Positions 1 through 64,000 of a stretch of 64,000 bases of DNA are shown piece by piece. The position numbers and the translations under genes were made by a program. The DNA lies in assembly GCF_030816195.1 (NCBI RefSeq), contig NZ_JAUSXS010000001.1:1511501-1575500 (forward strand), in the 5' to 3' direction. The first letter of the stretch is position 1, and the number at the start of each line of letters is the position of its first letter. The notes under the pieces were generated by a model. The model was not told the origin of the DNA. It was given only the letters and a program-made list of their open reading frames with translations, and ran no database searches. Source of the DNA: Pseudomonas sp. W4I3 (GTDB lineage: Bacteria > Pseudomonadota > Gammaproteobacteria > Pseudomonadales > Pseudomonadaceae).

Positions 1-22
1 GTCGCTTGGCAGTTGTTACCAC

Positions 23-301
23 TTAGGCTGCAGCAGAAACGCTCAGAGCCTTGATGTGGCCATTCAGGCGGCTCTTATGACGAGCGGCCTTGTTCTTGTG
101 GATGATGCCTTTATCGGCCATACGGTCGATAACTGGCACGGCCAGAACGTAAGCTGCTTGAGCTTTTTCAGCGTCTTTGGTGTCGATGGCTTTAACTACA
201 TTCTTGATGTAGGTACGAACCATGGAACGCAGGCTGGCGTTGTGGCTGCGACGCTTCTCAGCCTGTTTTGCACGTTTTTTGGCGGAAGGTGTGTTGGCCA
301 C
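23..301 (-). CDS. rpsT: 30S ribosomal protein S20
   Basis: Primary 16S rRNA-binding protein of the 30S ribosomal subunit. The 92-residue product is rich in Lys and Arg, begins [13 protein letters not shown] and carries the [11 protein letters not shown] stretch typical of S20; the length is normal. The start codon is GTG (read on the minus strand at 301-299), with a good GAGGAG ribosome-binding site about 8 nt upstream. The gene stands alone and is divergent from murJ, a conserved Pseudomonas arrangement. Identification is firm. Confidence 0.97.
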
Positions 302-554
302 CGTCGAGCTCCTCGAAAGACTTTTTAGGAAATAGCAAACAAAATAGGCCGCGAATCATGCCGATGACTTGATGGGTTGTCAAGGGCGGCTGATGCGAAC
401 TGCTGAGTGGTCGATCTGAAGAGGCGGGTGATTTATTTCCGGCGCTTGACCTGTAAACTCGCGAGCTTTGGCTCTGTGCTGTTGCAGGCGCGCAGTATCG
501 CATAAGTAGGCGCTTTGTTCGCCTGCTCTTTATCTATAGGCGCAAACTCTTTCA

Positions 555-2093
555 ATGAATCTGCTCAAATCGTTGGCTGCCGTCAGCTCTATCACGATGA
601 TCTCCCGGGTTTTGGGGTTTGTGCGTGACACCCTGCTGGCGCGTATTTTTGGCGCCAGCATGGCCACGGATGCCTTCTTCATTGCCTTTAAATTGCCCAA
701 CCTGCTGCGCAGGATCTTCGCCGAAGGCGCGTTTTCCCAGGCATTCGTGCCGATCCTGGCTGAATACAAGACTCAGCACGGCGAGGAGGCAACCCGCACA
801 TTCATTGCCTACGTCTCTGGCCTGTTGACCCTGGTGCTGATGCTGGTGACCTTCGTCGGCATACTCGCCGCGCCCTGGGTGATCTGGGCCACGGCCCCCG
901 GCTTTGCCAATACCCCGGAGAAATTCGCGCTGACCACTGATCTGCTGCGCGTGACCTTTCCTTATATATTGCTGATCTCGCTGTCATCGCTCGCCGGGGC
1001 GATTCTCAATACCTGGAACCGGTTCTCGGTGCCGGCCTTCGTGCCGACGCTGCTTAACGTCAGCATGATTATCTTCGCGCTGTTCCTCACGCCGTACTTC
1101 GATCCGCCGGTGATGGCCCTTGGTTGGGCCGTCCTGGCCGGCGGCCTGGCGCAGTTGCTCTATCAACTGCCGCATCTGAAAAAGATCGGCATGCTTGTGC
1201 TGCCGCGCCTGAACCTAAAGGACACCGGCGTCTGGCGCGTGATGCGCAATATGTTGCCAGCGATCCTCGGGGTGTCGGTCAGTCAGATTTCCCTGATCAT
1301 CAACACCGCCTTCGCTTCGCTGCTGGTGTCCGGCTCGGTGTCGTGGATGTACTACGCCGACCGTCTGATGGAATTGCCATCCGGCGTGCTCGGGGTAGCC
1401 TTGGGCACAATCCTGTTGCCGACCCTGGCGCGCACCTATGCGAGCAAGGACCGCCAGGAATATTCGCGCATTCTCGACTGGGGCCTGCGCCTGTGCTTCC
1501 TGCTGGTGCTGCCATGCGCGCTGGCCCTGGGGATCCTGGCTGAACCTTTGACGGTCTCGCTGTTTCAATACGGACAATTCGACGCCCATGACGCCTTGAT
1601 GACCCAGCATGCGCTGGTGGCCTACTCCGTCGGCTTGCTCGGTATTATCGTGATCAAGGTGCTCGCGCCGGGCTTCTATGCCCAGCAGAACATCCGCACG
1701 CCGGTGAAGATCGCGATTTTCACACTGATCGTCACACAACTGCTCAACCTGATTTTTATCGGCCCGCTGGCCCATGCCGGCCTGGCGTTGGCGATCAGTG
1801 CCGGCGCCTGCATCAATGCTGGCCTGCTGTTCTACCAGTTGCGCAAGCAGCAGATGTACCAGCCGCAGCCAGGCTGGGGTGCGTTCACCTTCAAGTTGCT
1901 GGTGGCGGTGGCCGCGATGTCTGCCGTGTTGCTTGGCTTGATGCACGTGATGCCGGCCTGGGACCAGGGCCACATGCTGGAGCGCTTCCTGCGCCTTGGC
2001 GTGCTGGTGGTGGCTGGCGTGGTGGTGTACTTCGGGATGTTGCTGCTGCAGGGTTTCCGCCTGCGCGATTTCAATCGCAAGTCGCTGGGATAG
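555..2093 (+). CDS. murJ: lipid II flippase MurJ (MviN)
   Basis: Moves lipid-linked peptidoglycan precursor (lipid II) across the inner membrane. The 512-residue protein is hydrophobic throughout, with about 14 predicted membrane segments. It has the family N-terminus ([25 protein letters not shown]) in shortened form here: SRVLGFVRD near residue 18 and [20 protein letters not shown] near residue 40, the MOP-superfamily signature region. Length fits the family. It is the first gene of a co-directional run with ribF, ileS and lspA; a 119-nt gap before ribF leaves room for a second promoter. Confidence 0.96.
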
Positions 2094-2178
2094 ACAGTTT
2101 GCGGCGGTAAAACGGCTGTTTTATCGAATCGATCCATTTGGCCTGCGCTGTTGCCTGTCGTCCGGGGCCGGGTGTGGT

Positions 2179-2184
2179 TATAAT
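2179..2184 (+). promoter_or_regulatory. candidate -10 box upstream of ribF
   Basis: A perfect TATAAT lies 29 nt before the ribF ATG, in the only sizeable gap of the murJ-ribF-ileS-lspA run. No -35 hexamer with normal 16-18 nt spacing is evident (TTGCCT at 2151 is 22 nt away), so this is a candidate only. Confidence 0.35.
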
Positions 2185-2212
2185 CGACCACTTTATGAGC
2201 AAGAAGCGCGTT

Positions 2213-3151
2213 ATGCAGCTGGTTCGAGGTCTCCACAACCTGCGCCCCGAGCACCGGGGCTGCGTCGCCACTATTGGCAACTTTGACGGTGTTCACCGTG
2301 GCCACCAGGCTATCCTGGCCAGGCTGCGCGAGCGTGCGGTCGAGTTGGGCGTGCCCAGCTGCGTGGTGATTTTTGAGCCACAGCCGCGGGAATTCTTTAC
2401 CCCGCAAACAGCGCCGGCCCGTCTGGCCCGCCTGCGGGACAAACTGCAGTTGCTGGCTGAAGAAGGCGTGGACCGCGTCCTCTGCCTGGCTTTCAACCAG
2501 CGTCTGCAAAGCCTTAGCGCCGCCGAGTTCGTCGACCGCATTCTCGTTGATGGCCTGGGCGTACAGCATCTGGAGGTCGGCGACGACTTCCGTTTCGGTT
2601 GCGACCGCGTCGGCGATTTCGATTTCCTGCAACACGCCGGCGTCAACCAGGGTTTTACCGTCGAAGCCGCGCAAACCGTCGAACTGGACGGTCTGCGCGT
2701 GAGCAGCACCCAGGTGCGTAACGCCCTGGCCGCTGCCGACTTCGCCTTGGCCGAGCGTTTGCTCGGTCGCCCGTTCCGCATCGCCGGACGGGTACTGCAC
2801 GGCCAGAAGCTGGCGCGCCAACTGGGCACGCCAACCGCCAACGTGCAACTCAAGCGCCGTCGTGTGCCGCTGACCGGGGTTTACCTGGTGAGTGTCGACA
2901 TCGACGGCCAATCGTGGCCGGGAGTCGCCAACATAGGCGTCAGGCCCACGGTTGCAGGTGATGGCAAGGCCCACCTGGAAGTTCATCTTCTGGATTTTGC
3001 CGGTGATTTATACGACCGGCGTTTAACGGTGGTTTTCCACCAGAAGCTGCGTGAAGAGCAGCGATTTGCCTCCCTTGAGGCATTGAAAACGGCGATCAAT
3101 GCGGATGTCGCCGCCGCCCGTGCACTAGCCGCACCTAGCGCCCATCGCTAA
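2213..3151 (+). CDS. ribF: bifunctional riboflavin kinase / FAD synthetase
   Basis: Phosphorylates riboflavin to FMN and adenylylates FMN to FAD. The N-terminal nucleotidyltransferase half shows the TIGNFDGVHRGH motif near residue 20 and the SSTQVRNAL motif near 165. The C-terminal flavokinase half shows GTPTANV near residue 205 and the GVYLV/GVANIGVRPT region near 225-250. I start it at MQLVRGLHNLRPEH (312 aa, normal length); an in-frame ATG at 2138 would add 25 unrelated residues. ileS follows after 14 nt. Confidence 0.95.
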   Translation: MQLVRGLHNLRPEHRGCVATIGNFDGVHRGHQAILARLRERAVELGVPSCVVIFEPQPREFFTPQTAPARLARLRDKLQLLAEEGVDRVLCLAFNQRLQSLSAAEFVDRILVDGLGVQHLEVGDDFRFGCDRVGDFDFLQHAGVNQGFTVEAAQTVELDGLRVSSTQVRNALAAADFALAERLLGRPFRIAGRVLHGQKLARQLGTPTANVQLKRRRVPLTGVYLVSVDIDGQSWPGVANIGVRPTVAGDGKAHLEVHLLDFAGDLYDRRLTVVFHQKLREEQRFASLEALKTAINADVAAARALAAPSAHR

Positions 3152-3165
3152 CCGAAGAGCCTTAA

Positions 3166-5997
3166 ATGACCGACTATAAAGCCACGCTAAACCTTCCGGA
3201 CACCGCCTTCCCAATGAAGGCCGGCCTGCCACAGCGCGAACCGCAGATCCTGCAGCGCTGGGACAGTATTGGCCTGTACGGAAAGTTGCGCGAAATTGGC
3301 AAGGATCGTCCGAAATTCGTCCTGCACGACGGCCCTCCTTATGCCAACGGCACGATTCACATCGGTCATGCGCTGAACAAGATTCTCAAGGACATGATCC
3401 TGCGTTCGAAAACCCTGTCGGGCTTCGACGCACCCTATGTTCCGGGTTGGGACTGCCACGGCCTGCCGATCGAACACAAAGTCGAAGTGACCTACGGCAA
3501 GAACCTGGGCGCGGATAAAACCCGCGAACTGTGCCGTGCCTACGCCACCGAGCAGATCGAAGGGCAGAAATCCGAATTCATCCGTCTGGGTGTGTTGGCC
3601 GAGTGGGACAACCCTTACAAAACCATGAGCTTCAAGAACGAGGCCGGTGAAATCCGTGCCTTGGCCGAAATCGTCAAGGGTGGTTTCGTGTTCAAGGGCC
3701 TCAAGCCCGTGAACTGGTGCTTCGACTGCGGCTCGGCCCTGGCCGAGGCGGAAGTCGAGTACGAAGAAAAGAAATCTTCGACCATCGACGTGGCCTTCCC
3801 GGTCGCCGACGACGCCAAGCTGGCCGAGGCCTTCGGCCTGGCATCGCTGGCCAAGCCCGCGGCCATCGTAATCTGGACCACCACGCCATGGACCATTCCT
3901 GCCAACCAGGCGCTGAACGTGCACCCGGAGTTCACCTACGCGCTGGTTGACGTGGGTGACCGCCTGCTGGTGCTGGCCGAAGAAATGGTCGAGTCGTGCC
4001 TGGCGCGTTACGAACTGCAAGGTTCGGTGATCGCCACCACTACCGGCTCCGCGCTGGAACTGATCAACTTCCGTCATCCGTTCTATGACCGTCTGTCGCC
4101 CGTCTACATGGCCGACTACGTTGAGCTGGGTTCGGGCACGGGCATCGTTCATTGCTCGCCTGCCTACGGCGTGGACGACTTCGTGACCTGCAAGAAGTAC
4201 GGCATGGTCAACGACGACATCATCAACCCGGTGCAGAGCAACGGCGTGTATGTGCCGTCGCTGGAGTTCTTCGGCGGGCAGTTCATCTTCAAGGCCGACC
4301 AGCCGATCATCGACAAGCTGCGTGAAGTCGGCGCGTTGATGCAGGCCGACACCATCAAGCACAGCTACATGCACTGCTGGCGCCACAAGACCCCGTTGAT
4401 CTACCGCGCCACCGCGCAGTGGTTTATTGGCATGGACAAAGAACCGACCAACGGCGAGACCCTGCGCGTACGCTCGCTCAAAGCCATCGAAGACACCCAG
4501 TTCGTCCCGGCCTGGGGCCAGGCGCGCCTGCACTCGATGATCGCCAACCGTCCGGACTGGTGCATCTCCCGCCAGCGCAACTGGGGCGTGCCGATTCCGT
4601 TCTTCCTGAACAAGGAAAGCGGCGAGCTGCACCCACGCACCGTCGAATTGATGGAAGAAGTGGCCCAGCGCGTTGAACAGGAAGGCATCGAAGCCTGGTT
4701 CAAGCTGGACGCCGCCGAGTTGCTGGGTGACGAAGCGCCGCAGTACGACAAAATCAGCGACACCCTCGACGTGTGGTTCGATTCGGGCACCACCCATTGG
4801 CACGTCCTGCGCGGTTCGCACCCGATGGGCCACGAAACCGGCCCGCGTGCCGACCTGTACCTGGAAGGTTCGGACCAGCACCGTGGCTGGTTCCACTCCT
4901 CGTTGCTGACCGGTTGCGCCATTGATGGCCATGCGCCGTACCGCGAACTGTTGACCCACGGCTTCACCGTCGACGAAAACGGTCGCAAGATGTCCAAGTC
5001 GCTGAAAAACGTGATCGAGCCGAAAAAAATCAACGACACCCTGGGCGCCGACATCATGCGTCTGTGGGTCGCGTCGACCGATTATTCGGGCGAAATCGCC
5101 GTGTCGGACCAAATCCTGGCCCGCAGCGCCGATGCCTACCGTCGCATCCGTAATACCGCACGCTTCCTGCTGTCGAACCTGACCGGCTTCAACCCGGCCA
5201 CCGACCTGCTGCCGGCCGAGGACATGCTCGCCCTCGACCGTTGGGCCGTGGACCGTACCCTGTTGCTGCAACGCGAGTTGCAGGAACACTACGGCGAGTA
5301 CCGCTTCTGGAACGTGTATTCGAAGATCCACAACTTCTGCGTGCAGGAGCTGGGTGGTTTCTACCTCGACATCATCAAGGACCGCCAGTACACCACCGCC
5401 GCCAACAGCAAGGCGCGCCGCTCGGCGCAGACCGCGCTGTATCACATCAGCGAAGCGCTGGTGCGCTGGATCGCCCCGATCCTGGCGTTCACCGCCGACG
5501 AGCTGTGGGAGTACCTGCCGGGCGAGCGTAACGAGTCCGTCATGCTCAATACCTGGTACGAAGGCCTGACCGAACTGCCGGCCGACTTCGAACTGGGCCG
5601 CGAGTATTGGGAAGGCGTGATGGCCGTGAAGGTTGCGGTGAACAAGGAGCTGGAAGTGCAGCGCGCGGCCAAGGCCGTGGGTGGCAACCTGCAAGCCGAA
5701 GTCACCCTGTTTGCCGAGGAAGGCTTGACCGCCGACCTGGCCAAGCTGAGCAACGAGCTGCGCTTTGTGTTGATCACCTCTACCGCAAGCCTGGCACCAT
5801 TCACCCAGGCGCCGGCGGACGCCGTGGCGACCGAAGTGCCGGGCCTGAAGCTCAAAGTGGTCAAGTCGGCCTTCCCCAAGTGCGCCCGTTGCTGGCACTG
5901 CCGTGAAGATGTCGGCGTGAACCCTGAACACCCGGAAATCTGCGGTCGCTGCGTGGATAACATCAGCGGTGAAGGCGAGGTTCGCCACTATGCCTAG
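3166..5997 (+). CDS. ileS: isoleucyl-tRNA synthetase
   Basis: Class I aminoacyl-tRNA synthetase that charges tRNA-Ile and edits misactivated valine. The 943-residue protein has HIGH at residues 65-68, a CP1 editing domain ([13 protein letters not shown] near 240), KMSKS near 608, an anticodon-binding domain and a C-terminal zinc-binding motif of four cysteines (CARCWHC ... CGRC, about 905-930). Length and domain order are those of the bacterial eubacterial-type enzyme. The lspA start codon overlaps its end, so the two are translationally coupled. Confidence 0.97.
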
Positions 5998-6514
5998 TCA
6001 AAGCATGCCTAACGCCGGCCGTTTCGGACGTCTTGGCTGGCTCGTACTGAGCGTGCTGGTCCTGGTCATCGACCAGGTCAGCAAGGCTCATTTCGAAGGC
6101 ACCCTGGAAATGTTCCAGCAGATCGTGGTGATCCCGGACTACTTCAGCTGGACCCTGGCCTACAACACCGGCGCGGCCTTCAGCTTCCTCGCCGATGGCG
6201 GCGGCTGGCAGCGTTGGTTGTTCGCGCTGATCGCCGTGGTGGTCAGTGCGGTGCTGGTTGTCTGGCTAAAGCGCCTGGGCCGCGATGATACCTGGCTGGC
6301 CATTGCGCTCGCCCTGGTGCTGGGCGGCGCGCTGGGCAACCTGTACGACCGCATTGCCCTGGGCCATGTGATCGACTTCATCCTAGTGCACTGGCAGAAC
6401 CGTCATTATTTCCCGGCGTTCAATTTCGCCGACAGTGCCATCACCGTCGGTGCAATCATGCTGGCGCTGGATATGTTCAAGAGCAAGAAAACCGGAGAGA
6501 CCGTCAATGACTGA
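5990..6514 (+). CDS. lspA: prolipoprotein signal peptidase (signal peptidase II)
   Basis: Inner-membrane aspartyl protease that cleaves lipoprotein signal peptides after diacylglyceryl transfer. Four membrane segments are visible, with the family blocks [12 protein letters not shown] (around 60), [16 protein letters not shown] (around 115; catalytic Asp) and FNFADSAI (around 145; catalytic Asp). The start at 5990 overlaps the ileS stop and has GAAGGCGAGG about 9 nt upstream. An alternative ATG at 6005 (MPNAGRF, 169 aa) matches the usual family start and cannot be excluded. Confidence 0.94.
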
Positions 6515-6962
6515 TCAGGTATTGGCTGAGCAACGCATCGGCCAGAACACGGAAGTCACGTTGCATTTCGCATTGCGCCTGGAGAATGGCGATACGGTCG
6601 ACAGCACCTTCGACAAGGCCCCGGCGACCTTCAAGGTCGGCGATGGCAACCTGCTGCCGGGTTTTGAAGCGGCTTTGTTCGGGTTCAAGGCTGGGGATAA
6701 GCGCAACTTGCAGATCCTGCCGGAAAATGCCTTTGGCCAGCCAAATCCGCAGAACGTGCAGATCATTCCACGCTCGCAATTCGAAGGCATGGACCTGTCG
6801 GAAGGCCTGCTGGTGATTTTCAATGATGCGGCAAATACCGAATTGCCCGGCGTGGTCAAAGCCTTCGATGACATACAAGTGACCATCGACTTCAACCACC
6901 CGTTGGCCGGTAAGACACTGACCTTTGATGTCGAGATTATCAGCGTCAAGGCGCTGGTCTAG
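6507..6962 (+). CDS. fkpB: FKBP-type peptidyl-prolyl isomerase (SlpA-like)
   Basis: Small cytoplasmic FKBP prolyl isomerase of the SlpA/FkpB type, with an FKBP core interrupted by an insert-in-flap chaperone domain. Motifs include [30 protein letters not shown], and the [21 protein letters not shown] insert. The ATG at 6507 overlaps the lspA stop by 8 nt (ATGACTGA), giving 151 residues, the usual size. The order ileS-lspA-fkpB-ispH is conserved in gamma-proteobacteria. Confidence 0.95.
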
Positions 6963-6964
6963 AA

Positions 6965-6991
6965 TGTGGGAGGGGGCGATCCCCCTCCCAC
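6965..6991. repeat. short REP-type hairpin, possible terminator after fkpB
   Basis: A perfect 11-bp GC-rich hairpin (GTGGGAGGGGG, loop CGAT, CCCCCTCCCAC) begins 3 nt after fkpB. Its arm equals the outer arm of the longer repeats elsewhere in the window. Only a weak T-rich tail (CCTTTG) follows, so termination is possible but not certain. Confidence 0.6.
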
Positions 6992-7062
6992 CTTTGATCC
7001 CCATTGTCCCTTCGGTCAGCAACAAACCTGACCCTAAGTGGCTGCAAGACACGAGGCACAGC

Positions 7063-8010
7063 ATGCAAATCAAACTCGCCAATCCCCGTGGCTTCTGTGC
7101 CGGTGTGGACCGGGCGATCGAAATCGTCAACCGCGCCCTGGAAGTCTTCGGGCCGCCGATTTACGTGCGGCATGAAGTGGTCCACAACAAGTTCGTGGTT
7201 GAAGACCTGCGCGCGCGCGGCGCCATCTTCGTCGAAGAACTGGACCAAGTGCCTGATGATGTCATCGTCATCTTCAGCGCCCACGGCGTTTCCCAGGCTG
7301 TACGCACCGAAGCGGCCGGCCGCGGCCTGAAAGTCTTCGATGCCACCTGCCCGCTGGTGACCAAGGTGCACATCGAAGTGGCACGCTACAGCCGTGATGG
7401 CCGTGAATGCATCCTGATCGGCCACGCCGGCCATCCGGAAGTCGAAGGCACCATGGGCCAGTACGACGCCAGCAATGGCGGCGCCATCTACCTGGTGGAA
7501 GACGAAAAAGACGTCGCCAACTTGCAGGTTCAAAACCCCGAGCGCTTGGCCTTTGTGACCCAGACCACCTTGTCCATGGACGACACCAGTCGCGTTATCG
7601 ATGCCCTGCGCACGCGGTTCCCGGCCATTGGCGGCCCACGTAAGGACGACATCTGCTACGCCACGCAAAACCGCCAGGACGCCGTCAAGCAACTGGCCGA
7701 TGAGTGTGATGTGGTGCTGGTGGTCGGCAGCCCCAACAGCTCCAACTCCAACCGCTTGCGTGAGTTGGCCGAGCGCATGGCGACGCCGGCGTACCTGATC
7801 GACGGCGCCGAGGACATGCAGCGCAGTTGGTTCGATGGTATCGAGCGCATCGGCATCACCGCTGGCGCCTCGGCCCCGGAAGTGCTGGTGCGTGGTGTGA
7901 TCCAGCAATTGCACGCCTGGGGTGCCACCGGCGCCGATGAATTGGCGGGCCGGGAAGAAAACATTACGTTTTCCATGCCCAAGGAGTTGCGGGTTCGCTC
8001 ACTGCTCTGA
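7063..8010 (+). CDS. ispH: 4-hydroxy-3-methylbut-2-enyl diphosphate reductase
   Basis: Last enzyme of the MEP isoprenoid pathway, a [4Fe-4S] protein making IPP and DMAPP. Cluster-ligand cysteines are seen in NPRGFCAGV (residue 12), [11 protein letters not shown] (near 96) and [10 protein letters not shown] (near 197), with substrate-binding segments [17 protein letters not shown] and [10 protein letters not shown]. Start chosen at [11 protein letters not shown] (315 aa, typical); the open frame extends further upstream through the repeat hairpin but that part is not conserved in character. Confidence 0.96.
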
Positions 8011-8026
8011 ATTCCAGCGGGCTGGA

Positions 8027-8545
8027 TCAGCCTCGGCATAACGCCTGCTCAGCTTTCTCGCTGCGCAGGCTGATACGCCCGCTGGGCGCCAGCACTACCT
8101 GATACAAGCTCTGTGCCTGCTTCGTGTCGCACACATGCACGGTGCCAGCACGAAACCCCCCGCCTGCGAACACCGGCTCTCCCAGACCGCTGAAACGAAC
8201 CTGGCTGCTGACCGGGCCATTACCTGCAACCGGTACACGCCCGCTGTCCTGTCGCTCCAGCAGCACGGGATTGTCCTCGTCCAAATGGCCGCGCCCGCTA
8301 AGGTCCAATATCACCCGCCAGCCTTGGCTCCAGTTTTCGTCCCGTGCATGCATGACCACCGCACGATTGCGTGCGATCGCTTCGGTGCGTGCGTAACGCA
8401 GCCCTTCGGCCAGTGACTGGGCCACACTTTGCCGCTGCTGCGACTCCAGCAAACCCTTGAAGTTAGGTACGGCCAGTTGTGCCAGGAAACCCGTCACGAT
8501 CAGCCCCAACAGTAATTCGATCAGGGTGAATCCTCGTTGTGTCAT
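8027..8545 (-). CDS. GspH/FimT-type minor pseudopilin
   Basis: Type IV pilus minor pilin of the FimT/FimU (GspH) family. It has a very short leader with the prepilin peptidase site (MTQRG|FTLIELL; Glu at mature position 5) and a single hydrophobic helix, then a globular C-terminal part with SLAEGLRYARTEAIARNRAVVM, the region diagnostic of the family. There is one Cys pair candidate near the C-terminus. It is transcribed opposite to pilV-pilE, unlike the co-directional P. aeruginosa order. I cannot decide between FimT and FimU. Confidence 0.85.
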   Translation of the reverse strand: MTQRGFTLIELLLGLIVTGFLAQLAVPNFKGLLESQQRQSVAQSLAEGLRYARTEAIARNRAVVMHARDENWSQGWRVILDLSGRGHLDEDNPVLLERQDSGRVPVAGNGPVSSQVRFSGLGEPVFAGGGFRAGTVHVCDTKQAQSLYQVVLAPSGRISLRSEKAEQALCRG

Positions 8546-8750
8546 GTGCGCTCCGATCCGTGGATGCCAGTGATCTTTAAGTGGCAGGTATAGGTATAGC
8601 GCTTGGTCCCTGGGGCTGAATGATGGCCTTTACATCCAATGTATTTCCCTTTGTTCCGATAGCAGCGCCTGTCAAAAACCGACGCTAGTCTTGGGCTGCA
8701 CAACAGGGTTTCCCTGTTTTCTAAGACCTTCGACAGGGATGACGACGGTA

Positions 8751-9236
8751 ATGCTTTTGCGCCGAAATACCTTTTCTCTACGCGTTTCCCGCCGACGCCA
8801 ATCCGGCATGGCACTGGTCGAGGTGCTGGTAGCGGTGTTGGTCCTGGCGCTCGGGATGCTGGGCGCCGCGGCGATCCAGCTCAACGCCCTGAAGTACACC
8901 GACAGCGCACGGATGACCAGCCAAGCCAGTTTTATTGCCTACGACATGCTCGACCGTATTCGCGCCAACGCCGGCGCCGATTACGCCTGGGGTCGAACCG
9001 AGCGGGCTCCGCCCAGTACTTCGACAGCCAGCGTGCGTGACCTGGACCTGCATGACTTCGAGGCCAACATCATGGGTTTTGCCGGCAAGGAGGCCAAGGG
9101 TGCCGTAGCGGTCAGCGGTGACGAGGTCACTATCAGCATCAGTTGGGAAGATGCCAGGAGCGCGGGCAGCCTCGGTGCCCGGGAGTCCTTCACCCTGACC
9201 AGTCGAATTGCCAACGGGCAAGGGAGATTGCAATGA
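8751..9236 (+). CDS. pilV: type IV pilus minor pilin PilV
   Basis: Minor pilin that helps prime pilus assembly. The prepilin site is G|MALVEVLVAVLVLALG, after a long basic leader (VSRRRQSG), as expected for PilV. The mature part has the AAIQLNALKYTDSARMTSQASFIAYDMLDRIRAN stretch (given here in part) common to PilV proteins. The start is uncertain: ATG 8751 is preferred because AGGG lies upstream; ATG 8739 is also in frame. The stop overlaps the pilW start (ATGA at 9233). Confidence 0.88.
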   Translation: MLLRRNTFSLRVSRRRQSGMALVEVLVAVLVLALGMLGAAAIQLNALKYTDSARMTSQASFIAYDMLDRIRANAGADYAWGRTERAPPSTSTASVRDLDLHDFEANIMGFAGKEAKGAVAVSGDEVTISISWEDARSAGSLGARESFTLTSRIANGQGRLQ

Positions 9237-9941
9237 TCCGCCCGGCGCGGGGGTTCGGTCTGGTGGAGTTGCTGCTGGCATTGGCCATCGGGCTGGTCGT
9301 GGTGCTGGGTGCAAGCCAGGTGCTGATCAGTTCGCGATTGACCCAAACCAGCCAGCAGGCGGCCATGGTGCTGCAGGACGATGCGCGGTTCGTGCTGAGC
9401 AAGATGACTCAGGATATTCGCCAGGCCGGCATGCTGGGGTGTTTGGCGACGGCGTCTATCGACAACGCCCCCGGCGGCGTTTGATCGGCCGATCAGCTGG
9501 GAGGTATCGGCAGGCGCGAAGGCCCTGACGCTGGTGACCGCCCACGCCGGCGACGGTGCTGGCAAACCTGACTGGACGGTGGTGTCCGACTGCAAGGAGG
9601 CCGCTCAGGCTTACACCGGAACAGCGCCTGCAGTCGCGCCCGGCCAGATTCGTTTTGCAATACGCGAGCTTACCTATACCTACGAAACGGGCCAGTTGAA
9701 GATCAGTACACCGTCGGCACCGGCCAAGGCGGTACTGATGGATAACGTACGAGCATTCGACCTCAGCTTTGGCGTGGCGGCCGGGCCTGAGTCGACGGAC
9801 GTAGTGCGTTACGACAGCCACCCGGCCGACGCATCGTTGATACGCAGCGCGCGCATCCTCATGACCCTGCAAGACCCGACTGGGCGCGTGAAGGATCAGT
9901 CTTATAGCGTTGTGGCTGCACTGCGCAACCGGTTGGAGTAG
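9233..9941 (+). pseudogene. pilW: minor pilin PilW, split by a +1 frameshift
   Basis: PilW-type minor pilin: RG|FGLVELLLALAIGLVVVLGAS at the N-terminus, then a large globular domain. The frame runs from the ATG overlapping the pilV stop to a TGA at 9482-9484; the rest (from about 9480 to 9941) is open in the +1 frame with no start of its own. Removing one C from the C5 run at 9468-9472 joins DNAPAA to FDRPISWEVS and gives a continuous 235-residue protein. Either a recent null mutation or a sequencing error; other such cases in the window favour error. Confidence 0.85.
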
Positions 9942-9945
9942 GGCG

Positions 9946-10476
9946 ATGACGATGGTTATGGGTAGCCAGATGCGGCAGACGGGAATGGTGCTGCTGATCA
10001 GCTTGGTATTTTTGCTGTTGTTGTCGTTGCTGGGGTTGTCATCGATGCAAGGCGCAATCTCGCAGCAGAAGGCCGCAAGCAGCCTGTGGCAGCGTGTTCA
10101 ATCGTTCCAGACTGCCGAAAGTGGCCTTCGGCTCGGGGAGGCAGCGGTGCGCAGGGGCGGGCATGCGCTGCCGGTTTGTCACTCGTTCATCAGTTGCGCG
10201 CCCCCCAATGAAGCGTTTTCGTTAGTGGGCGCTGGGCCCAATCCGGTTTCGGGAGTGACTTGGGTGGCGTTCAAGAGTGGGGTATATGGCGTTCAATCCC
10301 TGGGAGTGGGTGTGGGCCAGGCGCATTTGCCGCCGCATGCCCCAGCCGCGCTTTTTCGGGTGACGGCCGTCGGGCTGGATGGCCAATCGCGCACGGTGCT
10401 GGAGACCGTGTACGCGCGGGTGGAGGAGGGCGGCGGCAATAGGTTTCGGCGCGTCTTATGGCGGCAACTTCAATAA
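9946..10476 (+). CDS. pilX: type IV pilus minor pilin PilX
   Basis: PilX-like minor pilin of about 176 residues. It has the PilX-type N-terminus in which the cleavage site is RQTG|MVLLISLVFLLLLSLLG, followed by SSMQGAISQQKAASSLWQRVQSFQTAESGLR, a segment typical of the family (quoted as two blocks). It starts 4 nt after the pilW stop. In P. aeruginosa pilX is followed by the large tip-adhesin gene pilY1; here only 11 nt separate it from the pilE-like gene. Confidence 0.88.
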   Translation: MTMVMGSQMRQTGMVLLISLVFLLLLSLLGLSSMQGAISQQKAASSLWQRVQSFQTAESGLRLGEAAVRRGGHALPVCHSFISCAPPNEAFSLVGAGPNPVSGVTWVAFKSGVYGVQSLGVGVGQAHLPPHAPAALFRVTAVGLDGQSRTVLETVYARVEEGGGNRFRRVLWRQLQ

Positions 10477-10487
10477 GGAACAATCAA

Positions 10488-10889
10488 ATGGGCATGGATA
10501 GCCAGGGCTTTACCCTGATCGAGTTATTGATCGCCGTGGCGATCATTGCGCTGCTGGGCGGCATCGCTTACCCCGCCTACACCAGCCAAGTGAAAAAGGT
10601 GTATCGGGTGCAAATCGTCGCGCTGCTGACCGAGCAAGCTCAGCATCTGGAGCGCTTTTACACACGCAACGGCAGTTTTATTGATGCAGGCGGCGTCAGT
10701 ACAGGCAATGATCACTATAGAATCAGCGCAGTATTGAACCCCCAGGATTTTGCCCTGCTCGCCACGCCTGCCACCGACTCAGTCATGGCGGACGACGCTT
10801 GCGGCCAATTCCGCTTGACCAGCTCCGGGATGCGAAGCAATCCGGGTGCTGCACCGCAGATGCCGCTCAAGGCATGCTGGGGGCAGTGA
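10488..10889 (+). CDS. pilE: type IV pilus minor pilin PilE
   Basis: Class IVa pilin of 133 residues: short leader MGMDSQG, cleavage before FTLIELLIAVAIIALLGGIAYPAY, and the PilE region QAQHLERFYTRNGSF. Two cysteines near the C-terminus (DDACGQF and KACWGQ) could form the D-region disulfide. AAGGAA lies 8 nt before the ATG. It is the last gene of the minor-pilin run. Confidence 0.88.
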   Translation: MGMDSQGFTLIELLIAVAIIALLGGIAYPAYTSQVKKVYRVQIVALLTEQAQHLERFYTRNGSFIDAGGVSTGNDHYRISAVLNPQDFALLATPATDSVMADDACGQFRLTSSGMRSNPGAAPQMPLKACWGQ

Positions 10890-10951
10890 TGAGAGTGCTG
10901 GATGAATGGGCGCCGGGTGCGCTTCTCCCTTTTTATCGGCTGGATCAAATG

Positions 10952-12061
10952 ATGGCAAAGCAACAGCGAGTAGTGATTGTCGGCGGCGGCGTAATGGGCT
11001 TGTTGACGGCATACAACCTGGCAAACCGGGGGCAGGCGGTCACCTTGTTGGAGCGCGCCTGGCTTGGCCAGGAATCGTCCTGGGCTGGCGGCGGGATTGT
11101 TTCGCCGCTGTATCCGTGGCGCTACAGCCCGGCGGTGACGGCCTTGGCCCACTGGTCCCAGGATTTCTACCCGCAACTGGCGCAACGGCTGTTCGCCGCC
11201 ACCGGTGTTGACCCCGAGGTTCATACCACGGGCCTGTATTGGCTCGATCTGGATGACGAAGCCGATGCGCTGGCCTGGGCTGCGCGTGAGGGGCGGCCCT
11301 TGAGCAAAGTGGACGTTTCTGCGGCCCATGATGCGGTTCCGGTGCTGGGCAGCGGTTATTCGCGGGCGATCTACATGGCCAACGTGGCCAATGTGCGCAA
11401 TCCGCGTCTGGTCAAATCACTCAAGGCGGCGTTGTCGGCGCTGCCCGATGTGACGATTCACGAGCAGTGCGAAGTCGATGGATTTATTTTGCAAGGCGAT
11501 ACCGTGGTGGGCGTGAATACGGCTGCTGGCGCCATGCTGGGCGATCAGGTGGTGCTCGCAGCGGGTGCCTGGAGCGGCGAGTTGCTGGGAAAACTGGGCT
11601 TGACGCTGCCCGTGGAGCCGGTCAAGGGCCAGATGATCCTCTACAAGTGTGCGTCTGACTTCCTGTCGAGCATGGTCCTGGCAAAAGGGCGCTATGCGAT
11701 ACCGCGGCGTGATGGGCACATCCTGATTGGCAGCACCCTGGAGCACGAAGGGTTCGATAAAACGCCGACCGACACCGCGCTGGAAAGTCTCAAAGCGTCC
11801 GCGGTGGAGCTGTTGCCCGCCCTGGCGGACGCCGAGGTGGTGGGGCATTGGGCGGGGCTGCGGCCCGGCTCGCCGGAAGGCATTCCCTATATTGGCGAGG
11901 TGCCGGGCTTTAAGGGCCTGTGGCTCAATTGCGGGCATTACCGCAATGGCCTGGTGCTTGCTCCGGCGTCCTGCCAGTTGTTTGCCGACTTGCTGCTGGG
12001 GCAGGCACCGATCATCGATCCGGCACCTTACGCCCCCGCCGGTCGACTCAACGCTGAATAG
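10952..12061 (+). CDS. thiO: glycine oxidase ThiO (FAD-dependent amine oxidase)
   Basis: DAO-family flavoenzyme that oxidises glycine to the imine used to build the thiazole of thiamine. An N-terminal FAD Rossmann motif (VVIVGGGVMGLLTAYNLA), the SSWAGGGIVSPLYPW block near residue 45 and the C-terminal GHYRNGLVLAP motif identify it; 369 residues from the second of two adjacent ATGs (10949 and 10952). The frame is open further upstream to 10799 but that overlaps pilE. In P. aeruginosa this gene neighbours pilR-pilS, absent here. Confidence 0.88.
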   Translation: MAKQQRVVIVGGGVMGLLTAYNLANRGQAVTLLERAWLGQESSWAGGGIVSPLYPWRYSPAVTALAHWSQDFYPQLAQRLFAATGVDPEVHTTGLYWLDLDDEADALAWAAREGRPLSKVDVSAAHDAVPVLGSGYSRAIYMANVANVRNPRLVKSLKAALSALPDVTIHEQCEVDGFILQGDTVVGVNTAAGAMLGDQVVLAAGAWSGELLGKLGLTLPVEPVKGQMILYKCASDFLSSMVLAKGRYAIPRRDGHILIGSTLEHEGFDKTPTDTALESLKASAVELLPALADAEVVGHWAGLRPGSPEGIPYIGEVPGFKGLWLNCGHYRNGLVLAPASCQLFADLLLGQAPIIDPAPYAPAGRLNAE

Positions 12062-12281
12062 ACTTCGGCCCTTGCTGCAGGTGCGCCTGGGTGCAATACC
12101 AGGCCTGGCCCGAGCTGAGCGCACGATCCTGCGGCACATGCACGCCGCAGTGGGCGCAGCGCACCATCAAAGCGGCATCTGGCTCGCCGGTGCGGCGTTG
12201 GCTGGCAGCAGGGCTTTTAAATTTGCGCCAGAGCCATACCGCGGCGGCAATGACGGCGATCCAGAACAATAGACGAAGCAT
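12048..12281 (-). CDS. PP0621-like small membrane-anchored zinc-ribbon protein
   Basis: A 77-residue protein with one N-terminal membrane helix (LLFWIAVIAAAVWLW), a basic linker, then MVRCAHCGVHVP ... AWYCTQAH, in which three Cys and two His could hold a metal. It resembles small conserved Pseudomonas proteins named after P. putida PP0621. No function is known. It overlaps the thiO 3' end by 14 nt on the opposite strand, and takes the position where P. aeruginosa has pilR-pilS. Confidence 0.7.
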   Translation of the reverse strand: MLRLLFWIAVIAAAVWLWRKFKSPAASQRRTGEPDAALMVRCAHCGVHVPQDRALSSGQAWYCTQAHLQQGPKSIQR

Positions 12282-12362
12282 GATGGGCAGTTTCTCGATA
12301 AGGAATGCGCCAGTTTAGCCAAGGTCGCCATGGGCGCACAGCGCAATAAATACTCGCCCATG

Positions 12363-12392
12363 AAAAAGGGAGCTCCTGAGAGCTCCCTTTTG
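12363..12392 (-). terminator. intrinsic terminator after bamD
   Basis: Perfect inverted repeat AAAAGGGAGCT / AGCTCCCTTTT around a 6-nt loop, 16 nt beyond the bamD stop; flanked by A and T runs so it can act in both directions. Confidence 0.85.
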
Positions 12393-12407
12393 CGTTGCGT
12401 CGAACAA

Positions 12408-13433
12408 TCAGTCGAACACACCGAAGGTCATGTAGCTGAACCACGAGCGGTCCTGGTTGTTGCCCAGGGCTTGCGGCTCTTCTTCTTCGATCACGTCGCC
12501 GTTTTCGTCGTGCGGCTTGAGGTCCGAAGGGATCGCGTCCTTGGCGTCCTGGTACTGCTTGATCACGTCCTGGTTGGCACGTGTTTCACCTGGCGGCAGC
12601 GGTGGACGGGACTCGATCAGGCCCAGCGTGTACTTGCTCAACCACGAACGGTTGTCGGCTTCGTCAACCTGAGGCACGAACTGGCCGTCTTTCAGGCTTG
12701 GGTGGTCCGGGTAGTTGAGCTTCAGGGTTTCCAGGCTGGTGCTCGCCAGTTCGTCCAGGTGCAAGCGCTGGTAAGCCTCGGTCATCACGGCCAGGCCGTC
12801 ACCCACCGAAGGGGTTTCCTGGAAGTTCTCCACCACGTAGCGGCCACGGTTGGCGGCGGCCACGTATGCCTGACGGGTCAGGTAGTAGTGGGCCACGTGG
12901 ATCTCGTAGGAGGCCAGCAGGTTGCGCAGGTAGATCATGCGCTGCTTGGCGTCCGGCGCGTAGCGGCTGTTCGGGTAGCGGCTGGTCAGCTGGGCGAACT
13001 CGTTGTAGGAGTCGCGAGCGGCACCCGGGTCACGCTTGGTCATGTCCAGCGGCAGGAAGCGCGCCAGCAGGCCAACGTCCTGGTCGAACGAGGTCAGGCC
13101 CTTCATGTAGTAGGCGTAGTCCACGTTCGGGTGCTGCGGGTGAAGGCGGATAAAACGCTCGGCGGCGGACTTGGCAGCTTCCGGCTCGGCGTTCTTGTAG
13201 TTGGCGTAGATCAGCTCGAGCTGGGCCTGGTCGGCATAGCGTCCGAACGGATAGCGCGACTCCAGTGCCTTCAGCTTCGCTGTGGCGCTGGTGTAGCTAT
13301 TATTATCCAAGTCTGTCTGAGCTTGCTGGTACAGCTCGACTTCGCTCAGGTTTTCGTCGACGACGTCCTTTGTTGACGAGCAAGCAGCAGTCATGGCGAG
13401 GATGGCGATCAGCAGCAGGTGTTTCACTTGCAT
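12408..13433 (-). CDS. bamD: outer-membrane assembly lipoprotein BamD
   Basis: Essential lipoprotein of the BAM complex that folds beta-barrel outer-membrane proteins. N-terminal lipoprotein signal ([14 protein letters not shown], Cys 18 lipidated) is followed by TPR repeats, e.g. [35 protein letters not shown] and [17 protein letters not shown]-like [17 protein letters not shown]. The C-terminal tail beyond about residue 260 is an acidic extension seen in pseudomonads (341 aa total). Start set at MQVKHLL; the longer frame to 13517 lacks a signal peptide at its N-terminus. Confidence 0.94.
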
Positions 13434-13582
13434 GGCGGCTTGCGTCCCTATGACGGCCGCTGTCTTGGGCGGGGCCGTCCTGTTATGATGAGCGCCCCGT
13501 TGAAAGCCTCGGGGCAAAAGACGCCGTATTTAACCACAAGCGCGCAGCCGAAACCAAAGGCTGTGCCACGCCTAGTCTGAGC

Positions 13583-14545
13583 ATGTCCGATAAAATTGAA
13601 CTTCGCGCAGAGGTGCCGTCCGAATTGGGCGGCCAACGCCTCGATCAAGTCGCCGCACAATTATTCGCTGAGCACTCGCGCTCGCGCCTTTCCGCCTGGA
13701 TCAAAGACGGCCGCCTGACTGTGGATGGAGCGGTTATCCGCCCGCGAGACATAGTGCATGGCGGTGCGATTCTTGAGCTGACTGCCGAGCAGGAAGCCCA
13801 GGGAGAATGGGTCGCCCAGGACATCGAGCTGGATATCGTCTATGAAGACGACGACATCCTGGTCATCAACAAACCCGCAGGCCTGGTGGTTCACCCGGCT
13901 GCCGGGCACGCTGATGGCACCTTGCTCAATGCCTTGCTGCACCACGTGCCAGACATCATCAATGTGCCGCGTTGCGGCATCGTGCACCGTCTGGACAAGG
14001 ACACCACCGGCTTGATGGTGGTGGCCAAGACCATTCAGGCGCAGACGCAGCTTGTTACTCAATTGCAGAGTCGCAGCGTCAGCCGGATCTACGAATGCAT
14101 CGTGATCGGTGTCGTGGTGGCGGGGGGCAAGATCAACGCCCCCATCGGTCGCCACGGCCAGCAGCGTCAGCGCATGGCGGTGATGGAGGGCGGCAAGCAG
14201 GCCGTCAGCCACTATCGCGTGCTGGAGCGTTTCCGTTCCCACACTCACGTGCGGGTCAAGCTGGAAACCGGTCGTACTCACCAGATCCGCGTGCACATGG
14301 CCCACATCAACTTCCCGTTGGTCGGCGATCCGGCCTACGGTGGCCGCTTCCGCATTCCGCCTGCGGCCAGCCAGACCATGGTTGAATCGCTCAAGACGTT
14401 CCCGCGCCAGGCGCTGCATGCACGCTTCCTGGAACTGGATCATCCGACGAGCGGTAAGCGCATGAGCTGGGAATCGCCGCTTCCGGACGATCTGGTCTGG
14501 TTGTTGTCGCTGCTTAAACAGGATCGCGAGGCGTTTATCGGATGA
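13583..14545 (+). CDS. rluD: 23S rRNA pseudouridine(1911/1915/1917) synthase
   Basis: Makes three pseudouridines in helix 69 of 23S rRNA. An S4 RNA-binding domain (GGQRLDQVAAQLFAEHSRSRL and KDGRLTVDG, residues 15-55) precedes the catalytic domain with the RluA-family motif GIVHRLDKDTTGLMVVAKT (catalytic Asp near 140) and the C-terminal LETGRTHQIRVHMAH block. 320 residues is the expected length. Divergent from bamD and overlapping pgeF by the sequence ATGA, as in related genomes. Confidence 0.96.
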   Translation: MSDKIELRAEVPSELGGQRLDQVAAQLFAEHSRSRLSAWIKDGRLTVDGAVIRPRDIVHGGAILELTAEQEAQGEWVAQDIELDIVYEDDDILVINKPAGLVVHPAAGHADGTLLNALLHHVPDIINVPRCGIVHRLDKDTTGLMVVAKTIQAQTQLVTQLQSRSVSRIYECIVIGVVVAGGKINAPIGRHGQQRQRMAVMEGGKQAVSHYRVLERFRSHTHVRVKLETGRTHQIRVHMAHINFPLVGDPAYGGRFRIPPAASQTMVESLKTFPRQALHARFLELDHPTSGKRMSWESPLPDDLVWLLSLLKQDREAFIG

Positions 14546-15267
14546 ATGACTGGCTGATTCCGGACTGGCCCGCGCCGTCTCGGGTCAAAGCCTGCGTCAC
14601 CACCCGTGCGGGCGGCGTCAGTGTGGCGCCGTTCGACAGCCTCAACCTGGGCGATCATGTCGAGGACAGCCTTGAGGCCGTTCTGGAAAATCGTCGTCGC
14701 CTTACCGATGCCTTCGATATTCAGCCGGCCTGGTTGCGCCAAGTCCACGGGGTCAGCGTGGTCGAGGCCGATCCGGGCCGTATCGCCGAAGCCGATGGCG
14801 CCTGGACCAGTACCCCCGGTATCGCCTGCACATCAATGACGGCTGACTGCTTGCCTGCATTGTTCTGCAATCGAGCGGGCACCCGCGTTGCGGCGGCTCA
14901 TGCCGGTTGGCGTGGGCTGGCGGCCGGCGTGCTGGAGGCCGCTTTTGAAAGCCTTGAGAGCGACCCCGCCAACGTTCTGGTCTGGCTCGGCCCGGCCATT
15001 GGCCCGCAGGCCTTTGAAGTCGGCCCCGAGGTGCGTGAAGCTTTCATGCAGCAACTGCCGGCGGCTGCCCAAGCCTTCGTTCCCGGCCGCAATCCCGGCA
15101 AGTTCATGGCCGACATCTATCAGCTCGCCCGCCTGCGCCTTGCCGCGCGGGGCATTAGCGCTGTGTATGGTGGCGGCTTTTGCACCGTGACCGACCCGCG
15201 CTTCTTTTCTTACCGCCGCAGCCCGCGTACGGGCCGATTCGCCTCCCTTATCTGGCTTGAACGCTAG
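14542..15267 (+). CDS. pgeF: peptidoglycan editing factor PgeF (laccase-domain, YfiH)
   Basis: Cytoplasmic Zn-dependent enzyme of the YfiH family, implicated in removing misincorporated serine-containing muropeptides and reported with purine-nucleoside phosphorylase activity. Metal-site blocks are visible: RQVHGVSVV, TADCLPALF, AAHAGWRGLAAGVLEA, and GPAIGPQAFEVG, with GGGFCTV...FFSYRR at the end. 241 residues, normal. Translationally coupled to rluD by a 4-nt overlap. Confidence 0.93.
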   Translation: MNDWLIPDWPAPSRVKACVTTRAGGVSVAPFDSLNLGDHVEDSLEAVLENRRRLTDAFDIQPAWLRQVHGVSVVEADPGRIAEADGAWTSTPGIACTSMTADCLPALFCNRAGTRVAAAHAGWRGLAAGVLEAAFESLESDPANVLVWLGPAIGPQAFEVGPEVREAFMQQLPAAAQAFVPGRNPGKFMADIYQLARLRLAARGISAVYGGGFCTVTDPRFFSYRRSPRTGRFASLIWLER

Positions 15268-15297
15268 ACTGTCCTGACCTGTATCAACCCACAGCTG

Positions 15298-15325
15298 CTT
15301 GAATCCCGCAAAATCCACCCCATCT
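15298..15325 (+). promoter_or_regulatory. heat-shock (sigma-32) promoter of clpB
   Basis: CTTGAA at 15298-15303, a 14-nt spacer, and CCCCATCT at 15318-15325 match the RpoH consensus (CTTGAA, 13-14 nt, CCCCATNT) at every position. It lies about 75 nt before the clpB ATG. Predicts strong heat induction. Confidence 0.9.
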
Positions 15326-15398
15326 ATAAGGGTATCTGGCAGGTTTCTTCATTCAGGATGTGTTTACAGCTCCGGCCTGCTCAAAAGGAAGGTGACTA

Positions 15399-17963
15399 AT
15401 GCGTATTGATCGTTTAACCAGCAAATTGCAGTTGGCCTTATCGGATTCCCAGTCCCTGGCGGTCGGCCTCGACCACCCGGCGATTGAACCGGCGCACTTG
15501 ATGCAAGCGCTCCTGGAGCAACAAGGTGGTTCTATCAAGCCCTTGTTGATGCAGGTGGGCTTTGACGTCAACAGCCTGCGCAAGGAGTTGAGCAAAGAGC
15601 TCGACCAACTGCCGAAAATCCAAAACCCTACCGGCGACGTGAATATGTCGCAGGACTTGGCACGCCTGCTGAACCAGGCAGACCGCCTGGCCCAGCAGAA
15701 AGGTGACCAGTTCATCTCCAGCGAGCTGGTGTTGCTCGCCGCGATGGACGACAACAGCAAGCTCGGCAAATTGTTGCTTGGCCAGGGCGTGAGCAAGAAA
15801 GCCCTGGAAAACGCCATCAACAACCTGCGCGGCGGCGAGGCGGTGAATGACCCCAATCACGAGGAGTCGCGCCAAGCCCTGGATAAGTACACCGTCGACC
15901 TGACCAAGCGTGCCGAAGAGGGCAAGCTTGACCCGGTGATCGGCCGTGACGATGAGATTCGTCGCACCATTCAGGTGCTGCAGCGTCGCACCAAGAACAA
16001 CCCGGTACTGATCGGTGAGCCTGGCGTGGGTAAAACCGCGATCGCGGAGGGCCTGGCCCAGCGCATCATCAATGGTGAAGTACCGGACGGCCTGAAAGGC
16101 AAGCGCCTGCTGTCCCTGGACATGGGGTCGTTGATTGCCGGCGCCAAGTTCCGTGGCGAGTTCGAAGAGCGTCTGAAATCCCTGCTCAATGAATTGTCCA
16201 AGCAGGAAGGGCAGATCATTCTGTTTATCGACGAACTGCACACCATGGTCGGCGCGGGTAAGGGCGAGGGCTCGATGGATGCCGGCAACATGCTCAAGCC
16301 TGCCTTGGCGCGAGGCGAGTTGCATTGCGTCGGTGCCACCACGCTCAACGAATACCGTCAGTACATCGAAAAGGATGCGGCGCTTGAGCGGCGCTTCCAG
16401 AAAGTGCTGGTGGAAGAACCGAGCGAAGAGGACACCATTGCCATCCTGCGTGGCCTGAAAGAACGCTATGAGGTTCACCATAAAGTCGCGATCACCGACG
16501 GCGCGATCATTGCCGCGGCCAAGTTGAGCCATCGCTATATCACTGATCGGCAGTTGCCCGACAAGGCCATCGACTTGATCGACGAAGCGGCCAGCCGCAT
16601 TCGCATGGAGATCGACTCCAAGCCGGAAGTGCTCGACCGCCTGGATCGCCGCCTGATTCAACTGAAAGTCGAATCCCAGGCGCTGAAGAAAGAAGAAGAC
16701 GAGGCGGCGAAGAAGCGCCTGGAAAAACTCCAGGAGGAAATCGTGCGCCTGGAGCGGGAGTATTCGGACCTCGAAGAAATCTGGACCTCGGAAAAAGCTG
16801 AGGTGCAGGGTTCTGCGCAGATCCAGCAGAAAATCGAGCAATCCCGCCAGGAACTGGAAGCTGCGCGCCGCAAAGGCGACCTTAACCGCATGGCCGAGTT
16901 GCAGTACGGGGTCATCCCGGACCTGGAACGTAGCCTGCAGATGGTCGACCAGCATGGGCACAGCGAGAACCAGTTGCTGCGCAGCAAGGTGACTGAGGAA
17001 GAAATTGCCGAAGTGGTCTCCAAGTGGACCGGGATTCCCGTGTCGAAAATGCTGGAAGGCGAGCGCGACAAGCTGTTGAAGATGGAAAACCTGTTGCACC
17101 AGCGCGTTATTGGCCAGGAAGAGGCCGTGGTGGCGGTGTCCAACGCGGTGCGGCGTTCGCGCGCCGGGTTGTCCGACCCGAATCGTCCGAGTGGTTCGTT
17201 CATGTTCCTCGGCCCGACCGGTGTGGGTAAGACCGAGCTGTGCAAGGCCTTGGCTGAATTCCTCTTTGATACTGAAGAGGCGATGGTGCGCATCGACATG
17301 TCCGAGTTCATGGAAAAACACTCGGTGGCTCGCCTGATCGGCGCACCACCAGGCTATGTGGGCTACGAGGAGGGTGGTTACCTGACCGAAGCCGTGCGGC
17401 GCAAGCCTTACTCGGTGATCTTGCTCGATGAGGTCGAGAAGGCGCACCCGGATGTGTTCAACATCCTGCTGCAAGTGCTGGAGGATGGCCGCCTCACCGA
17501 CAGCCACGGCCGTACGGTGGATTTTCGCAACACGGTGATCGTGATGACCTCCAACCTGGGCTCGATGCAGATCCAGGAACTGGTGGGCGATCGCGAGGCC
17601 CAGCGCGCAGCGGTAATGGATGCGCTGACCACGCACTTCCGGCCGGAATTTATCAACCGGGTGGATGAAGTGGTGATCTTCGAGCCGCTGGCGCGGGATC
17701 AGATCGCCGGTATCACCGAGATCCAGCTGGGGCGTCTGCGTGCACGCCTGGCCGAGCGCGAACTGGCGCTGGGCCTGAGCAGCGAGGCGTTGGACAAGCT
17801 GATCGCGGTGGGTTACGACCCGGTGTATGGCGCACGGCCGTTGAAGCGTGCGATCCAGCGCTGGATCGAAAACCCGCTGGCACAGCTGATTCTGTCGGGC
17901 AGCTTCATGCCGGGTACCAGCGTCGAGGCAACTGTGGAGAACGACGAGATCGTCTTCCACTAA
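15399..17963 (+). CDS. clpB: ATP-dependent disaggregase ClpB
   Basis: Hexameric AAA+ chaperone that extracts proteins from aggregates together with DnaK. The 854-residue protein has the Clp N-domain (residues 1-150), AAA-1 with Walker A GEPGVGKT (about 205-212) and Walker B LFIDELHT, a coiled-coil M-domain (about 400-530, rich in Glu/Lys/Arg), and AAA-2 with Walker A GPTGVGKT (about 605-612) and [22 protein letters not shown] precedes the ATG. Single-gene unit between a sigma-32 promoter and an intrinsic terminator. Confidence 0.97.
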
Positions 17964-17986
17964 GCCTGGTTAGCGCTGCTATAAGA

Positions 17987-18016
17987 GGAGGCCCCGCATT
18001 GCGGGGCCTTTTTTTT
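17987..18016 (+). terminator. intrinsic terminator after clpB
   Basis: Hairpin AGGCCCCGC / GCGGGGCCT with loop ATT, followed by eight T; 24 nt after the clpB stop. Confidence 0.93.
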
Positions 18017-18148
18017 CGATAGGGCGTTGAACTGTAAGGCAAAGGCTTGTAAAGTGCGCCCCGCAGCAACGTCAGCCCACGGGTTTCTTCTCCCCAAGAA
18101 GAAATCAGAAAGAAGCGCAAATCATTGTCTTAAAAGCAATTTAAAGGG

Positions 18149-18176
18149 TTGACAGGGGTTTTTAAGATTGTAGAAT
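18149..18176 (+). promoter_or_regulatory. sigma-70 promoter of the tRNA cluster
   Basis: Consensus -35 TTGACA (18149-18154), 16-nt spacer, -10 TAGAAT (18171-18176), then a GC-rich discriminator (AGCGCGCC), the pattern of stringently controlled stable-RNA promoters. About 90 nt before tRNA-Asn. Confidence 0.85.
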
Positions 18177-18266
18177 AGCGCGCCTCAGAGACGCTAACGT
18201 AGCGATACGGACAGGGTCGAAGAGAAGGTTGTAATGCAGTAAAAGTTGTACTTTGAAATATGTAGT

Positions 18267-18342
18267 TCCGTGATAGCTCAGTCGGTAGAGCAAATGACTG
18301 TTAATCATTGGGTCCCAGGTTCGAGTCCTGGTCACGGAGCCA
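18267..18342 (+). tRNA. tRNA-Asn (GTT)
   Basis: 76-nt cloverleaf: acceptor TCCGTGA / TCACGGA, D arm AGCTCAGTCGGTAGAGC, anticodon loop CTGTTAA with GTT at 18300-18302, T loop TTCGAGT, encoded CCA. Confidence 0.98.
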
Positions 18343-18351
18343 ATTTCAAAC

Positions 18352-18428
18352 CGGGGTATAGCGCAGTCCGGTAGCGCGCCTGCTTTGGGAGCAGGATGTC
18401 GGGAGTTCGAATCCCCCTACCCCGACCA
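18352..18428 (+). tRNA. tRNA-Pro (TGG), copy 1
   Basis: 77-nt cloverleaf: acceptor CGGGGTA / TACCCCG, anticodon stem CCTGC / GCAGG around TTTGGGA (TGG at 18386-18388), encoded CCA. Identical to the copy at 18604. Confidence 0.97.
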
Positions 18429-18433
18429 TATTT

Positions 18434-18509
18434 GGGTCGTTAGCTCAGTTGGTAGAGCAGTTGGCTTTTAACCAATTGGTCGTAGGTTCGAATCCCACAC
18501 GACCCACCA
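18434..18509 (+). tRNA. tRNA-Lys (TTT)
   Basis: 76-nt cloverleaf: acceptor GGGTCGT / ACGACCC, anticodon loop CTTTTAA (TTT), encoded CCA. The T stem GTAGG / CCCAC has an A-C mismatch at pair 51-63. Confidence 0.97.
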
Positions 18510-18573
18510 TTTTTGAGACCAGTTAACGCTGGAATCAGATCTTAAGATCAGAGGCCAAAAGCGCTGATCGAAG

Positions 18574-18599
18574 AAGGCGACTGAAAGGTCGCCTTTTTA
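18574..18599 (+). terminator. intrinsic terminator within the tRNA cluster
   Basis: AAGGCGAC / GTCGCCTT hairpin with a 5-nt loop region and TTTTTAT tail, 64 nt after tRNA-Lys and just 4 nt before the second tRNA-Pro. It should end the Asn-Pro-Lys transcript, leaving the second tRNA-Pro dependent on read-through or its own promoter. Confidence 0.85.
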
Positions 18600-18603
18600 T
18601 TAC

Positions 18604-18680
18604 CGGGGTATAGCGCAGTCCGGTAGCGCGCCTGCTTTGGGAGCAGGATGTCGGGAGTTCGAATCCCCCTACCCCGACCA
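18604..18680 (+). tRNA. tRNA-Pro (TGG), copy 2
   Basis: Exact 77-nt copy of the tRNA-Pro at 18352-18428; the identity also covers an A before and ATATT after the gene. It lies between two intrinsic terminators. Confidence 0.97.
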
Positions 18681-18684
18681 TATT

Positions 18685-18721
18685 AAAAATCCTCGTATCG
18701 AAAGATACGGGGATTTTTTTT
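18685..18721 (+). terminator. intrinsic terminator after tRNA-Pro copy 2
   Basis: AAAAATCCTCGTATC, GAAA loop, GATACGGGGATTTTT followed by further T; the arms pair over about 15 bp with G-T pairs. Confidence 0.9.
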
Positions 18722-18754
18722 GCCTGCGAAATTCCAAAAGCACCACAAAACAAA

Positions 18755-18844
18755 TGTGGGAGGGGGCTTGCCCCCGATAGCGGTGGGTCAGGTAAAAATA
18801 CTTAACTGATCCGCCGCCATCGGGAGCAAGCCCCCTCCCACATT
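18755..18844. repeat. REP-doublet palindrome (TGTGGGAGGGGGCTTGC family)
   Basis: Outer arms TGTGGGAGGGGGCTTGC and GCAAGCCCCCTCCCACA in inverted orientation, inner arms GATAGCGGTG and CGCCATCGGG, around a variable centre. It sits directly at the ndh stop codon. Same family as 41420, 44444 and 52746. Confidence 0.93.
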
Positions 18845-18846
18845 TT

Positions 18847-20145
18847 TTAGTGCAGTTTCAGGCGCGGCTCAGTTCCACGTCCAATCTTGCTGCCCAGCAT
18901 CAGCATCGCCGTGCGGAAAACGCCATACAGCGCCATCTGGTGCATGCGGTAAAGCGATACATAAAACATCCGCGCCAACCAACCTTCCAGCATCACACTG
19001 CCGGTCAGGTTGCCCATCAAGTTGCCCACCGCGGAAAAGCGCGACAGCGAGATCAGCGAGCCGTAGTCGGTGTACTTGTAGGCCGGCAGCTCCTTGCCTT
19101 CAATCAGCAGTTTCAGCGACTTGGCGAGCAATGAGGCCTGTTGGTGAGCGGCTTGCGCACGCGGTGGCACATTACGGTCGGTGCCCGGTTGCGGGCAGGC
19201 AGCGCAGTCGCCAAAGGCAAAGATGTTTTCGTCGCGGGTGGTCTGCAGTGTCGGCAGCACCTGCAGTTGGTTGATACGGTTGGTTTCCAGGCCGTCGATG
19301 TCCTTGAGAAAGCCCGGTGCGCGAATCCCGGCGGCCCACACTTTGAGGCTGGCCGGGATTACCTGTCCGCTGCTGGTGATCAGCGCGTCGGCGGTCACTT
19401 CGCTGACGGCCGAGTTGGTCAGCACCGTCACCCCTAGCTTTTCCAGGGTTTTATGCACAGGCCCGCTGATCCGCTCCGGCAGCGCGGGCAATACCCGTGG
19501 GCCGGCTTCGATCAGGGTGATGTGCATGTTTTCCGGCTTGATACGGTCCAGGCCGTACGCGGCCAACTCGTGGGCAGCGTTATGCAGTTCGGCGGCCAGT
19601 TCCACGCCGGTGGCGCCGGCGCCGACGATGGCGACGCTGATCTGCTCAATCGTGTCGGTTTGCCCGGCGTGGGCGCGCAAGTAATGGTTGAGCAGTTGCT
19701 GATGGAAGCGCTCGGCCTGCTTGCGGGTGTCGAGGAACAGGCAATGCTGCGCCGCGCCCTCGGTGCCGAAATCGTTCGTGGTGCTGCCCACCGCAATCAC
19801 CAGGCTGTCATAGCCCAGCACACGCGCAGGCACCAGTTCGCGGCCTTCTTCATCAAGGGTGGCGGCCAGTTGGATTTTTTTCTGCTCACGGTCGAGTCCG
19901 CTCATACGCCCCAGTTGGAACTCGAAGTGGTTCCATTTCGCCTGGGCGACGTAATTGAGTTCGTCTTCCGAAGAGTTCAGCGAGCCGGCCGCTACTTCGT
20001 GCAGCAGCGGTTTCCAGATGTGCGTCAGGTTGGCGTCCACCAGCGTGATGCTGGCTTTGCCGCGTTTGCCCAGGGTCTTACCCAGGCGGGTCGCTAGCTC
20101 CAGACCGCCGGCACCGCCGCCGACGACAATAATACGATGGGTCAT
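18847..20145 (-). CDS. ndh: type II NADH:quinone oxidoreductase
   Basis: Non-proton-pumping membrane-associated flavoprotein that passes electrons from NADH to quinone. Two Rossmann motifs are seen: FAD site VVGGGAGGLELATRLG (residue 7) and NADH site IVGAGATGVELAAEL (near 175); FAFGDCAACP near 310 is the conserved FAD-binding block, and the C-terminal part has the amphipathic membrane-binding segment. Start at MTHRIIVV (432 aa); five extra codons exist upstream. Confidence 0.93.
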   Translation of the reverse strand: MTHRIIVVGGGAGGLELATRLGKTLGKRGKASITLVDANLTHIWKPLLHEVAAGSLNSSEDELNYVAQAKWNHFEFQLGRMSGLDREQKKIQLAATLDEEGRELVPARVLGYDSLVIAVGSTTNDFGTEGAAQHCLFLDTRKQAERFHQQLLNHYLRAHAGQTDTIEQISVAIVGAGATGVELAAELHNAAHELAAYGLDRIKPENMHITLIEAGPRVLPALPERISGPVHKTLEKLGVTVLTNSAVSEVTADALITSSGQVIPASLKVWAAGIRAPGFLKDIDGLETNRINQLQVLPTLQTTRDENIFAFGDCAACPQPGTDRNVPPRAQAAHQQASLLAKSLKLLIEGKELPAYKYTDYGSLISLSRFSAVGNLMGNLTGSVMLEGWLARMFYVSLYRMHQMALYGVFRTAMLMLGSKIGRGTEPRLKLH

Positions 20146-20205
20146 GGGAGTATCTCGCAAGGCTAAAAGAAATCGGAGCAGTTACCCCCGCGAGCGCCAG
20201 GCAGC

Positions 20206-20379
20206 TCATAGCGTCAGGTAACTCAAAAGGCGGCTCAGCAGACCGAGCCCGATCACCACCACCAGCACCACACCCAGGAGCAGCCACGGCCTGAAAGGCT
20301 TGCGCTCGACTTTGTGTTGGGAGAGTTGCAGATACTCTTCGACATGCTGTTGGTCATCGGGGTTCAGGCGGCTGGTCAT
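20206..20379 (-). CDS. DUF3094 small membrane protein
   Basis: 57 residues: a hydrophilic N-terminus (TSRLNPDDQQHVEEYLQL) and one C-terminal transmembrane helix (LLLGVVLVVVIGLGLLS). It matches my memory of the DUF3094 family found in pseudomonads. No function known. Lies between ndh and the DUF1780 gene in the same direction. Confidence 0.75.
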   Translation of the reverse strand: MTSRLNPDDQQHVEEYLQLSQHKVERKPFRPWLLLGVVLVVVIGLGLLSRLLSYLTL

Positions 20380-20431
20380 AAAGGCCTCGTCAGGTAGACG
20401 TTGCAAAAGGGCGCCACGTTACAGCCGGGCA

Positions 20432-21061
20432 TCAAAGGCTGATGCCCACATCGAACACTATGCTGCGGCCCAGGTTGTTGCGCAAGAAATCCGGCGCGTC
20501 CGGGTGTGCGAACAGTACCCGCGCAAAGGTTGGCCCCACCAGCGACAGGGAGCGCCAGCCCTGGCGCAGATATTCGGTGGGCGGCGGAAAATGGCTGTTG
20601 AGGTCCAGCACTTCGCGCTTGAGGCTGGTAAAGGCGATGAGGTCCAATTCCCCCAGATCTATTCCGCGTTCTTTGTAGTTATGCGCTTTTTTGCGCAGTG
20701 TCGGTGCCAGGCGCAACAGAAACTCATGGGCGGGAATGCGCCTTGGCTTGGCTTCGCGTCGCACCAGTTGGCTCAGGGAGAAGGCGCTGCGCCTGCGCAG
20801 CAGTTCGTCGCGCCATTCGTCGTTCAGTCGACGGCCTTCGTCCAAGACAAAGAACACTTCAAAACTGGCGTCGCGAAACAGCACGTCGGGCGGTTCCTGG
20901 CCGGCGGCGTGGAACTCCTCGGCGCGATAGGGCACGTTCAAGCCTTGCAACAGGCGCTGGCAGACCCAACGCTCACGCTCCCATTTGCGGGCATTGGACA
21001 GGAATGCGTTGGCTTGTTCGGCCGCTACGGTGAGCAGGCGCAAATAATCTGAGTCATCCAT
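20432..21061 (-). CDS. DUF1780 protein
   Basis: Soluble 209-residue protein, rich in charged residues, resembling the DUF1780 family (putative nuclease-like fold by published structure, as I recall). The block ERERWVCQRLLQGLNVPY near residue 28 and ARVLFAHPDAPDFLRNNLGR near the C-terminus are the most conserved-looking parts. It is divergent from the CbiM-like gene, sharing a 200-nt intergenic region. Confidence 0.75.
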   Translation of the reverse strand: MDDSDYLRLLTVAAEQANAFLSNARKWERERWVCQRLLQGLNVPYRAEEFHAAGQEPPDVLFRDASFEVFFVLDEGRRLNDEWRDELLRRRSAFSLSQLVRREAKPRRIPAHEFLLRLAPTLRKKAHNYKERGIDLGELDLIAFTSLKREVLDLNSHFPPPTEYLRQGWRSLSLVGPTFARVLFAHPDAPDFLRNNLGRSIVFDVGISL

Positions 21062-21088
21062 AGGCGTAGCTTAGCGTTCAAATGATGA

Positions 21089-21235
21089 CCGCAGGAAGAC
21101 TTGCTGCGGTTCCAGCCTTGCAACAGGCTACGCTGCAACTTGGACCTTGGCGATGTAGTCTCCAGTATCCACCAGCGACTCCGGGAACGAGGCGTTTATG
21201 TACAGAATCAACGCAACCAGCCCCATCACGGGCTG
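21089..21235 (+). promoter_or_regulatory. hairpin-rich leader of the CbiM-like gene
   Basis: Three perfect hairpins in succession: CCGCAG / CTGCGG (21089-21109), AGCCT / AGGCT (21114-21129) and CAGCCC / GGGCTG (21218-21235), the last inside a 21-codon ORF. No known riboswitch consensus recognised: I see no cobalamin-box or NiCo motif. May be a regulatory leader; function not shown. Confidence 0.35.
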
Positions 21236-21263
21236 CGAGGCGGCGAGGCAGGTGAAGCGGTGA
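21198..21263 (+). CDS. possible 21-residue leader peptide
   Basis: ATG with a GAGG ribosome-binding site 5 nt upstream, 21 codons (MYRINATSPITGCEAARQVKR), TGA overlapping a GTG start of the next frame (GTGA at 21260). The arrangement suggests translational coupling to the membrane-protein gene. No homolog known to me; could be chance. Confidence 0.35.
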   Translation: MYRINATSPITGCEAARQVKR

Positions 21264-21277
21264 TCGGCGCGCAGGTC

Positions 21278-21949
21278 ATGACATCACCCACCCTGGGCAC
21301 CGGCTGGCTGTTGTACGTCCCCGTGCTGGTGTGGGCGATCTTGCGCGCGCCCTGGGTCGAGTTGTTTGCCGACCGACGGCGCCAGCATTTGCTGTTCGGC
21401 ACGGTGTTCGCGCTGTTCATGTTGTGGCTGGTGCGGCGGGATTTCGACACAGGGGTGTCTTACCATTTTATCGGCATGACCGCGGTGACCCTGCTGCTGG
21501 ACTGGCCGCTGGCAATCGTCGGTGGGTTTGCCGCGCAGTGCGGGTTGGTTTGGCTGGGGCGCCAGGACCTTGCTGCTGTGGGCGTCAACGGGTTGTTGTT
21601 GATCGTGCTGCCGGTGTTGGTAACCGAGACCTGCGCGGTACTGGTAGAACGGGCGCAGCCGCGCAACCCCTTCGTGTACATCTTCTGTTCCGGTTTTTTT
21701 GCTGCCGCTTTGTCGGCGTTACTGTGCCTGCTGGCCGGCCTGGGGCTGCTGTGGTTCGATGGGCGATTCGCGATGCCGGAATGGCTCGAGGACTTCGTAG
21801 GCTACCTATGGCTGATCATCTTTCCCGAAGCGTTTATCAACGGCATGGTGATCAGTGCCCTGGTGGTGTTCTGCCCGGAATGGCTGGAGACGTTCAACCG
21901 CACCCGCTACCTTTCGGCACCGTGGAAGGACGACGATTCGCAGCGTTGA
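21278..21949 (+). CDS. CbiM-like energy-coupling-factor permease family membrane protein
   Basis: About 223 residues with 6-7 hydrophobic segments and no soluble domain. It resembles proteins annotated in Pseudomonas as ECF transporter permease (CbiM-like), but the usual CbiM N-terminal His motif is not visible and no ECF ATPase or T-component is nearby, so substrate and mechanism are unknown. ATG 21278 is used; GTG 21260, which overlaps the stop of a small upstream ORF, is an attractive alternative that would add six residues. Confidence 0.7.
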   Translation: MTSPTLGTGWLLYVPVLVWAILRAPWVELFADRRRQHLLFGTVFALFMLWLVRRDFDTGVSYHFIGMTAVTLLLDWPLAIVGGFAAQCGLVWLGRQDLAAVGVNGLLLIVLPVLVTETCAVLVERAQPRNPFVYIFCSGFFAAALSALLCLLAGLGLLWFDGRFAMPEWLEDFVGYLWLIIFPEAFINGMVISALVVFCPEWLETFNRTRYLSAPWKDDDSQR

Positions 21950-22012
21950 TCCAGGTCAAAAAGCGGATGACCCCACAGGCCCATGCTCTGCGAAATTTCA
22001 GGAGCGTGAATC

Positions 22013-22228
22013 ATGAGTGTGTACGAATGGGCACGGCAGGAACTGCGCAGAAGCCAGGATGCAGCACAGGAAATCGGTTTTGATCCAGGCTTGACCCTGC
22101 GCGCCATGCTCAGCGCGGTGGTGCAGCAGAGCAAGGGTGTGCGCAGCTTTGAAGACTTGGCCGACGAGTTGCAATACCTTGCGGAAAACCTCGACGACCA
22201 GCAGGAGTACGCCTTTATGCGGCCTTAG
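22013..22228 (+). CDS. conserved hypothetical protein (71 aa)
   Basis: Small soluble, acidic protein ([22 protein letters not shown]...). It has a good ribosome-binding site (CAGGAG, 8 nt before ATG). No recognised domain; predicted mostly helical. It converges on yacG with a 4-nt overlap, and a similar small protein is, I believe, found at this place in other pseudomonads. Confidence 0.7.
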
Positions 22229-22425
22229 TGGCGCGGCGTCAGGTCTTCGGAAAACAACTCATCTTCGGCATCCGGCGCTACTGGGATTTTGTGCTCTTCA
22301 GCGGCCCAGGCGCCCAGGTCGATGAGTTTGCAACGGTCCGAGCAGAACGGCCGGTTGAGGTTGTCGGGTTTCCATTCCACGGGGGCGCCGCAGGTTGGGC
22401 AATCGACTGTCAAGGGTTGGCTCAT
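22225..22425 (-). CDS. yacG: DNA gyrase inhibitor / zinc-ribbon protein YacG
   Basis: 66-residue zinc protein; CPTCG (residues 9-13) and FCSDRCK (27-33) supply the four Cys ligands, followed by an acidic, disordered C-terminus. E. coli YacG binds GyrB and blocks DNA binding. The ATG overlaps the coaE stop by 4 nt; the order pilD-coaE-yacG is conserved with P. aeruginosa. Confidence 0.93.
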
Positions 22426-23045
22426 GTTCGGCCTCCACGCAAAGTAAGGTAAAAGTGGTGCAGTCGCTCGACCTCGCCGTGCAGCCAGGCAAGGTCCTGG
22501 TCATTGACCAGTACGTCATCGGCATGGTTCAGGCGGTCTTCGCGGCTCGACTGGGCCTTGAGAATGGCCTGTACCTGTTGCTCGCTGATGCCGTCGCGCT
22601 GCAGGGTACGCTGAATCTGCAGCGATTGGGGCACATCGATCACCAGGATGCGCTGGGTCATGCTGTACTGGCCGGACTCGATCAGCAGCGGTGACACCAG
22701 AATCGCGTAAGGCGACCGGGCGCGTGCCAGGTGGTCGCGAATCTCTTCAGCGATCAGCGGGTGCAACAAGCCTTCCAGCCAGAGACGTTCCTGCGGTACT
22801 TCAAAGATCAATTTGCGCAACGCGGCGCGGTCGAGCTGACCGTCCGGCTGCAGCACGCCGTTGCCGAAATGTTCGGCAATGCGCGCCAGCGCCGGTCGGC
22901 CGGGCTCAACCACCCAACGAGCGGCATGATCGGCGTCGACCAGGTCGACACCCAGTCGGGTGAAGTGCTCGGCCGCAGCGCTTTTACCGCTGCCGATGCC
23001 GCCTGTGAGGCCTAGAATCCAGGGTGTTGCAACAGGAGTGGTCAT
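22422..23045 (-). CDS. coaE: dephospho-CoA kinase
   Basis: Final step of coenzyme A synthesis, phosphorylating the 3'-OH of dephospho-CoA. P-loop [11 protein letters not shown] at residue 12, [13 protein letters not shown] lid region, and the [16 protein letters not shown] segment identify it. 207 residues from MTTPVATPW, which overlaps the pilD stop; a long upstream open frame to 23573 is antisense-free but only overlaps pilD and is not part of the gene. Confidence 0.95.
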
Positions 23046-23908
23046 CTGAAACCAACAGACTGCAAATAGAAGTCGGTTATTTGACCACCCCAGAGCAATG
23101 CAATCCAGCCGGCAATTGCCAGGCAGGGCCCAAATGGCATCGGTGTGGACACTCGCGTCTTGCGCCAGCGCATCAGCAGCAGACCAGCGAACACCCCGAG
23201 CAGTGACGCCATCAGCAGCGTCAACGGCAGTATCTGCCAGCCACCCCAGGCGCCTAGCAACGCCAAAAGCTTGAAGTCGCCATGGCCCATGCCATCCTTG
23301 CCGGTGATTAGCTTGAACAGCCAGAACACGCTCCACAGGCTCATGTAGCCAGATACCGCGCCCCATAACGCCTCGGGCAATGTCACCAGCAGGCCCATGC
23401 TGTTGACGATAAGCCCCAGCCATAAGAGCGGCAGCACGATGACATCCGGCAGCAGCTGGTGGTCCACATCGATCAGGCTCATGCCCAGCAACCCGCAACT
23501 GAGCAGCATCACCGCGCCCGCCTGCCAGCTGAAACCGAAGTGCCAGGCGACAGTGGCGCAAATCAGCGCACATGCCAGTTCGGTGACGGGGTAACGCGCG
23601 CCGATGGTTTCATGGCAATGGGCGCAACGCCCCCTGAGCATCAGGTAGCTAAGCAGGGGAATGTTTTCCCAGGGGCGAATCTGCTGGTCGCAGCGTGGGC
23701 AGCGGGAAGCGGGGCGCATCAGGTTGTACACCGGCCCCGCTGGCTCTGCGGGCAGGTCGAGGATCTCATGGGCCTGGGCGCGCCATTCGCGCTCGAGCAT
23801 TTTGGGCAGGCGCCACACCAGCACATTCAGAAAACTGCCAACGATCAGGCCCAGCACCAGCGCCAGGCCAATAAACGCCCAGGGTTGCTCACCCAGCAAC
23901 GCGATCAA
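23042..23908 (-). CDS. pilD: prepilin peptidase / N-methyltransferase PilD
   Basis: Inner-membrane bifunctional aspartyl protease that cleaves prepilin leaders and methylates the new N-terminus; also serves type II secretion pseudopilins. N-terminal methylase domain carries the zinc motif CPRC ... CAHC (about residues 70-97); catalytic Asp residues lie in [12 protein letters not shown] and GMGHGDFK. 288 residues, about 7-8 membrane segments. Overlaps pilC by 4 nt. Confidence 0.95.
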
Positions 23909-25113
23909 AATGCGGCGCCTAGTTGAAACACCGGCAGGTACATGGCAATCACCAGTGCACCGACGATGCTCCCCAGTACGACCATGATCAGCGGCTCCAT
24001 GAGACTGGTGAGGTTATCGACGAGGGTCTCTACGTCAGCCTCGTAATGGTTCGCGACCTTTTCCAGCATGTGCTCCAGCGTGCCGGACTCTTCGCCGATC
24101 GCCGTCATCTGGATCGCCATGCCTGGAAACAGTCCGCTGCTGGCCATGGACTGATTCAACTGCATGCCTGTGGATACATCGTGGCGCATATGTTCGATTG
24201 CCTGTCTGAAAGGGCCATTTCCGACGGCGCCGGCCACTGAGCCCAGTGCCTGCACCAGGGGAACACCTGCCGCAAATGTGGTTGAAAGCGTGCGGGCGAA
24301 GCGGGCGACGGCAGCTTTATTCGACAGTTTGCCTGCCAGGGGGACTTTCAACAAACCCGCCTCCAGAGCATGGCGAAAACCAGGCGAAACACGGTAGGCA
24401 TGACGCAGCCCGCCTATTCCCGCACCCAGGCTCAGCGCCAGCACCCACCAGGCGCGTTGCAGGAAGTCGGAGAGGGCGATGACTCCCAAGGTAAAGCCGG
24501 GCAATTGGCTGCCGACCCCGGCGAACAGGGTCTGGAACTGCGGCACCACATGCATCAGTAACACTGCGCTGACCAGGCTGGCCACCACCAGCACTGCGAT
24601 AGGGTAAGTCATGGCTTTCTTGATTCTGGTCTTGAGCCGTTGGCTTTTTTCCAGGTGAATGGCCACTCGCTCCAGCAGTGTTTCCAGGGCGCCAGCCTGT
24701 TCACCCGCGGCGATCAGGTTGCAGTAAAGGTCATCGAAATAACGGGGGAACTGGCGCAGCGTGCTGGCCAGGCTATTGCCGCTGGCGACGTGTTGTTTCA
24801 AGCCCTTGATCAGCTCACGCAGTTGCCGGTTTTCGACACCCTCGCCGATGATATCGAAGGCTTGCAGCAGCGGGATGCCCGCTTTCAACAGCGTCGCCAA
24901 CTGGCGAGTGAAAAGGGCAATGTCAGCGGGCTGTATCGGTGGAACCAGACTTGGCAGGCCTGACGATTTCTTGCGCACACGCTCGGGGCAGATCCCTTGC
25001 TGGCGCAGTTGTGCCTTGACCCGTGCAAGGTCATGCCCCGTGGTTTGCCCGCACACCCTGCGGCCTTTGCGGTTGATGCCTTGCCAGGTATAGATCGTTG
25101 AGGTGTCGTTCAT
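23905..25113 (-). CDS. pilC: type IV pilus inner-membrane platform protein PilC
   Basis: Polytopic platform protein of the pilus assembly machine. Two GspF/T2SF domains (about residues 65-190 and 270-390), with LATLLKAGIPLLQAFD and the equivalent STTFAAGVPLVQALG in the repeats, and three main membrane segments. 402 residues, normal. In P. aeruginosa pilB, the extension ATPase, lies between pilA and pilC; here pilC starts 198 nt from pilA with no room for it. Confidence 0.94.
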   Translation of the reverse strand: MNDTSTIYTWQGINRKGRRVCGQTTGHDLARVKAQLRQQGICPERVRKKSSGLPSLVPPIQPADIALFTRQLATLLKAGIPLLQAFDIIGEGVENRQLRELIKGLKQHVASGNSLASTLRQFPRYFDDLYCNLIAAGEQAGALETLLERVAIHLEKSQRLKTRIKKAMTYPIAVLVVASLVSAVLLMHVVPQFQTLFAGVGSQLPGFTLGVIALSDFLQRAWWVLALSLGAGIGGLRHAYRVSPGFRHALEAGLLKVPLAGKLSNKAAVARFARTLSTTFAAGVPLVQALGSVAGAVGNGPFRQAIEHMRHDVSTGMQLNQSMASSGLFPGMAIQMTAIGEESGTLEHMLEKVANHYEADVETLVDNLTSLMEPLIMVVLGSIVGALVIAMYLPVFQLGAAF

Positions 25114-25311
25114 ATCGCGTTCGCACAGGCCGTTTGGGAATTGATAGCTTAGTCAGGTGGCGGATGCGCGCAGGCGGGTGTTGAGCGATAAAATGTCAGA
25201 TTGTGCGTCTTGTATGCGATTGGCCGCGCTGGGATGAGTACACTGGCGCCGCTGCACAACACGGGGCGCAGGACGCGCCTTGTCATGGTTCTATTCTGGA
25301 GAGTGAAAGTG

Positions 25312-25725
25312 ATGCGTCAGAAAGGCTTTACCTTGATCGAATTGTTGATCGTCGTGGCAATCATCGGCATTTTGGCCACGATTGGCCTGCCCATGTACAC
25401 CAAGCACCAGGCCAAGGCCAAGTTCACTGCGGGGTTGGCTGAAATCAGCGCGTTGAAGGCCGGCTACGAAGATGTCATCAACCAGGGCACTGTGCCCAAG
25501 CTCGATCTGATCGGCGGCAACAGCCCCACCGCCAATTGCAAAATCGATGTGACAGGAGACGTCGCCACCGGCAGCGGCTCCATCAGCTGTGAAATCCTCG
25601 ATGCGCCTGCGCCCGTACTCGGCAAGACCATCACCTTGACTCGCAGCGCCACCACCGGCTGGACCTGTGCTACCACGGCCGATGCGCAATACGTCGCCAA
25701 GGGTTGTGGCGCCAACGGCGCATGA
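25312..25725 (+). CDS. pilA: type IV major pilin PilA
   Basis: Class IVa pilin of 137 residues. Leader MRQKG, cleavage before FTLIELLIVVAIIGILATIGL with Glu5, then a globular domain with four Cys (NCKID, SCEIL, WTCATT, KGCGANGA), the last two probably forming the D-region loop. GGAGAG lies 8 nt before the ATG. Divergent from pilC-pilD. I could not find a sigma-54 promoter in the 198-nt gap, although pilA of P. aeruginosa uses one. Confidence 0.93.
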   Translation: MRQKGFTLIELLIVVAIIGILATIGLPMYTKHQAKAKFTAGLAEISALKAGYEDVINQGTVPKLDLIGGNSPTANCKIDVTGDVATGSGSISCEILDAPAPVLGKTITLTRSATTGWTCATTADAQYVAKGCGANGA

Positions 25726-25751
25726 CGCCTATCGGGCGGTGAGCGAGCTGG

Positions 25752-25780
25752 TTGCCGCATGCCCGATGCGGTGCTAGCTT
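25752..25780 (+). promoter_or_regulatory. candidate promoter of tRNA-Thr
   Basis: TTGCCG, 17-nt spacer, TAGCTT, ending 9 nt before the tRNA. Modest match to sigma-70 consensus. Confidence 0.35.
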
Positions 25781-25789
25781 TAGCCCACC

Positions 25790-25865
25790 GCCCGTGTAGC
25801 TCAGCCGGTAGAGCAGCGCACTCGTAACGCGAAGGTCGCAGGTTCGATTCCTGTCTCGGGCACCA
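25790..25865 (+). tRNA. tRNA-Thr (CGT)
   Basis: 76-nt cloverleaf: acceptor GCCCGTG / CTCGGGC (one T-T mismatch at pair 6-67), anticodon loop CTCGTAA (CGT), T loop TTCGATT, encoded CCA. tRNA-Thr genes are frequent island attachment sites, but no integrase or island follows here. Confidence 0.97.
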
Positions 25866-25873
25866 AGGCAACA

Positions 25874-25922
25874 CTGTTTCAAAGGCCTGTTTTCAAAGGC
25901 CTGTTTCAAAGGCACTGTTTTC
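25874..25922. repeat. short imperfect tandem repeat after tRNA-Thr
   Basis: Three tandem units CTGTTT(T)CAAAGGC of 13-14 bp plus a partial fourth (ACTGTTTTCAG), starting 9 nt past the tRNA CCA. Possibly slipped-strand expansion; each unit contains AAAGGC. Confidence 0.8.
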
Positions 25923-26039
25923 AGATGATCCCAGAATGGTTCTGAAGGCCAGACGAGCCGGCATTCGCGCCTGCTCTTTTGTATCTGCGCAACCTTGATG
26001 ACCCAGATGCATCCCCATTCCTCGATCTAAGAGAACGAC

Positions 26040-26345
26040 ATGACCACGACTGAGATGACCCAGGAAGTTCGGCACCAAGCAGCCCTCGACAAATACCTCG
26101 AGGCAACGCCGCAGCTTAAAGAAGAGATCAAGGACCTGAGCGCTGACGACCAGCGTGACCAGATTCAGTGGGCATTCGAGGACGAGGCGGAGAGCCAGAA
26201 TCTCCAGCCTTGGGAACTGACCCTCAAGTACACCTCTACACCGGAAGAATTCGAAACCGCACGCCTGGCTTTGCACAAGGAAGCCGCTGAAGTGCTGGGT
26301 GTCGAATGGGATGAATACTGCGAGATGAACAATCTTGTAGTCTGA
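26040..26345 (+). CDS. conserved hypothetical protein (DUF6388-like)
   Basis: 101-residue soluble acidic protein, predicted all-helical, without signal peptide. I tentatively place it in the DUF6388 family of Pseudomonas proteins; function unknown. ATG is preceded by AAGAGAA. It stands alone between tRNA-Thr and a repeat, so it may be a lineage-specific insertion. Confidence 0.7.
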   Translation: MTTTEMTQEVRHQAALDKYLEATPQLKEEIKDLSADDQRDQIQWAFEDEAESQNLQPWELTLKYTSTPEEFETARLALHKEAAEVLGVEWDEYCEMNNLVV

Positions 26346-26353
26346 AAGCAGCC

Positions 26354-26454
26354 TGTAGGAGCGAGCTTGCTCGCGAAAAACGCAAAGGCGCCGCGTGCAC
26401 TCAACGTTCACGCGTTATCGTTAATGTTTTTTCGCGAGCAAGCTCGCTCCTACA
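26354..26454. repeat. REP-doublet palindrome (TGTAGGAGCGAGC family)
   Basis: Inverted arms TGTAGGAGCGAGCTTGCTCG and CGAGCAAGCTCGCTCCTACA around a 60-nt centre. Second REP family of the window, also at 58311 and 59202. Confidence 0.93.
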
Positions 26455-26464
26455 ATTAAAGCTC

Positions 26465-27313
26465 TTAGATACTCAACCGCATCGACAAATCCACGGCCTT
26501 CACGTCCTTGGTCATCGCGCCGATGGAGATGTAGTCCACGCCGGTCTCGGCGATGGGCAGCAGGGTGCTTTCATTGATCCCGCCGCTGGCTTCCAGCTTG
26601 GCCTTGCCCGCGTTCAGCCGCACGGCTTCGCGCATGTCTTCCAGGCTCAATTCATCGAGCATGATGATGTCGGCACCCGCCGCCAATGCTTCGCGCAACT
26701 CTTGCAGGCTTTCCACTTCGATTTCCACCGGTTTGCCCGGGGCGATCTTGTGGGCGGTGTTGATTGCCTGGGCAATGCCCCCGCATGCAGCGATATGGTT
26801 TTCCTTGATCAGGAACGCGTCATACAAGCCGATGCGATGGTTGTGGCAACCGCCGCAGGTGACTGCGTATTTCTGCGCCAAACGCAGGCCCGGCAGTGTC
26901 TTGCGGGTGTCCAGCAGCTTGACCTGAGTGCTGGCGACGAAGTCCGCCAGGTACTGGGCGCGTGTGGCGACGCCTGACAGCATCTGCAGGAAATTCAGCG
27001 CACTGCGTTCACCGGTAAGCAGCGAACGCGCCGGTCCCTCAAGGTGAAACAGCGGCTGGTTGGGACTGACGCGTTCCCCATCGGCCACCTGCCAATGCAC
27101 GGCGACGCGCGGGTCCAGTTGGCGGAACACCGTATCCACCCAGGCGGTACCGGCGATAACCGCCGTATCGCGGGTAATGATCGTGGCCTTGGCCAGCCGT
27201 TCGGCCGGGATCAACTGTGCGGTGATGTCACCGCTGCCGATGTCTTCCAGCAGGGCGCGGCGCACGTTGGCTTCGATTTCGGCGGTGAGATCGGCAAGAC
27301 GCAGGTTCGGCAT
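26465..27313 (-). CDS. nadC: nicotinate-nucleotide pyrophosphorylase (carboxylating)
   Basis: Quinolinate phosphoribosyltransferase of de novo NAD synthesis. Blocks seen: [17 protein letters not shown] at the N-terminus, [38 protein letters not shown] (substrate Arg/Lys), [20 protein letters not shown], and [10 protein letters not shown]. 282 residues from MPNLRLADL. The gene sits between a REP repeat and the DUF1631 gene, as in other pseudomonads. Confidence 0.96.
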
Positions 27314-27559
27314 AACAGGCTCCACAGACAAAGTGCCGCGATTATAGGGGCTGTGTGGATCTGAACCCAGACGCCTCGCTCATTTATCGCGCAGGGGCAG
27401 AGTTTGCTGGCGCAACCACCCTCATTTGCCAGATAATCCCGCGCCTTGCAATTGGCGTCATAGCTTTGACGTCGTGATGGTGACCGGGTATTCGCAGCGC
27501 CCAGATGGCCTGCTTGCGGTCAATGCCCATCTCAACACCCGCCGTTTCAGGAGGCCAGG

Positions 27560-29717
27560 ATGCACAATGACGGGAAGGTGGTGCCTATCAAGCAGGCACA
27601 GGCCACGCCATCGCCGCTTGCACGCCTACCAGTGGTGGTTTTGCAGGTGCGCGACAAAGCGGCGCAGCAGTTGCAACAGGGGTTGCAGGAACTGTTCGAT
27701 AACGCCGACGACACCCTGTTCGAAATGGCCGACAAGGCCCGTAGCACCGTTGACCAGCATATTTTCTTCGAGGCCATGCGTGACCTGCGCCTCAAGCGCA
27801 AGAACTTCGAGCGCGTGTTCATGGAGCAACTGTTTGCCGCCTTCGCCAATCTGGGCCTGGCCCATAGCGACGAGTTGCATCCGGTGCCGGTGGTGTCCTA
27901 TGAGGTACCTTGCAGTACGCAGGCCGATGAGCGGGAAAAGGCCGTGGCGCTCGAAGCGATGCTCGGTCGGGGTGCAACACCGTGACGGTCTGGCACTTGG
28001 GCAATTGAACATGCGGTTGAGCGAGGTGTTGGGCCGGCGCATGAACGATCAGCAAAACCCTCTGGGCCCCGCATTGCTGTGCCGGTTTTTTCTGCAGGCG
28101 GGCCGTAGCCTGGGGGTGGAGATCCGGGTCAAGCTGATCATGCTCAAGCTGTTTGAGAAATACGTTCTCAGCGATGCCGACCAGCTCTTTGGCGAAGCCA
28201 ATCAACTGCTCGTGGCCACCGGGGTTCTGCCCGAACTCAAAAGCGTACCGTCCCGTCGCGCGGGTGGACGTGCGGCGCGTGAGCTGGAGCACCAGGCCCG
28301 TCCACCGGCCGCTGAACCGGCGTGCGACGAAAGCGGCCAGCAAGCCTTTACCGCGTTGCAGGGATTGCTGGTCGCGGTGCGCGGCAGCGTAGCGCCGACC
28401 CTTGAAGCCAGTGCGCAACCGCAACCCATCGCCACCCGAGACCTGCTACGCCTGCTTTCGCATTTGCAACAATATGTACCGGAGCCTGAGGCCGAGGACG
28501 ATTTCGACCTGCGCAATCAACTTGAACAGTTGCTGACCCGGGTCAGCGTCAAGAGCGGCAAGTCGCGGGTGGTGGAGACGGCGGACGAGGACGTGATCAA
28601 CCTTGTCGCCCTGCTTTTTGAGTTCATCTTCAATGATGGCAGTGTGCCCCACGCCTTCAAAGCCCTGATTGCACGCTTGCAGATCCCGATATTGAAAGTC
28701 GCCGTGCTGGACAAGAGCCTGTTCAACTGCCCCGGGCATCCGGCACGACGCCTGCTCAATGAAATCGCCAGCGCTGCGATGGGTTGCAGCCCGCAGAGTG
28801 ACTATCAGCAGGACAGCCTGTACGTGCGTATCGAACAGGTCATCCAGCGCCTGTTGAATGAGTTCGGTGAAGATCCGGCAATTTTTTCGCAACTTCTGGG
28901 GCAATTCAGCGCATTCGTTAAAGAAGAGCGCCAGCGCAGTGAGTTGCTCGAACAGCACACCCGTGATGTCGAGGAGGGCCGCCTGCGTACCGATGTGGCC
29001 CGCCAGCGCGTGGCGCAGGTGCTCAATCGACGATTGCTGGGCAAAGCCTTGCCACCGTTCGTGGTGCAGTTTGTGCAACACACCTGGAGCCAGGTACTGC
29101 TGCTGGCCTACCTCAAGCATGGTGAACAATCGGTGCAATGGCAGACCGGACTGCGCACCCTGGATGAATTGGTCTGGAGTGTCGGCCTGCGCGAAGACAC
29201 CGAGGCGGGCCGGCACTTGCTGGAGCAATTGCCCGTGTTGCTCAAGTCGTTGCGCGACGGGTTGGCGAGTGCGGCGTTCGATCCTTTCAGCACCCGTGAA
29301 TTCTTTTTGCGCTTGCAGGCCGTGCATGTCCAGACCTGCGAAGGCGAAGGTGGCGATGGCCTGATTGAAGTTTGCGAGCCCTTCGTTCTCAGCGCCAGCT
29401 TGTCGGACGCGCTCGAAGACCTGCCGCAGGATGATCCGGACGTGCGCAAGGTTCATCAGTTGCGGGTCGGTGGGTGGGTGGAGTTCCGGCAGGGCGAGGA
29501 CAGCCGGCTGCGGTGCAAGCTGACCGCGATCATGGCACCGACCCAACGTTATATTTTCGTCAGCCGCACAGGGCTCAAGGTTCTGGAGAAAAGCGCCGGC
29601 CAATTGGCCATGGCGTTCAAGCAGGACACCCTGCGCTGCCTGGACGAGGGTTTGCTGTTCGACCGTGCGCTGGCTGCCGTGGTAGGCAACCTGCGTCAAC
29701 TCAATCACGGCAAGTGA
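27560..29717 (+). pseudogene. DUF1631 protein, split by a +1 frameshift
   Basis: Large soluble protein of the DUF1631 family (c-di-GMP/PilZ-like C-terminal region suspected, not shown). Strong ribosome-binding site AGGAGG before ATG 27560. The first frame stops at 27985; the following 580 codons are open in the +1 frame without a start. Removing one G of GGGG (27969-27972) joins ALEAMLGR to VQHRDGLALGQ and gives 718 residues, the expected family length. Probably a sequencing error; otherwise a null allele. Confidence 0.85.
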
Positions 29718-29778
29718 TCGCAACCGCAGGGCGGAACGCGGCATACTGGTAACACGTCGTCTTATTCAAGGAGCCTGT

Positions 29779-30343
29779 ATGCAGTTGGACCCCGTCAGCG
29801 GTTGGTTCGAGGGCATCCGTCATTGCCCTTCGCCCAACTTCAACGAGCGCCCGGCAGGCGAGATATCGCTGTTGGTGGTACATAACATCAGCCTGCCACC
29901 GGCGCAGTTCGCCACCGGCAAAGTCCAGGCGTTTTTCCAGAATCGCCTGGATATCTCGGAACACCCCTACCTTTGAAGGGATTGCCAGCCTACGGGTGTC
30001 TGCGCATTTTCTGATTGAGCGCGACGGCACGATCACGCAATTTGTGGCCTGCCAGGACCGGGCCTGGCATGCAGGCGTGTCCAGCTTCGACGGACGTGAA
30101 GTGTGCAATGACTTCTCACTGGGGGTCGAGCTGGAAGGCACGGACGAGTTGCCATTCACCGATGCCCAGTACGAGGCGCTGATTGACCTTACCCGCCAGT
30201 TGCTCGCAGCCTACCCGGCGATCACCCCCCAACGTATCTGCGGTCACAGCGACATCGCCCCAGGCCGCAAAACCGACCCGGGCCCGGCTTTTGATTGGAT
30301 GCGCTTTCGCAGCGCGCTGCAGGATGGAGGACACACACAATGA
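29779..30343 (+). pseudogene. ampD: N-acetyl-anhydromuramyl-L-alanine amidase AmpD, split by a +1 frameshift
   Basis: Cytosolic zinc amidase that trims recycled muropeptides and so keeps AmpR-controlled beta-lactamase off. Zinc ligands lie in VVHNISLPP (His), and CGHSDIAPGRKTDPG (His and Asp). The frame stops after HPYL at 29974-29976; removing one C at 29970-29971 restores HPYFEGIASLRVSAHF and a normal 187-residue AmpD. The stop overlaps the ampE start. If the indel is real the strain would be AmpD-deficient. Confidence 0.88.
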
Positions 30344-31176
30344 GTTTCCTGGTGCTGGTACTGGCGGTGTGGATCGAGAAGTTCTCGGCCTTGCGGCAGC
30401 GGTTGCAGCGTGACGGCGGGTGGCTGCGCGAGCTGGCCAAGCTTGAGTCGAGCCCGCGCATGGGCAAGCGGCCCTGGCTGATCCTGTTGGTACTCGTGGC
30501 ACTGCCCGTGGCGTTGCTGGGCTTGTTGCTGCTGGTGCTGGAGCCCGTGGCCTATGGCTTGCTGGCACTGCCGGTGCATCTGTTGGTGGTGATCTACAGC
30601 CTGGGCCGTGGCGATCTGCTTGCAGGGCTGGGACCGTTCCGTGATGCCTGGCGTCGTGGTGACCTGCAAGCCGCCGAGCATGTGGCCGAACGTGACCTGA
30701 AGCTGGGTGCCGACAGTGGCGAACAATTGCTGGAGCGCGTTCAAGGCCATCTGCTGTGGCAGGCATACCAGAGCTTTTTTGCGGTGATTTTCTGGTATTT
30801 CCTGCTCGGTCCAGTGGCCGCTCTGGCCTACCGCCTGCTGGCGCTGGCCAGCGAATACAGCCAGAACCCCCTGGTGGCCGAGCGCGCCACGCAATTGCGG
30901 CATGCCTTTGACTGGCTACCGGTGCGTCTGCTGGCGGCGAGCTTTGCCCTGGTGGGCAACTTCGTCGCGGTTAGCCGGGTGATGCTCCACGAATTGCTGA
31001 GCTGGGATATCAGCGCTGCACAGTTGGTGGAGAAAGTCGGCCTGGCTGCCGCGGAAATACCGCCGCCGGTGGTGGGCGCGGAGGGCATCGTCAGTCTTGA
31101 TCGCTTGTGGGAGCTGCTGCTGCGCGCGGCGGTGCTGTGGTACGCCGGGTTTGCAATCTGGACCGTGTTGCCCTGA
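30340..31176 (+). CDS. ampE: AmpE, inner-membrane partner of the ampD operon
   Basis: 278-residue membrane protein with about four transmembrane segments (for example LILLVLVALPVALLGLLLL near 45 and FFAVIFWYFLLGPVAALAY near 145) and the cytoplasmic block RRGDLQAAEHVAERDL. AmpE is always linked to ampD; its biochemical role in sensing cell-wall recycling is unclear. ATG 30340 overlaps the ampD stop (ATGA). Confidence 0.92.
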   Translation: MSFLVLVLAVWIEKFSALRQRLQRDGGWLRELAKLESSPRMGKRPWLILLVLVALPVALLGLLLLVLEPVAYGLLALPVHLLVVIYSLGRGDLLAGLGPFRDAWRRGDLQAAEHVAERDLKLGADSGEQLLERVQGHLLWQAYQSFFAVIFWYFLLGPVAALAYRLLALASEYSQNPLVAERATQLRHAFDWLPVRLLAASFALVGNFVAVSRVMLHELLSWDISAAQLVEKVGLAAAEIPPPVVGAEGIVSLDRLWELLLRAAVLWYAGFAIWTVLP

Positions 31177-31321
31177 GCACTTCGGCAGGGGCTACACCCC
31201 TGCCGTTAACCTTACGTTACAAAACTCCCTTTCAAATTGAGCTATACAGGCAGAGCGCCAAATAGTGGCTATCTGCCGCCGCCCTGCGCCTCAATAAAAA
31301 TAAAAGAAAGGGAGATCGCCC

Positions 31322-33333
31322 GTGAAGAGCTTGCTCTATCCCGCTGTCGCGCTGATGAATCGCCTGAGTTTCGGCATGAAGTTCAGCCTGATCAGTGTGC
31401 TGTTCCTGCTGCCGATGCTGGCGACCAACTATTTTCTGGTGCGTGACGCCTGGGCTGAATTCCAGGGCACCCGCATCGAACTGCAAAGCCTGGATCTGCT
31501 CGGCAGCAGCCTGGTGGTGCGGCGCGAGCTGGAAGCGCTGAATAACCAGGTGCAGATCAATGCGACCCTAGGCCAATCCGGCAAGGCCGGCGACCTTGAA
31601 GCCAGGATCGGCGCTCTGGAGCAGAGTGTTCTCGACCGCGTGCAGGGGCTCAGCGCGATGACTACCCAGCCCGAGCAGGTTGCAGCCTTTGATACCAAAC
31701 GCGACGAACTGATCGCCGCGTTCAAGGTCCAGCAACAGGAAACCTCACTGCTCAACAAAAGCGCGCTGATTGGCAAGTTGCTCAATCAGGCCCAGATACT
31801 CAGCCAGATCATCGCCAGTCAGTCCGGCTTGAGCCGAGATTCGCAGAGCGACCTGCGCCAGCTCAGCGACCTGATCACCGCCGTCACTCCACAAGTCACC
31901 CAGCTGTTGGGGGAAGGGCGTGCGATGGGCGCGTATTCCCTGGGGCAGGGCTTTATCAATTCTTCCTCCAGCACACGGTTTGACGAACTGTTACAACAGC
32001 TGGAAAAACTCCAGGGCGAATATGCCTTGAAACTGCAGGATGCGCTCGGCGCCAGCCACGCCGCGCAGGCGGCACTCGACAGCGCGGCGCAGGCCAGCCG
32101 GGCCAGCCTCAAGCAGGGCGCAGAGGTGTTCGAAGAACAGGTGGTGGTGGCTGAGACCCTGGACACACCCTGGCAGGGCTTCTACGACACAAAACCTATC
32201 AACTCGACGACGCCAGCCTGACATTCCTCAAGCAGCAACTGGAGCAACGCCTGGCCCAAAAGCGCCTGCACATGGTGCTGCTGGTCACGGCGTTGGTGGC
32301 GGTGTTTGCGCTGATTTTCTATCTGTATGCAGGCTTCTATGCCTCAACGCGCAGCACTTTGCGCAGCCTTGGGACGATGATGGACAAGGTGGCGGCTGGC
32401 GATATGACGGTCAGCTTCGTTGCCCAAAGCCGTGATGAACTGGGGGATCTGGGTCAGGTATTCAATGGAACAGTGGCCAAGATTCATGACCTGATCGAAC
32501 GCGTCGGGCACACCGTTTCCCAGGTCGAATTGCAAGCCGGGCAAGTACAAGTGGTTTCGGCGCAGAGCAATCAGGCGGTGTCCGGCCAGCGCAGCCAGAT
32601 CGAGCAAGTGGCGACGGCGATGAACCAGATGTCGTCCACTGCCCAGGAAGTGGCGCGCAGCGCCGCAGCGGCCGTCAGCAGTGCCCGCAGTGTCAACGAT
32701 GAAACGGTCAGCGGCCGTGGGCTGGTGCAGTCCCAGCAAGGCAGCATTGCGCGCCTGGCCTCGGAGATCGATGAGTCGGTGCGAGTGATCAACCAGTTGG
32801 CTGCCGACAGCCAGTCCATCAGCGGCGTATTGGAAGTCATCAAGAGCATTGCCGAGCAAACCAACTTACTGGCGCTCAACGCGGCGATCGAGGCCGCGCG
32901 CGCCGGTGAGCAGGGGCGTGGATTTGCCGTGGTGGCCGATGAGGTGCGCACCCTGGCTCGGCGTACCCAGCGCTCCACCGAAGAAATCGAACAGATGATC
33001 GGCCGCTTGCACAGCGGCGTCGGCGCAGCCGTAAAGGCCATGGGCGCCAGTCATGACATGGCCAGTGGCACGGTAGGGCAGTCGGAAAAAGTCCAGCAAG
33101 CCCTGGAGAACATCCTCGGTGCGGTAGGGATGATCGTCGATCAGAACCAGCAGATCGCCGCCGCCGTGGAGCAGCAAACGGCCGTCGCCCAGGAGATCGA
33201 CCAGAATATCGTCGCCATCAATCGTGCCGGTGAAGACGCGGCGCAGGGCGCCGGCCAGACCGAGGCGGCCAGCCATCAGTTGTCGCAGCAGGTGAGGGAA
33301 CTGAAGCAATTGATTGGCGCGTTTCGCGTGTAG
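31322..33333 (+). pseudogene. methyl-accepting chemotaxis protein, split by a -1 frameshift
   Basis: Chemoreceptor: N-terminal membrane helix (MKFSLISVLFLLPMLATNYF), a long helical periplasmic domain, a second helix ([20 protein letters not shown]), HAMP, then the signalling hairpin with [39 protein letters not shown] (shown here only as the conserved block name). GTG start with AAAGGGAG upstream. The first frame stops at 32221; adding one A to the AAAA run at 32191-32194 restores [15 protein letters not shown] and a 670-residue receptor. Ligand unknown. Follows ampE as PA4520 does in P. aeruginosa. Confidence 0.85.
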
Positions 33334-33458
33334 GAATGGTCGTTCGGATTTGATTCTGTCTGGCGTGGCCCTTGTCCTGATTTCACTGACAGCCTTTCAA
33401 AGCGCTGTGAATAGGCGAAGATTTTGTCACCTGGTCACGGTCTCAAGGAGGCACGGCG

Positions 33459-33887
33459 ATGGCCGCTGTAATCGGCATCAAAGGGCATTGCGCCCAGTGC
33501 GACATGACGTTCGAACTCAAGCCTTGGCAACTGAACGCCATTGCCATCGATGAACCCTTTGTCTGTACGTATTGCCACGCCTGCCTGCAGCTGTGTTGCC
33601 AGAAACAGCTACGTCAATTCCGCGCCCTGGACCATTGGGCTCTGGTGCGGCCGAGCATGATCATGCTGACCTGCGCGACCCTGCTGGCGGCGCTGTTTGC
33701 CGAGTGGCTGGGGCTGCTCAGTGTGATCGGGCAGTTCAATATTTCACTGATGACGCTGCTGATCCACTTTCTGGTGCTGCGCTACGCCCGTCATCGGCAA
33801 AAGATGACATTGAATCTGCAAGCCGTCAGCCGGCTACCACTGGAACAGCTCGCACGCATTGCGTGTGCTCGCCTCAGCCAGCCGTGA
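33459..33887 (+). CDS. zinc-ribbon membrane protein of unknown function
   Basis: 142 residues. The N-terminal half has two CxxC pairs (CAQCDMTF near 11 and CTYCHACLQLCC near 36) able to bind zinc; the second half has two hydrophobic segments (MIMLTCATLLAALFAEWLG and LMTLLIHFLVLRY). A perfect AAGGAGG site precedes the ATG by 7 nt, which supports expression. Its last 54 nt overlap the 3' end of tatD on the other strand. Function not recognised. Confidence 0.65.
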   Translation: MAAVIGIKGHCAQCDMTFELKPWQLNAIAIDEPFVCTYCHACLQLCCQKQLRQFRALDHWALVRPSMIMLTCATLLAALFAEWLGLLSVIGQFNISLMTLLIHFLVLRYARHRQKMTLNLQAVSRLPLEQLARIACARLSQP

Positions 33888-34610
33888 AGCACTGATGCCC
33901 ATCCGCTCGGCCAGGGCGGCACAGATGTCCGGCAAGTGCTGCGGGCTGTTGCGCTGGCCCGGGTACATGGCCGGGGCCATATCCGGCGCGTCGGTTTCCA
34001 GCACCACGGCGTCCAGCGGTAATTGAGCCAGCACCCTGTGCATGCGCAGCGCCTGCGGCCAGGTGGCGGCGCCGCCCAGGCCCAGCTTGAAGCCGAGCTT
34101 GATGTACTCGCGGGCTTCTTCCTGGCTGCCGGCGAACGCATGGATAATGCCGCCCCGCGGCACCCGAATGCGCTTGAGCGTGGCGATCACCGCCGCGTGG
34201 CTGCGGCGGACGTGAAGCAAGGCCGGCAGTTGGAAGTCCACCGCGAGTTGCAGTTGGGCCTCGAACAGCGCTTGCTGGCGTTCACGGCCCAGGTGCTGCA
34301 CAAAGTAATCCAGGCCGATTTCACCCACGGCACACAGTTGTCGGTGGCCATGCAAGCGCGTCAGCCAGTCGCCCAACTCCAGCAGGTCGGCAGGGCGGTG
34401 CTCATCGAGATACACCGGGTGCAGGCCGAAGGCGGCGAACAAGCCTTCATCCGCTAGCACCAAATCCCACAATCGTTGCCAATTGCGCTGATAAACACCG
34501 AGCACCACCATGCGCCGTACCCCGAGTTCACGGCTGTGGGCGAGGACCTGCGCACGATCACTGTCGAAGTCCGCAAAGTCCAGGTGCGTGTGGGTGTCGA
34601 TCAGCTCCAC
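33834..34610 (-). CDS. TatD-family metal-dependent hydrolase (YjjV-like)
   Basis: Two-metal TIM-barrel hydrolase with likely DNase activity. Metal ligands appear in DTHTHLDF (residues 5-12), AVGEIGLDYF (Glu near 94), ALLHVRRSH (His), GGIIHAFAGS (His) and LETDAPDMAPAMYPG (Asp). 258 residues, normal for the family. It starts 2 nt after the fruR stop, so it is probably co-transcribed with fruR. Whether it is YjjV or TatD proper is not decided. Confidence 0.9.
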   Translation of the reverse strand: MELIDTHTHLDFADFDSDRAQVLAHSRELGVRRMVVLGVYQRNWQRLWDLVLADEGLFAAFGLHPVYLDEHRPADLLELGDWLTRLHGHRQLCAVGEIGLDYFVQHLGRERQQALFEAQLQLAVDFQLPALLHVRRSHAAVIATLKRIRVPRGGIIHAFAGSQEEAREYIKLGFKLGLGGAATWPQALRMHRVLAQLPLDAVVLETDAPDMAPAMYPGQRNSPQHLPDICAALAERMGISASRLAEASTRNACELFQW

Positions 34611-34612
34611 GC

Positions 34613-35608
34613 TCAGGCCTCGTGAATGCGCTGCTTGAAGGTTCGGCTGATCCCGTGCACGCCGGGCTGGTAGTGTTCCTCTTCGATGGCGGCCAGGGCC
34701 AGGCGCAGCGCGGTCTCGGCGATCAGTTGATGCTGCTGGGCCATGGCATTGACCGGCAGCGGCAGGAAATCCAGCAACTGGGTATCGCCGAAAGTGCCCA
34801 GACGCAGGGGACGCGACTTGAGTGGGAAGTCGTGCAGTGCGTCGAACACGCCTTGCAGCAGCACGTAGGACGTGGTCACCAGGGCGTCAGGCAAATGCCC
34901 CAGGCGTTGCAGTAATTGCTCCATCAGCTGTCGGCCGCAGTCTCGGCTGAAGGCTTCGCCCTGTTCGATGATCACCTCACCGGCGAAGCCATCCAGGGCT
35001 TCACGGAACCCCGCGGCACGTTCCTGGCTGATGCTCAGCTCCGGGCGTGCGCCGATCAGTGCGATTTGCTTGGGCAGCGGTTGCAGCAGGCTGCTGGTGA
35101 GTTGCTGGCAGGCCTGGCGGTCATCGCTGACCACCGAGCAAAACTGGCTGGGCTCCATGACCCGGTCGATGGCGATCACCGGCAAGCCTTTGGCTTGCAG
35201 CTCGCGATAGCTGTCGTCGCTGTCCGGCAGGCAGCTGGCGACAAACAGCGCATCGCAACGCCGCGCGCGGAACAGTTGCAGCAGCTGGCGCTCGCTGTCG
35301 GCTTCATCATCGGAGCTGGCGATCAACAACTGATAACCGCGCGCCCGCGCCCCTTGTTCGAGCAATTTGGCAATCCGTGCGTAACTGGGGTTTTCCAGAT
35401 CCGGCAGGATAAAGCCCAGGGTGCGCGTGTGCCGGCTGCGCAAGCCGGCGGCTTGTGGGTTAGGCGTAAAACCATGGGCCTGGACCACGGCCCGCACGCG
35501 CTCCACCGTCGCGTGACTGATGCGCTGTTGTTCGGCCTTGCCATTGATGACATAGCTGGCGGTGGTTACGGACACACCGGCCAGACGTGCGATATCACTG
35601 AGTTTCAA
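34613..35608 (-). CDS. fruR: LacI-family fructose repressor FruR (Cra)
   Basis: Represses the fructose PTS operon and is induced by fructose-1-phosphate. N-terminal helix-turn-helix MKLSDIARLAGVSVTTASYVINGK (in part), followed by a periplasmic-binding-protein-like effector domain (TLGFILPDLENPSYARIAKLLEQG and so on). 331 residues. It lies divergent from fruB, and a palindrome fitting its operator is in the shared 294-nt gap. Confidence 0.93.
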   Translation of the reverse strand: MKLSDIARLAGVSVTTASYVINGKAEQQRISHATVERVRAVVQAHGFTPNPQAAGLRSRHTRTLGFILPDLENPSYARIAKLLEQGARARGYQLLIASSDDEADSERQLLQLFRARRCDALFVASCLPDSDDSYRELQAKGLPVIAIDRVMEPSQFCSVVSDDRQACQQLTSSLLQPLPKQIALIGARPELSISQERAAGFREALDGFAGEVIIEQGEAFSRDCGRQLMEQLLQRLGHLPDALVTTSYVLLQGVFDALHDFPLKSRPLRLGTFGDTQLLDFLPLPVNAMAQQHQLIAETALRLALAAIEEEHYQPGVHGISRTFKQRIHEA

Positions 35609-35752
35609 ACCGGGTTTTCCTTGTTTTTTAGAGCGTGCCCCGACATTTTGTCCAATCCTAACCGATTACAGCCTACGACCAATGTGCCACAGCAGGCGCC
35701 GAGTGGCCCTTCAAGCTTGCGCAATTACCGCGTAATCTGCCATAAATTCTAG

Positions 35753-35768
35753 ATTAAACGTTTCAGCA
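35753..35768. promoter_or_regulatory. FruR operator
   Basis: TTAAACGTTTCAGC (centre ACGT at 35758-35761) fits the Cra/FruR half-sites GCTGAAACGTTT. It lies in the fruR-fruB intergenic region, 150 nt before fruB, and matches my memory of the P. putida FruR site TTAAACGTTTCA. Confidence 0.8.
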
Positions 35769-35807
35769 AGCGTATTTTTACGATGTTCGCCGCTGAGTGG
35801 CTACTGC

Positions 35808-35829
35808 CAATTGACTGCTCAGTCAGTTG
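35808..35829. promoter_or_regulatory. inverted repeat upstream of fruB
   Basis: AATTGACTG / CAGTCAGTT around CT, one mismatch, 40 nt downstream of the FruR site and 74 nt before fruB. Could be an operator or an mRNA hairpin; no assigned regulator. Confidence 0.4.
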
Positions 35830-35902
35830 TTTTCGAACACCGCTAAGCTGATTTATTCAAAACAATACCTAGTGCGCACCCCGCACTAACTAGGAGAACG
35901 GC

Positions 35903-38761
35903 ATGCTCGAGCTCACTGTTGAGCAGATATCCATGGGCCAGGTGGCTGTGGATAAATCTGCTGCCTTGCACCTGCTCGCTGAAAAACTGGTGGCCGATGG
36001 CCTGGTCGCCGACGGCTATCTCAGTGGCTTGCAAGCCCGTGAAGCCCAAGGCTCGACCTTTCTCGGCCAAGGCATCGCCATTCCACACGGCACCCCGGAA
36101 ACCCGCGACCAGGTATTTTCCACCGGCGTGCGCCTGCTGCAATTTCCCGAAGGCGTGGACTGGGGCGACGGCCAGGTGGTGTACCTGGCGATCGGCATCG
36201 CCGCCAAATCCGATGAACACCTGCGCCTGCTGCAACTGCTCACCCGCGCCCTGGGTGAAACCGACCTCGGCCAGGCGCTGCGCCGTGCCGGTACCGCCGA
36301 GGCCTTGCTCAAACTGCTGCAAGGCGCGCCGCAGGAGCTGGCCCTGGATGCGCAGATGATCAGCCTGGGTGTGTCGGCCGATGATTTCGAAGAACTGGTG
36401 TGGCGCGGCGCGCGCCTATTGCGCCAGGCCGACTGCGTGAGCAACGGGTTTGCCGCGGTGTTGCAGCAAGTCGATGCGCTGCCCCTGGGTGATGGCCTGT
36501 GGTGGCTGCACAGCGAGCAGACGGTCAAGCGTCCGGGCCTGGCATTCGTCACGCCGGACAAACCCATGCGCTATCTGGGCCAGCCACTCAATGGCCTGTT
36601 CTGCCTGGCCAGCCTGGGCGAAGCGCATCAGGCATTGCTTGAGCGCCTGTGCGCGTTGCTGATCGAAGGGCGCGGCCAGGAATTGGGCCGCGCTACCAGC
36701 AGTCGCGCAGTGCTTGAAGTGCTGGGTGGCGAACTGCCGCCCGATTGGCCCAGCGCCCGCGTCACCCTGGCCAATGCCCACGGCCTGCATGCGCGCCCGG
36801 CGAAGATCCTCGCCCAACTGGCCAAGGGCTTTGACGGCGATATCCGCGTACGCATTGTCGACGGCCCGGTCGGCGCGGTATCGGTGAAAAGCCTGAGCAA
36901 ACTGTTGAGCCTCGGCGCACGGCGCGGCCAGGTGCTGGAGTTTATCGCCGAGCCGACCATCGCTGGCGATGCGCTGCCTGCCCTGTTGGCTGCGGTTGAA
37001 GAAGGCCTGGGCGAAGCGGTCGAGCCGTTGCCGACGGTGAGCGCCCAGGCCGTCAGCGTCGATATCGAACCGGTTATCAGCGCGCCGCTGCCCGGCAGCC
37101 AGATTCAGGCGATTGCCGCAGCGCCAGGGATCGCCATCGGCCCCGCACATATCCAAGTGCAACAGGTCTTCGACTACCCCTTGCGCGGCGAGTCCTGCGC
37201 CGTCGAGCGCCAACGCCTGCACAGCGCGCTGGGAGACGTACGTCGCGATATCGAAGGCCTGATCGCACGCAGCACTTCCAAGGCCATCCGCGAGATTTTC
37301 ATTACCCACCAGGAAATGCTCGACGACCCGGAACTCACCGACGAAGTCGACACCCGCCTCAAGCAGGGCGAAAGCGCTGAAGCCGCCTGGATGAGCGTGA
37401 TCGAAGCCGCCGCCAGGCAGCAGGAGTCGTTGCAGGATGCCTTGCTCGCCGAACGCGCGGCCGACCTGCGCGATATTGGCCGCCGCGTATTGGCGCAACT
37501 GTGTGGCGTTCAAACCACTCAGGAACCCACTGAACCCTACATTCTAGTGATGGACGAAGTCGGCCCTTCGGACGTCGCACGCCTGGACCCGGCTCGCGTC
37601 GCCGGCATCCTCACGGCCCGTGGCGGCGCCACGGCCCACAGCGCCATCGTCGCGCGTGCCCTCGGCATTCCGGCGTTGGTCGGTGCCGGGGCGGCGGTGT
37701 TGCTGCTTGGCGCCGGCACGCCGCTGTTGCTCGACGGCCAGCGCGGTCGCCTGCATGTCGACCCCGACGCCGCCACCCTGCAACGCGCCACGGTCGAGCG
37801 CGACACCCGCGAACAACGTCTGCAAGCCGCGTCTGCGCAACGCCACGAACCGGCGCTGACCCGCGACGGCCATGCCGTGGAAGTGTTCGCCAACATCGGC
37901 GAAAGCGCAGGCGTTGCCGCTGCGGTGGAGCAGGGCGCCGAGGGCATCGGGCTGTTGCGCACTGAACTGATTTTCATGGCCCACCCGCAAGCGCCCGACG
38001 AAGCCACCCAGGAAGCCGAATACCGTCGCGTACTCGACGGCCTCGACGGGCGGCCGCTGGTGGTGCGCACCCTTGATGTGGGCGGCGATAAACCGCTGCC
38101 GTATTGGCCGATTGCCGAAGAAGAAAACCCCTTCCTCGGGGTACGCGGCATTCGCCTGACCTTGCAACGCCCGCACATCATGGAAGCGCAATTGCGCGCA
38201 CTGTTGCGTTCCGCCGATAACCGCCCGTTGCGCATCATGTTCCCGATGGTCGGCAGCGTGGATGAATGGCGCGCCGCCCGCGACATGACCGAACGTCTGC
38301 GCCTGGAAATTCCGGTGGCCGACCTGCAACTGGGGATCATGATCGAAGTGCCGTCGGCCGCGCTGCTGGCGCCGGTACTCGCCAGGGAGGTCGACTTTTT
38401 CAGCGTCGGCACTAACGACCTGACCCAGTACACCTTGGCCATCGACCGTGGTCACCCGACATTGTCGGCCCAGGCCGATGGCCTGCATCCGGCCGTGCTG
38501 CAGCTGATCGACATCACCGTGAGCGCCGCCCATGCCCATGGCAAATGGGTCGGCGTGTGCGGCGAGTTGGCGGCCGACCCGCTGGCCGTGCCGGTGCTGG
38601 TCGGCTTGGGGGTGGATGAGTTGAGCGTGTCGGCGCGCAGCATCCCCGAAGTGAAGGCGCGGGTGCGTGAATTCAGTCTGAGCCAGGCCCAGGGCCTGGC
38701 GCAAAAAGCACTGGCGGTGGGTTCCCCCGCCGAGGTGCGTGCTTTAGTGGAGGCCGTGTAA
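35903..38761 (+). CDS. fruB: fructose PTS multiphosphoryl transfer protein (EIIA-HPr-EI)
   Basis: Passes phosphate from PEP to fructose EIIBC. Three domains in one 952-residue chain: EIIA-Fru (1-145; phospho-His in AIPHGTPE, residue 62), HPr (about 285-370; GLHARPA) and enzyme I (about 400-950; phospho-His in GGATAHSAIVARALG, PEP-binding RTLDVGGDKPLPY and the C-terminal TNDLTQY). AGGAGAA precedes the ATG. First gene of fruBKA, controlled by FruR. Confidence 0.97.
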   Translation: MLELTVEQISMGQVAVDKSAALHLLAEKLVADGLVADGYLSGLQAREAQGSTFLGQGIAIPHGTPETRDQVFSTGVRLLQFPEGVDWGDGQVVYLAIGIAAKSDEHLRLLQLLTRALGETDLGQALRRAGTAEALLKLLQGAPQELALDAQMISLGVSADDFEELVWRGARLLRQADCVSNGFAAVLQQVDALPLGDGLWWLHSEQTVKRPGLAFVTPDKPMRYLGQPLNGLFCLASLGEAHQALLERLCALLIEGRGQELGRATSSRAVLEVLGGELPPDWPSARVTLANAHGLHARPAKILAQLAKGFDGDIRVRIVDGPVGAVSVKSLSKLLSLGARRGQVLEFIAEPTIAGDALPALLAAVEEGLGEAVEPLPTVSAQAVSVDIEPVISAPLPGSQIQAIAAAPGIAIGPAHIQVQQVFDYPLRGESCAVERQRLHSALGDVRRDIEGLIARSTSKAIREIFITHQEMLDDPELTDEVDTRLKQGESAEAAWMSVIEAAARQQESLQDALLAERAADLRDIGRRVLAQLCGVQTTQEPTEPYILVMDEVGPSDVARLDPARVAGILTARGGATAHSAIVARALGIPALVGAGAAVLLLGAGTPLLLDGQRGRLHVDPDAATLQRATVERDTREQRLQAASAQRHEPALTRDGHAVEVFANIGESAGVAAAVEQGAEGIGLLRTELIFMAHPQAPDEATQEAEYRRVLDGLDGRPLVVRTLDVGGDKPLPYWPIAEEENPFLGVRGIRLTLQRPHIMEAQLRALLRSADNRPLRIMFPMVGSVDEWRAARDMTERLRLEIPVADLQLGIMIEVPSAALLAPVLAREVDFFSVGTNDLTQYTLAIDRGHPTLSAQADGLHPAVLQLIDITVSAAHAHGKWVGVCGELAADPLAVPVLVGLGVDELSVSARSIPEVKARVREFSLSQAQGLAQKALAVGSPAEVRALVEAV

Positions 38762-39682
38762 ATGGCAAGGATTTTGACCCTGACGCTGAACCCGGCGTTG
38801 GACCTCACGGTACGCTTGGCGCGCCTGGAACCAGGCGATGTCAACCGCAGCGAAACCCTGCTCACCCATGCCGCCGGCAAGGGCGTGAACGTGGCGCAGG
38901 TGTTGGCGGACCTTGGCCACCAGGTGAGCGTCGGCGGCTTTCTCGGCGCGGATAACCCCCAGGCGTTCGAGGCGCTGATCGCCAGCCGCCAGTTTGGCAA
39001 CGCGTTCATCCACGTGCCGGGCGAAACCCGCAGCAACATCAAGATTGCCGAGCAGGATGGCCGGGTGACCGACATCAATGCACCGGGGCCGCTGGTGAGC
39101 GAGCACGCGCAAAATGAGCTGCTCAAATTGATCAGCGCCATTGGTGGCGAATTCGACGCGGTGGTGGTCGCCGGCAGCTTGCCGCGCGGCGTCAGCCCGC
39201 AGTGGTTTCAGCACCTGCTCGAACTGTTGAAAAGCCTCGGTTTGAAAGTGGCCCTCGACACCAGTGGCGAAGCACTGCGCGCCGGTTTGAAGGCCGGGCC
39301 CTGGATGGTCAAACCCAATACGCAGGAACTCGCCGAAGCGCTGGACAACGCCCCGGATGCCATCCGCCAGTTGCATCAACAGGGGGTGGAACATGTGGTG
39401 GTCTCCGACGGTGCCGCCGGCGTGACCTGGTACCGCTCGGGTACGGCCTTGCATGCCACGCCGCCGACGGTGACGGTTGCCAGCACCGTAGGCGCCGGCG
39501 ACTCGTTACTCGCTGGCATGCTGCACGGCTTGCTCAGTGGCGACACGCCCGAACAGACCCTGCGCCGCGCCACGGCGATTGCCGCGATGGCGGTGACGCA
39601 AATCGGTTTTGGCATCAGCGATGACGCGCAGTTGGCGCGACTCGAAAGCGGCGTTGATGTGCGCGCGCTGACAGAACAATAA
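38762..39682 (+). CDS. fruK: 1-phosphofructokinase
   Basis: PfkB-family kinase making fructose-1,6-bisphosphate from fructose-1-phosphate. Signature 1 is near residues 35-50 (AAGKGVNVAQVLADLG) and signature 2 near 250 (VGAGDSLLAGML, catalytic Asp). 306 residues. The ATG directly follows the last base of the fruB stop triplet (TAATG). Confidence 0.96.
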   Translation: MARILTLTLNPALDLTVRLARLEPGDVNRSETLLTHAAGKGVNVAQVLADLGHQVSVGGFLGADNPQAFEALIASRQFGNAFIHVPGETRSNIKIAEQDGRVTDINAPGPLVSEHAQNELLKLISAIGGEFDAVVVAGSLPRGVSPQWFQHLLELLKSLGLKVALDTSGEALRAGLKAGPWMVKPNTQELAEALDNAPDAIRQLHQQGVEHVVVSDGAAGVTWYRSGTALHATPPTVTVASTVGAGDSLLAGMLHGLLSGDTPEQTLRRATAIAAMAVTQIGFGISDDAQLARLESGVDVRALTEQ

Positions 39683-39693
39683 GAGGGTTTGTG

Positions 39694-41406
39694 ATGAAGT
39701 TAGCCATTGTTACCGCCTGCCCGAACGGCATGGTCACCAGTGTGCTGTGCGCTCGCTTGCTGGACGCCGCCGCACAGCGCCAGGGCTGGAGCACCAGTGT
39801 TGAAGTGGTGGATGTGCAACGCCCGGACAGCCAGCTGTCCCAGGCGACCATCGATGACGCCGAGTGGGTGCTGCTGGTCAGCAGCACGCCGGTGGATATG
39901 CAGCGCTTTGTTGGCAAACGTGTGTTCCAGAGCACGCCGGCCCAGGCGTTGGCGGATGTCGATGCGGTGATGCGCCGGGGTGCCGAAGAGGCGCAGGTGC
40001 AGGTGGCGAGCCAGGCACCTACCCAACAGGCGGCGCGCATTGTTGCAATTACCGCCTGCCCTACCGGCGTGGCCCACACGTTCATGGCCGCCGAGGCCTT
40101 GCAGCAGACCGCCAAGCGCCTGGGCTATGACTTGCAGGTCGAGACCCAGGGCTCGGTCGGTGCGCGCACGCCGTTGAGCCCGGAGGCCATCGCCAACGCC
40201 GACGTGGTGTTGCTGGCGGCGGACATTGAAGTGGCCACCGAACGCTTCGCCGGCAAGAAGATTTACCGCTGTGGCACCGGCATCGCCCTCAAGCAATCCG
40301 AAGCCACGCTGAACAAGGCGCTGGCCGAGGGCGCGGTGGAAAACGCGGCCAGCGGTGCGGTGGCCAAATCGGAAAAAACCGGGGTGTATAAACACCTGCT
40401 CACCGGGGTGTCGTTCATGCTGCCGATGGTGGTGGCGGGCGGCTTGTTGATTGCCTTGTCCTTCGTGTTCGGCATCCATGCTTTCGAGGAAAAAGGCACC
40501 CTGGCGGCGGCGCTCAAAACCGTCGGCGACCAGGCCTTCATGCTGATGGTGCCGCTGCTGGCGGGCTATATCGCGTATTCGATTGCCGACCGTCCTGGCC
40601 TGGCGCCGGGCATGATCGGCGGTTTGCTCGCGGGCACACTGGGGGCCGGTTTCATTGGCGGGATCTTCGCCGGTTTCCTGGCCGGCTACAGCGTCAAGTT
40701 GATCTCACGCGCGGTGCGATTGCCGCAAAGCCTGGAGGCCCTCAAGCCGATCCTGATCATTCCGTTGCTGGCGAGTCTGTTCACCGGCCTTGCGATGATC
40801 TACCTGGTGGGCCCTCCGGTGGCGCAGCTGCTCACGGGGCTGACGGATTTTCTCAGCACCATGGGCACCACCAACGCGGTGCTGTTGGGCATCCTGTTGG
40901 GCGGCATGATGTGTGTCGACCTGGGCGGTCCGATCAACAAGGCCGCGTATGCGTTTTCCGTCGGGCTGCTGGCAGCGTCGAGCGGTGCGCCGATGGCCGC
41001 GACCATGGCGGCCGGCATGGTGCCGCCGATTGGCATGGGCATTGCCACCTTCCTGGCCCGGCGCAAGTTCGCCCAGACTGAACGCGAAGCCGGCAAGGCC
41101 GCGATGATTCTCGGGCTGTGCTTCATTTCCGAAGGTGCCATTCCGTTTGCGGCCAAGGACCCATTGCGGGTGATCCCGGCCAGCATTGCCGGCGGTGCGC
41201 TGACGGGGGCGCTGTCGATGTACTTCGGTTGCAAACTGGCTGCGCCCCACGGAGGTTTGTTTGTGCTGGTGATTCCGAACGCGATGAACCATGCGCTGCT
41301 GTACCTGCTGGCGATTGTGGCCGGCAGTGTGCTGACCGGGTTGGTGTATGCGCTGATCAAGCGTCCGGAAGCGGCGGAACTGAAGGTCACTGCCGCCACG
41401 GCCTGA
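39694..41406 (+). CDS. fruA: fructose-specific PTS permease EIIB'BC
   Basis: Inner-membrane fructose transporter that phosphorylates its substrate on entry. Two EIIB domains in tandem: a degenerate N-terminal one (TACPNGMVTS) and the active one with phospho-Cys in ITACPTGVAHTFMAAEAL (near residue 116), followed by the EIIC membrane domain with about nine helices. 570 residues from ATG 39694; GTG 39691 directly before it is an alternative. A REP repeat follows the stop. Confidence 0.95.
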   Translation: MKLAIVTACPNGMVTSVLCARLLDAAAQRQGWSTSVEVVDVQRPDSQLSQATIDDAEWVLLVSSTPVDMQRFVGKRVFQSTPAQALADVDAVMRRGAEEAQVQVASQAPTQQAARIVAITACPTGVAHTFMAAEALQQTAKRLGYDLQVETQGSVGARTPLSPEAIANADVVLLAADIEVATERFAGKKIYRCGTGIALKQSEATLNKALAEGAVENAASGAVAKSEKTGVYKHLLTGVSFMLPMVVAGGLLIALSFVFGIHAFEEKGTLAAALKTVGDQAFMLMVPLLAGYIAYSIADRPGLAPGMIGGLLAGTLGAGFIGGIFAGFLAGYSVKLISRAVRLPQSLEALKPILIIPLLASLFTGLAMIYLVGPPVAQLLTGLTDFLSTMGTTNAVLLGILLGGMMCVDLGGPINKAAYAFSVGLLAASSGAPMAATMAAGMVPPIGMGIATFLARRKFAQTEREAGKAAMILGLCFISEGAIPFAAKDPLRVIPASIAGGALTGALSMYFGCKLAAPHGGLFVLVIPNAMNHALLYLLAIVAGSVLTGLVYALIKRPEAAELKVTAATA

Positions 41407-41419
41407 TGAGGTTTGAAAA

Positions 41420-41492
41420 TGTGGGAGGGGGCTTGCTCCCGATAGCGGTGTGTCAACCAGTACATCTGGTGCCTGACACACTGCCATCGGGG
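41420..41492. repeat. left part of an IS-interrupted REP-doublet
   Basis: TGTGGGAGGGGGCTTGC arm plus the centre and inner arm GCCATCGGGG; the right outer arm is at 42770-42790, displaced by the IS481-family element. Confidence 0.92.
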
Positions 41493-42769
41493 TGTAGAAC
41501 CGTAGACATCGTTTACATCTGAAACCGGGGACATCGTTTACACTTTTGAGGCCTGGACGCGCGTCATACCTCGTCCAAGCCTCCCCAAGGGATAATCACA
41601 CAAGTACAAATCCCAAACATCCTCGTCAGCTTCTTTGAGCCCTATCCGTTCCCCAGATAGCGCCTCGCTAATAAATACCAACTTGCCGTTCCATTTGATC
41701 GATCCATCCTGTCTGACGCTGCGAACCTTCATTTCCGCGGGATACTCCACATCGGGCAAGCATCCTGGGTAAGGTCGGGTAGACGGTACATACAAATCTC
41801 CCGGACGTTTCATACCGAGTGCTTCATGAGGGCGTACGTAATTGAACTCATGCCTGAAGTGCTCCAGCAAAAGCTGCTGCTCGACCAAGTTTTTCCCTAA
41901 GGGCAGCTCAAGCTTCAAGCTGCGGTGCATTCGCTCATGGCGACCATTCTGCGCGGGTCTTCCGGGCATGGTGCGCTCCGGATAGATGCCGAGGCGAATC
42001 CACCAAACTGCCAGGGTGGACATTCGTGCCAGGCCAGGAGAGGCGAACGGAACCCCGTTGTCCGAACGGATAACTTCTGGCATGCCGTACTCCAGAAAAA
42101 GCCTCTCAAATGCTTGTTTTACCGGCTGGGTCTTGATCTTGGGGTGGGCCCTGCATGCCAGAATCAGCCGAGACGCGTGGTCTGTAACGGTCAGAGGGAA
42201 GCACATCTGCGCGTTAAGCATCTTGAATTGCCCTTTGTAGTCGGCGCACCACGTCTCGTTAGGTTCGTTGGCCTCTCGCATTTCTGCGTGGGAAATAGTG
42301 TGCCGACGCTTGAAGCGTCGCTTGTTGACGAGCCCGAGCCGATCAAGCCATTGGCCTGCTGTACTCGGAGAAGGCCAGGCGACTGAGGGATCTTCAAGCC
42401 GTAATAGCTCGAGGAGCTTCTTTGGCCCCCATTTATCGTGAGCCTGCTTCATCGCCATAACGCGGGGCCAAGATCTCGTCGTCGGTTTTATTGGGGCTGT
42501 TGTGAGGTCGCCGGGACAGTTCGGATAAGGATTTTAAATCGCCGTTGTGCCGGGCAATCCATTTGTCGACGGTAGGCCGACTAACGTCAAAGCGACGCGC
42601 CAATTGGCTTTTGGTGTAGTTGCCAGAAAGCCAGTCGGCGACCAGTCTGATTCGTTGATTCATCGGAGACTCTTGGTTCCAGGGCATGATCAGTTACCTC
42701 CTGATCATGCGTATTAACCTGTAAACCATGTCCCCGGTTAGAAATGTAAACGATGTCCCCGGTTTGTAC
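41493..42769 (-). mobile_element. IS481-family insertion sequence
   Basis: 1,277 bp with imperfect terminal inverted repeats that each contain two copies of ACCGGGGACATCGTTTACA-like sequence (left at about 41500 and 41525, right at about 42721 and 42746). Flanked by CGGGG on both sides (41488-41492 and 42770-42774), a plausible 5-bp target duplication. It interrupts a REP-doublet. Exact ends are uncertain by a few bases. Confidence 0.88.
41538..42687 (-). pseudogene. IS481-family transposase, split by a frameshift
   Basis: DDE transposase: N-terminal helix-turn-helix (QLARRFDVSRPTVDKWIARH) and a catalytic core with Asp in WCADYKGQF, Asp in RSDNGVPFAS and Glu in NGRHERMHRSL, then a C-terminal domain. 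The N-terminal frame (42687 down) ends at 42433; the rest (to 41538) is open in another frame. Removing one base from the run at 42464-42467 joins TDDEILA to RVMAMKQAHDKWG, giving 382 residues. IS481 enzymes are normally made from one frame, so this is damage or a sequencing error. Confidence 0.87.
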
Positions 42770-42790
42770 CGGGGCAAGCCCCCTCCCACA
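42770..42790. repeat. right part of the IS-interrupted REP-doublet
   Basis: CGGGGCAAGCCCCCTCCCACA: together with 41420-41492 it rebuilds a standard repeat. Confidence 0.9.
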
Positions 42791-42881
42791 TTTGGATTTC
42801 TATTGGCTGTGATATCGGTGTCATAACTGTTTCATCGCCGCATGCTTAAGTGGCCCTTTTGATACTCAAGAGGGCACCCGC

Positions 42882-44424
42882 ATGAGCCACTTCGACCTCG
42901 GCCGTCGCCGTGTAATGCAAGCTGTCGGCGCCGGCCTGCTGCTGCCGGGCCTGGCGCCGGCGGTGATTGCCTCGGTCAAGGACCGCCCGCAGCTCACCGA
43001 CGGTGTGCAGTCCGGCGACCTGCTGGGCGACCGGGCGATGATCTGGAGCCGCAGCGACCGCCCGGCGCGGATGGTGGTGGAGTGGGACACCCGCAGTGTG
43101 TTCAGCAACCCGCGTCGTTTCGTCTCGCCCCTGGCCGATAACCGCAGTGATTTCACGGCCCGCGTCGAACTCACCGGGCTGCCCGCCGACCAGGCGATTT
43201 TCTACCGCGTGCATTTCGAAGACGCCCAGACCGGCATCGCCAGCGAGCCGTGGTTCGGCCACCTGCGCAGCGTGCCGCAACAGCGCCGCGACATTCGCTT
43301 TGTGTGGAGTGGCGACACCGTCGGCCAGGGCTTCGGCATCAACCCGGACATCGGCGGCATGCGCATCTATGAGGCCATGCGCCTGCGCCTGCCGGACTTC
43401 TTTATCCACAGTGGCGACACCATCTACGCCGACGGCCCGGTGCCGGCGCAACTGACCACCGAGGGCGGGGCGCATCTGGCGCAATATCACCACCGAAGCC
43501 AAGAGCAAGGTCGCCGAAACCCTCGATGAATATCGCGGCAACTACCGTTACAACCTGCTGGACGAAAACGTGCGGCGCTTCAATGCCGAGGTGCCGCAGA
43601 TCTGGCAGTGGGACGACCACGAGGTGATCAACAACTGGTCATCGAGCAAACAGTTGGACGAGCGTTACCAGACCCGCGACATCAACACCCTGGTCGGTCG
43701 TGCACGCCAGGCCTGGCTGGAATATTCACCGATGCGCCGGCAAAGCGCCGACGCTGGCGGGCGGATTTATCGCAAGCTCAGCTATGGGCCGCTGCTGGAT
43801 GTGTTCGTGCTGGACATGCGCAGCTATCGCGGGCCTAACGACGATAACCTGGGCGCTGAGAAACCCTTCCTCGGACGCGAGCAACTGGACTGGCTCAAGC
43901 GCGAACTCAAGGCCTCCCAGGCGCAGTGGAAGGTGGTCGCGGCCGACATGCCGATCGGGTTGGGCGTGCCGGACGGTGAGGTCAGCCCTGGCGTGCCACG
44001 CTGGGAAGCCATCGCCAACGGTGACCCCGGCGCGCCCCAGGGGCGTGAGCTGGAAATTGCCGAGCTGCTGGGATTCCTGCGGGCGCACAAGGTGCGTAAC
44101 CACGTCTGGCTGACCGCTGACGTGCACTATTGCGCCGCGCATCACTACCACCCGGATCGGGCGGCGTTCCAGGATTTCGAACCGTTCTGGGAGTTTGTCG
44201 CGGGGCCCTTGAATGCCGGCAGCTTCGGGCCCAACCCGCTGGACAAGACCTTTGGGCCGCAGGTGGTGTTCGAGAAGGCGCCGCCTGCGCAAAACACTTC
44301 GCCGTTTGCCGGGTTTCAGTTTTTTGGCGAGGTGCAGATTGATGGGCAGACGGCGGAGTTGACGGTGATTCTTCGCGACTTGGACGGCGTCTCGGTGTTC
44401 GAACAAAAGCTGCAGCCCACCTGA
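42882..44424 (+). pseudogene. phoD: PhoD-family alkaline phosphatase, split by a +1 frameshift
   Basis: Secreted metallophosphatase/phosphodiesterase of the PhoD family. A twin-arginine signal (DLGRRRVMQAVGAGLLLPGLA) starts the protein; metal-binding blocks are FIHSGDTIYADGP, QWDDHEVINNW and WLTADVHYCAAHHY. The first frame stops at 43529; removing one G from GGGG at 43467-43470 turns it into TTEGGRIWRNITTEAKS and gives one 513-residue enzyme, the usual size. Likely a sequencing error. Confidence 0.86.
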
Positions 44425-44443
44425 CTTGGAACACTGTAAAAAC

Positions 44444-44532
44444 TGTGGGAGGGGGCTTGCTCCCGATAGCGGTGGATCAGCCAGCCTATTTTTAGCTGGT
44501 CCACCGCCATCGGGAGCAAGCCCCCTCCCACA
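44444..44532. repeat. REP-doublet palindrome (TGTGGGAGGGGG family)
   Basis: Intact 89-bp copy with both outer arms, inner arms GATAGCGGTGGA / TCCACCGCCATC and an inner hairpin AGCCAGCC...AGCTGG; lies between the convergent phoD and piuB genes. Confidence 0.93.
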
Positions 44533-44557
44533 TTTGATCTTCAGTGCCTGTGAGGGA

Positions 44558-47083
44558 TCAGTACACATCCCGGCGATAGCGGCCTTGTTCTATCAGGCGC
44601 TCCACCGCTTCACTGCCGAGGATATCCATCAGCGCCTGGTCCACACCCGTCGCCATTCCCTGCAAACTGCCGCACACATAAATTGCTGCACCTTCGGCCA
44701 GCCATTTGCGCAACACATCCGCTGACTCACGCAGGCGATCCTGCACGTAGATTTTCTCTGCCTGATCCCGCGAGAACGCCAGGTCCAGCAGGGCCAGGTC
44801 ACCGCTGGCCAGCCAGCCTTGCAGTTGTTCCTGGCACAGGTAGTCGTGGGCGATATGGCGTTCGCCGAACAGCAGCCAGTTACGCTGCTGACCGTCGGCA
44901 ATGCGCGCCTTGAGCAAGCTGCGCAGGCCGGCCAGGCCAGTGCCGTTGCCCAGCAGGATCAGCGGCACCGGCGCATCGGGCAGGTGGAAGCCGCTGTTGC
45001 GGCGCAGGCGCAGGCTGATGCCCGCGCCGATGGCGGCGTGTTCGGTCAGCCAGCCGGAACCCAGGCCGAGGCTGCCGTCTGCGTGCCGCTCCTGACGCAC
45101 GATCAGCTCCAGCACGCCGTCGCTGGCAATCGAGGCGATGGAATATTCCCGCAGGCTCAGCGGTATCAGCGCATCGACCAGGGCCTGGGCGTGCAGGCCG
45201 ACCAAGTGTGTGCGGTTGTCCGGCAATTGGCGCGTGGCCAGGGCCTGGTTGAGCGTTTGCGACAGGCCTTCGATCAACACGCCGTCGCTGCCCAAGAGGC
45301 CAAGCCCTTCCAGGAAGTGTTCGACGGCCTGCGGGCCATTGCGCGGCAGGATTTCCACCAGGTCACCGGCCAGCCAACTGACCGGTGCGGGCGGCGTGAG
45401 GCCCAGCAGGTACACGGCGGAACCGACGCTGCCAGGGTTGAGCAGGCTGCGTTGGCTCAGGGTCCAGGTTTCAAACCGGGCCGCTTGCCAGGCGGCAGCC
45501 GGCGCGTGACCGGTGAGCTGGCCGAGCTGTTGTTGCCAGGTCAGCAAGGCGTCGGTGTCGCCGCTGTCGACCTCCACCGGCGCAAACAGCGGGTTGCCGC
45601 CCTGGTGGGTCAGCCAGAAATGCAGGCGCCGGGCAAAGCCGCAGAAGTGCTCGTACTGCCGGTCACCCAGGGCCAGCACCGAGTAGTTCAAACCCTTGAG
45701 CGACACATCCTGACCCAGCACGCTGCGTTCAAAGCCACGGGCGCTGTCCGGCGCTTCACCGTCGCCGAACGTGCTGACCACGAACAGCGCATTTTCTGAC
45801 TGGCTCAGGTCGCGCTGGCTAAGACTGCCCAAGGGCTGAACCTTCACTGGCAATCCTGCCGCCTGCAACTGACCGGCCGTCTGCCAGGCCAATTGTTCGG
45901 CGAAACCGCTCTGGCTGGCAAAGCCGATCAGCCAGGCCGGGGCATCGCTTGCGTGGGCCTCAAGACCCTTGCGCGCGTCCCTGACCTGGCGTTTCTTGCG
46001 GCGTCGATCAAGGTAGAGCAACCAGCCGGTAATGAAGAACAGTGGCATGCACAACGCGCTCACGGTGAGCACGATCCGTCCTGCCAGGCCCCAATAGCTG
46101 CCGGTGTGCAGGGCATAGACGCTGGTCAGCAACTGCGCCTTGTAGCTTTTGCTGGCGTAGCGGTCATGGGATTTGACCTCGCCGGTGGCCGGGTCCAGGT
46201 TGATCTGGTTCAGCGCACGGTCATGGGGCGAGTCTTCCAGCAGGTAAAACACCGTGGCCGGTTGCCCGGCGATGGCCGGCATGCGGATGTTGTAGGCGCT
46301 CAAACCCGGGCCTGCGTTGCTGTAGATGCTGCTCCACATCGCTTCGTAGTTGGCCACGGGTGCCGGGCCTGCGGGCGGCGGGCCGCGCTTGCGCATGCGC
46401 TCGTTCTGCGGTGCATCGGAGAGCAGTTGGGTCACGCCACGGTTGAACCAGTCGTAGGACCAATACAGCCCGGTCAGCGCGGCCAGCAGGTAGAACAGCA
46501 GGCACCAGGTGCCGAACACCGAGTGCAGGTCCCAATTGAAGCTGCGGCCCTTCTTGCGCCAGTCCAGGGTCAACCACACGCGCCAGTTGGTGACCTGGCG
46601 CGGCCAGCGCAGGTACAGGCCGGAAAGGCAGAAGAACAGCAGGATCAGGGTGCAGGCGCCGGTGATGTTGCGGCCGGTGTCGCCGATGGCGAGGAAGCGG
46701 TGCAATTGCAGGATAAAGCCGAAGACATCCTGGCCGACGGCGTCGCCCATGTAATCGCCGGTATACGGGTCGAAGTAGCGCATCTGGCCACGGCGCTCGC
46801 CCGGTAGTGGGGTGAAGGACACACGGCCGGCGTTGCCGCTTTCGCTTTCCACCCACAGCATCGCGACGGTCTTGCCTTCGGTAGCTTCCAGCTTACGTAC
46901 CAGCTCGGCGGGCGGCAGTACACCCGCCTCACGTTTTTGCACGTTCAAGACCGTGGGGTTGAGCGCCCGCAGGATTTCATCCTGGAACGAGTACGCGGCC
47001 CCGGTGACCCCCATCAAGGCCAGCACCAGCCCGGCCGTGATGCCGAAGAACCAATGCAACTGGAACAGGGTTTTCTTCAACAC
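44558..47083 (-). CDS. piuB: PepSY-domain flavoreductase linked to iron uptake (PiuB-like)
   Basis: 841-residue inner-membrane fusion protein. Residues 1-370 form a PepSY-TM region with four membrane helices ([21 protein letters not shown] at the start). Residues about 390-530 are a flavodoxin domain ([31 protein letters not shown]), and the rest is a ferredoxin-reductase-like FAD/NAD(P) module ([22 protein letters not shown]). Such proteins are thought to reduce ferric siderophore iron. It follows piuA in the same direction beyond a terminator; the P. aeruginosa equivalent is PA4513. Confidence 0.88.
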
Positions 47084-47167
47084 GTCGGAGCGCCTCGCTT
47101 AGCTGGATATAGGTGTCACGGCGCGCATTATGCCGTGGGTTATCAAGAAAAATTCTGTTTTACACAC

Positions 47168-47196
47168 AAAAGCCCCACGCATCCGATGCGTGGGGC
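47168..47196 (-). terminator. intrinsic terminator after piuA
   Basis: GCCCCACGCAT / ATGCGTGGGGC hairpin (3-nt loop) followed, on the minus strand, by TTTTGTGTG. It separates piuA from piuB. Confidence 0.88.
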
Positions 47197-47218
47197 CTTG
47201 GGCGAACATTGACTGCTT

Positions 47219-49510
47219 TTAGAAGTGGAAGCTGGTGGTCAACAGCGCCGTGCGACCGGCCGCCTGGTTGGCGAAGTGCGCCGAGTAGGCCTTGTCGTAG
47301 TAGGTTTTGTCGGTCAGGTTCTGCACGTTCAACTGCAGGTCAACGTTCTTTGTCAGCTTGTAGCTGGCCATGGCGTCGTAGCGGGTGTAGGACGGCACGT
47401 ATACGGTGTTGCCCGCATCGCCGTACACCTCGTCGACGTAGAAGGCGCCGCCGCCGACGGTCAACTTGGGCGTGATGTCATAGGTGGTCCACAGGCTGAA
47501 GGAGTTCTTCGGTGTGTTGGGCATTTGGTTGCCTTTGTTAGAGCCGGCAGCGACGACGTTTTGACGGTTGCCGATTTTGCCCGGGTCTACCAGCTCGCTT
47601 TTCAGATAGCTGTAGCCAGCAAATACTTGCCACTGATCAGTGATTTTGCCGCTGGCCGACAACTCCAGGCCATCGACTCGGGATTCGCCGCCGTTTTCGA
47701 AGGTGTTGGAATTCACCAGGATCCGTGTGTTTTTCTTCTCGGTGCGGAATACGGCAGCCGTTAAGGACAGGCGGTTGTGAAACAGATCCCACTTGGTGCC
47801 CAGCTCATAGTTGACGGTCTCTTCGGGTTTCAGATCGCTGGTGTTGATGCCGGTGACGAAACCATTGGTTTCCTGACCTTCACCGACCAAGCCGCCAACT
47901 GGCGAGGCCGATGTGGCGTAGGACGTGTAGACGCTACCGTTTTCCAAGGGCTTCCAGACAAGCCCGGCCTGCCAGTTGAAAAACTGACTGTCATCCTTGA
48001 GCTTGGTACGGCCCGTCGTGGCATTGGTGTTGGCTTGCGTGTCGAAGGTGTCGTAGCGCAGGCCAACGTTGAGCAGCCATTTAGGATCGAGTTCGATGGT
48101 GTCGAATGCGTAGGCAGCACGGCTGGTGGCCTTGGTGTTGGTGCCGTTGTAGTTGCGCGCGATGCTGCCGTTCCAGGCATCGTCCGGATTTGGGTTGCTC
48201 AGCGAGGTGCAATTACCGCCCACGCCGCCTTTGCCCACATTGCACACCGGGTTGCTGTTAGGGCTGACGGTGTAGCCACTGACACGGGTTTCTTCACCGG
48301 TGAATTCCAGGCCGGTGGAGTAGGAGTGCTTCATACCCGCCAGTTGGAAGTTACCAAACAGATCGGTCTGGTTAGTGGTAGTTGTGGTGGTGGACACACG
48401 ACTGTTGGCGCGACGCCATACGGTGCCAAACTGGTTGACGTTGTGCTGGCTGTCATCAGGTTGCGTCAATACATAGTCCTGACCGGTGCTGCCATGGCGC
48501 AGTGTGTTTTTCAGCGTCATGTTGTCGCTCAGGTCGTGCTCGATGGAGAACGTGCTGATGTCGGCGCGGGTCTTGCGGAAGTCACGGCTTTTTAAGCCGT
48601 AGAAGTTACTGCCGTCGCCGCCATCGGTAGGTTTGTCGTGAACGTGCACGGCATTTGGGGCTTTGCTGCCATAGCCATAGGGAACCCCCGAATCCGGCAG
48701 GTCGTCGCTTTCCATGTGGTAGTAGCTGAGGTTGACGCGGGTCGGTGTGCCCAGGCCGAAAGTCAGCGACGGTGCCACACCCCAACGGTCATAGTTCACC
48801 GCGTCGCGGCCGGCCACGTTCTGTTCGTGGCTCATCAGGTTCAGGCGGAACGCGGCGCTGTCGTCGAGGAACTGGCGGTTCACGTCCAGCACATAGCGGC
48901 GCGTCTGGTCGGAACCGTAAGTGAAGCCACCGTTGGTGAAGTCCCGCGCTTGCGGGGTTTTGCTCACCAGGTTGAGGCTGCCACCGGCTGAGCCACGCCC
49001 GCCGAACGATGAGTTCGGGCCCTTGCTCACTTCGATGGACTCGATGTCGAAGATCTCCCGGCTCTGGCCGCCCGTATCACGCACGCCGTCCAGGTAGGTG
49101 TCGCCCTGGGCGTCGAAACCGCGGATGAACGGACGGTCGCCCTGAGGGTTGCCGCCTTCACCGGCGCCGAAGGTAATGCCCGGTACGGTGCGCAAGGCAT
49201 CTTGCAGCGAGGTGGCGGCGGTGTCCTTGAGCACTTGTTGCGGGACAACGGTGACCGAGCGCGGTGTGTCCACCAGCGGTGCGGTGTATTTCTGCGAAGA
49301 GGCTTTTTCCACCTGGTAGGAGGGGGTGTCCTGCTCCTGACCGGTAATGTTGGTGGCGCCGAGGGAAATAGGGGTGCGCTCGCCTTGTGGTTCGGTATTT
49401 TCAGCCGCCTGCGCCAAATGGGCGGCAGAGCTGGCGCTGAGGGCAACGCCGATGGCCGAAGCCAGCATGCGTGGTGAACTGGCGGTTGTTGTTGGTTTAG
49501 TGCGCGACAT
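47219..49510 (-). CDS. piuA: TonB-dependent catecholate-type siderophore receptor (PiuA/Fiu-like)
   Basis: Outer-membrane active transporter for ferric siderophores; the Fiu/PiuA group also admits catechol-bearing beta-lactams. Signal peptide at the N-terminus ([20 protein letters not shown]), then a plug domain ([51 protein letters not shown]) and a 22-strand barrel ending in Phe (TSFHF). 763 residues from MSRTKP, which has GAAAGGA upstream; a longer frame to 49573 is not used. Faces piuC across a putative Fur site. Confidence 0.92.
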
Positions 49511-49573
49511 GACGTGTCCTTTCCCCAAGGATGTGAGGTCGCGGAATATAGGGCTAACAAGACTTTCTATCAA

Positions 49574-49600
49574 TTGCGATACATTGCTATTCGCATTGAA
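49574..49600. promoter_or_regulatory. candidate Fur box between piuA and piuC
   Basis: Read on the minus strand, AATGCGAATAGCAATGTATC resembles Pseudomonas Fur sites (AATGCGAATNATTATCATT); the ends GCGATA / TATTCGC form a palindrome. It lies 64 nt before piuA and 116 nt before piuC, in a region rich in A/T. Confidence 0.5.
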
Positions 49601-49715
49601 TTTACATTCTTTACACTTTCGGCTTACGGTTTTTACGCGCTGCTTCGTCCCGGCGTTTTACAGGGAGGATAAGAATCAATACCATTGGCGCCTCTCTGAT
49701 CACAGGTATTGCCCC

Positions 49716-50396
49716 ATGTTGCTGCACATTCCCGGCCTGTTCTCTCGCGAGGAGGTGCAGCGCATTCGCCAAGCCCTGGAAGAGGCCGAATGGGCCGACG
49801 GCAAAGTCACCGCCGGGCATCAATCGGCCAAAGCCAAGCACAACCTGCAATTGCCCGAGGGCCATCCGTTGGCCAAGGAAATCGGCGCGGCGATGCTCGA
49901 GCGCCTGTGGAGCAACCCGCTGTTTATGTCAGCGGCGTTACCGCACAAGGTGTTTCCGCCGTTGCTCAACTGCTACACCGCGGGTGGCAGTTTCGACTTT
50001 CATATCGACAACGCCGTGCGCCAACCCAAAGGCAGCCACGAGCGCGTGCGCACCGACCTGTCATCCACGCTGTTCTTCAGCGACCCCGACGAATACGACG
50101 GCGGCGAACTGGAGATCCAGGACACCTTCGGCCTGCAGCGCGTCAAGCTGCCCGCCGGCGACATGGTGCTGTATCCCGGCTCCAGCCTGCACAAGGTCAA
50201 TGCCGTAACCCGTGGTACGCGCTACGCCTCGTTCTTCTGGACCCAAAGCCTGGTGCGTGAAGACAGCCAGCGCACCCTGCTGTTTGAAATGGACGGCGCC
50301 ATCCAGCAACTGAGCCGCGACGTGCCGGACCATCCGGCGCTGATCCAGCTCACCGGCACCTACCACAACCTGTTGCGTCGCTGGGTCGAGGTCTGA
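49716..50396 (+). CDS. piuC: Fe(II)/2-oxoglutarate dioxygenase PiuC (PKHD-type hydroxylase)
   Basis: 226-residue cupin-fold dioxygenase encoded next to siderophore receptors; its substrate is not established. Iron ligands are in FDFHIDNAV (His and Asp, near residue 96) and [18 protein letters not shown] (His, near 158), with the 2-oxoglutarate Arg in the latter. Start at [10 protein letters not shown]; the frame runs much further upstream but through the promoter region. Co-transcribed with the Sel1 gene one nucleotide away. Confidence 0.94.
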
Positions 50397-50397
50397 G

Positions 50398-51147
50398 ATG
50401 GGATTCCTGTTGCGTCGCCAGGAAGTGCTCAACGTCGAGCAACTGCAATCGATGCTCGATGATTCGCCGGTGCGCGCTGCCCAGGCGATCCTGATCGCGG
50501 CCAGGGAAGGCGTGGTGGATGCCCAGGCCCTGCTCGGGCAGATCCTGCTGGAAGGACGTGGCATCGCCCGCGATGAAGCGCTGGCGCTGCGCTGGTTCCG
50601 TATTGCCGCGCAGGGCGGGCACTTGATGGCGCGCAATATGGCCGGGCGTTGCCTGGAGCACGGTTGGGGCTGCGCGGCCGATGAAGCGGCGGCTGCGCGG
50701 GAATACCGGCTGGCAGCAGCGGCCGGGTTGGATTGGGGGCAGTACAACTATGCCAATCTTCTGGCAACCGGTCGCGGAGTCGCTGAGAACCAGGTTCAGG
50801 CACTGGCGCTGTATCGCCAGGCCGCCGAGCAGGGTCACGCCAAGTCGATGAACCTGCTTGGGCGTTACCTGGAAGACGGACAGCATTGCGCCAAAGACCT
50901 CGAGGCGGCTGTCGAGTGGTATCGCCGTTCAGCCCACGCTGGGGATTTCCGCGGGCAATTCAGCCATGCGGCGGTGCTGGCCGACAGCGGCCAGATCGAC
51001 GCGGCGCTGGAGTGGTTGCACAAGGCGCTGGCAGGCGGGAATCTCACATTCCTGCGAACGGCACACAAGGCGTTGGCACTGGCGGATGATCCGCGAATTC
51101 GCGCCATGGCCCAGGCTTACCAACAACGAGCCGCAGCCTTTTCCTGA
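50398..51147 (+). CDS. Sel1-repeat (TPR-like) protein
   Basis: 249-residue protein made of 5-6 Sel1-like repeats of about 36 residues (for example AQALLGQILLEGRGIARDE, YNYANLLATGRGVAENQ and SMNLLGRYLEDGQHCAKD). No signal peptide is evident, so it is probably cytoplasmic and mediates protein contacts. It starts one base after the piuC stop; the same piuC-Sel1 pair exists in P. aeruginosa (PA4515-PA4516). Specific role unknown. Confidence 0.9.
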   Translation: MGFLLRRQEVLNVEQLQSMLDDSPVRAAQAILIAAREGVVDAQALLGQILLEGRGIARDEALALRWFRIAAQGGHLMARNMAGRCLEHGWGCAADEAAAAREYRLAAAAGLDWGQYNYANLLATGRGVAENQVQALALYRQAAEQGHAKSMNLLGRYLEDGQHCAKDLEAAVEWYRRSAHAGDFRGQFSHAAVLADSGQIDAALEWLHKALAGGNLTFLRTAHKALALADDPRIRAMAQAYQQRAAAFS

Positions 51148-51154
51148 GCCATAA

Positions 51155-51185
51155 AAAAAGCCCATGACAGGTCATGGGCTTTTTC
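51155..51185 (+). terminator. intrinsic terminator, shared by the converging Sel1 and speC genes
   Basis: AAAAGCCCATGAC / GTCATGGGCTTTT, 2-nt loop, with A- and T-runs on both sides, so it can work in both directions. Confidence 0.92.
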
Positions 51186-51218
51186 TTGCAGCTTGTAGCT
51201 TAAAACTCAGCGCTGCTC

Positions 51219-52382
51219 TTAAACATAAAACGACTTCAACGGCGGAAACCCGTTGAACTCCACCGCGCTGTAGCTGGTGGTGTAGGCACCGGTCGACAGC
51301 CAGTACAAACGGTCACCGATCGCCAGGTTCAGCGGCAGGCCGTACTTATAGTTTTCGTACATGATGTCGGCGCTGTCGCAGGTCGGGCCGGCGATGACCA
51401 CTTCTTCCATCTCGCCTTTCTTCTCGGTCCAGATCGGGAACTTGATGGCTTCGTCCATGGTTTCGATCAGGCCGGAGAATTTGCCCACATCCGTGTACAC
51501 CCAGCGCTCGACGGCGGTGCGCGACTTACGCGCCACCAGCACCACTTCGCTGACCAGGATGCCGGCGTTGGCAATCAACGAGCGGCCGGGTTCCAGGATG
51601 ATTTCCGGCAAGTCGTCACCGAAGTCTTCCTTGAGGAAACGGATGATTTCTTCCGCGTAGGTTTCCAGGCTGTTGGTGCGGGTGATGTAGTTGGCCGGGA
51701 AGCCACCGCCCATGTTGATCAGCTTCAGGTGAATGCCGTCTTCTTCCTTCAGGCGTTCGAAGATCACTTTGACCTTGGCGATCGCCGCGTCCCACACGCT
51801 GATGTCGCGCTGCTGGGAACCGACGTGGAACGAGATGCCGTAAGGCACCAGACCCAGGTCACGGGCAAGGATCAGCAGGTCCATGGCCATGTCGGTCTGG
51901 CAGCCGAACTTGCGCGACAAAGGCCAGTCAGCCGTGGTCGAACCTTCGGTGAGGATGCGCACATAGACTTTCGAGCCCGGCGCGGCCTTGGCGATGTTGC
52001 GCAGGTCGGCTTCGGAGTCGGTGGAGAACAGGCGCACGCCTTTCTCGTAGAAGTAGCGGATGTCCTTGGATTTCTTGATGGTGTTGCCGTAGCTGATACG
52101 GTCGGCGCTGACGCCGCGGTCCATGACCTTGTCCAGCTCGTAGATCGACGCGATGTCGAAGCTCGAACCCTTGTCTTTCAACAGGTCGATGATCTCGACG
52201 GCCGGGTTGGCCTTGACCGCGTAATACACCTTGGCGAATTCGAAACCGGCGCGCAGGTCATCGTAGGCCTGGCTGATCATCGCGGTGTCGATCACCACGA
52301 ACGGGGTTTCCTGTTTGTCGGCGAACGCCTTCATTTTGTCAAAAGTGGCGCGTGCGAAGTAGTCTTCGACGTTGATCGACAT
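51219..52382 (-). CDS. speC: PLP-dependent ornithine/lysine decarboxylase
   Basis: Alanine-racemase-fold (type III) decarboxylase that makes putrescine, and perhaps cadaverine. The PLP lysine is in YYAVKANP (near residue 47), the glycine-rich phosphate-binding loop is in INMGGGFPANY (near 205), and the catalytic Cys of the partner subunit is in AGPTCDSADIM (near 325). 387 residues from MSINVED; TAGGAG precedes the ATG. The leader contains a terminator-like hairpin about 110 nt upstream. Confidence 0.93.
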   Translation of the reverse strand: MSINVEDYFARATFDKMKAFADKQETPFVVIDTAMISQAYDDLRAGFEFAKVYYAVKANPAVEIIDLLKDKGSSFDIASIYELDKVMDRGVSADRISYGNTIKKSKDIRYFYEKGVRLFSTDSEADLRNIAKAAPGSKVYVRILTEGSTTADWPLSRKFGCQTDMAMDLLILARDLGLVPYGISFHVGSQQRDISVWDAAIAKVKVIFERLKEEDGIHLKLINMGGGFPANYITRTNSLETYAEEIIRFLKEDFGDDLPEIILEPGRSLIANAGILVSEVVLVARKSRTAVERWVYTDVGKFSGLIETMDEAIKFPIWTEKKGEMEEVVIAGPTCDSADIMYENYKYGLPLNLAIGDRLYWLSTGAYTTSYSAVEFNGFPPLKSFYV

Positions 52383-52745
52383 GCTGGGAACTCCTAAGGG
52401 CAAACTGTAGTAATCAATGGGTGCAACTGAACGTCCTCCGTATCCCCACTTTGGTTCGCCTACTTCCCAAGGCATGTCGCCGAAAGCAAAAAGGCCATGG
52501 GCTACGCTGCCCTTGGCCTTGCTGTCTCGTCGTCAGTACTTGAGCCGGATGGATCGTTTCCAGCATGGACGTTCGGCGCGAACTTTAGGGCTTGACGGGC
52601 GTGGGATCAACTAAAAATGTCGCGTTTTTGCACGCGTTCGTCGCGCGGCCGCGTGCAGCTCCTTATGTAACCGACCGGTGTGACGGATTGATGTTCCCCG
52701 CAGAAGGGAAATTGAGGGTGCCTATCTGATTCACCACAGGGCAAA
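52383..52745. other. speC leader region without genes
   Basis: Noncoding apart from short open frames. It holds the speC leader with a terminator-like hairpin (52487-52520) and, beyond about 52530, no features I can support; a REP repeat follows at 52746. Confidence 0.6.
52487..52520 (-). terminator. terminator-like hairpin in the speC leader
   Basis: On the minus strand AAGGCCAAGGGC, loop AGCGTA, GCCCATGGCCTT followed by TTTTTGC: a 12-bp stem with one T-T mismatch and a U-tract. It lies about 105 nt before the speC ATG, so it could end a leader RNA (attenuation) or an independent small RNA. Confidence 0.6.
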
Positions 52746-52834
52746 TGTGGGAGGGGGCTTGCTCCCGATAGCGGTGTGTCAGTCACGTCATCAGTCACTG
52801 AACCATCGCCATCGGGAGCAAGCCCCCTCCCACA
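52746..52834. repeat. REP-doublet palindrome (TGTGGGAGGGGG family)
   Basis: Intact copy with outer arms TGTGGGAGGGGGCTTGCTCC / GGAGCAAGCCCCCTCCCACA; between speC leader and the opu operon end. Confidence 0.93.
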
Positions 52835-52856
52835 TTTTTAACCTCTGGGTGTCAGG

Positions 52857-54014
52857 TCAGGCCAGGGCGGTCTCGGCCGGGGAGACGATACTGGTCTTGC
52901 CCCCACGCGACTTGCCGGAGCTCAAATACTCGGCAATCGACTCCTGGGTCACTTCACCCAGGAACACACGCTCGGCATCCATCACCGGCAACCACGAACG
53001 GTTGAACTCGTACATGCGCGACAGCAGGATGCGCAGGTGCTCGTCATACGCCGCCGTGGCGTTGAACTCACGCAGATACTGGCCGCAGGTACCGGTCTGA
53101 CGGTGCAAGTCGCGACGGCGTACGTAGCCCAGCGCCTTGTTCTCGGCGCAGGTGACCACCACATAGCGGCGGTCATGCTCGTCCATCAGCTCCAGCGCAT
53201 CGGCCACTGGCGTTTCCGGGCTCACCGATGGCGCGTTGTCCGCGGCATCTTCGGCCTTCACCAACAGCAGGCGCTTGAGGGTGCTGTCCTGACCGACGAA
53301 GTTGCTCACGAACTCGTCCGCCGGGTGTGCCAGCAGCGTATCGGGATGGTCGATCTGCAGCAGCTTGCCAGCACGGAAGATCGCGATCTTGTCGCCCAGC
53401 TTGATGGCCTCGTCGATGTCGTGGCTGACCATGATCACGGTCTTGTTCAGCGCGCGCTGCATCTCGAAGAACTCGTTCTGGATCATCTCGCGGTTGATCG
53501 GGTCGACCGCCCCGAACGGTTCGTCCATCAGCAGCAACGGCGCATCAGCCGCCAGGGCGCGAATCACGCCGATGCGCTGTTGCTGACCACCGGACAGTTC
53601 ACGCGGATAGCGGTGCAGGTACTGCTTGGGCTCCAGCTTGATCATGCTCATCAGTTCGCGAGCGCGGTCGTGACATTTCTGCTTGTCCCAGCCGAGCAGC
53701 TTGGGCACCACCACGATGTTTTCTTCGATGGTCATGTTCGGGAACAGGCCGATCTGCTGGATCACGTAGCCGATATTACGGCGCAGGGTCACTTCGTCGA
53801 GGTCGGTGGTGTCTTCGCCGTTGATCAGGATCTTGCCCGAGCTGGGCTTGATCAGGCGGTTGATCATTTTCAACGTCGTACTCTTGCCGCAGCCCGACGG
53901 GCCGAGGAATACGCAAATTTCGCCTTCGTTGACGGTCAGGCTTACATCGTTGACGGCGGTGACAGTCTTGCCGTTGCTTTGAAAAGTCTTGGACAGATTT
54001 TGAAGTTCGATCAT
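52857..54014 (-). CDS. osmoprotectant ABC transporter ATP-binding protein (OpuCA-like)
   Basis: ATPase of a glycine-betaine/choline type uptake system. Walker A GPSGCGKST (near residue 37), signature LSGGQQQR (near 140), Walker B LLLMDEPFGAVDP, and two C-terminal CBS domains (about 255-375) as in OpuA/OpuC ATPases, which sense ionic strength. 385 residues from MIELQNLSKTF; the ATG overlaps the downstream-numbered permease stop by 4 nt. Last gene of a four-gene operon. Confidence 0.92.
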   Translation of the reverse strand: MIELQNLSKTFQSNGKTVTAVNDVSLTVNEGEICVFLGPSGCGKSTTLKMINRLIKPSSGKILINGEDTTDLDEVTLRRNIGYVIQQIGLFPNMTIEENIVVVPKLLGWDKQKCHDRARELMSMIKLEPKQYLHRYPRELSGGQQQRIGVIRALAADAPLLLMDEPFGAVDPINREMIQNEFFEMQRALNKTVIMVSHDIDEAIKLGDKIAIFRAGKLLQIDHPDTLLAHPADEFVSNFVGQDSTLKRLLLVKAEDAADNAPSVSPETPVADALELMDEHDRRYVVVTCAENKALGYVRRRDLHRQTGTCGQYLREFNATAAYDEHLRILLSRMYEFNRSWLPVMDAERVFLGEVTQESIAEYLSSGKSRGGKTSIVSPAETALA

Positions 54015-54664
54015 TTGAGCAATCCTTTTGGAGTCAGCGAGCGTTGCAGCCATTGCAGGAGCAGGTCGGCGAAGATGGCCAGGAGACTGACCAGCACGGC
54101 GCCGACGATCAGCATCGACATGTCGCTGCGGCTGATGGAAGCCAGAATAAGTACACCCAGGCCACCGGCGCCGATGGTGGCGGCGATGGTCATCACACCG
54201 ATGTTCATCACCACCGCGGTGCGCACGCCGGCGAGGATCACTGGCACGGCAATCGGCAGTTCGACCATGCGCAGGCGCTGGCCAAAGGTCATGCCGATGC
54301 CCTTGGCGGCCTCGCGAATACCCGGTTCGACACCGGTGAGCGCCAGGTAGGTGTTACGCATGATCGGCAGCAGGGAGTAGAGGAACACGGCGGTAATCGC
54401 CGGCATCGGCCCCAGGCCCTGGCCGAACTTGGAGTAGAACGGCAGCAGCAGGCCGAACAGCGCGATGGACGGTACGGTCAGCAGCACCGTGGCACTGGCC
54501 TGCAGCGGGCCGGCCAGGGTGGGGAAACGCGTCATCAGGATGCCCAGGGGCACGCCGATCAGGATCGCGAGGATAACCGCGATGCCGACCAGGGTGATGT
54601 GCTGCCAGGTCAGGTGCAGGACTTGGGTCCAATCAAGGTGGGAAAAGGCGTTCAAAAATTCCAT
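54011..54664 (-). CDS. osmoprotectant ABC transporter permease 1
   Basis: 217-residue permease with about five helices and the BPD-type ABC permease EAA loop (GIREAAKGIGMTFGQRLRMVELP, given in part). It resembles OpuCB/YehW. The gene lies between the ATPase gene and the substrate-binding gene of the operon. Confidence 0.9.
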   Translation of the reverse strand: MEFLNAFSHLDWTQVLHLTWQHITLVGIAVILAILIGVPLGILMTRFPTLAGPLQASATVLLTVPSIALFGLLLPFYSKFGQGLGPMPAITAVFLYSLLPIMRNTYLALTGVEPGIREAAKGIGMTFGQRLRMVELPIAVPVILAGVRTAVVMNIGVMTIAATIGAGGLGVLILASISRSDMSMLIVGAVLVSLLAIFADLLLQWLQRSLTPKGLLK

Positions 54665-54675
54665 GTCTTTTCCTC

Positions 54676-55572
54676 TTATTGATTGATCGGATGCTGGCGC
54701 AGGAAATCTGCGGCAACAGCGGATGGGCTTTCATGGTCGACATCGACCCGCGCATTCAGCTGGCGCATGGTTTCGTCATCGAACAGCGCGGCCAGCGGCT
54801 TGAGCTCGGCAGCCAGTTGCGGGTGCTGGTCGAGGTATTCCTGGCGGATCACCGGGGCGGCGGTGTAGTCCGGGAAGTAGTGCTTGTCGTCTTCCAGCAA
54901 CTTCAACTTGAAGGCGTTCAGGCGACCGTCGGTGGTGTAGACCAAACCGGCAAACACTTGGCCATTGCGCAGCGCGGTGTAGACCAGCCCGGCGTCCATC
55001 TGCCGAGTGTTGTTGCGCGTGAGGTTCATGTCATACAGCTTGACCATGCCCGCCAGGCCGTCGGAACGGTTGGCGAACTCGGTGTCCAGGGCGACCAGGC
55101 GATGTTCCTGGGTATCGGCGGCCATGGCGCGGGTGAGGTCACTGATGCTGTTGATCTCGGGATGTTCCTGCGCGACTTTCTCCGGCAACGCCAGGGCGTA
55201 GGTGTTGCTGAAGCGCGACGGCGACAGCCAGACCAGGCCTTTTTTCGCGTCGAGTTCCTTCACCCGTGCGTAGGACTGTGCGCTGTCGAGTTTCTCGTCG
55301 ATGTGGTTGTACGCCACCAGCGACACGCCGGTGTATTCCCAGATCAGGTCCAGCTGACCGCTTTCCTGAGCGCTGCGCGCCAGGTTACTGCCCAGGCCAC
55401 CGGTCACCTGGGCGTCGTAGCCCTTGGTGCGCAGGTACTGGGAGGTGATTTCGGCCAGCAGGGTCTGTTCGGTGAACACCCGGGCGCCGATGCGGATCAG
55501 CGGTTTTTCAGCGGCTTGCGCAATACCTGCAAACAGCAGGACGCAGCCTAGTATCAAGCTCAATTTTTTCAT
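54676..55572 (-). CDS. osmoprotectant substrate-binding protein (OsmF/YehZ-like)
   Basis: 298-residue periplasmic binding protein with a signal peptide (LSLILGCVLLFAGIAQA, cleaved after AQA) and the OpuAC/QAT domain: IRIGARVFTEQTLLAEI, GYDAQVTGGLGSNLARSAQ and WEYTGVSLVAY. Likely ligands are quaternary amines such as betaine or choline; which one cannot be told from the sequence. Confidence 0.9.
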   Translation of the reverse strand: MKKLSLILGCVLLFAGIAQAAEKPLIRIGARVFTEQTLLAEITSQYLRTKGYDAQVTGGLGSNLARSAQESGQLDLIWEYTGVSLVAYNHIDEKLDSAQSYARVKELDAKKGLVWLSPSRFSNTYALALPEKVAQEHPEINSISDLTRAMAADTQEHRLVALDTEFANRSDGLAGMVKLYDMNLTRNNTRQMDAGLVYTALRNGQVFAGLVYTTDGRLNAFKLKLLEDDKHYFPDYTAAPVIRQEYLDQHPQLAAELKPLAALFDDETMRQLNARVDVDHESPSAVAADFLRQHPINQ

Positions 55573-55591
55573 GTCGATTCCTTACCAGGCC

Positions 55592-56308
55592 TTAAGACGG
55601 GCGCAACCCACGTTCCAGCCAGAGGCGGCTGGCCAGGGTGACCAGGCCATCGAGCAGCAGTGCCAGCAGCGCGGTGCACGCGGCGCCGAGCAGCAGTTGC
55701 GGCTGGTTGTTCAGGGCGATGCCGGGGAAGATCAGGCTGCCGAGGCTGTTGGCGCCGATCAGGAATGCCAGCGGTGCGGTACCGACGTTGATCGCCAGCG
55801 CCACACGCACGCCACCGATAATGATCGGCACGGCGTTGGGCAATTCCACGCGAAACAGCACCTGGCGCGGCGTCATGCCAATGCCGGTAGCGGCTTCCTT
55901 GAGTGAGCCCTGCACATTTTTCAGGCCCTCGTAGGTGTTACGCACAATGGGCAGGAGGGAGGCGAGGAACAGCGCGAAAATCGCCGGGCCGCTGCCGATG
56001 CCGAGGACGCCGAGGGCGATGGCCAGTACGGCCAGGGGAGGGACGGTGTTGCCGATGTTGAAGATCTGCATGAAACGTTCTGCGCGCCCGACCATGTTCG
56101 GGCGGCTGAGCAGGATGCCAGCGGGGAGGCCCACAATCAGGGCGGCCAGCATGGACACTAAAACCAGAATCAGATGAGCTTGCAGGTAAAACAACAAATC
56201 GTCGCGGTACAGTTCGATCGTGTTGATGCCGATCCAGTGGACCAGCAGGGCCAGGAGCGCGACGACAACCGCGCCTCCTATCAGCCCTTTGCCATAGCGA
56301 ATAGCCAC
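55592..56308 (-). CDS. osmoprotectant ABC transporter permease 2
   Basis: Second permease of the operon (238 residues), with the EAA loop LKEAATGIGMTPRQVLFRVELP (in part). GTG at 56308 is chosen because AAAAAGGAG lies 7 nt upstream; the ATG at 56344 would add a charged, unrelated stretch. First gene of the operon permease-binding protein-permease-ATPase. Confidence 0.88.
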   Translation of the reverse strand: MAIRYGKGLIGGAVVVALLALLVHWIGINTIELYRDDLLFYLQAHLILVLVSMLAALIVGLPAGILLSRPNMVGRAERFMQIFNIGNTVPPLAVLAIALGVLGIGSGPAIFALFLASLLPIVRNTYEGLKNVQGSLKEAATGIGMTPRQVLFRVELPNAVPIIIGGVRVALAINVGTAPLAFLIGANSLGSLIFPGIALNNQPQLLLGAACTALLALLLDGLVTLASRLWLERGLRPS

Positions 56309-56514
56309 AGGCGGACTCCTTTTTTCTTTTGTCGGCGAACACATTTCCGAGCGGCAATGCCATTCCTGGCTGTCGGCAATGAGTTCGCGAAAAGCAGCTC
56401 GCCGATACTGGCAATGCAGTATGCGATCGAGCCATGAGCGCAGCCTCGTCAGGCTAACTTGCTGATTTTTCAGCCCCTGTTCCGAGTGCGTTAGCAGGGG
56501 AGTGGACGTCTCGA

Positions 56515-56528
56515 CCTTTTAAAAGGTT
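56515..56528. promoter_or_regulatory. perfect 14-bp palindrome, possible operator
   Basis: ACCTTTTAAAAGGT, between the divergent opu operon and prfC; no regulator can be assigned. Confidence 0.35.
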
Positions 56529-56594
56529 CCACACTTGGCACCATTTAGCCACCCCTAATCGGGTGAACGGTGGTCCGGCGCCTGGGGTTTGCGC

Positions 56595-56600
56595 TATACT
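56595..56600 (+). promoter_or_regulatory. candidate -10 box of prfC
   Basis: TATACT 38 nt before the prfC ATG; no good -35 box at 16-18 nt. Confidence 0.3.
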
Positions 56601-56638
56601 CGCCGCCCTTTTTTGACTCACCTGCCAGGCGATTTCCC

Positions 56639-58222
56639 ATGACCCACCAGGCCGCCGAAGTCGCGAAACGCCGCACTTTCGCCATTATTTCCCACCCCGA
56701 TGCCGGTAAAACCACCATCACCGAAAAGCTCCTGCTGATGGGCAAGGCAATCGCGGTGGCCGGCACGGTGAAGTCCCGCAAATCCGACCGCCATGCCACG
56801 TCCGACTGGATGGAGATGGAGAAGCAACGGGGTATTTCCATTACCACGTCGGTCATGCAGTTCCCGTATCGCGACCACATGATCAACCTGCTCGACACCC
56901 CGGGCCACGAAGACTTTTCCGAAGACACCTACCGCACCCTCACCGCGGTGGACTCGGCGTTGATGGTCCTGGACGGCGGTAAAGGCGTCGAGCCACGCAC
57001 CATCGCGCTGATGGACGTGTGCCGTCTGCGCGACACGCCGATTGTCAGCTTCATCAACAAACTCGACCGCGATATCCGCGACCCCATCGAGCTGCTGGAT
57101 GAAATCGAAGCCGTCCTGAAGATCAAGGCCGCGCCGATCACCTGGCCGATTGGCTGCTACCGTGATTTCAAGGGCGTGTACCACCTGGCCGATGACTACA
57201 TCATTGTCTACACCGCCGGCCACGGCCATGAACGCACCGATGTGAAAATCATCGAGAAGCTCGACTCCGACGAAGCGCGTGCGCACCTGGGCGACGAGTA
57301 CGACCGTTTTGTCGATCAGCTGGAACTGGTGCAGGGCGCCTGTCATGAGTTCAATCAGCAGGAATTCCTCGACGGCCAATTGACCCCGGTGTTCTTCGGG
57401 ACGGCCTTGGGCAACTTCGGTGTCGACCATGTGCTCGACGCCGTCGTGAACTGGGCGCCAAAGCCCCTTGCCCGCGTTGCCAACGAGCGCACCGTGGAAC
57501 CGGTCGAAGAGAAATTCACCGGCTTTGTGTTCAAGATCCAGGCGAACATGGACCCCAAGCACCGCGACCGCATCGCCTTCATGCGTATCTGCTCAGGCCG
57601 TTACGAAAAAGGCATGAAGATGCGCCACGTGCGCACCGGCAAGGACGTGCGCATCGGCGATGCCCTGACGTTCTTCTCCTCCGAGCGTGAACAGCTCGAA
57701 GAAGCCTACGCCGGCGACATCATCGGCCTGCACAACCACGGCACCATCCAGATCGGCGACACCTTCACCGAAGGCGAAGCGCTGGGCTTCACCGGTATCC
57801 CGCACTTCGCCCCGGAACTGTTCCGCCGAGTACGCCTGCGCGACCCGCTCAAATCCAAGCAACTGCGCCAGGGCTTGCAGCAATTGGCGGAAGAGGGCGC
57901 CACCCAGGTGTTCTTCCCCGAGCGCAGCAACGACATCATCCTCGGCGCCGTGGGTGTGCTGCAGTTCGACGTGGTCGCCAGCCGCTTGAAGGAAGAATAC
58001 AAAGTGGAGTGCTCCTACGAGCCGATCACCGTGTATTCGGCGCGCTGGATCGATTGCAGCGACAAGAAGAAGTTGGAAGAGTTTTCCAATAAAGCCGTGG
58101 AAAACCTGGCGATCGACGGCGGTGGCCATCTGACCTACCTGGCCCCGACGCGGGTCAACCTGGCGCTGATGGAAGAGCGCTGGCCGGATGTGAAATTCCG
58201 GGCGACGCGTGAGCACCATTAA
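56639..58222 (+). CDS. prfC: peptide chain release factor 3
   Basis: GTPase that recycles RF1/RF2 after termination. G1 motif SHPDAGKTT near residue 20, G2/G3 in RGISITTSV and [15 protein letters not shown]4 NKLDRD; then domains II and III (e.g. [20 protein letters not shown]). 527 residues, normal. Start at [12 protein letters not shown], as in E. coli family members; a longer frame to 56570 lacks support. Confidence 0.96.
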
Positions 58223-58240
58223 GCGCTGAGCGGTAAAGAA

Positions 58241-58273
58241 GAGGGCGAAGCTGTCATGGCTTCGCCCTTTTTC
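58241..58273 (+). terminator. intrinsic terminator after prfC
   Basis: GGGCGAAGC / GCTTCGCCC with a 7-nt loop, then TTTTTTC. Confidence 0.92.
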
Positions 58274-58293
58274 ATGCCCGCTGCAGTCCCAAA

Positions 58294-58435
58294 TGTGGGA
58301 GGGGGCTCAATGTAGGAGCGAGCTTGCTCGCGAAAAACGTCCAGGCAACGCGTTCATTCTGGATAAACGCGGGGGCCCTGAGTTCTTCGCGAGCAAGCTC
58401 GCTCCTACATTATTGAGGGCTTGCCCCTCCCGCAT
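58294..58435. repeat. composite repeat: one REP-doublet nested in another
   Basis: Outer arms TGTGGGAGGGGGCTC and GGGCTTGCCCCTCCCGCA belong to one family; inside, at 58311-58409, lies a complete repeat of the TGTAGGAGCGAGC family. The outer centre normally seen in intact copies is absent. Confidence 0.85.
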
Positions 58436-58476
58436 TTGATCTTCATAACGCCATGAATTGGCGAGAACTCCGCTTC

Positions 58477-58504
58477 GGGTCTAGCGTTTACCCACCGACC
58501 GTAA
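58477..58504 (+). promoter_or_regulatory. upstream motif copy 1
   Basis: GGGTCTAGCGTTTACCC...CGACCGTAA, repeated in similar form at 58784-58812 before the next small gene. Could be a shared promoter element. Confidence 0.35.
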
Positions 58505-58515
58505 AGGAGACTACC

Positions 58516-58761
58516 GTGCGAAACGCTCAAAGTGCCATCATCCTGGTGTTGCTGGCCGCCCTGGGGCTGACAAGCTTTCCGGCATGGGCCGACGCCGGAG
58601 CGCCCCAGTGGAAAGACACCGGCCCGGTCACCAAGAGAAAGCAGAACGAGGTCAATTCTGGCAGCTGGCAACCGCAGCCTCAGCCCACAGACGTCAAAGA
58701 CCCGGAAAACCCCATCAACGAAGGGGAAGACAGTGTGACCTTCGACGACGGCGAAACCTGA
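58516..58761 (+). CDS. small secreted protein of unknown function
   Basis: 81 residues from GTG 58516, chosen because AAAGGAG lies 7 nt upstream. A clear signal peptide (AIILVLLAALGLTSFPAWA, cleaved after AWA) precedes a short hydrophilic mature part of about 58 residues with Pro-rich (WQPQPQPTDVKDPENP) and acidic (EGEDSVTFDDGE) segments; no cysteines. Predicted periplasmic or extracellular and disordered. No family recognised. Confidence 0.65.
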   Translation: MRNAQSAIILVLLAALGLTSFPAWADAGAPQWKDTGPVTKRKQNEVNSGSWQPQPQPTDVKDPENPINEGEDSVTFDDGET

Positions 58762-58783
58762 TATCTGGCGCGAATCGGGCATT

Positions 58784-58812
58784 GGGACTAGCTTTTATCC
58801 TGGCGACGGTAA
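58784..58812 (+). promoter_or_regulatory. upstream motif copy 2
   Basis: GGGACTAGCTTTTATCC...CGACGGTAA, similar to copy 1 with one gap. Confidence 0.35.
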
Positions 58813-58855
58813 CCGCTGTCGCGCGGGTTCACCTACTGACTGGATGGAATCGACC

Positions 58856-59113
58856 ATGAGCATTTTTCAGCGCGGGGTGTTGTTGATCAAGGTACTGGTG
58901 CTGCTGTCGTTGGGGATGTCGACGGCCTGGGCGCATAACCCGGCGCAGGGTGGGGCTGCGTTGCAGGGGGCTCAGAGCATGGATTTGCAGTTGGCCAAGT
59001 CTGAAGCCGAGCCTGGCGATCAGGGTCAGGGCGGCAGCGAAGATGACGATGACTCGACGACCGACGAGCCGGACAGCGACAATCCGGACGATGAAGGCGA
59101 CAGCCAGACATAA
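58856..59113 (+). CDS. small secreted acidic protein of unknown function
   Basis: 85 residues. Signal peptide (GVLLIKVLVLLSLGMSTAWA), then a mature region that becomes strongly acidic (GGSEDDDDSTTDEPDSDN and so on), so likely disordered and perhaps cation-binding. An ATG at 58844 is an alternative start. Like its neighbour it has no recognised family and lies after a repeat; similar organisation and similar upstream motif suggest the two are functionally linked. Confidence 0.6.
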   Translation: MSIFQRGVLLIKVLVLLSLGMSTAWAHNPAQGGAALQGAQSMDLQLAKSEAEPGDQGQGGSEDDDDSTTDEPDSDNPDDEGDSQT

Positions 59114-59201
59114 ATCGTGCGCAAAAAAGAAGCCCCTCCCGCCCGGCTGATGCGCAACCTGGCGGGAAGGGCTGTAGAACTCATTTACACCGCAGGCCCC
59201 C

Positions 59202-59289
59202 TGTAGGAGCGAGCTTGCTCGCGAAGAACGCACGGGCAACGCGTAAAACCGGATGCCTGCGTTTTCGTTGACGCTTTTCGCGAGCAAGC
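59202..59289. repeat. left part of a second IS-interrupted REP-doublet
   Basis: TGTAGGAGCGAGCTTGCTCG arm, centre, and CGCGAGCAAGC of the right arm, cut at 59289 by the IS3-family element. The remainder is at 60513-60525. Confidence 0.93.
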
Positions 59290-59346
59290 TGTTGTGGCTC
59301 AATATTTATGGACCATGATGTAGGAGTATCAACCTAAGGAAGCGTC

Positions 59347-59643
59347 ATGGGATTTCGGATCGTTACAGCCGAAGAAAAAGCCGAAGCGATTCGTCTGGTC
59401 GTTGAGTTGAACTACTCAGTGCCTAAGGCGTGCGAGCAAACGGGTGTGGGGCCGACGGCGCTGCGACGCTGGGTTTCGCGATGGCGCAAGGAGCAGGTAG
59501 GAGCAGCGCAAACGACGCGTCCTCAGGATCAGGATCTGATTGATTCGCTGCAGGCCAGGTTGGCGTTGCTGGAAGCCGAGAACGATGTCCTAAAAAAGCA
59601 GTTGCCCTCTCATCTAAAGGTGCTGTTTGGCCGAAGAAAATGA
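59347..59643 (+). CDS. IS3-family OrfA
   Basis: 98-residue helix-turn-helix protein (EAIRLVVELNYSVPKACEQTG; GPTALRRWVSRWRKEQ) with a C-terminal leucine-zipper-like stretch (LQARLALLEAENDVLKKQL). Near its end, A_AAA_AAG at 59592-59598 sits in the correct phase for a programmed -1 shift into the orfB frame, giving the OrfAB transposase. Intact. Confidence 0.92.
   Translation: MGFRIVTAEEKAEAIRLVVELNYSVPKACEQTGVGPTALRRWVSRWRKEQVGAAQTTRPQDQDLIDSLQARLALLEAENDVLKKQLPSHLKVLFGRRK
59592..59598 (+). promoter_or_regulatory. programmed -1 frameshift site of the IS3 element
   Basis: Slippery heptamer A AAA AAG in the orfA frame, the most efficient bacterial -1 signal; orfB lies in the -1 frame and is open back through this point. 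Confidence 0.85.
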
Positions 59644-60473
59644 TTGAGGGCGCCACAAAAAAGCTGTCGGTGCGACGTCTATGCCGCTTGCTGGGCGTGC
59701 CTCGCAGCAGCTATTACGCGATGCGCCAGCCCAAACCTGAGCGCAGAATTGAGCCCCAACTGGAAAAGAAAATCCGGCTATTACACCGAGAGCATCGCGG
59801 AGCGCTGGGCAGTCGTGGGTTTACAAAAGTCCTGAAAACACAGGGCGTAGTGGTCGGGCGCCATCGTATGCGCAGCTTGATGAAGAGTTTGGGCCTGGTG
59901 AGACGTCGGGCCCAGTATGCGCACTATCGGCGAGCCACCAAAGTGTCCAACATCGCGCCCAATGTACTGGAGCGACGCTTTAATCCGGAACAACCCAACA
60001 CGTTCTGGGCGGGAGATATTACCTATATCCGTGTCGGTGGCAGTTGGTTGTATCTAGCCATTGTGATGGATCTTTTTTCGCGCAGAATCGTTGGTTGGGC
60101 ATTTTCAAGGACGGCTGATACCGAGCTTTCATTGCAGGCTTTACGACTTGCTGTGGGGCTGCGTCGACCTTCCTCCGAGCTGGTGTTTCACTCGGACCAG
60201 GGATGCCAATACACAGCTGAGCGCTTCGTCAGCTACTTGGCTGAAAAGCAGATCGTGCAGAGCATGAGTCGGCGCGGGAACTGTTGGGACAATGCGGTTG
60301 TGGAGCGCTATTTCAGATCGCAAAAACACGATTGGTCACCTGAAAATGGTTACTCAACTCACTTCGAAGCAGAGCGGGACGTGATGGACTTCATTGCTCA
60401 TTACAACCATCGACGCTGTCACTCTGCCTCGAACAACCTGCCGCCAGCCATTTTTGAAAAGCTGGCGGCCTAA
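59640..60473 (+). CDS. IS3-family OrfB (DDE catalytic part of the transposase)
   Basis: 277 residues from an ATG overlapping the orfA stop (ATGA). HTH_21 region (RRLCRLLGVPRSSYYAM) and the rve integrase core: Asp in WAGDITYI, Asp in HSDQGCQY and Glu in NAVVERYFRSQKHD (DDE spacing normal). It is normally produced as an OrfAB fusion by the shift at 59592. Intact, so the element may be active. Confidence 0.93.
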   Translation: MIEGATKKLSVRRLCRLLGVPRSSYYAMRQPKPERRIEPQLEKKIRLLHREHRGALGSRGFTKVLKTQGVVVGRHRMRSLMKSLGLVRRRAQYAHYRRATKVSNIAPNVLERRFNPEQPNTFWAGDITYIRVGGSWLYLAIVMDLFSRRIVGWAFSRTADTELSLQALRLAVGLRRPSSELVFHSDQGCQYTAERFVSYLAEKQIVQSMSRRGNCWDNAVVERYFRSQKHDWSPENGYSTHFEAERDVMDFIAHYNHRRCHSASNNLPPAIFEKLAA

Positions 60474-60512
60474 TACTCCTACAGAATGGTCCAAAAAAAC
60501 TGGACCGCTACA

Positions 60513-60525
60513 AGCACGCTCCTAC
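60513..60525. repeat. right end of the IS-interrupted REP-doublet
   Basis: AGCACGCTCCTACA completes, with 59202-59289, a repeat of the TGTAGGAGCGAGC family. Confidence 0.88.
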
Positions 60526-60543
60526 AGGGGCAATCGTCTCGCC

Positions 60544-61515
60544 TCAGGCGACGAATTGCTCCGCGTAGTGGCAAGCCACCTGGCGGTTATCCAGCGGCCG
60601 CAACAGCGGCTCCTCGGTGCTGCAGCGTGCCGTTGCATACGGGCAACGCTTGTGGAAAGCACAGCCAGACGGCGGGTTCAGCGGGTTGGGCAGCTCGCCG
60701 ACGATCTTGATCTTCGGCTTGTTCGGGTCCGGGTGGATGGTCGGGGTCGCCGATAGCAGCGCCTGGGTGTACGGGTGCAGGGGGCGAGCGTAGATGTCTT
60801 CCTTGGGGCCCACTTCTACCGGGCGCCCGAGGTACATCACCATCACGTCGTCGGCAACGTGTTGCACCACCGCCAGGTTGTGGGAGATGAACACGTAGGC
60901 GGTGTTGAATTCCTGCTGCAGGTCCATGAACAGGTTGAGCACCTGGGCCTGAATCGACACGTCCAGCGCCGAGGTCGGTTCATCCGCCACCAGCACTTTG
61001 GGTTGCAGCATCATCGCCCGCGCCAGGGCGATACGCTGGCGCTGGCCACCGGAGAACATGTGCGGGTAGCGCTGATAGTGCTCGGGGCGCAGGCCCACTT
61101 GCTTCATCATTGCCTGCACTTTCTCGCGGCGTTCGGCGGCGGACAGGTTGGTGTTGATCAACAGCGGCTCGCCGAGTTGGTCACCGACCTTCTGCCGTGG
61201 GTTCAATGAAGCGTACGGGCTCTGGAACACCATCTGCACGTCTTTGCGCAATTGCTTGCGCTGGGCCTTGTCGGCGCCGGCCACTTCCTGGCCGGCGATT
61301 TTCAGGGAGCCTGAAGACGGTTCTTCGATCAGCGTCAGGGCACGGGCCAGGGTGGACTTGCCGCAACCCGACTCGCCCACAACAGCGAGGGTCTTGCCGG
61401 CTTCCAGTTCGAAGGACACACCATTGAGGGCACGCACGGTGGCGTGGCCCTTGAACAGGCCACGGGACACTTCGTAGTGACGGGTCAGGTCGCGGGCGGT
61501 AAGAACGACGGCCAT
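60544..61515 (-). CDS. dppF: dipeptide ABC transporter ATP-binding protein DppF
   Basis: One of two ATPases of a dipeptide importer. Walker A GESGCGKST (near residue 46), signature FSGGQRQRIALARAM (near 155), Walker B VLVADEPTSALDVS, and the C-terminal oligopeptide-transporter region with Cys residues (GCAFHKRCPYATARC) that may hold an iron-sulfur cluster. 323 residues. Its start overlaps the dppD stop by one base. Confidence 0.93.
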   Translation of the reverse strand: MAVVLTARDLTRHYEVSRGLFKGHATVRALNGVSFELEAGKTLAVVGESGCGKSTLARALTLIEEPSSGSLKIAGQEVAGADKAQRKQLRKDVQMVFQSPYASLNPRQKVGDQLGEPLLINTNLSAAERREKVQAMMKQVGLRPEHYQRYPHMFSGGQRQRIALARAMMLQPKVLVADEPTSALDVSIQAQVLNLFMDLQQEFNTAYVFISHNLAVVQHVADDVMVMYLGRPVEVGPKEDIYARPLHPYTQALLSATPTIHPDPNKPKIKIVGELPNPLNPPSGCAFHKRCPYATARCSTEEPLLRPLDNRQVACHYAEQFVA

Positions 61516-62483
61516 TACGCCACCTCCTGGTTCAAGGGGTAGAAGCAGCGCGCAAGGCTGTTGGTTTTCGGATCAAGACCGGGACGCTGGGTGCGGCAGT
61601 TGTCTTGCACGTACGGGCAGCGCGGCGACAGCAGGCAACCTTGCGGGCGGTCATAGCGGCCCGGCACGATGCCCGGCAGCGTGGCCAGCCGCGTGGCGCC
61701 CAGGCTGTGTTCCGGAATCGCCTTGAGCAGCGCTTCGCTGTAAGGGTGCGCCGGAATGTCGAACAGTTGTGGCACCTGGCCCACTTCCACGGCTTGGCCG
61801 GCGTACATCACGCAGACGCGCTGGGCGGTTTCAGCCACCACCGCGAGGTCGTGAGTGATCAGCACCAGGCCCATGTTCTGTTCTTTCTGCAAGGCCAGCA
61901 GCAGTTCCATGATCTGCGCCTGGATGGTTACGTCCAGGGCAGTGGTCGGTTCGTCGGCGATCAGCAGTTTCGGCTCGCCGGCAATCGCCATGGCAATTGC
62001 CACGCGCTGGCTCATACCGCCGGACAGCTGGTGCGGGTAGGCATCCATACGGCTGGCGGCGCCAGGGATTTCCACCTTTTCCAGCAGTTCGATGGCGCGC
62101 TTGCGTGCTTGCTTGCCGGACATTTTCAGGTGCAGGCGCAGCACTTCTTCGATCTGGAAACCCACGGTGTAGCTGGGGTTCAGCGCGGTCATCGGGTCCT
62201 GGAATACCATCGCCAGGTCTTTGCCGACGATTTGGCGGCGCTGACGGTTGCTCAGCTTGAGCATGTCCCTGCCGTCAAAGGTCAGCGCATCGGCGGTGAC
62301 GATGCCGGGATGCTCGATCAGGCCCATCAGCGCCATCATGGTCACGGATTTACCCGAGCCCGACTCGCCAACGATCGCCAGCACTTCGCCCTTGTCGACT
62401 GAAATGTCGAGGCCATCGACCACCGGCACGGCGGTCTTGTCGCCGAAGCGAACGTTGAGATTCTTGATTTCTAACAGTGACAT
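61515..62483 (-). CDS. dppD: dipeptide ABC transporter ATP-binding protein DppD
   Basis: Second ATPase of the importer: Walker [10 protein letters not shown], signature [15 protein letters not shown], Walker [15 protein letters not shown] and the C-terminal [15 protein letters not shown] motif. 322 residues from [11 protein letters not shown]; twenty in-frame codons upstream run into the dppC end and are not used. Confidence 0.93.
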
Positions 62484-62493
62484 GGGAATCTCC

Positions 62494-63411
62494 TCAGGCG
62501 GCGTTCTTGAGTTTCGGGTCCAGCGCGTCGCGCAGGCCGTCACCCATCAAGTTGATTGCCAGCACGCTGAGCAAAATGGTCAAGCCAGGCAGGCTCACTA
62601 CCCACCAGGCGCGTTCGATGTAGTCGCGGGCCGAAGCCAGCATGGTGCCCCACTCCGGGGTTGGCGGTTGTACGCCAAGGCCGAGGAAGCCCAGCGCCGC
62701 GGCATCGAGAATCGCCGACGAAAAGCTCAAGGTCGCTTGGACGATCAGCGGCGCCATGCAGTTGGGCAGCACGGTAACGAACATCAGGCGCGGCAGGCCG
62801 GCACCGGCCAGGCGCGCAGCGGTCACGTAGTCGCGGTTCAGTTCGCCCATCACCGCGGCGCGGGTCAGACGTACGTAGGACGGCAGCGACACGATGGCGA
62901 TGGCGATCACGGTGTTGATCAGGCCAGGGCCGAGGATCGCGACGATGGCCACAGCCAGCAGCAGCGACGGCAGGGCCAGCATGATGTCCATCAAACGCAT
63001 GATGGTCGGGCCGAGCAAGCGCGGGAAGAACCCGGCGAACAGGCCCAGCAGGATGCCCGGGATCAGCGACATCACCACCGATGACAAACCGATCAGCAGC
63101 GACAGGCGCGAGCCCTGGATCAGGCGCGAGAGCAGATCGCGGCCGAGTTCGTCGGTGCCCAGCAGGAACTGCAGTTGCCCACCTTCCAGCCAGGCCGGAG
63201 GGGTCAGCAGGAAGTCGCGGTACTGCTCGCTGGGGTTATGCGGGGTCACCCACGGGGCGAAGATCGCGCAGAACACGATTACCAGCATGAACAGCAGGCC
63301 GGCAACCGCGCCTTTGTTCTTGGAGAAGGCTTGCCAGAATTCTTTGTACGGGGACGGGTACAGCAGGCTTTGATCGACTGCTGACACTTGAGTAGGTGTG
63401 GTCATGGTCAT
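62494..63411 (-). CDS. dppC: dipeptide ABC transporter permease DppC
   Basis: 305-residue permease with an N-terminal cytoplasmic segment, six predicted helices and the EAA loop ([23 protein letters not shown] in part). ATG 63411 preferred, ATG 63405 two codons later is equally possible. Lies between dppB and dppD. Confidence 0.9.
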
Positions 63412-63415
63412 GATC

Positions 63416-64000
63416 TCAGCGCTGGTGACGGATGCGTGGGTTGGCGAAGCCGTAGAGGACATCCACGACGAAGTTCACCAGGATCACCAGGCAGGCGATC
63501 AACAGAATGCCGTTCTGCACCACCGGGTAGTCCCGCGCGCCAATGGCTTCGATCAGCCATTTGCCGATGCCGGGCCACGAGAAGATGGTTTCGGTCAGTA
63601 CCGCACCGGCCAGCAGTGTGCCGACCTGCAGGCCGACCACGGTGAGCACCGGAATCAGCGCGTTGCGCAGGCCGTGAACGAAGACCACGCGTGCCGGCGA
63701 CAGGCCCTTGGCCTTGGCGGTACGGATGTAGTCTTCACGCAATACTTCGAGCATTGAGGAACGGGTCATCCGCGCAATCACCGCCAGCGGGATGGTGCCG
63801 AGCACGATGGCCGGCAGGATCAGGTGGTGCAGGGCGTCCCAGAACGCGTCCGGCTCGTCGGCCAGCAGCGTGTCGATCAGCATGAAGCCGGTGCGCGGCT
63901 CGATGTCATAGAGCAGGTCGATACGCCCGGAAACCGGGGTCCAGCCCAGGCTCACCGAGAAGAACATGATCAGGATCAGGCCCCACCAGAAGATCGGCAT
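63416..64000 (-). CDS. dppB: dipeptide ABC transporter permease DppB, 5' end outside the window
   Basis: C-terminal 195 residues of the other permease: EAA loop (EVLREDYIRTAKAKGLSPARVV in part), and the last helices (GTLLAGAVLTETIFSWPGIG). The true start lies beyond 64000; the Met at the window edge is internal. Family members are about 336 residues. Substrate-binding genes are probably upstream, outside this window. Confidence 0.9.
   Translation of the reverse strand: MPIFWWGLILIMFFSVSLGWTPVSGRIDLLYDIEPRTGFMLIDTLLADEPDAFWDALHHLILPAIVLGTIPLAVIARMTRSSMLEVLREDYIRTAKAKGLSPARVVFVHGLRNALIPVLTVVGLQVGTLLAGAVLTETIFSWPGIGKWLIEAIGARDYPVVQNGILLIACLVILVNFVVDVLYGFANPRIRHQR

Follow-up and report, generated by a model that had tools for sequence, protein, structure and literature searches.

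A short open reading frame ahead of a solitary CbiM-like gene in Pseudomonas may be the in-frame stub of an eroded, translationally coupled gene

Introduction

What purpose could a 21-codon open reading frame (ORF) serve when its stop codon overlaps the start of a gene for a CbiM-like membrane protein? The question is raised by a stretch of 216 nt (21062-21277) in the window, that is, the 64,000 nt of Pseudomonas sp. W4I3 DNA analysed here as a whole, carried on a 6.05-Mb chromosome represented by a single contig (genome label G000). The stretch sits between a divergent DUF1780 gene and the CbiM-like gene (hereafter cbiM). A sequence-only reading had described it as a structured leader with three perfect hairpins in 150 nt and a small coupled ORF, and had suggested that a leader peptide, or the sensing of a metal or cofactor, controls an ECF-like transporter.

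We compared the region with 246 loci holding 198 distinct cbiM sequences (loci, not genomes). The 80 named loci are the best 80 of 392 confirmed relatives, and 100 further stretches were picked by hand from among the listed matches of 346 genomes; the sample is skewed to close relatives. Relatives in the named genome collection are nearly all Pseudomonas, P. orientalis (L092) and P. lurida (L119) are among the named loci that match the region best, and we would place the source strain near the P. fluorescens group.

Results

The small ORF overlaps the start of a solitary CbiM-like gene

The two genes, the ORF and their ribosome sites are arranged as follows:

20432-21061, minus strand: DUF1780 gene, the divergent neighbour (Pfam PF08682, 385 bits)
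21068-21075, minus strand: AGCTTAGC, adjoining the DUF1780 start and nearly invariant in an alignment of 95 left flanks
21189-21192, plus strand: Shine-Dalgarno sequence of the mini-ORF, GAGG, 5 nt before its ATG (duplex energy -5.9 kcal/mol)
21198-21263, plus strand: 21-codon mini-ORF with its stop overlapping the next start, seen in the sequence and in comparison with relatives; a putative relic of a gene here called 'trx'
21250-21255, plus strand: AGGTGA, the Shine-Dalgarno sequence of cbiM itself, in the tail of the mini-ORF (-13.9 kcal/mol)
21260-21949, plus strand: gene for a solitary CbiM-like membrane protein, start GTG 21260 (Pfam PF01891, 54.1 bits against a cut-off of 23.1)

The mini-ORF runs from ATG 21198 to TGA 21261-21263 and encodes MYRINATSPITGCEAARQVKR. 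It has a ribosome site and a start of its own, and its TGA overlaps GTG 21260 (GTGA), a start in the reading frame of the membrane protein; the overlap is also found in relatives. The 21 codons, the GAGG at 5 nt, the TGA/GTG overlap and the in-frame start, all of which had been reported from the letters alone, were confirmed from the sequence.

The downstream gene comprises 229 codons to 21946, with its stop extending to 21949. The form [AGT]TGAT[CT] occupies the place of the cbiM start in 246 of 248 loci, the two exceptions (L021 and L022) coming from other genera, and we therefore take GTG 21260, rather than ATG 21278, to be the true start; the start codons in the 246 loci are 126 ATG, 119 GTG and 1 TTG. 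DUF1780 and the cbiM-like gene were on one retrieved stretch in 17 of the 23 loci examined in this respect.

The protein resembles the CbiM/NikM S-components of ECF metal transporters in its match to PF01891 but differs from them in several respects. Read from GTG 21260, it begins MIGAQVMTSP, with MIGAQV in place of MHIPDG, the N-terminal metal-site motif of CbiM/NikM S-components, and it misses the NCBIfam cut-offs for the cobalt transporter CbiM by far (19.6 of 200 and 17.7 of 173 bits). Furthermore, no match to PF02361 (EcfT/CbiQ) was found in the genome of the window, the control being positive in 10 of 14 genomes, which makes the proposed ECF-like transporter doubtful. A search of solved structures by sequence returned none for this protein at E up to 1. 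The portions of a paper that treat solitary S-components (PMC11109136) do not cover it, and it would best be named a solitary CbiM-like protein.

Among 398 genomes of the genus, 52 (including G001, G003, G018, G020 and G023) gave no match to the CbiM-like protein. A stop inside cbiM was found in the loci of only two genomes among the 246 loci, namely an internal TAG at codon 102 in G189 (L028) and a frame break behind a short leader in G017 (L020/L023). Two partial (split) cbiM matches each were seen in G136 and G333, so broken cbiM may be commoner than in the sample.

The hairpins are not conserved, and most lie upstream of a -10-like element

Four exact stems and a candidate promoter element were mapped in the region:

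21088-21110, no strand assigned: stem A, 7 bp, upstream of the -10-like element; its left arm is widely shared, its pairing is not
21112-21138, no strand assigned: stems B (21114-21129) and C (21118-21138), 5 bp each, overlapping and mutually exclusive
21152-21161, plus strand: -10-like element GATGTAGTCT, which reads GATGTAGACT in three relatives with a 21-codon ORF; wider consensus cGGTGTAGACTg
21218-21235, plus strand: stem D, 6 bp, within the mini-ORF, not conserved

The exact stems that had been reported are thus present, but B and C exclude each other and the number of stems is not beyond chance. At least three exact stems of at least 5 bp occur in 25% of the 150-nt stretches of the window; positions 21062-21211 hold 3, against a window mean of 1.74, and 1 stem of at least 6 bp, against a mean of 0.48, a value reached by 39% of stretches. 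Relative to shuffled sequences, the fold z was -0.41 for 21062-21212 and -0.22 for 21168-21277, the likely transcript part, with +1.21 for the relative L054.

When homologous sequences were aligned, the pairing was lost. All 7 pairs of stem A are retained in 2 of 95 rows of the DUF1780-side flank, distant rows included; its left arm and AGCTTAGC are widely shared, which would fit the promoter of the divergent gene better than a hairpin, and AGCTTAGC is likely part of that promoter. For stem D, 13 of 24 cells (54.2%) are paired in four aligned leaders, without any two-sided change, and 471 of 500 shuffles score as high; slid by one column, the same stem reaches 70.8% paired cells and 2 pairs that change on both sides, a higher score. 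In the RNAalifold fold of the four leaders, 3 pairs change on both sides and the covariation term is just -0.94; a weak structure in the leader is possible, four sequences being few. No Rfam family reached its gathering score in the region, and at E up to 10 there were just two matches, to families other than riboswitches and far below threshold. No terminator-like site was found on the plus strand within 21062-21277.

The motif TGTA[GA]ACT lies upstream of cbiM or trx in 119 loci. Since this core was used to find the element, the evidence lies in its flanks only, where, of 103 distinct contexts, 102 and 99 have G, 85 have C and 86 have G. There is no conservation at -35 among these contexts, and a consensus promoter scan of 19000-25000 found none. 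In the window, the element is changed at one core base (TAGTCT), and the exact 12-mer of the cGGTGTAGACTg element has no match in the genome. Many other loci, such as L002, carry a conserved cGGTGTAGACTg ahead of cbiM or trx. The mRNA would begin just after this candidate element; if it is a -10 element, stems A-C are outside the mRNA, and the hairpins appear to be ordinary DNA.

These results bear directly on the proposal that a riboswitch or a leader peptide senses a metal, B12 or another cofactor. Its position ahead of a CbiM-like gene and the existence of exact stems speak for such a sensor. However, the region contains neither a described riboswitch family nor a conserved covarying structure, it folds like shuffled sequence, three of the four stems are upstream of the -10-like element, and the genome has no CbiQ match. 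An attenuating leader peptide is equally at odds with an ORF that overlaps the gene start, with the lack of a terminator-like site on the plus strand and with a peptide that drifts (see below), as the want of peptide conservation counts against a peptide-sensing leader. We consider sensing highly improbable, and a structured leader is not supported.

A longer gene occupies the equivalent place in relatives

In 72 of the 246 loci (54 of the 198 distinct cbiM sequences), cbiM is preceded by trx, a gene of 155 codons, and in all 72 the trx TGA overlaps the cbiM start at the identical offset, one base into the start. Thus, trx stands in the equivalent place in relatives and is absent here. A search for it in the genome of the window was blank as well; without a positive genome, such a blank alone shows nothing.

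The trx protein has no match at E up to 1 in Pfam or NCBIfam. Its AlphaFold model is of moderate confidence (pLDDT 72.7, pTM 0.69), and the structural matches of this predicted model are mostly to thioredoxin-fold proteins (ResA, peroxiredoxins), at TM of about 0.5-0.6; the name therefore denotes the fold only. No Cys is invariant among 15 aligned trx proteins. The N-terminus looks by eye like a signal peptide, and the product is probably exported.

On a quick tree of the 198 cbiM genes, the presence of trx changes at least 24 times, and a midpoint-rooted count on the same tree gives 41 maximal trx-less clades; gene-tree error inflates both numbers, the 41 more.

Leaders without trx keep the frame to the overlapping stop

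Setting aside 11 loci without a recognised -10-like element, we counted 132 distinct trx-less leaders with the element, of which 69 are short (<56 nt) and 63 longer. Starts in the long leaders were assigned by two rules, both blind to frame. The homology rule, which seeks the old trx start, picked the right start in 68 of the 72 trx-carrying controls and a wrong one in 0, leaving 4 unpicked; in the 63 long leaders, it gave 44 starts that are in frame and open and 1 that is not, with 18 unpicked, the type of the window among them. Rule 1, for mini-ORF starts, gave 47 of 54 in frame and open. In six of its seven misses (L053, L031, L166, L181, L134 and L037), the homology-rule start is located a few bases on and is in frame, whereas L028 is the sole leader out of frame by both rules. 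Taken together, the rules give a start in 54 distinct long trx-less leaders; in 53 of them it is in frame with the overlapping TGA, and all 53 are open. Neither rule gave a start in the other 9 of the 63 (L088, L118, L235, L005, L190, L231, L207, L006 and L010). The length before the start, an internal control, keeps no frame: taken modulo 3, it was distributed 34/6/14 in the same 54 leaders (lengths 30-50; kinship left in).

When the leaders are collapsed into ORF-length classes, whose independence as events is unproven, 15 are in frame and 1 is out (binomial P = 7.7e-7); minus the two alternative-start classes (6 and 14 codons, within the 8- and 10-codon groups), the count is 13 versus 1 (P = 6e-6). 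The scored stubs span 6 to 43 codons, and several are plainly the two ends of trx, for example VKFFAVLLLSLLPVLAQAAELHEALEQVKP in L037. The frame-broken stub, L028, precedes the cbiM of G189 with the internal TAG.

Many of the 69 distinct short leaders, to which the start rules were not applied, are without any in-frame start, and L050 and L065 seem to have lost the start inside a mini-ORF clade. Three-codon candidate stubs, consisting of ATG, one codon, and TTA or similar, followed by the overlapping TGA, were noticed in L005, L190, L231 and L235; they have a ribosome site nearby, fall outside the range of both rules and were left uncounted.

The peptides drift while the frame stays open

The ratio pN/pS is 0.76 for the window type (4 sequences), and 1.20 and 0.78 for groups of 16 and 7. 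Parsimony on 7 groups with 40 tips yielded 208 substitutions in stub bodies, among them 0 premature stops against 7.1 expected (P = 8e-4), counts that come from one quick gene tree and from groups chosen, mainly on leader length, with the leaders already known; the test is therefore not fully blind. Start codons changed 4 times, always at the first base, versus about 15 changes expected over any start-codon base, and in the three large groups every stub start is ATG or GTG. Frame, start and stop are thus kept, and the peptides drift.

An open frame could also persist only because the other frames do harm, one fusing the old signal peptide to CbiM and the other running past the cbiM start, with no coupling needed. 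Avoidance of harm would likewise yield in-frame deletions, and it is in line with the commonness of short leaders (69 of 132). Yet an early stop would end the harm, and it is precisely early stops that are missing, and the start codon is retained; moreover, the sole early-stop leader found precedes a broken cbiM. We hold harm avoidance as the only cause to be quite unlikely.

Ribosome-site strengths differ between leader types

For the Shine-Dalgarno sequence of cbiM itself, the median is -8.8 kcal/mol in short leaders (n = 69) and -6.9, a weaker site, in long ones (n = 63; P = 0.003), a difference that would fit coupling. The value in trx-carrying loci (-8.9, n = 52) does not differ from that of short leaders (P = 0.48), which counts against it; the comparison ignores kinship. 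In the 62 leaders with an in-frame start, the site of the stub is stronger on median than that of cbiM (P = 0.014), the stub start having been picked for its best site, which favours the stub. Within the type of the window, the cbiM site is very strong in the window itself and in L054 and L055 (-14.3) and weak in L149 (-3.5), and the mini-ORF site measures -7.9 kcal/mol in L055 and -8.3 in L149. Given the strength of the cbiM site in the window, coupling may matter less there than elsewhere.

The same values are relevant to the possibility that in this strain the mini-ORF is an idle relic and cbiM starts independently from its own AGGTGA, in which case the conservation of the frame in other lineages has no bearing on the window. 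The cbiM site indeed beats the mini-ORF site in the window and in L055, but in L149, which belongs to the same type, the weak site is that of cbiM and the strong one that of the mini-ORF. In addition, the 21-codon length, the start and the stop are held in 4 genomes over 39 inferred substitutions, none of which created a stop, a count of little power as only 0.8 stops were expected. On balance, an idle relic seems unlikely to us.

The 21-codon ORF and the history of the window

Conservation of the ORF was checked among the genomes, and three relatives (G135, G181 and G387) were found to have a 21-codon ORF at the equivalent place. One search gave 3 of 398 genomes, including that of the window, and another gave 2 of 398, the same two relatives; G387 joined the set after a match of its left flank. 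In its first dozen codons the ORF shows nothing recognisable of trx; only the tail resembles it. A search with the L054 leader gave 8 matches in other genomes, 5 of which begin 26 nt ahead of the start of cbiM. Of the genomes with such tail matches, at least three carry trx (G004, G065 and G045). From its position, ribosome site, stop overlap and tail likeness, we infer that the 21-codon ORF descends from the start region and tail of trx.

In each of the three relatives, a block of about 4.8 kb parts the DUF1780 flank from the -10-like element (1560-6300 in L054, and at the matching place in L055 and L149); it is absent from the window. ORFs of the L054 block resemble, by eye, a LysR regulator, an ornithine-cyclodeaminase-like enzyme, an EamA-like permease and a fatty-acid-desaturase-like protein. 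The block is present in every one of the three other holders of the 21-codon ORF that were found, which makes its loss in the line of the window likeliest; it is less likely that it was never present there. The probable junction, placed by eye, is at 21112-21126 or so, at stem B. In eight other loci (L066, L096, L110, L120, L123, L124, L128 and L135), 4.8-5.8 kb lie between DUF1780 and cbiM, so this gap seems prone to insertion.

Two further candidates in the region were dismissed. A minus-strand antisense ORF ending at about 21128 (...ILYINASFPESLVDTGDYIAKVQVAA) has no Pfam match, and its frame and stop are lost in L054, L055 and L149. Foreign DNA at 21110-21240 was ruled out because, from about 21126, the sequence can be aligned with the L054 and L055 leaders.

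Discussion

We consider it probable that the mini-ORF is what remains of an eroded gene, retained as a launcher of translational coupling and not as a metal or cofactor sensor. The ancestral locus would have held, in this order, a promoter, the 155-codon trx and, overlapped at its start by the trx TGA, the cbiM-like gene. Internal deletion would then have removed trx in many Pseudomonas lineages; in those that retained its ribosome site and start, deletions and substitutions would have lasted only if the frame to the overlapping TGA stayed open. Ribosomes ending at this TGA could restart immediately on the cbiM start, and this would be the reason for retention of the frame. The 21-codon ORF of the window would be such a stub, with a peptide that has no function itself; it is presumably translated, and cbiM output would depend on it. 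Against this launcher reading stand the altered -10-like element, the strong cbiM site in the window and the short leaders that often lack a start, and coupling may be weak in the window.

The sequence-only reading was therefore correct in seeing a real small ORF in a coupled layout, and the comparative evidence favours its coupling to the membrane gene, but the structured, metal- or cofactor-sensing setting was misread. A proposed metal-sensing leader is replaced by a different mechanism that can be tested. The loci form a natural deletion series, made many times in one genus, that asks whether the downstream gene needs upstream translation, and they suggest a concrete origin for short leader ORFs without conserved sequence. 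Among the open-access papers listed by literature searches, none was recognised as treating this locus or stubs that gene loss leaves behind for coupling. The chances seem to us slightly in favour of a general route by which leader ORFs are born by erosion: a coupled upstream gene is lost and selection halts the shrinkage once a minimal in-frame launching stub is left (6-43 codons in the scored leaders, perhaps 3), as would have happened repeatedly at one Pseudomonas locus, and part of the unexplained short ORFs in Ribo-seq data may be fossils of coupled genes.

Several known systems resemble the one proposed here. According to the cbrX sections of the P. putida study (PMC6591292), in-frame translation of cbrX is required for CbrA and the sequence of the peptide is unimportant, as judged by lacZ fusions; cbrX has 58 codons and is well conserved in the family. 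It shares with our locus a short ORF, a ribosome site (CGAGG in cbrX) and an end overlapping the next gene. In contrast to cbrX as described there, the ORF here would be what a lost gene left behind, with a drifting sequence and 6 to 43 codons in the scored leaders, and coupling is deduced from sequence comparison. The upstream ORF of iraD in E. coli is likewise, in the account of it in PMC5574718, a short ORF translationally coupled to the downstream gene; CsrA represses through it, a control that is a feature of iraD. A short ORF that brings a ribosome to the gene coupled with it is presented in a 2025 review (PMC12548453), and here too the only job proposed for the short ORF is to drive the next gene; the pages of the review on this subject do not describe such ORFs arising when a coupled gene erodes. 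On this evidence, the small ORF of the window would work like cbrX and like the short ORFs that deliver ribosomes, and what seems new, as far as the literature searches reach, is its origin, in a gene that appears to have eroded many times to an in-frame stub.
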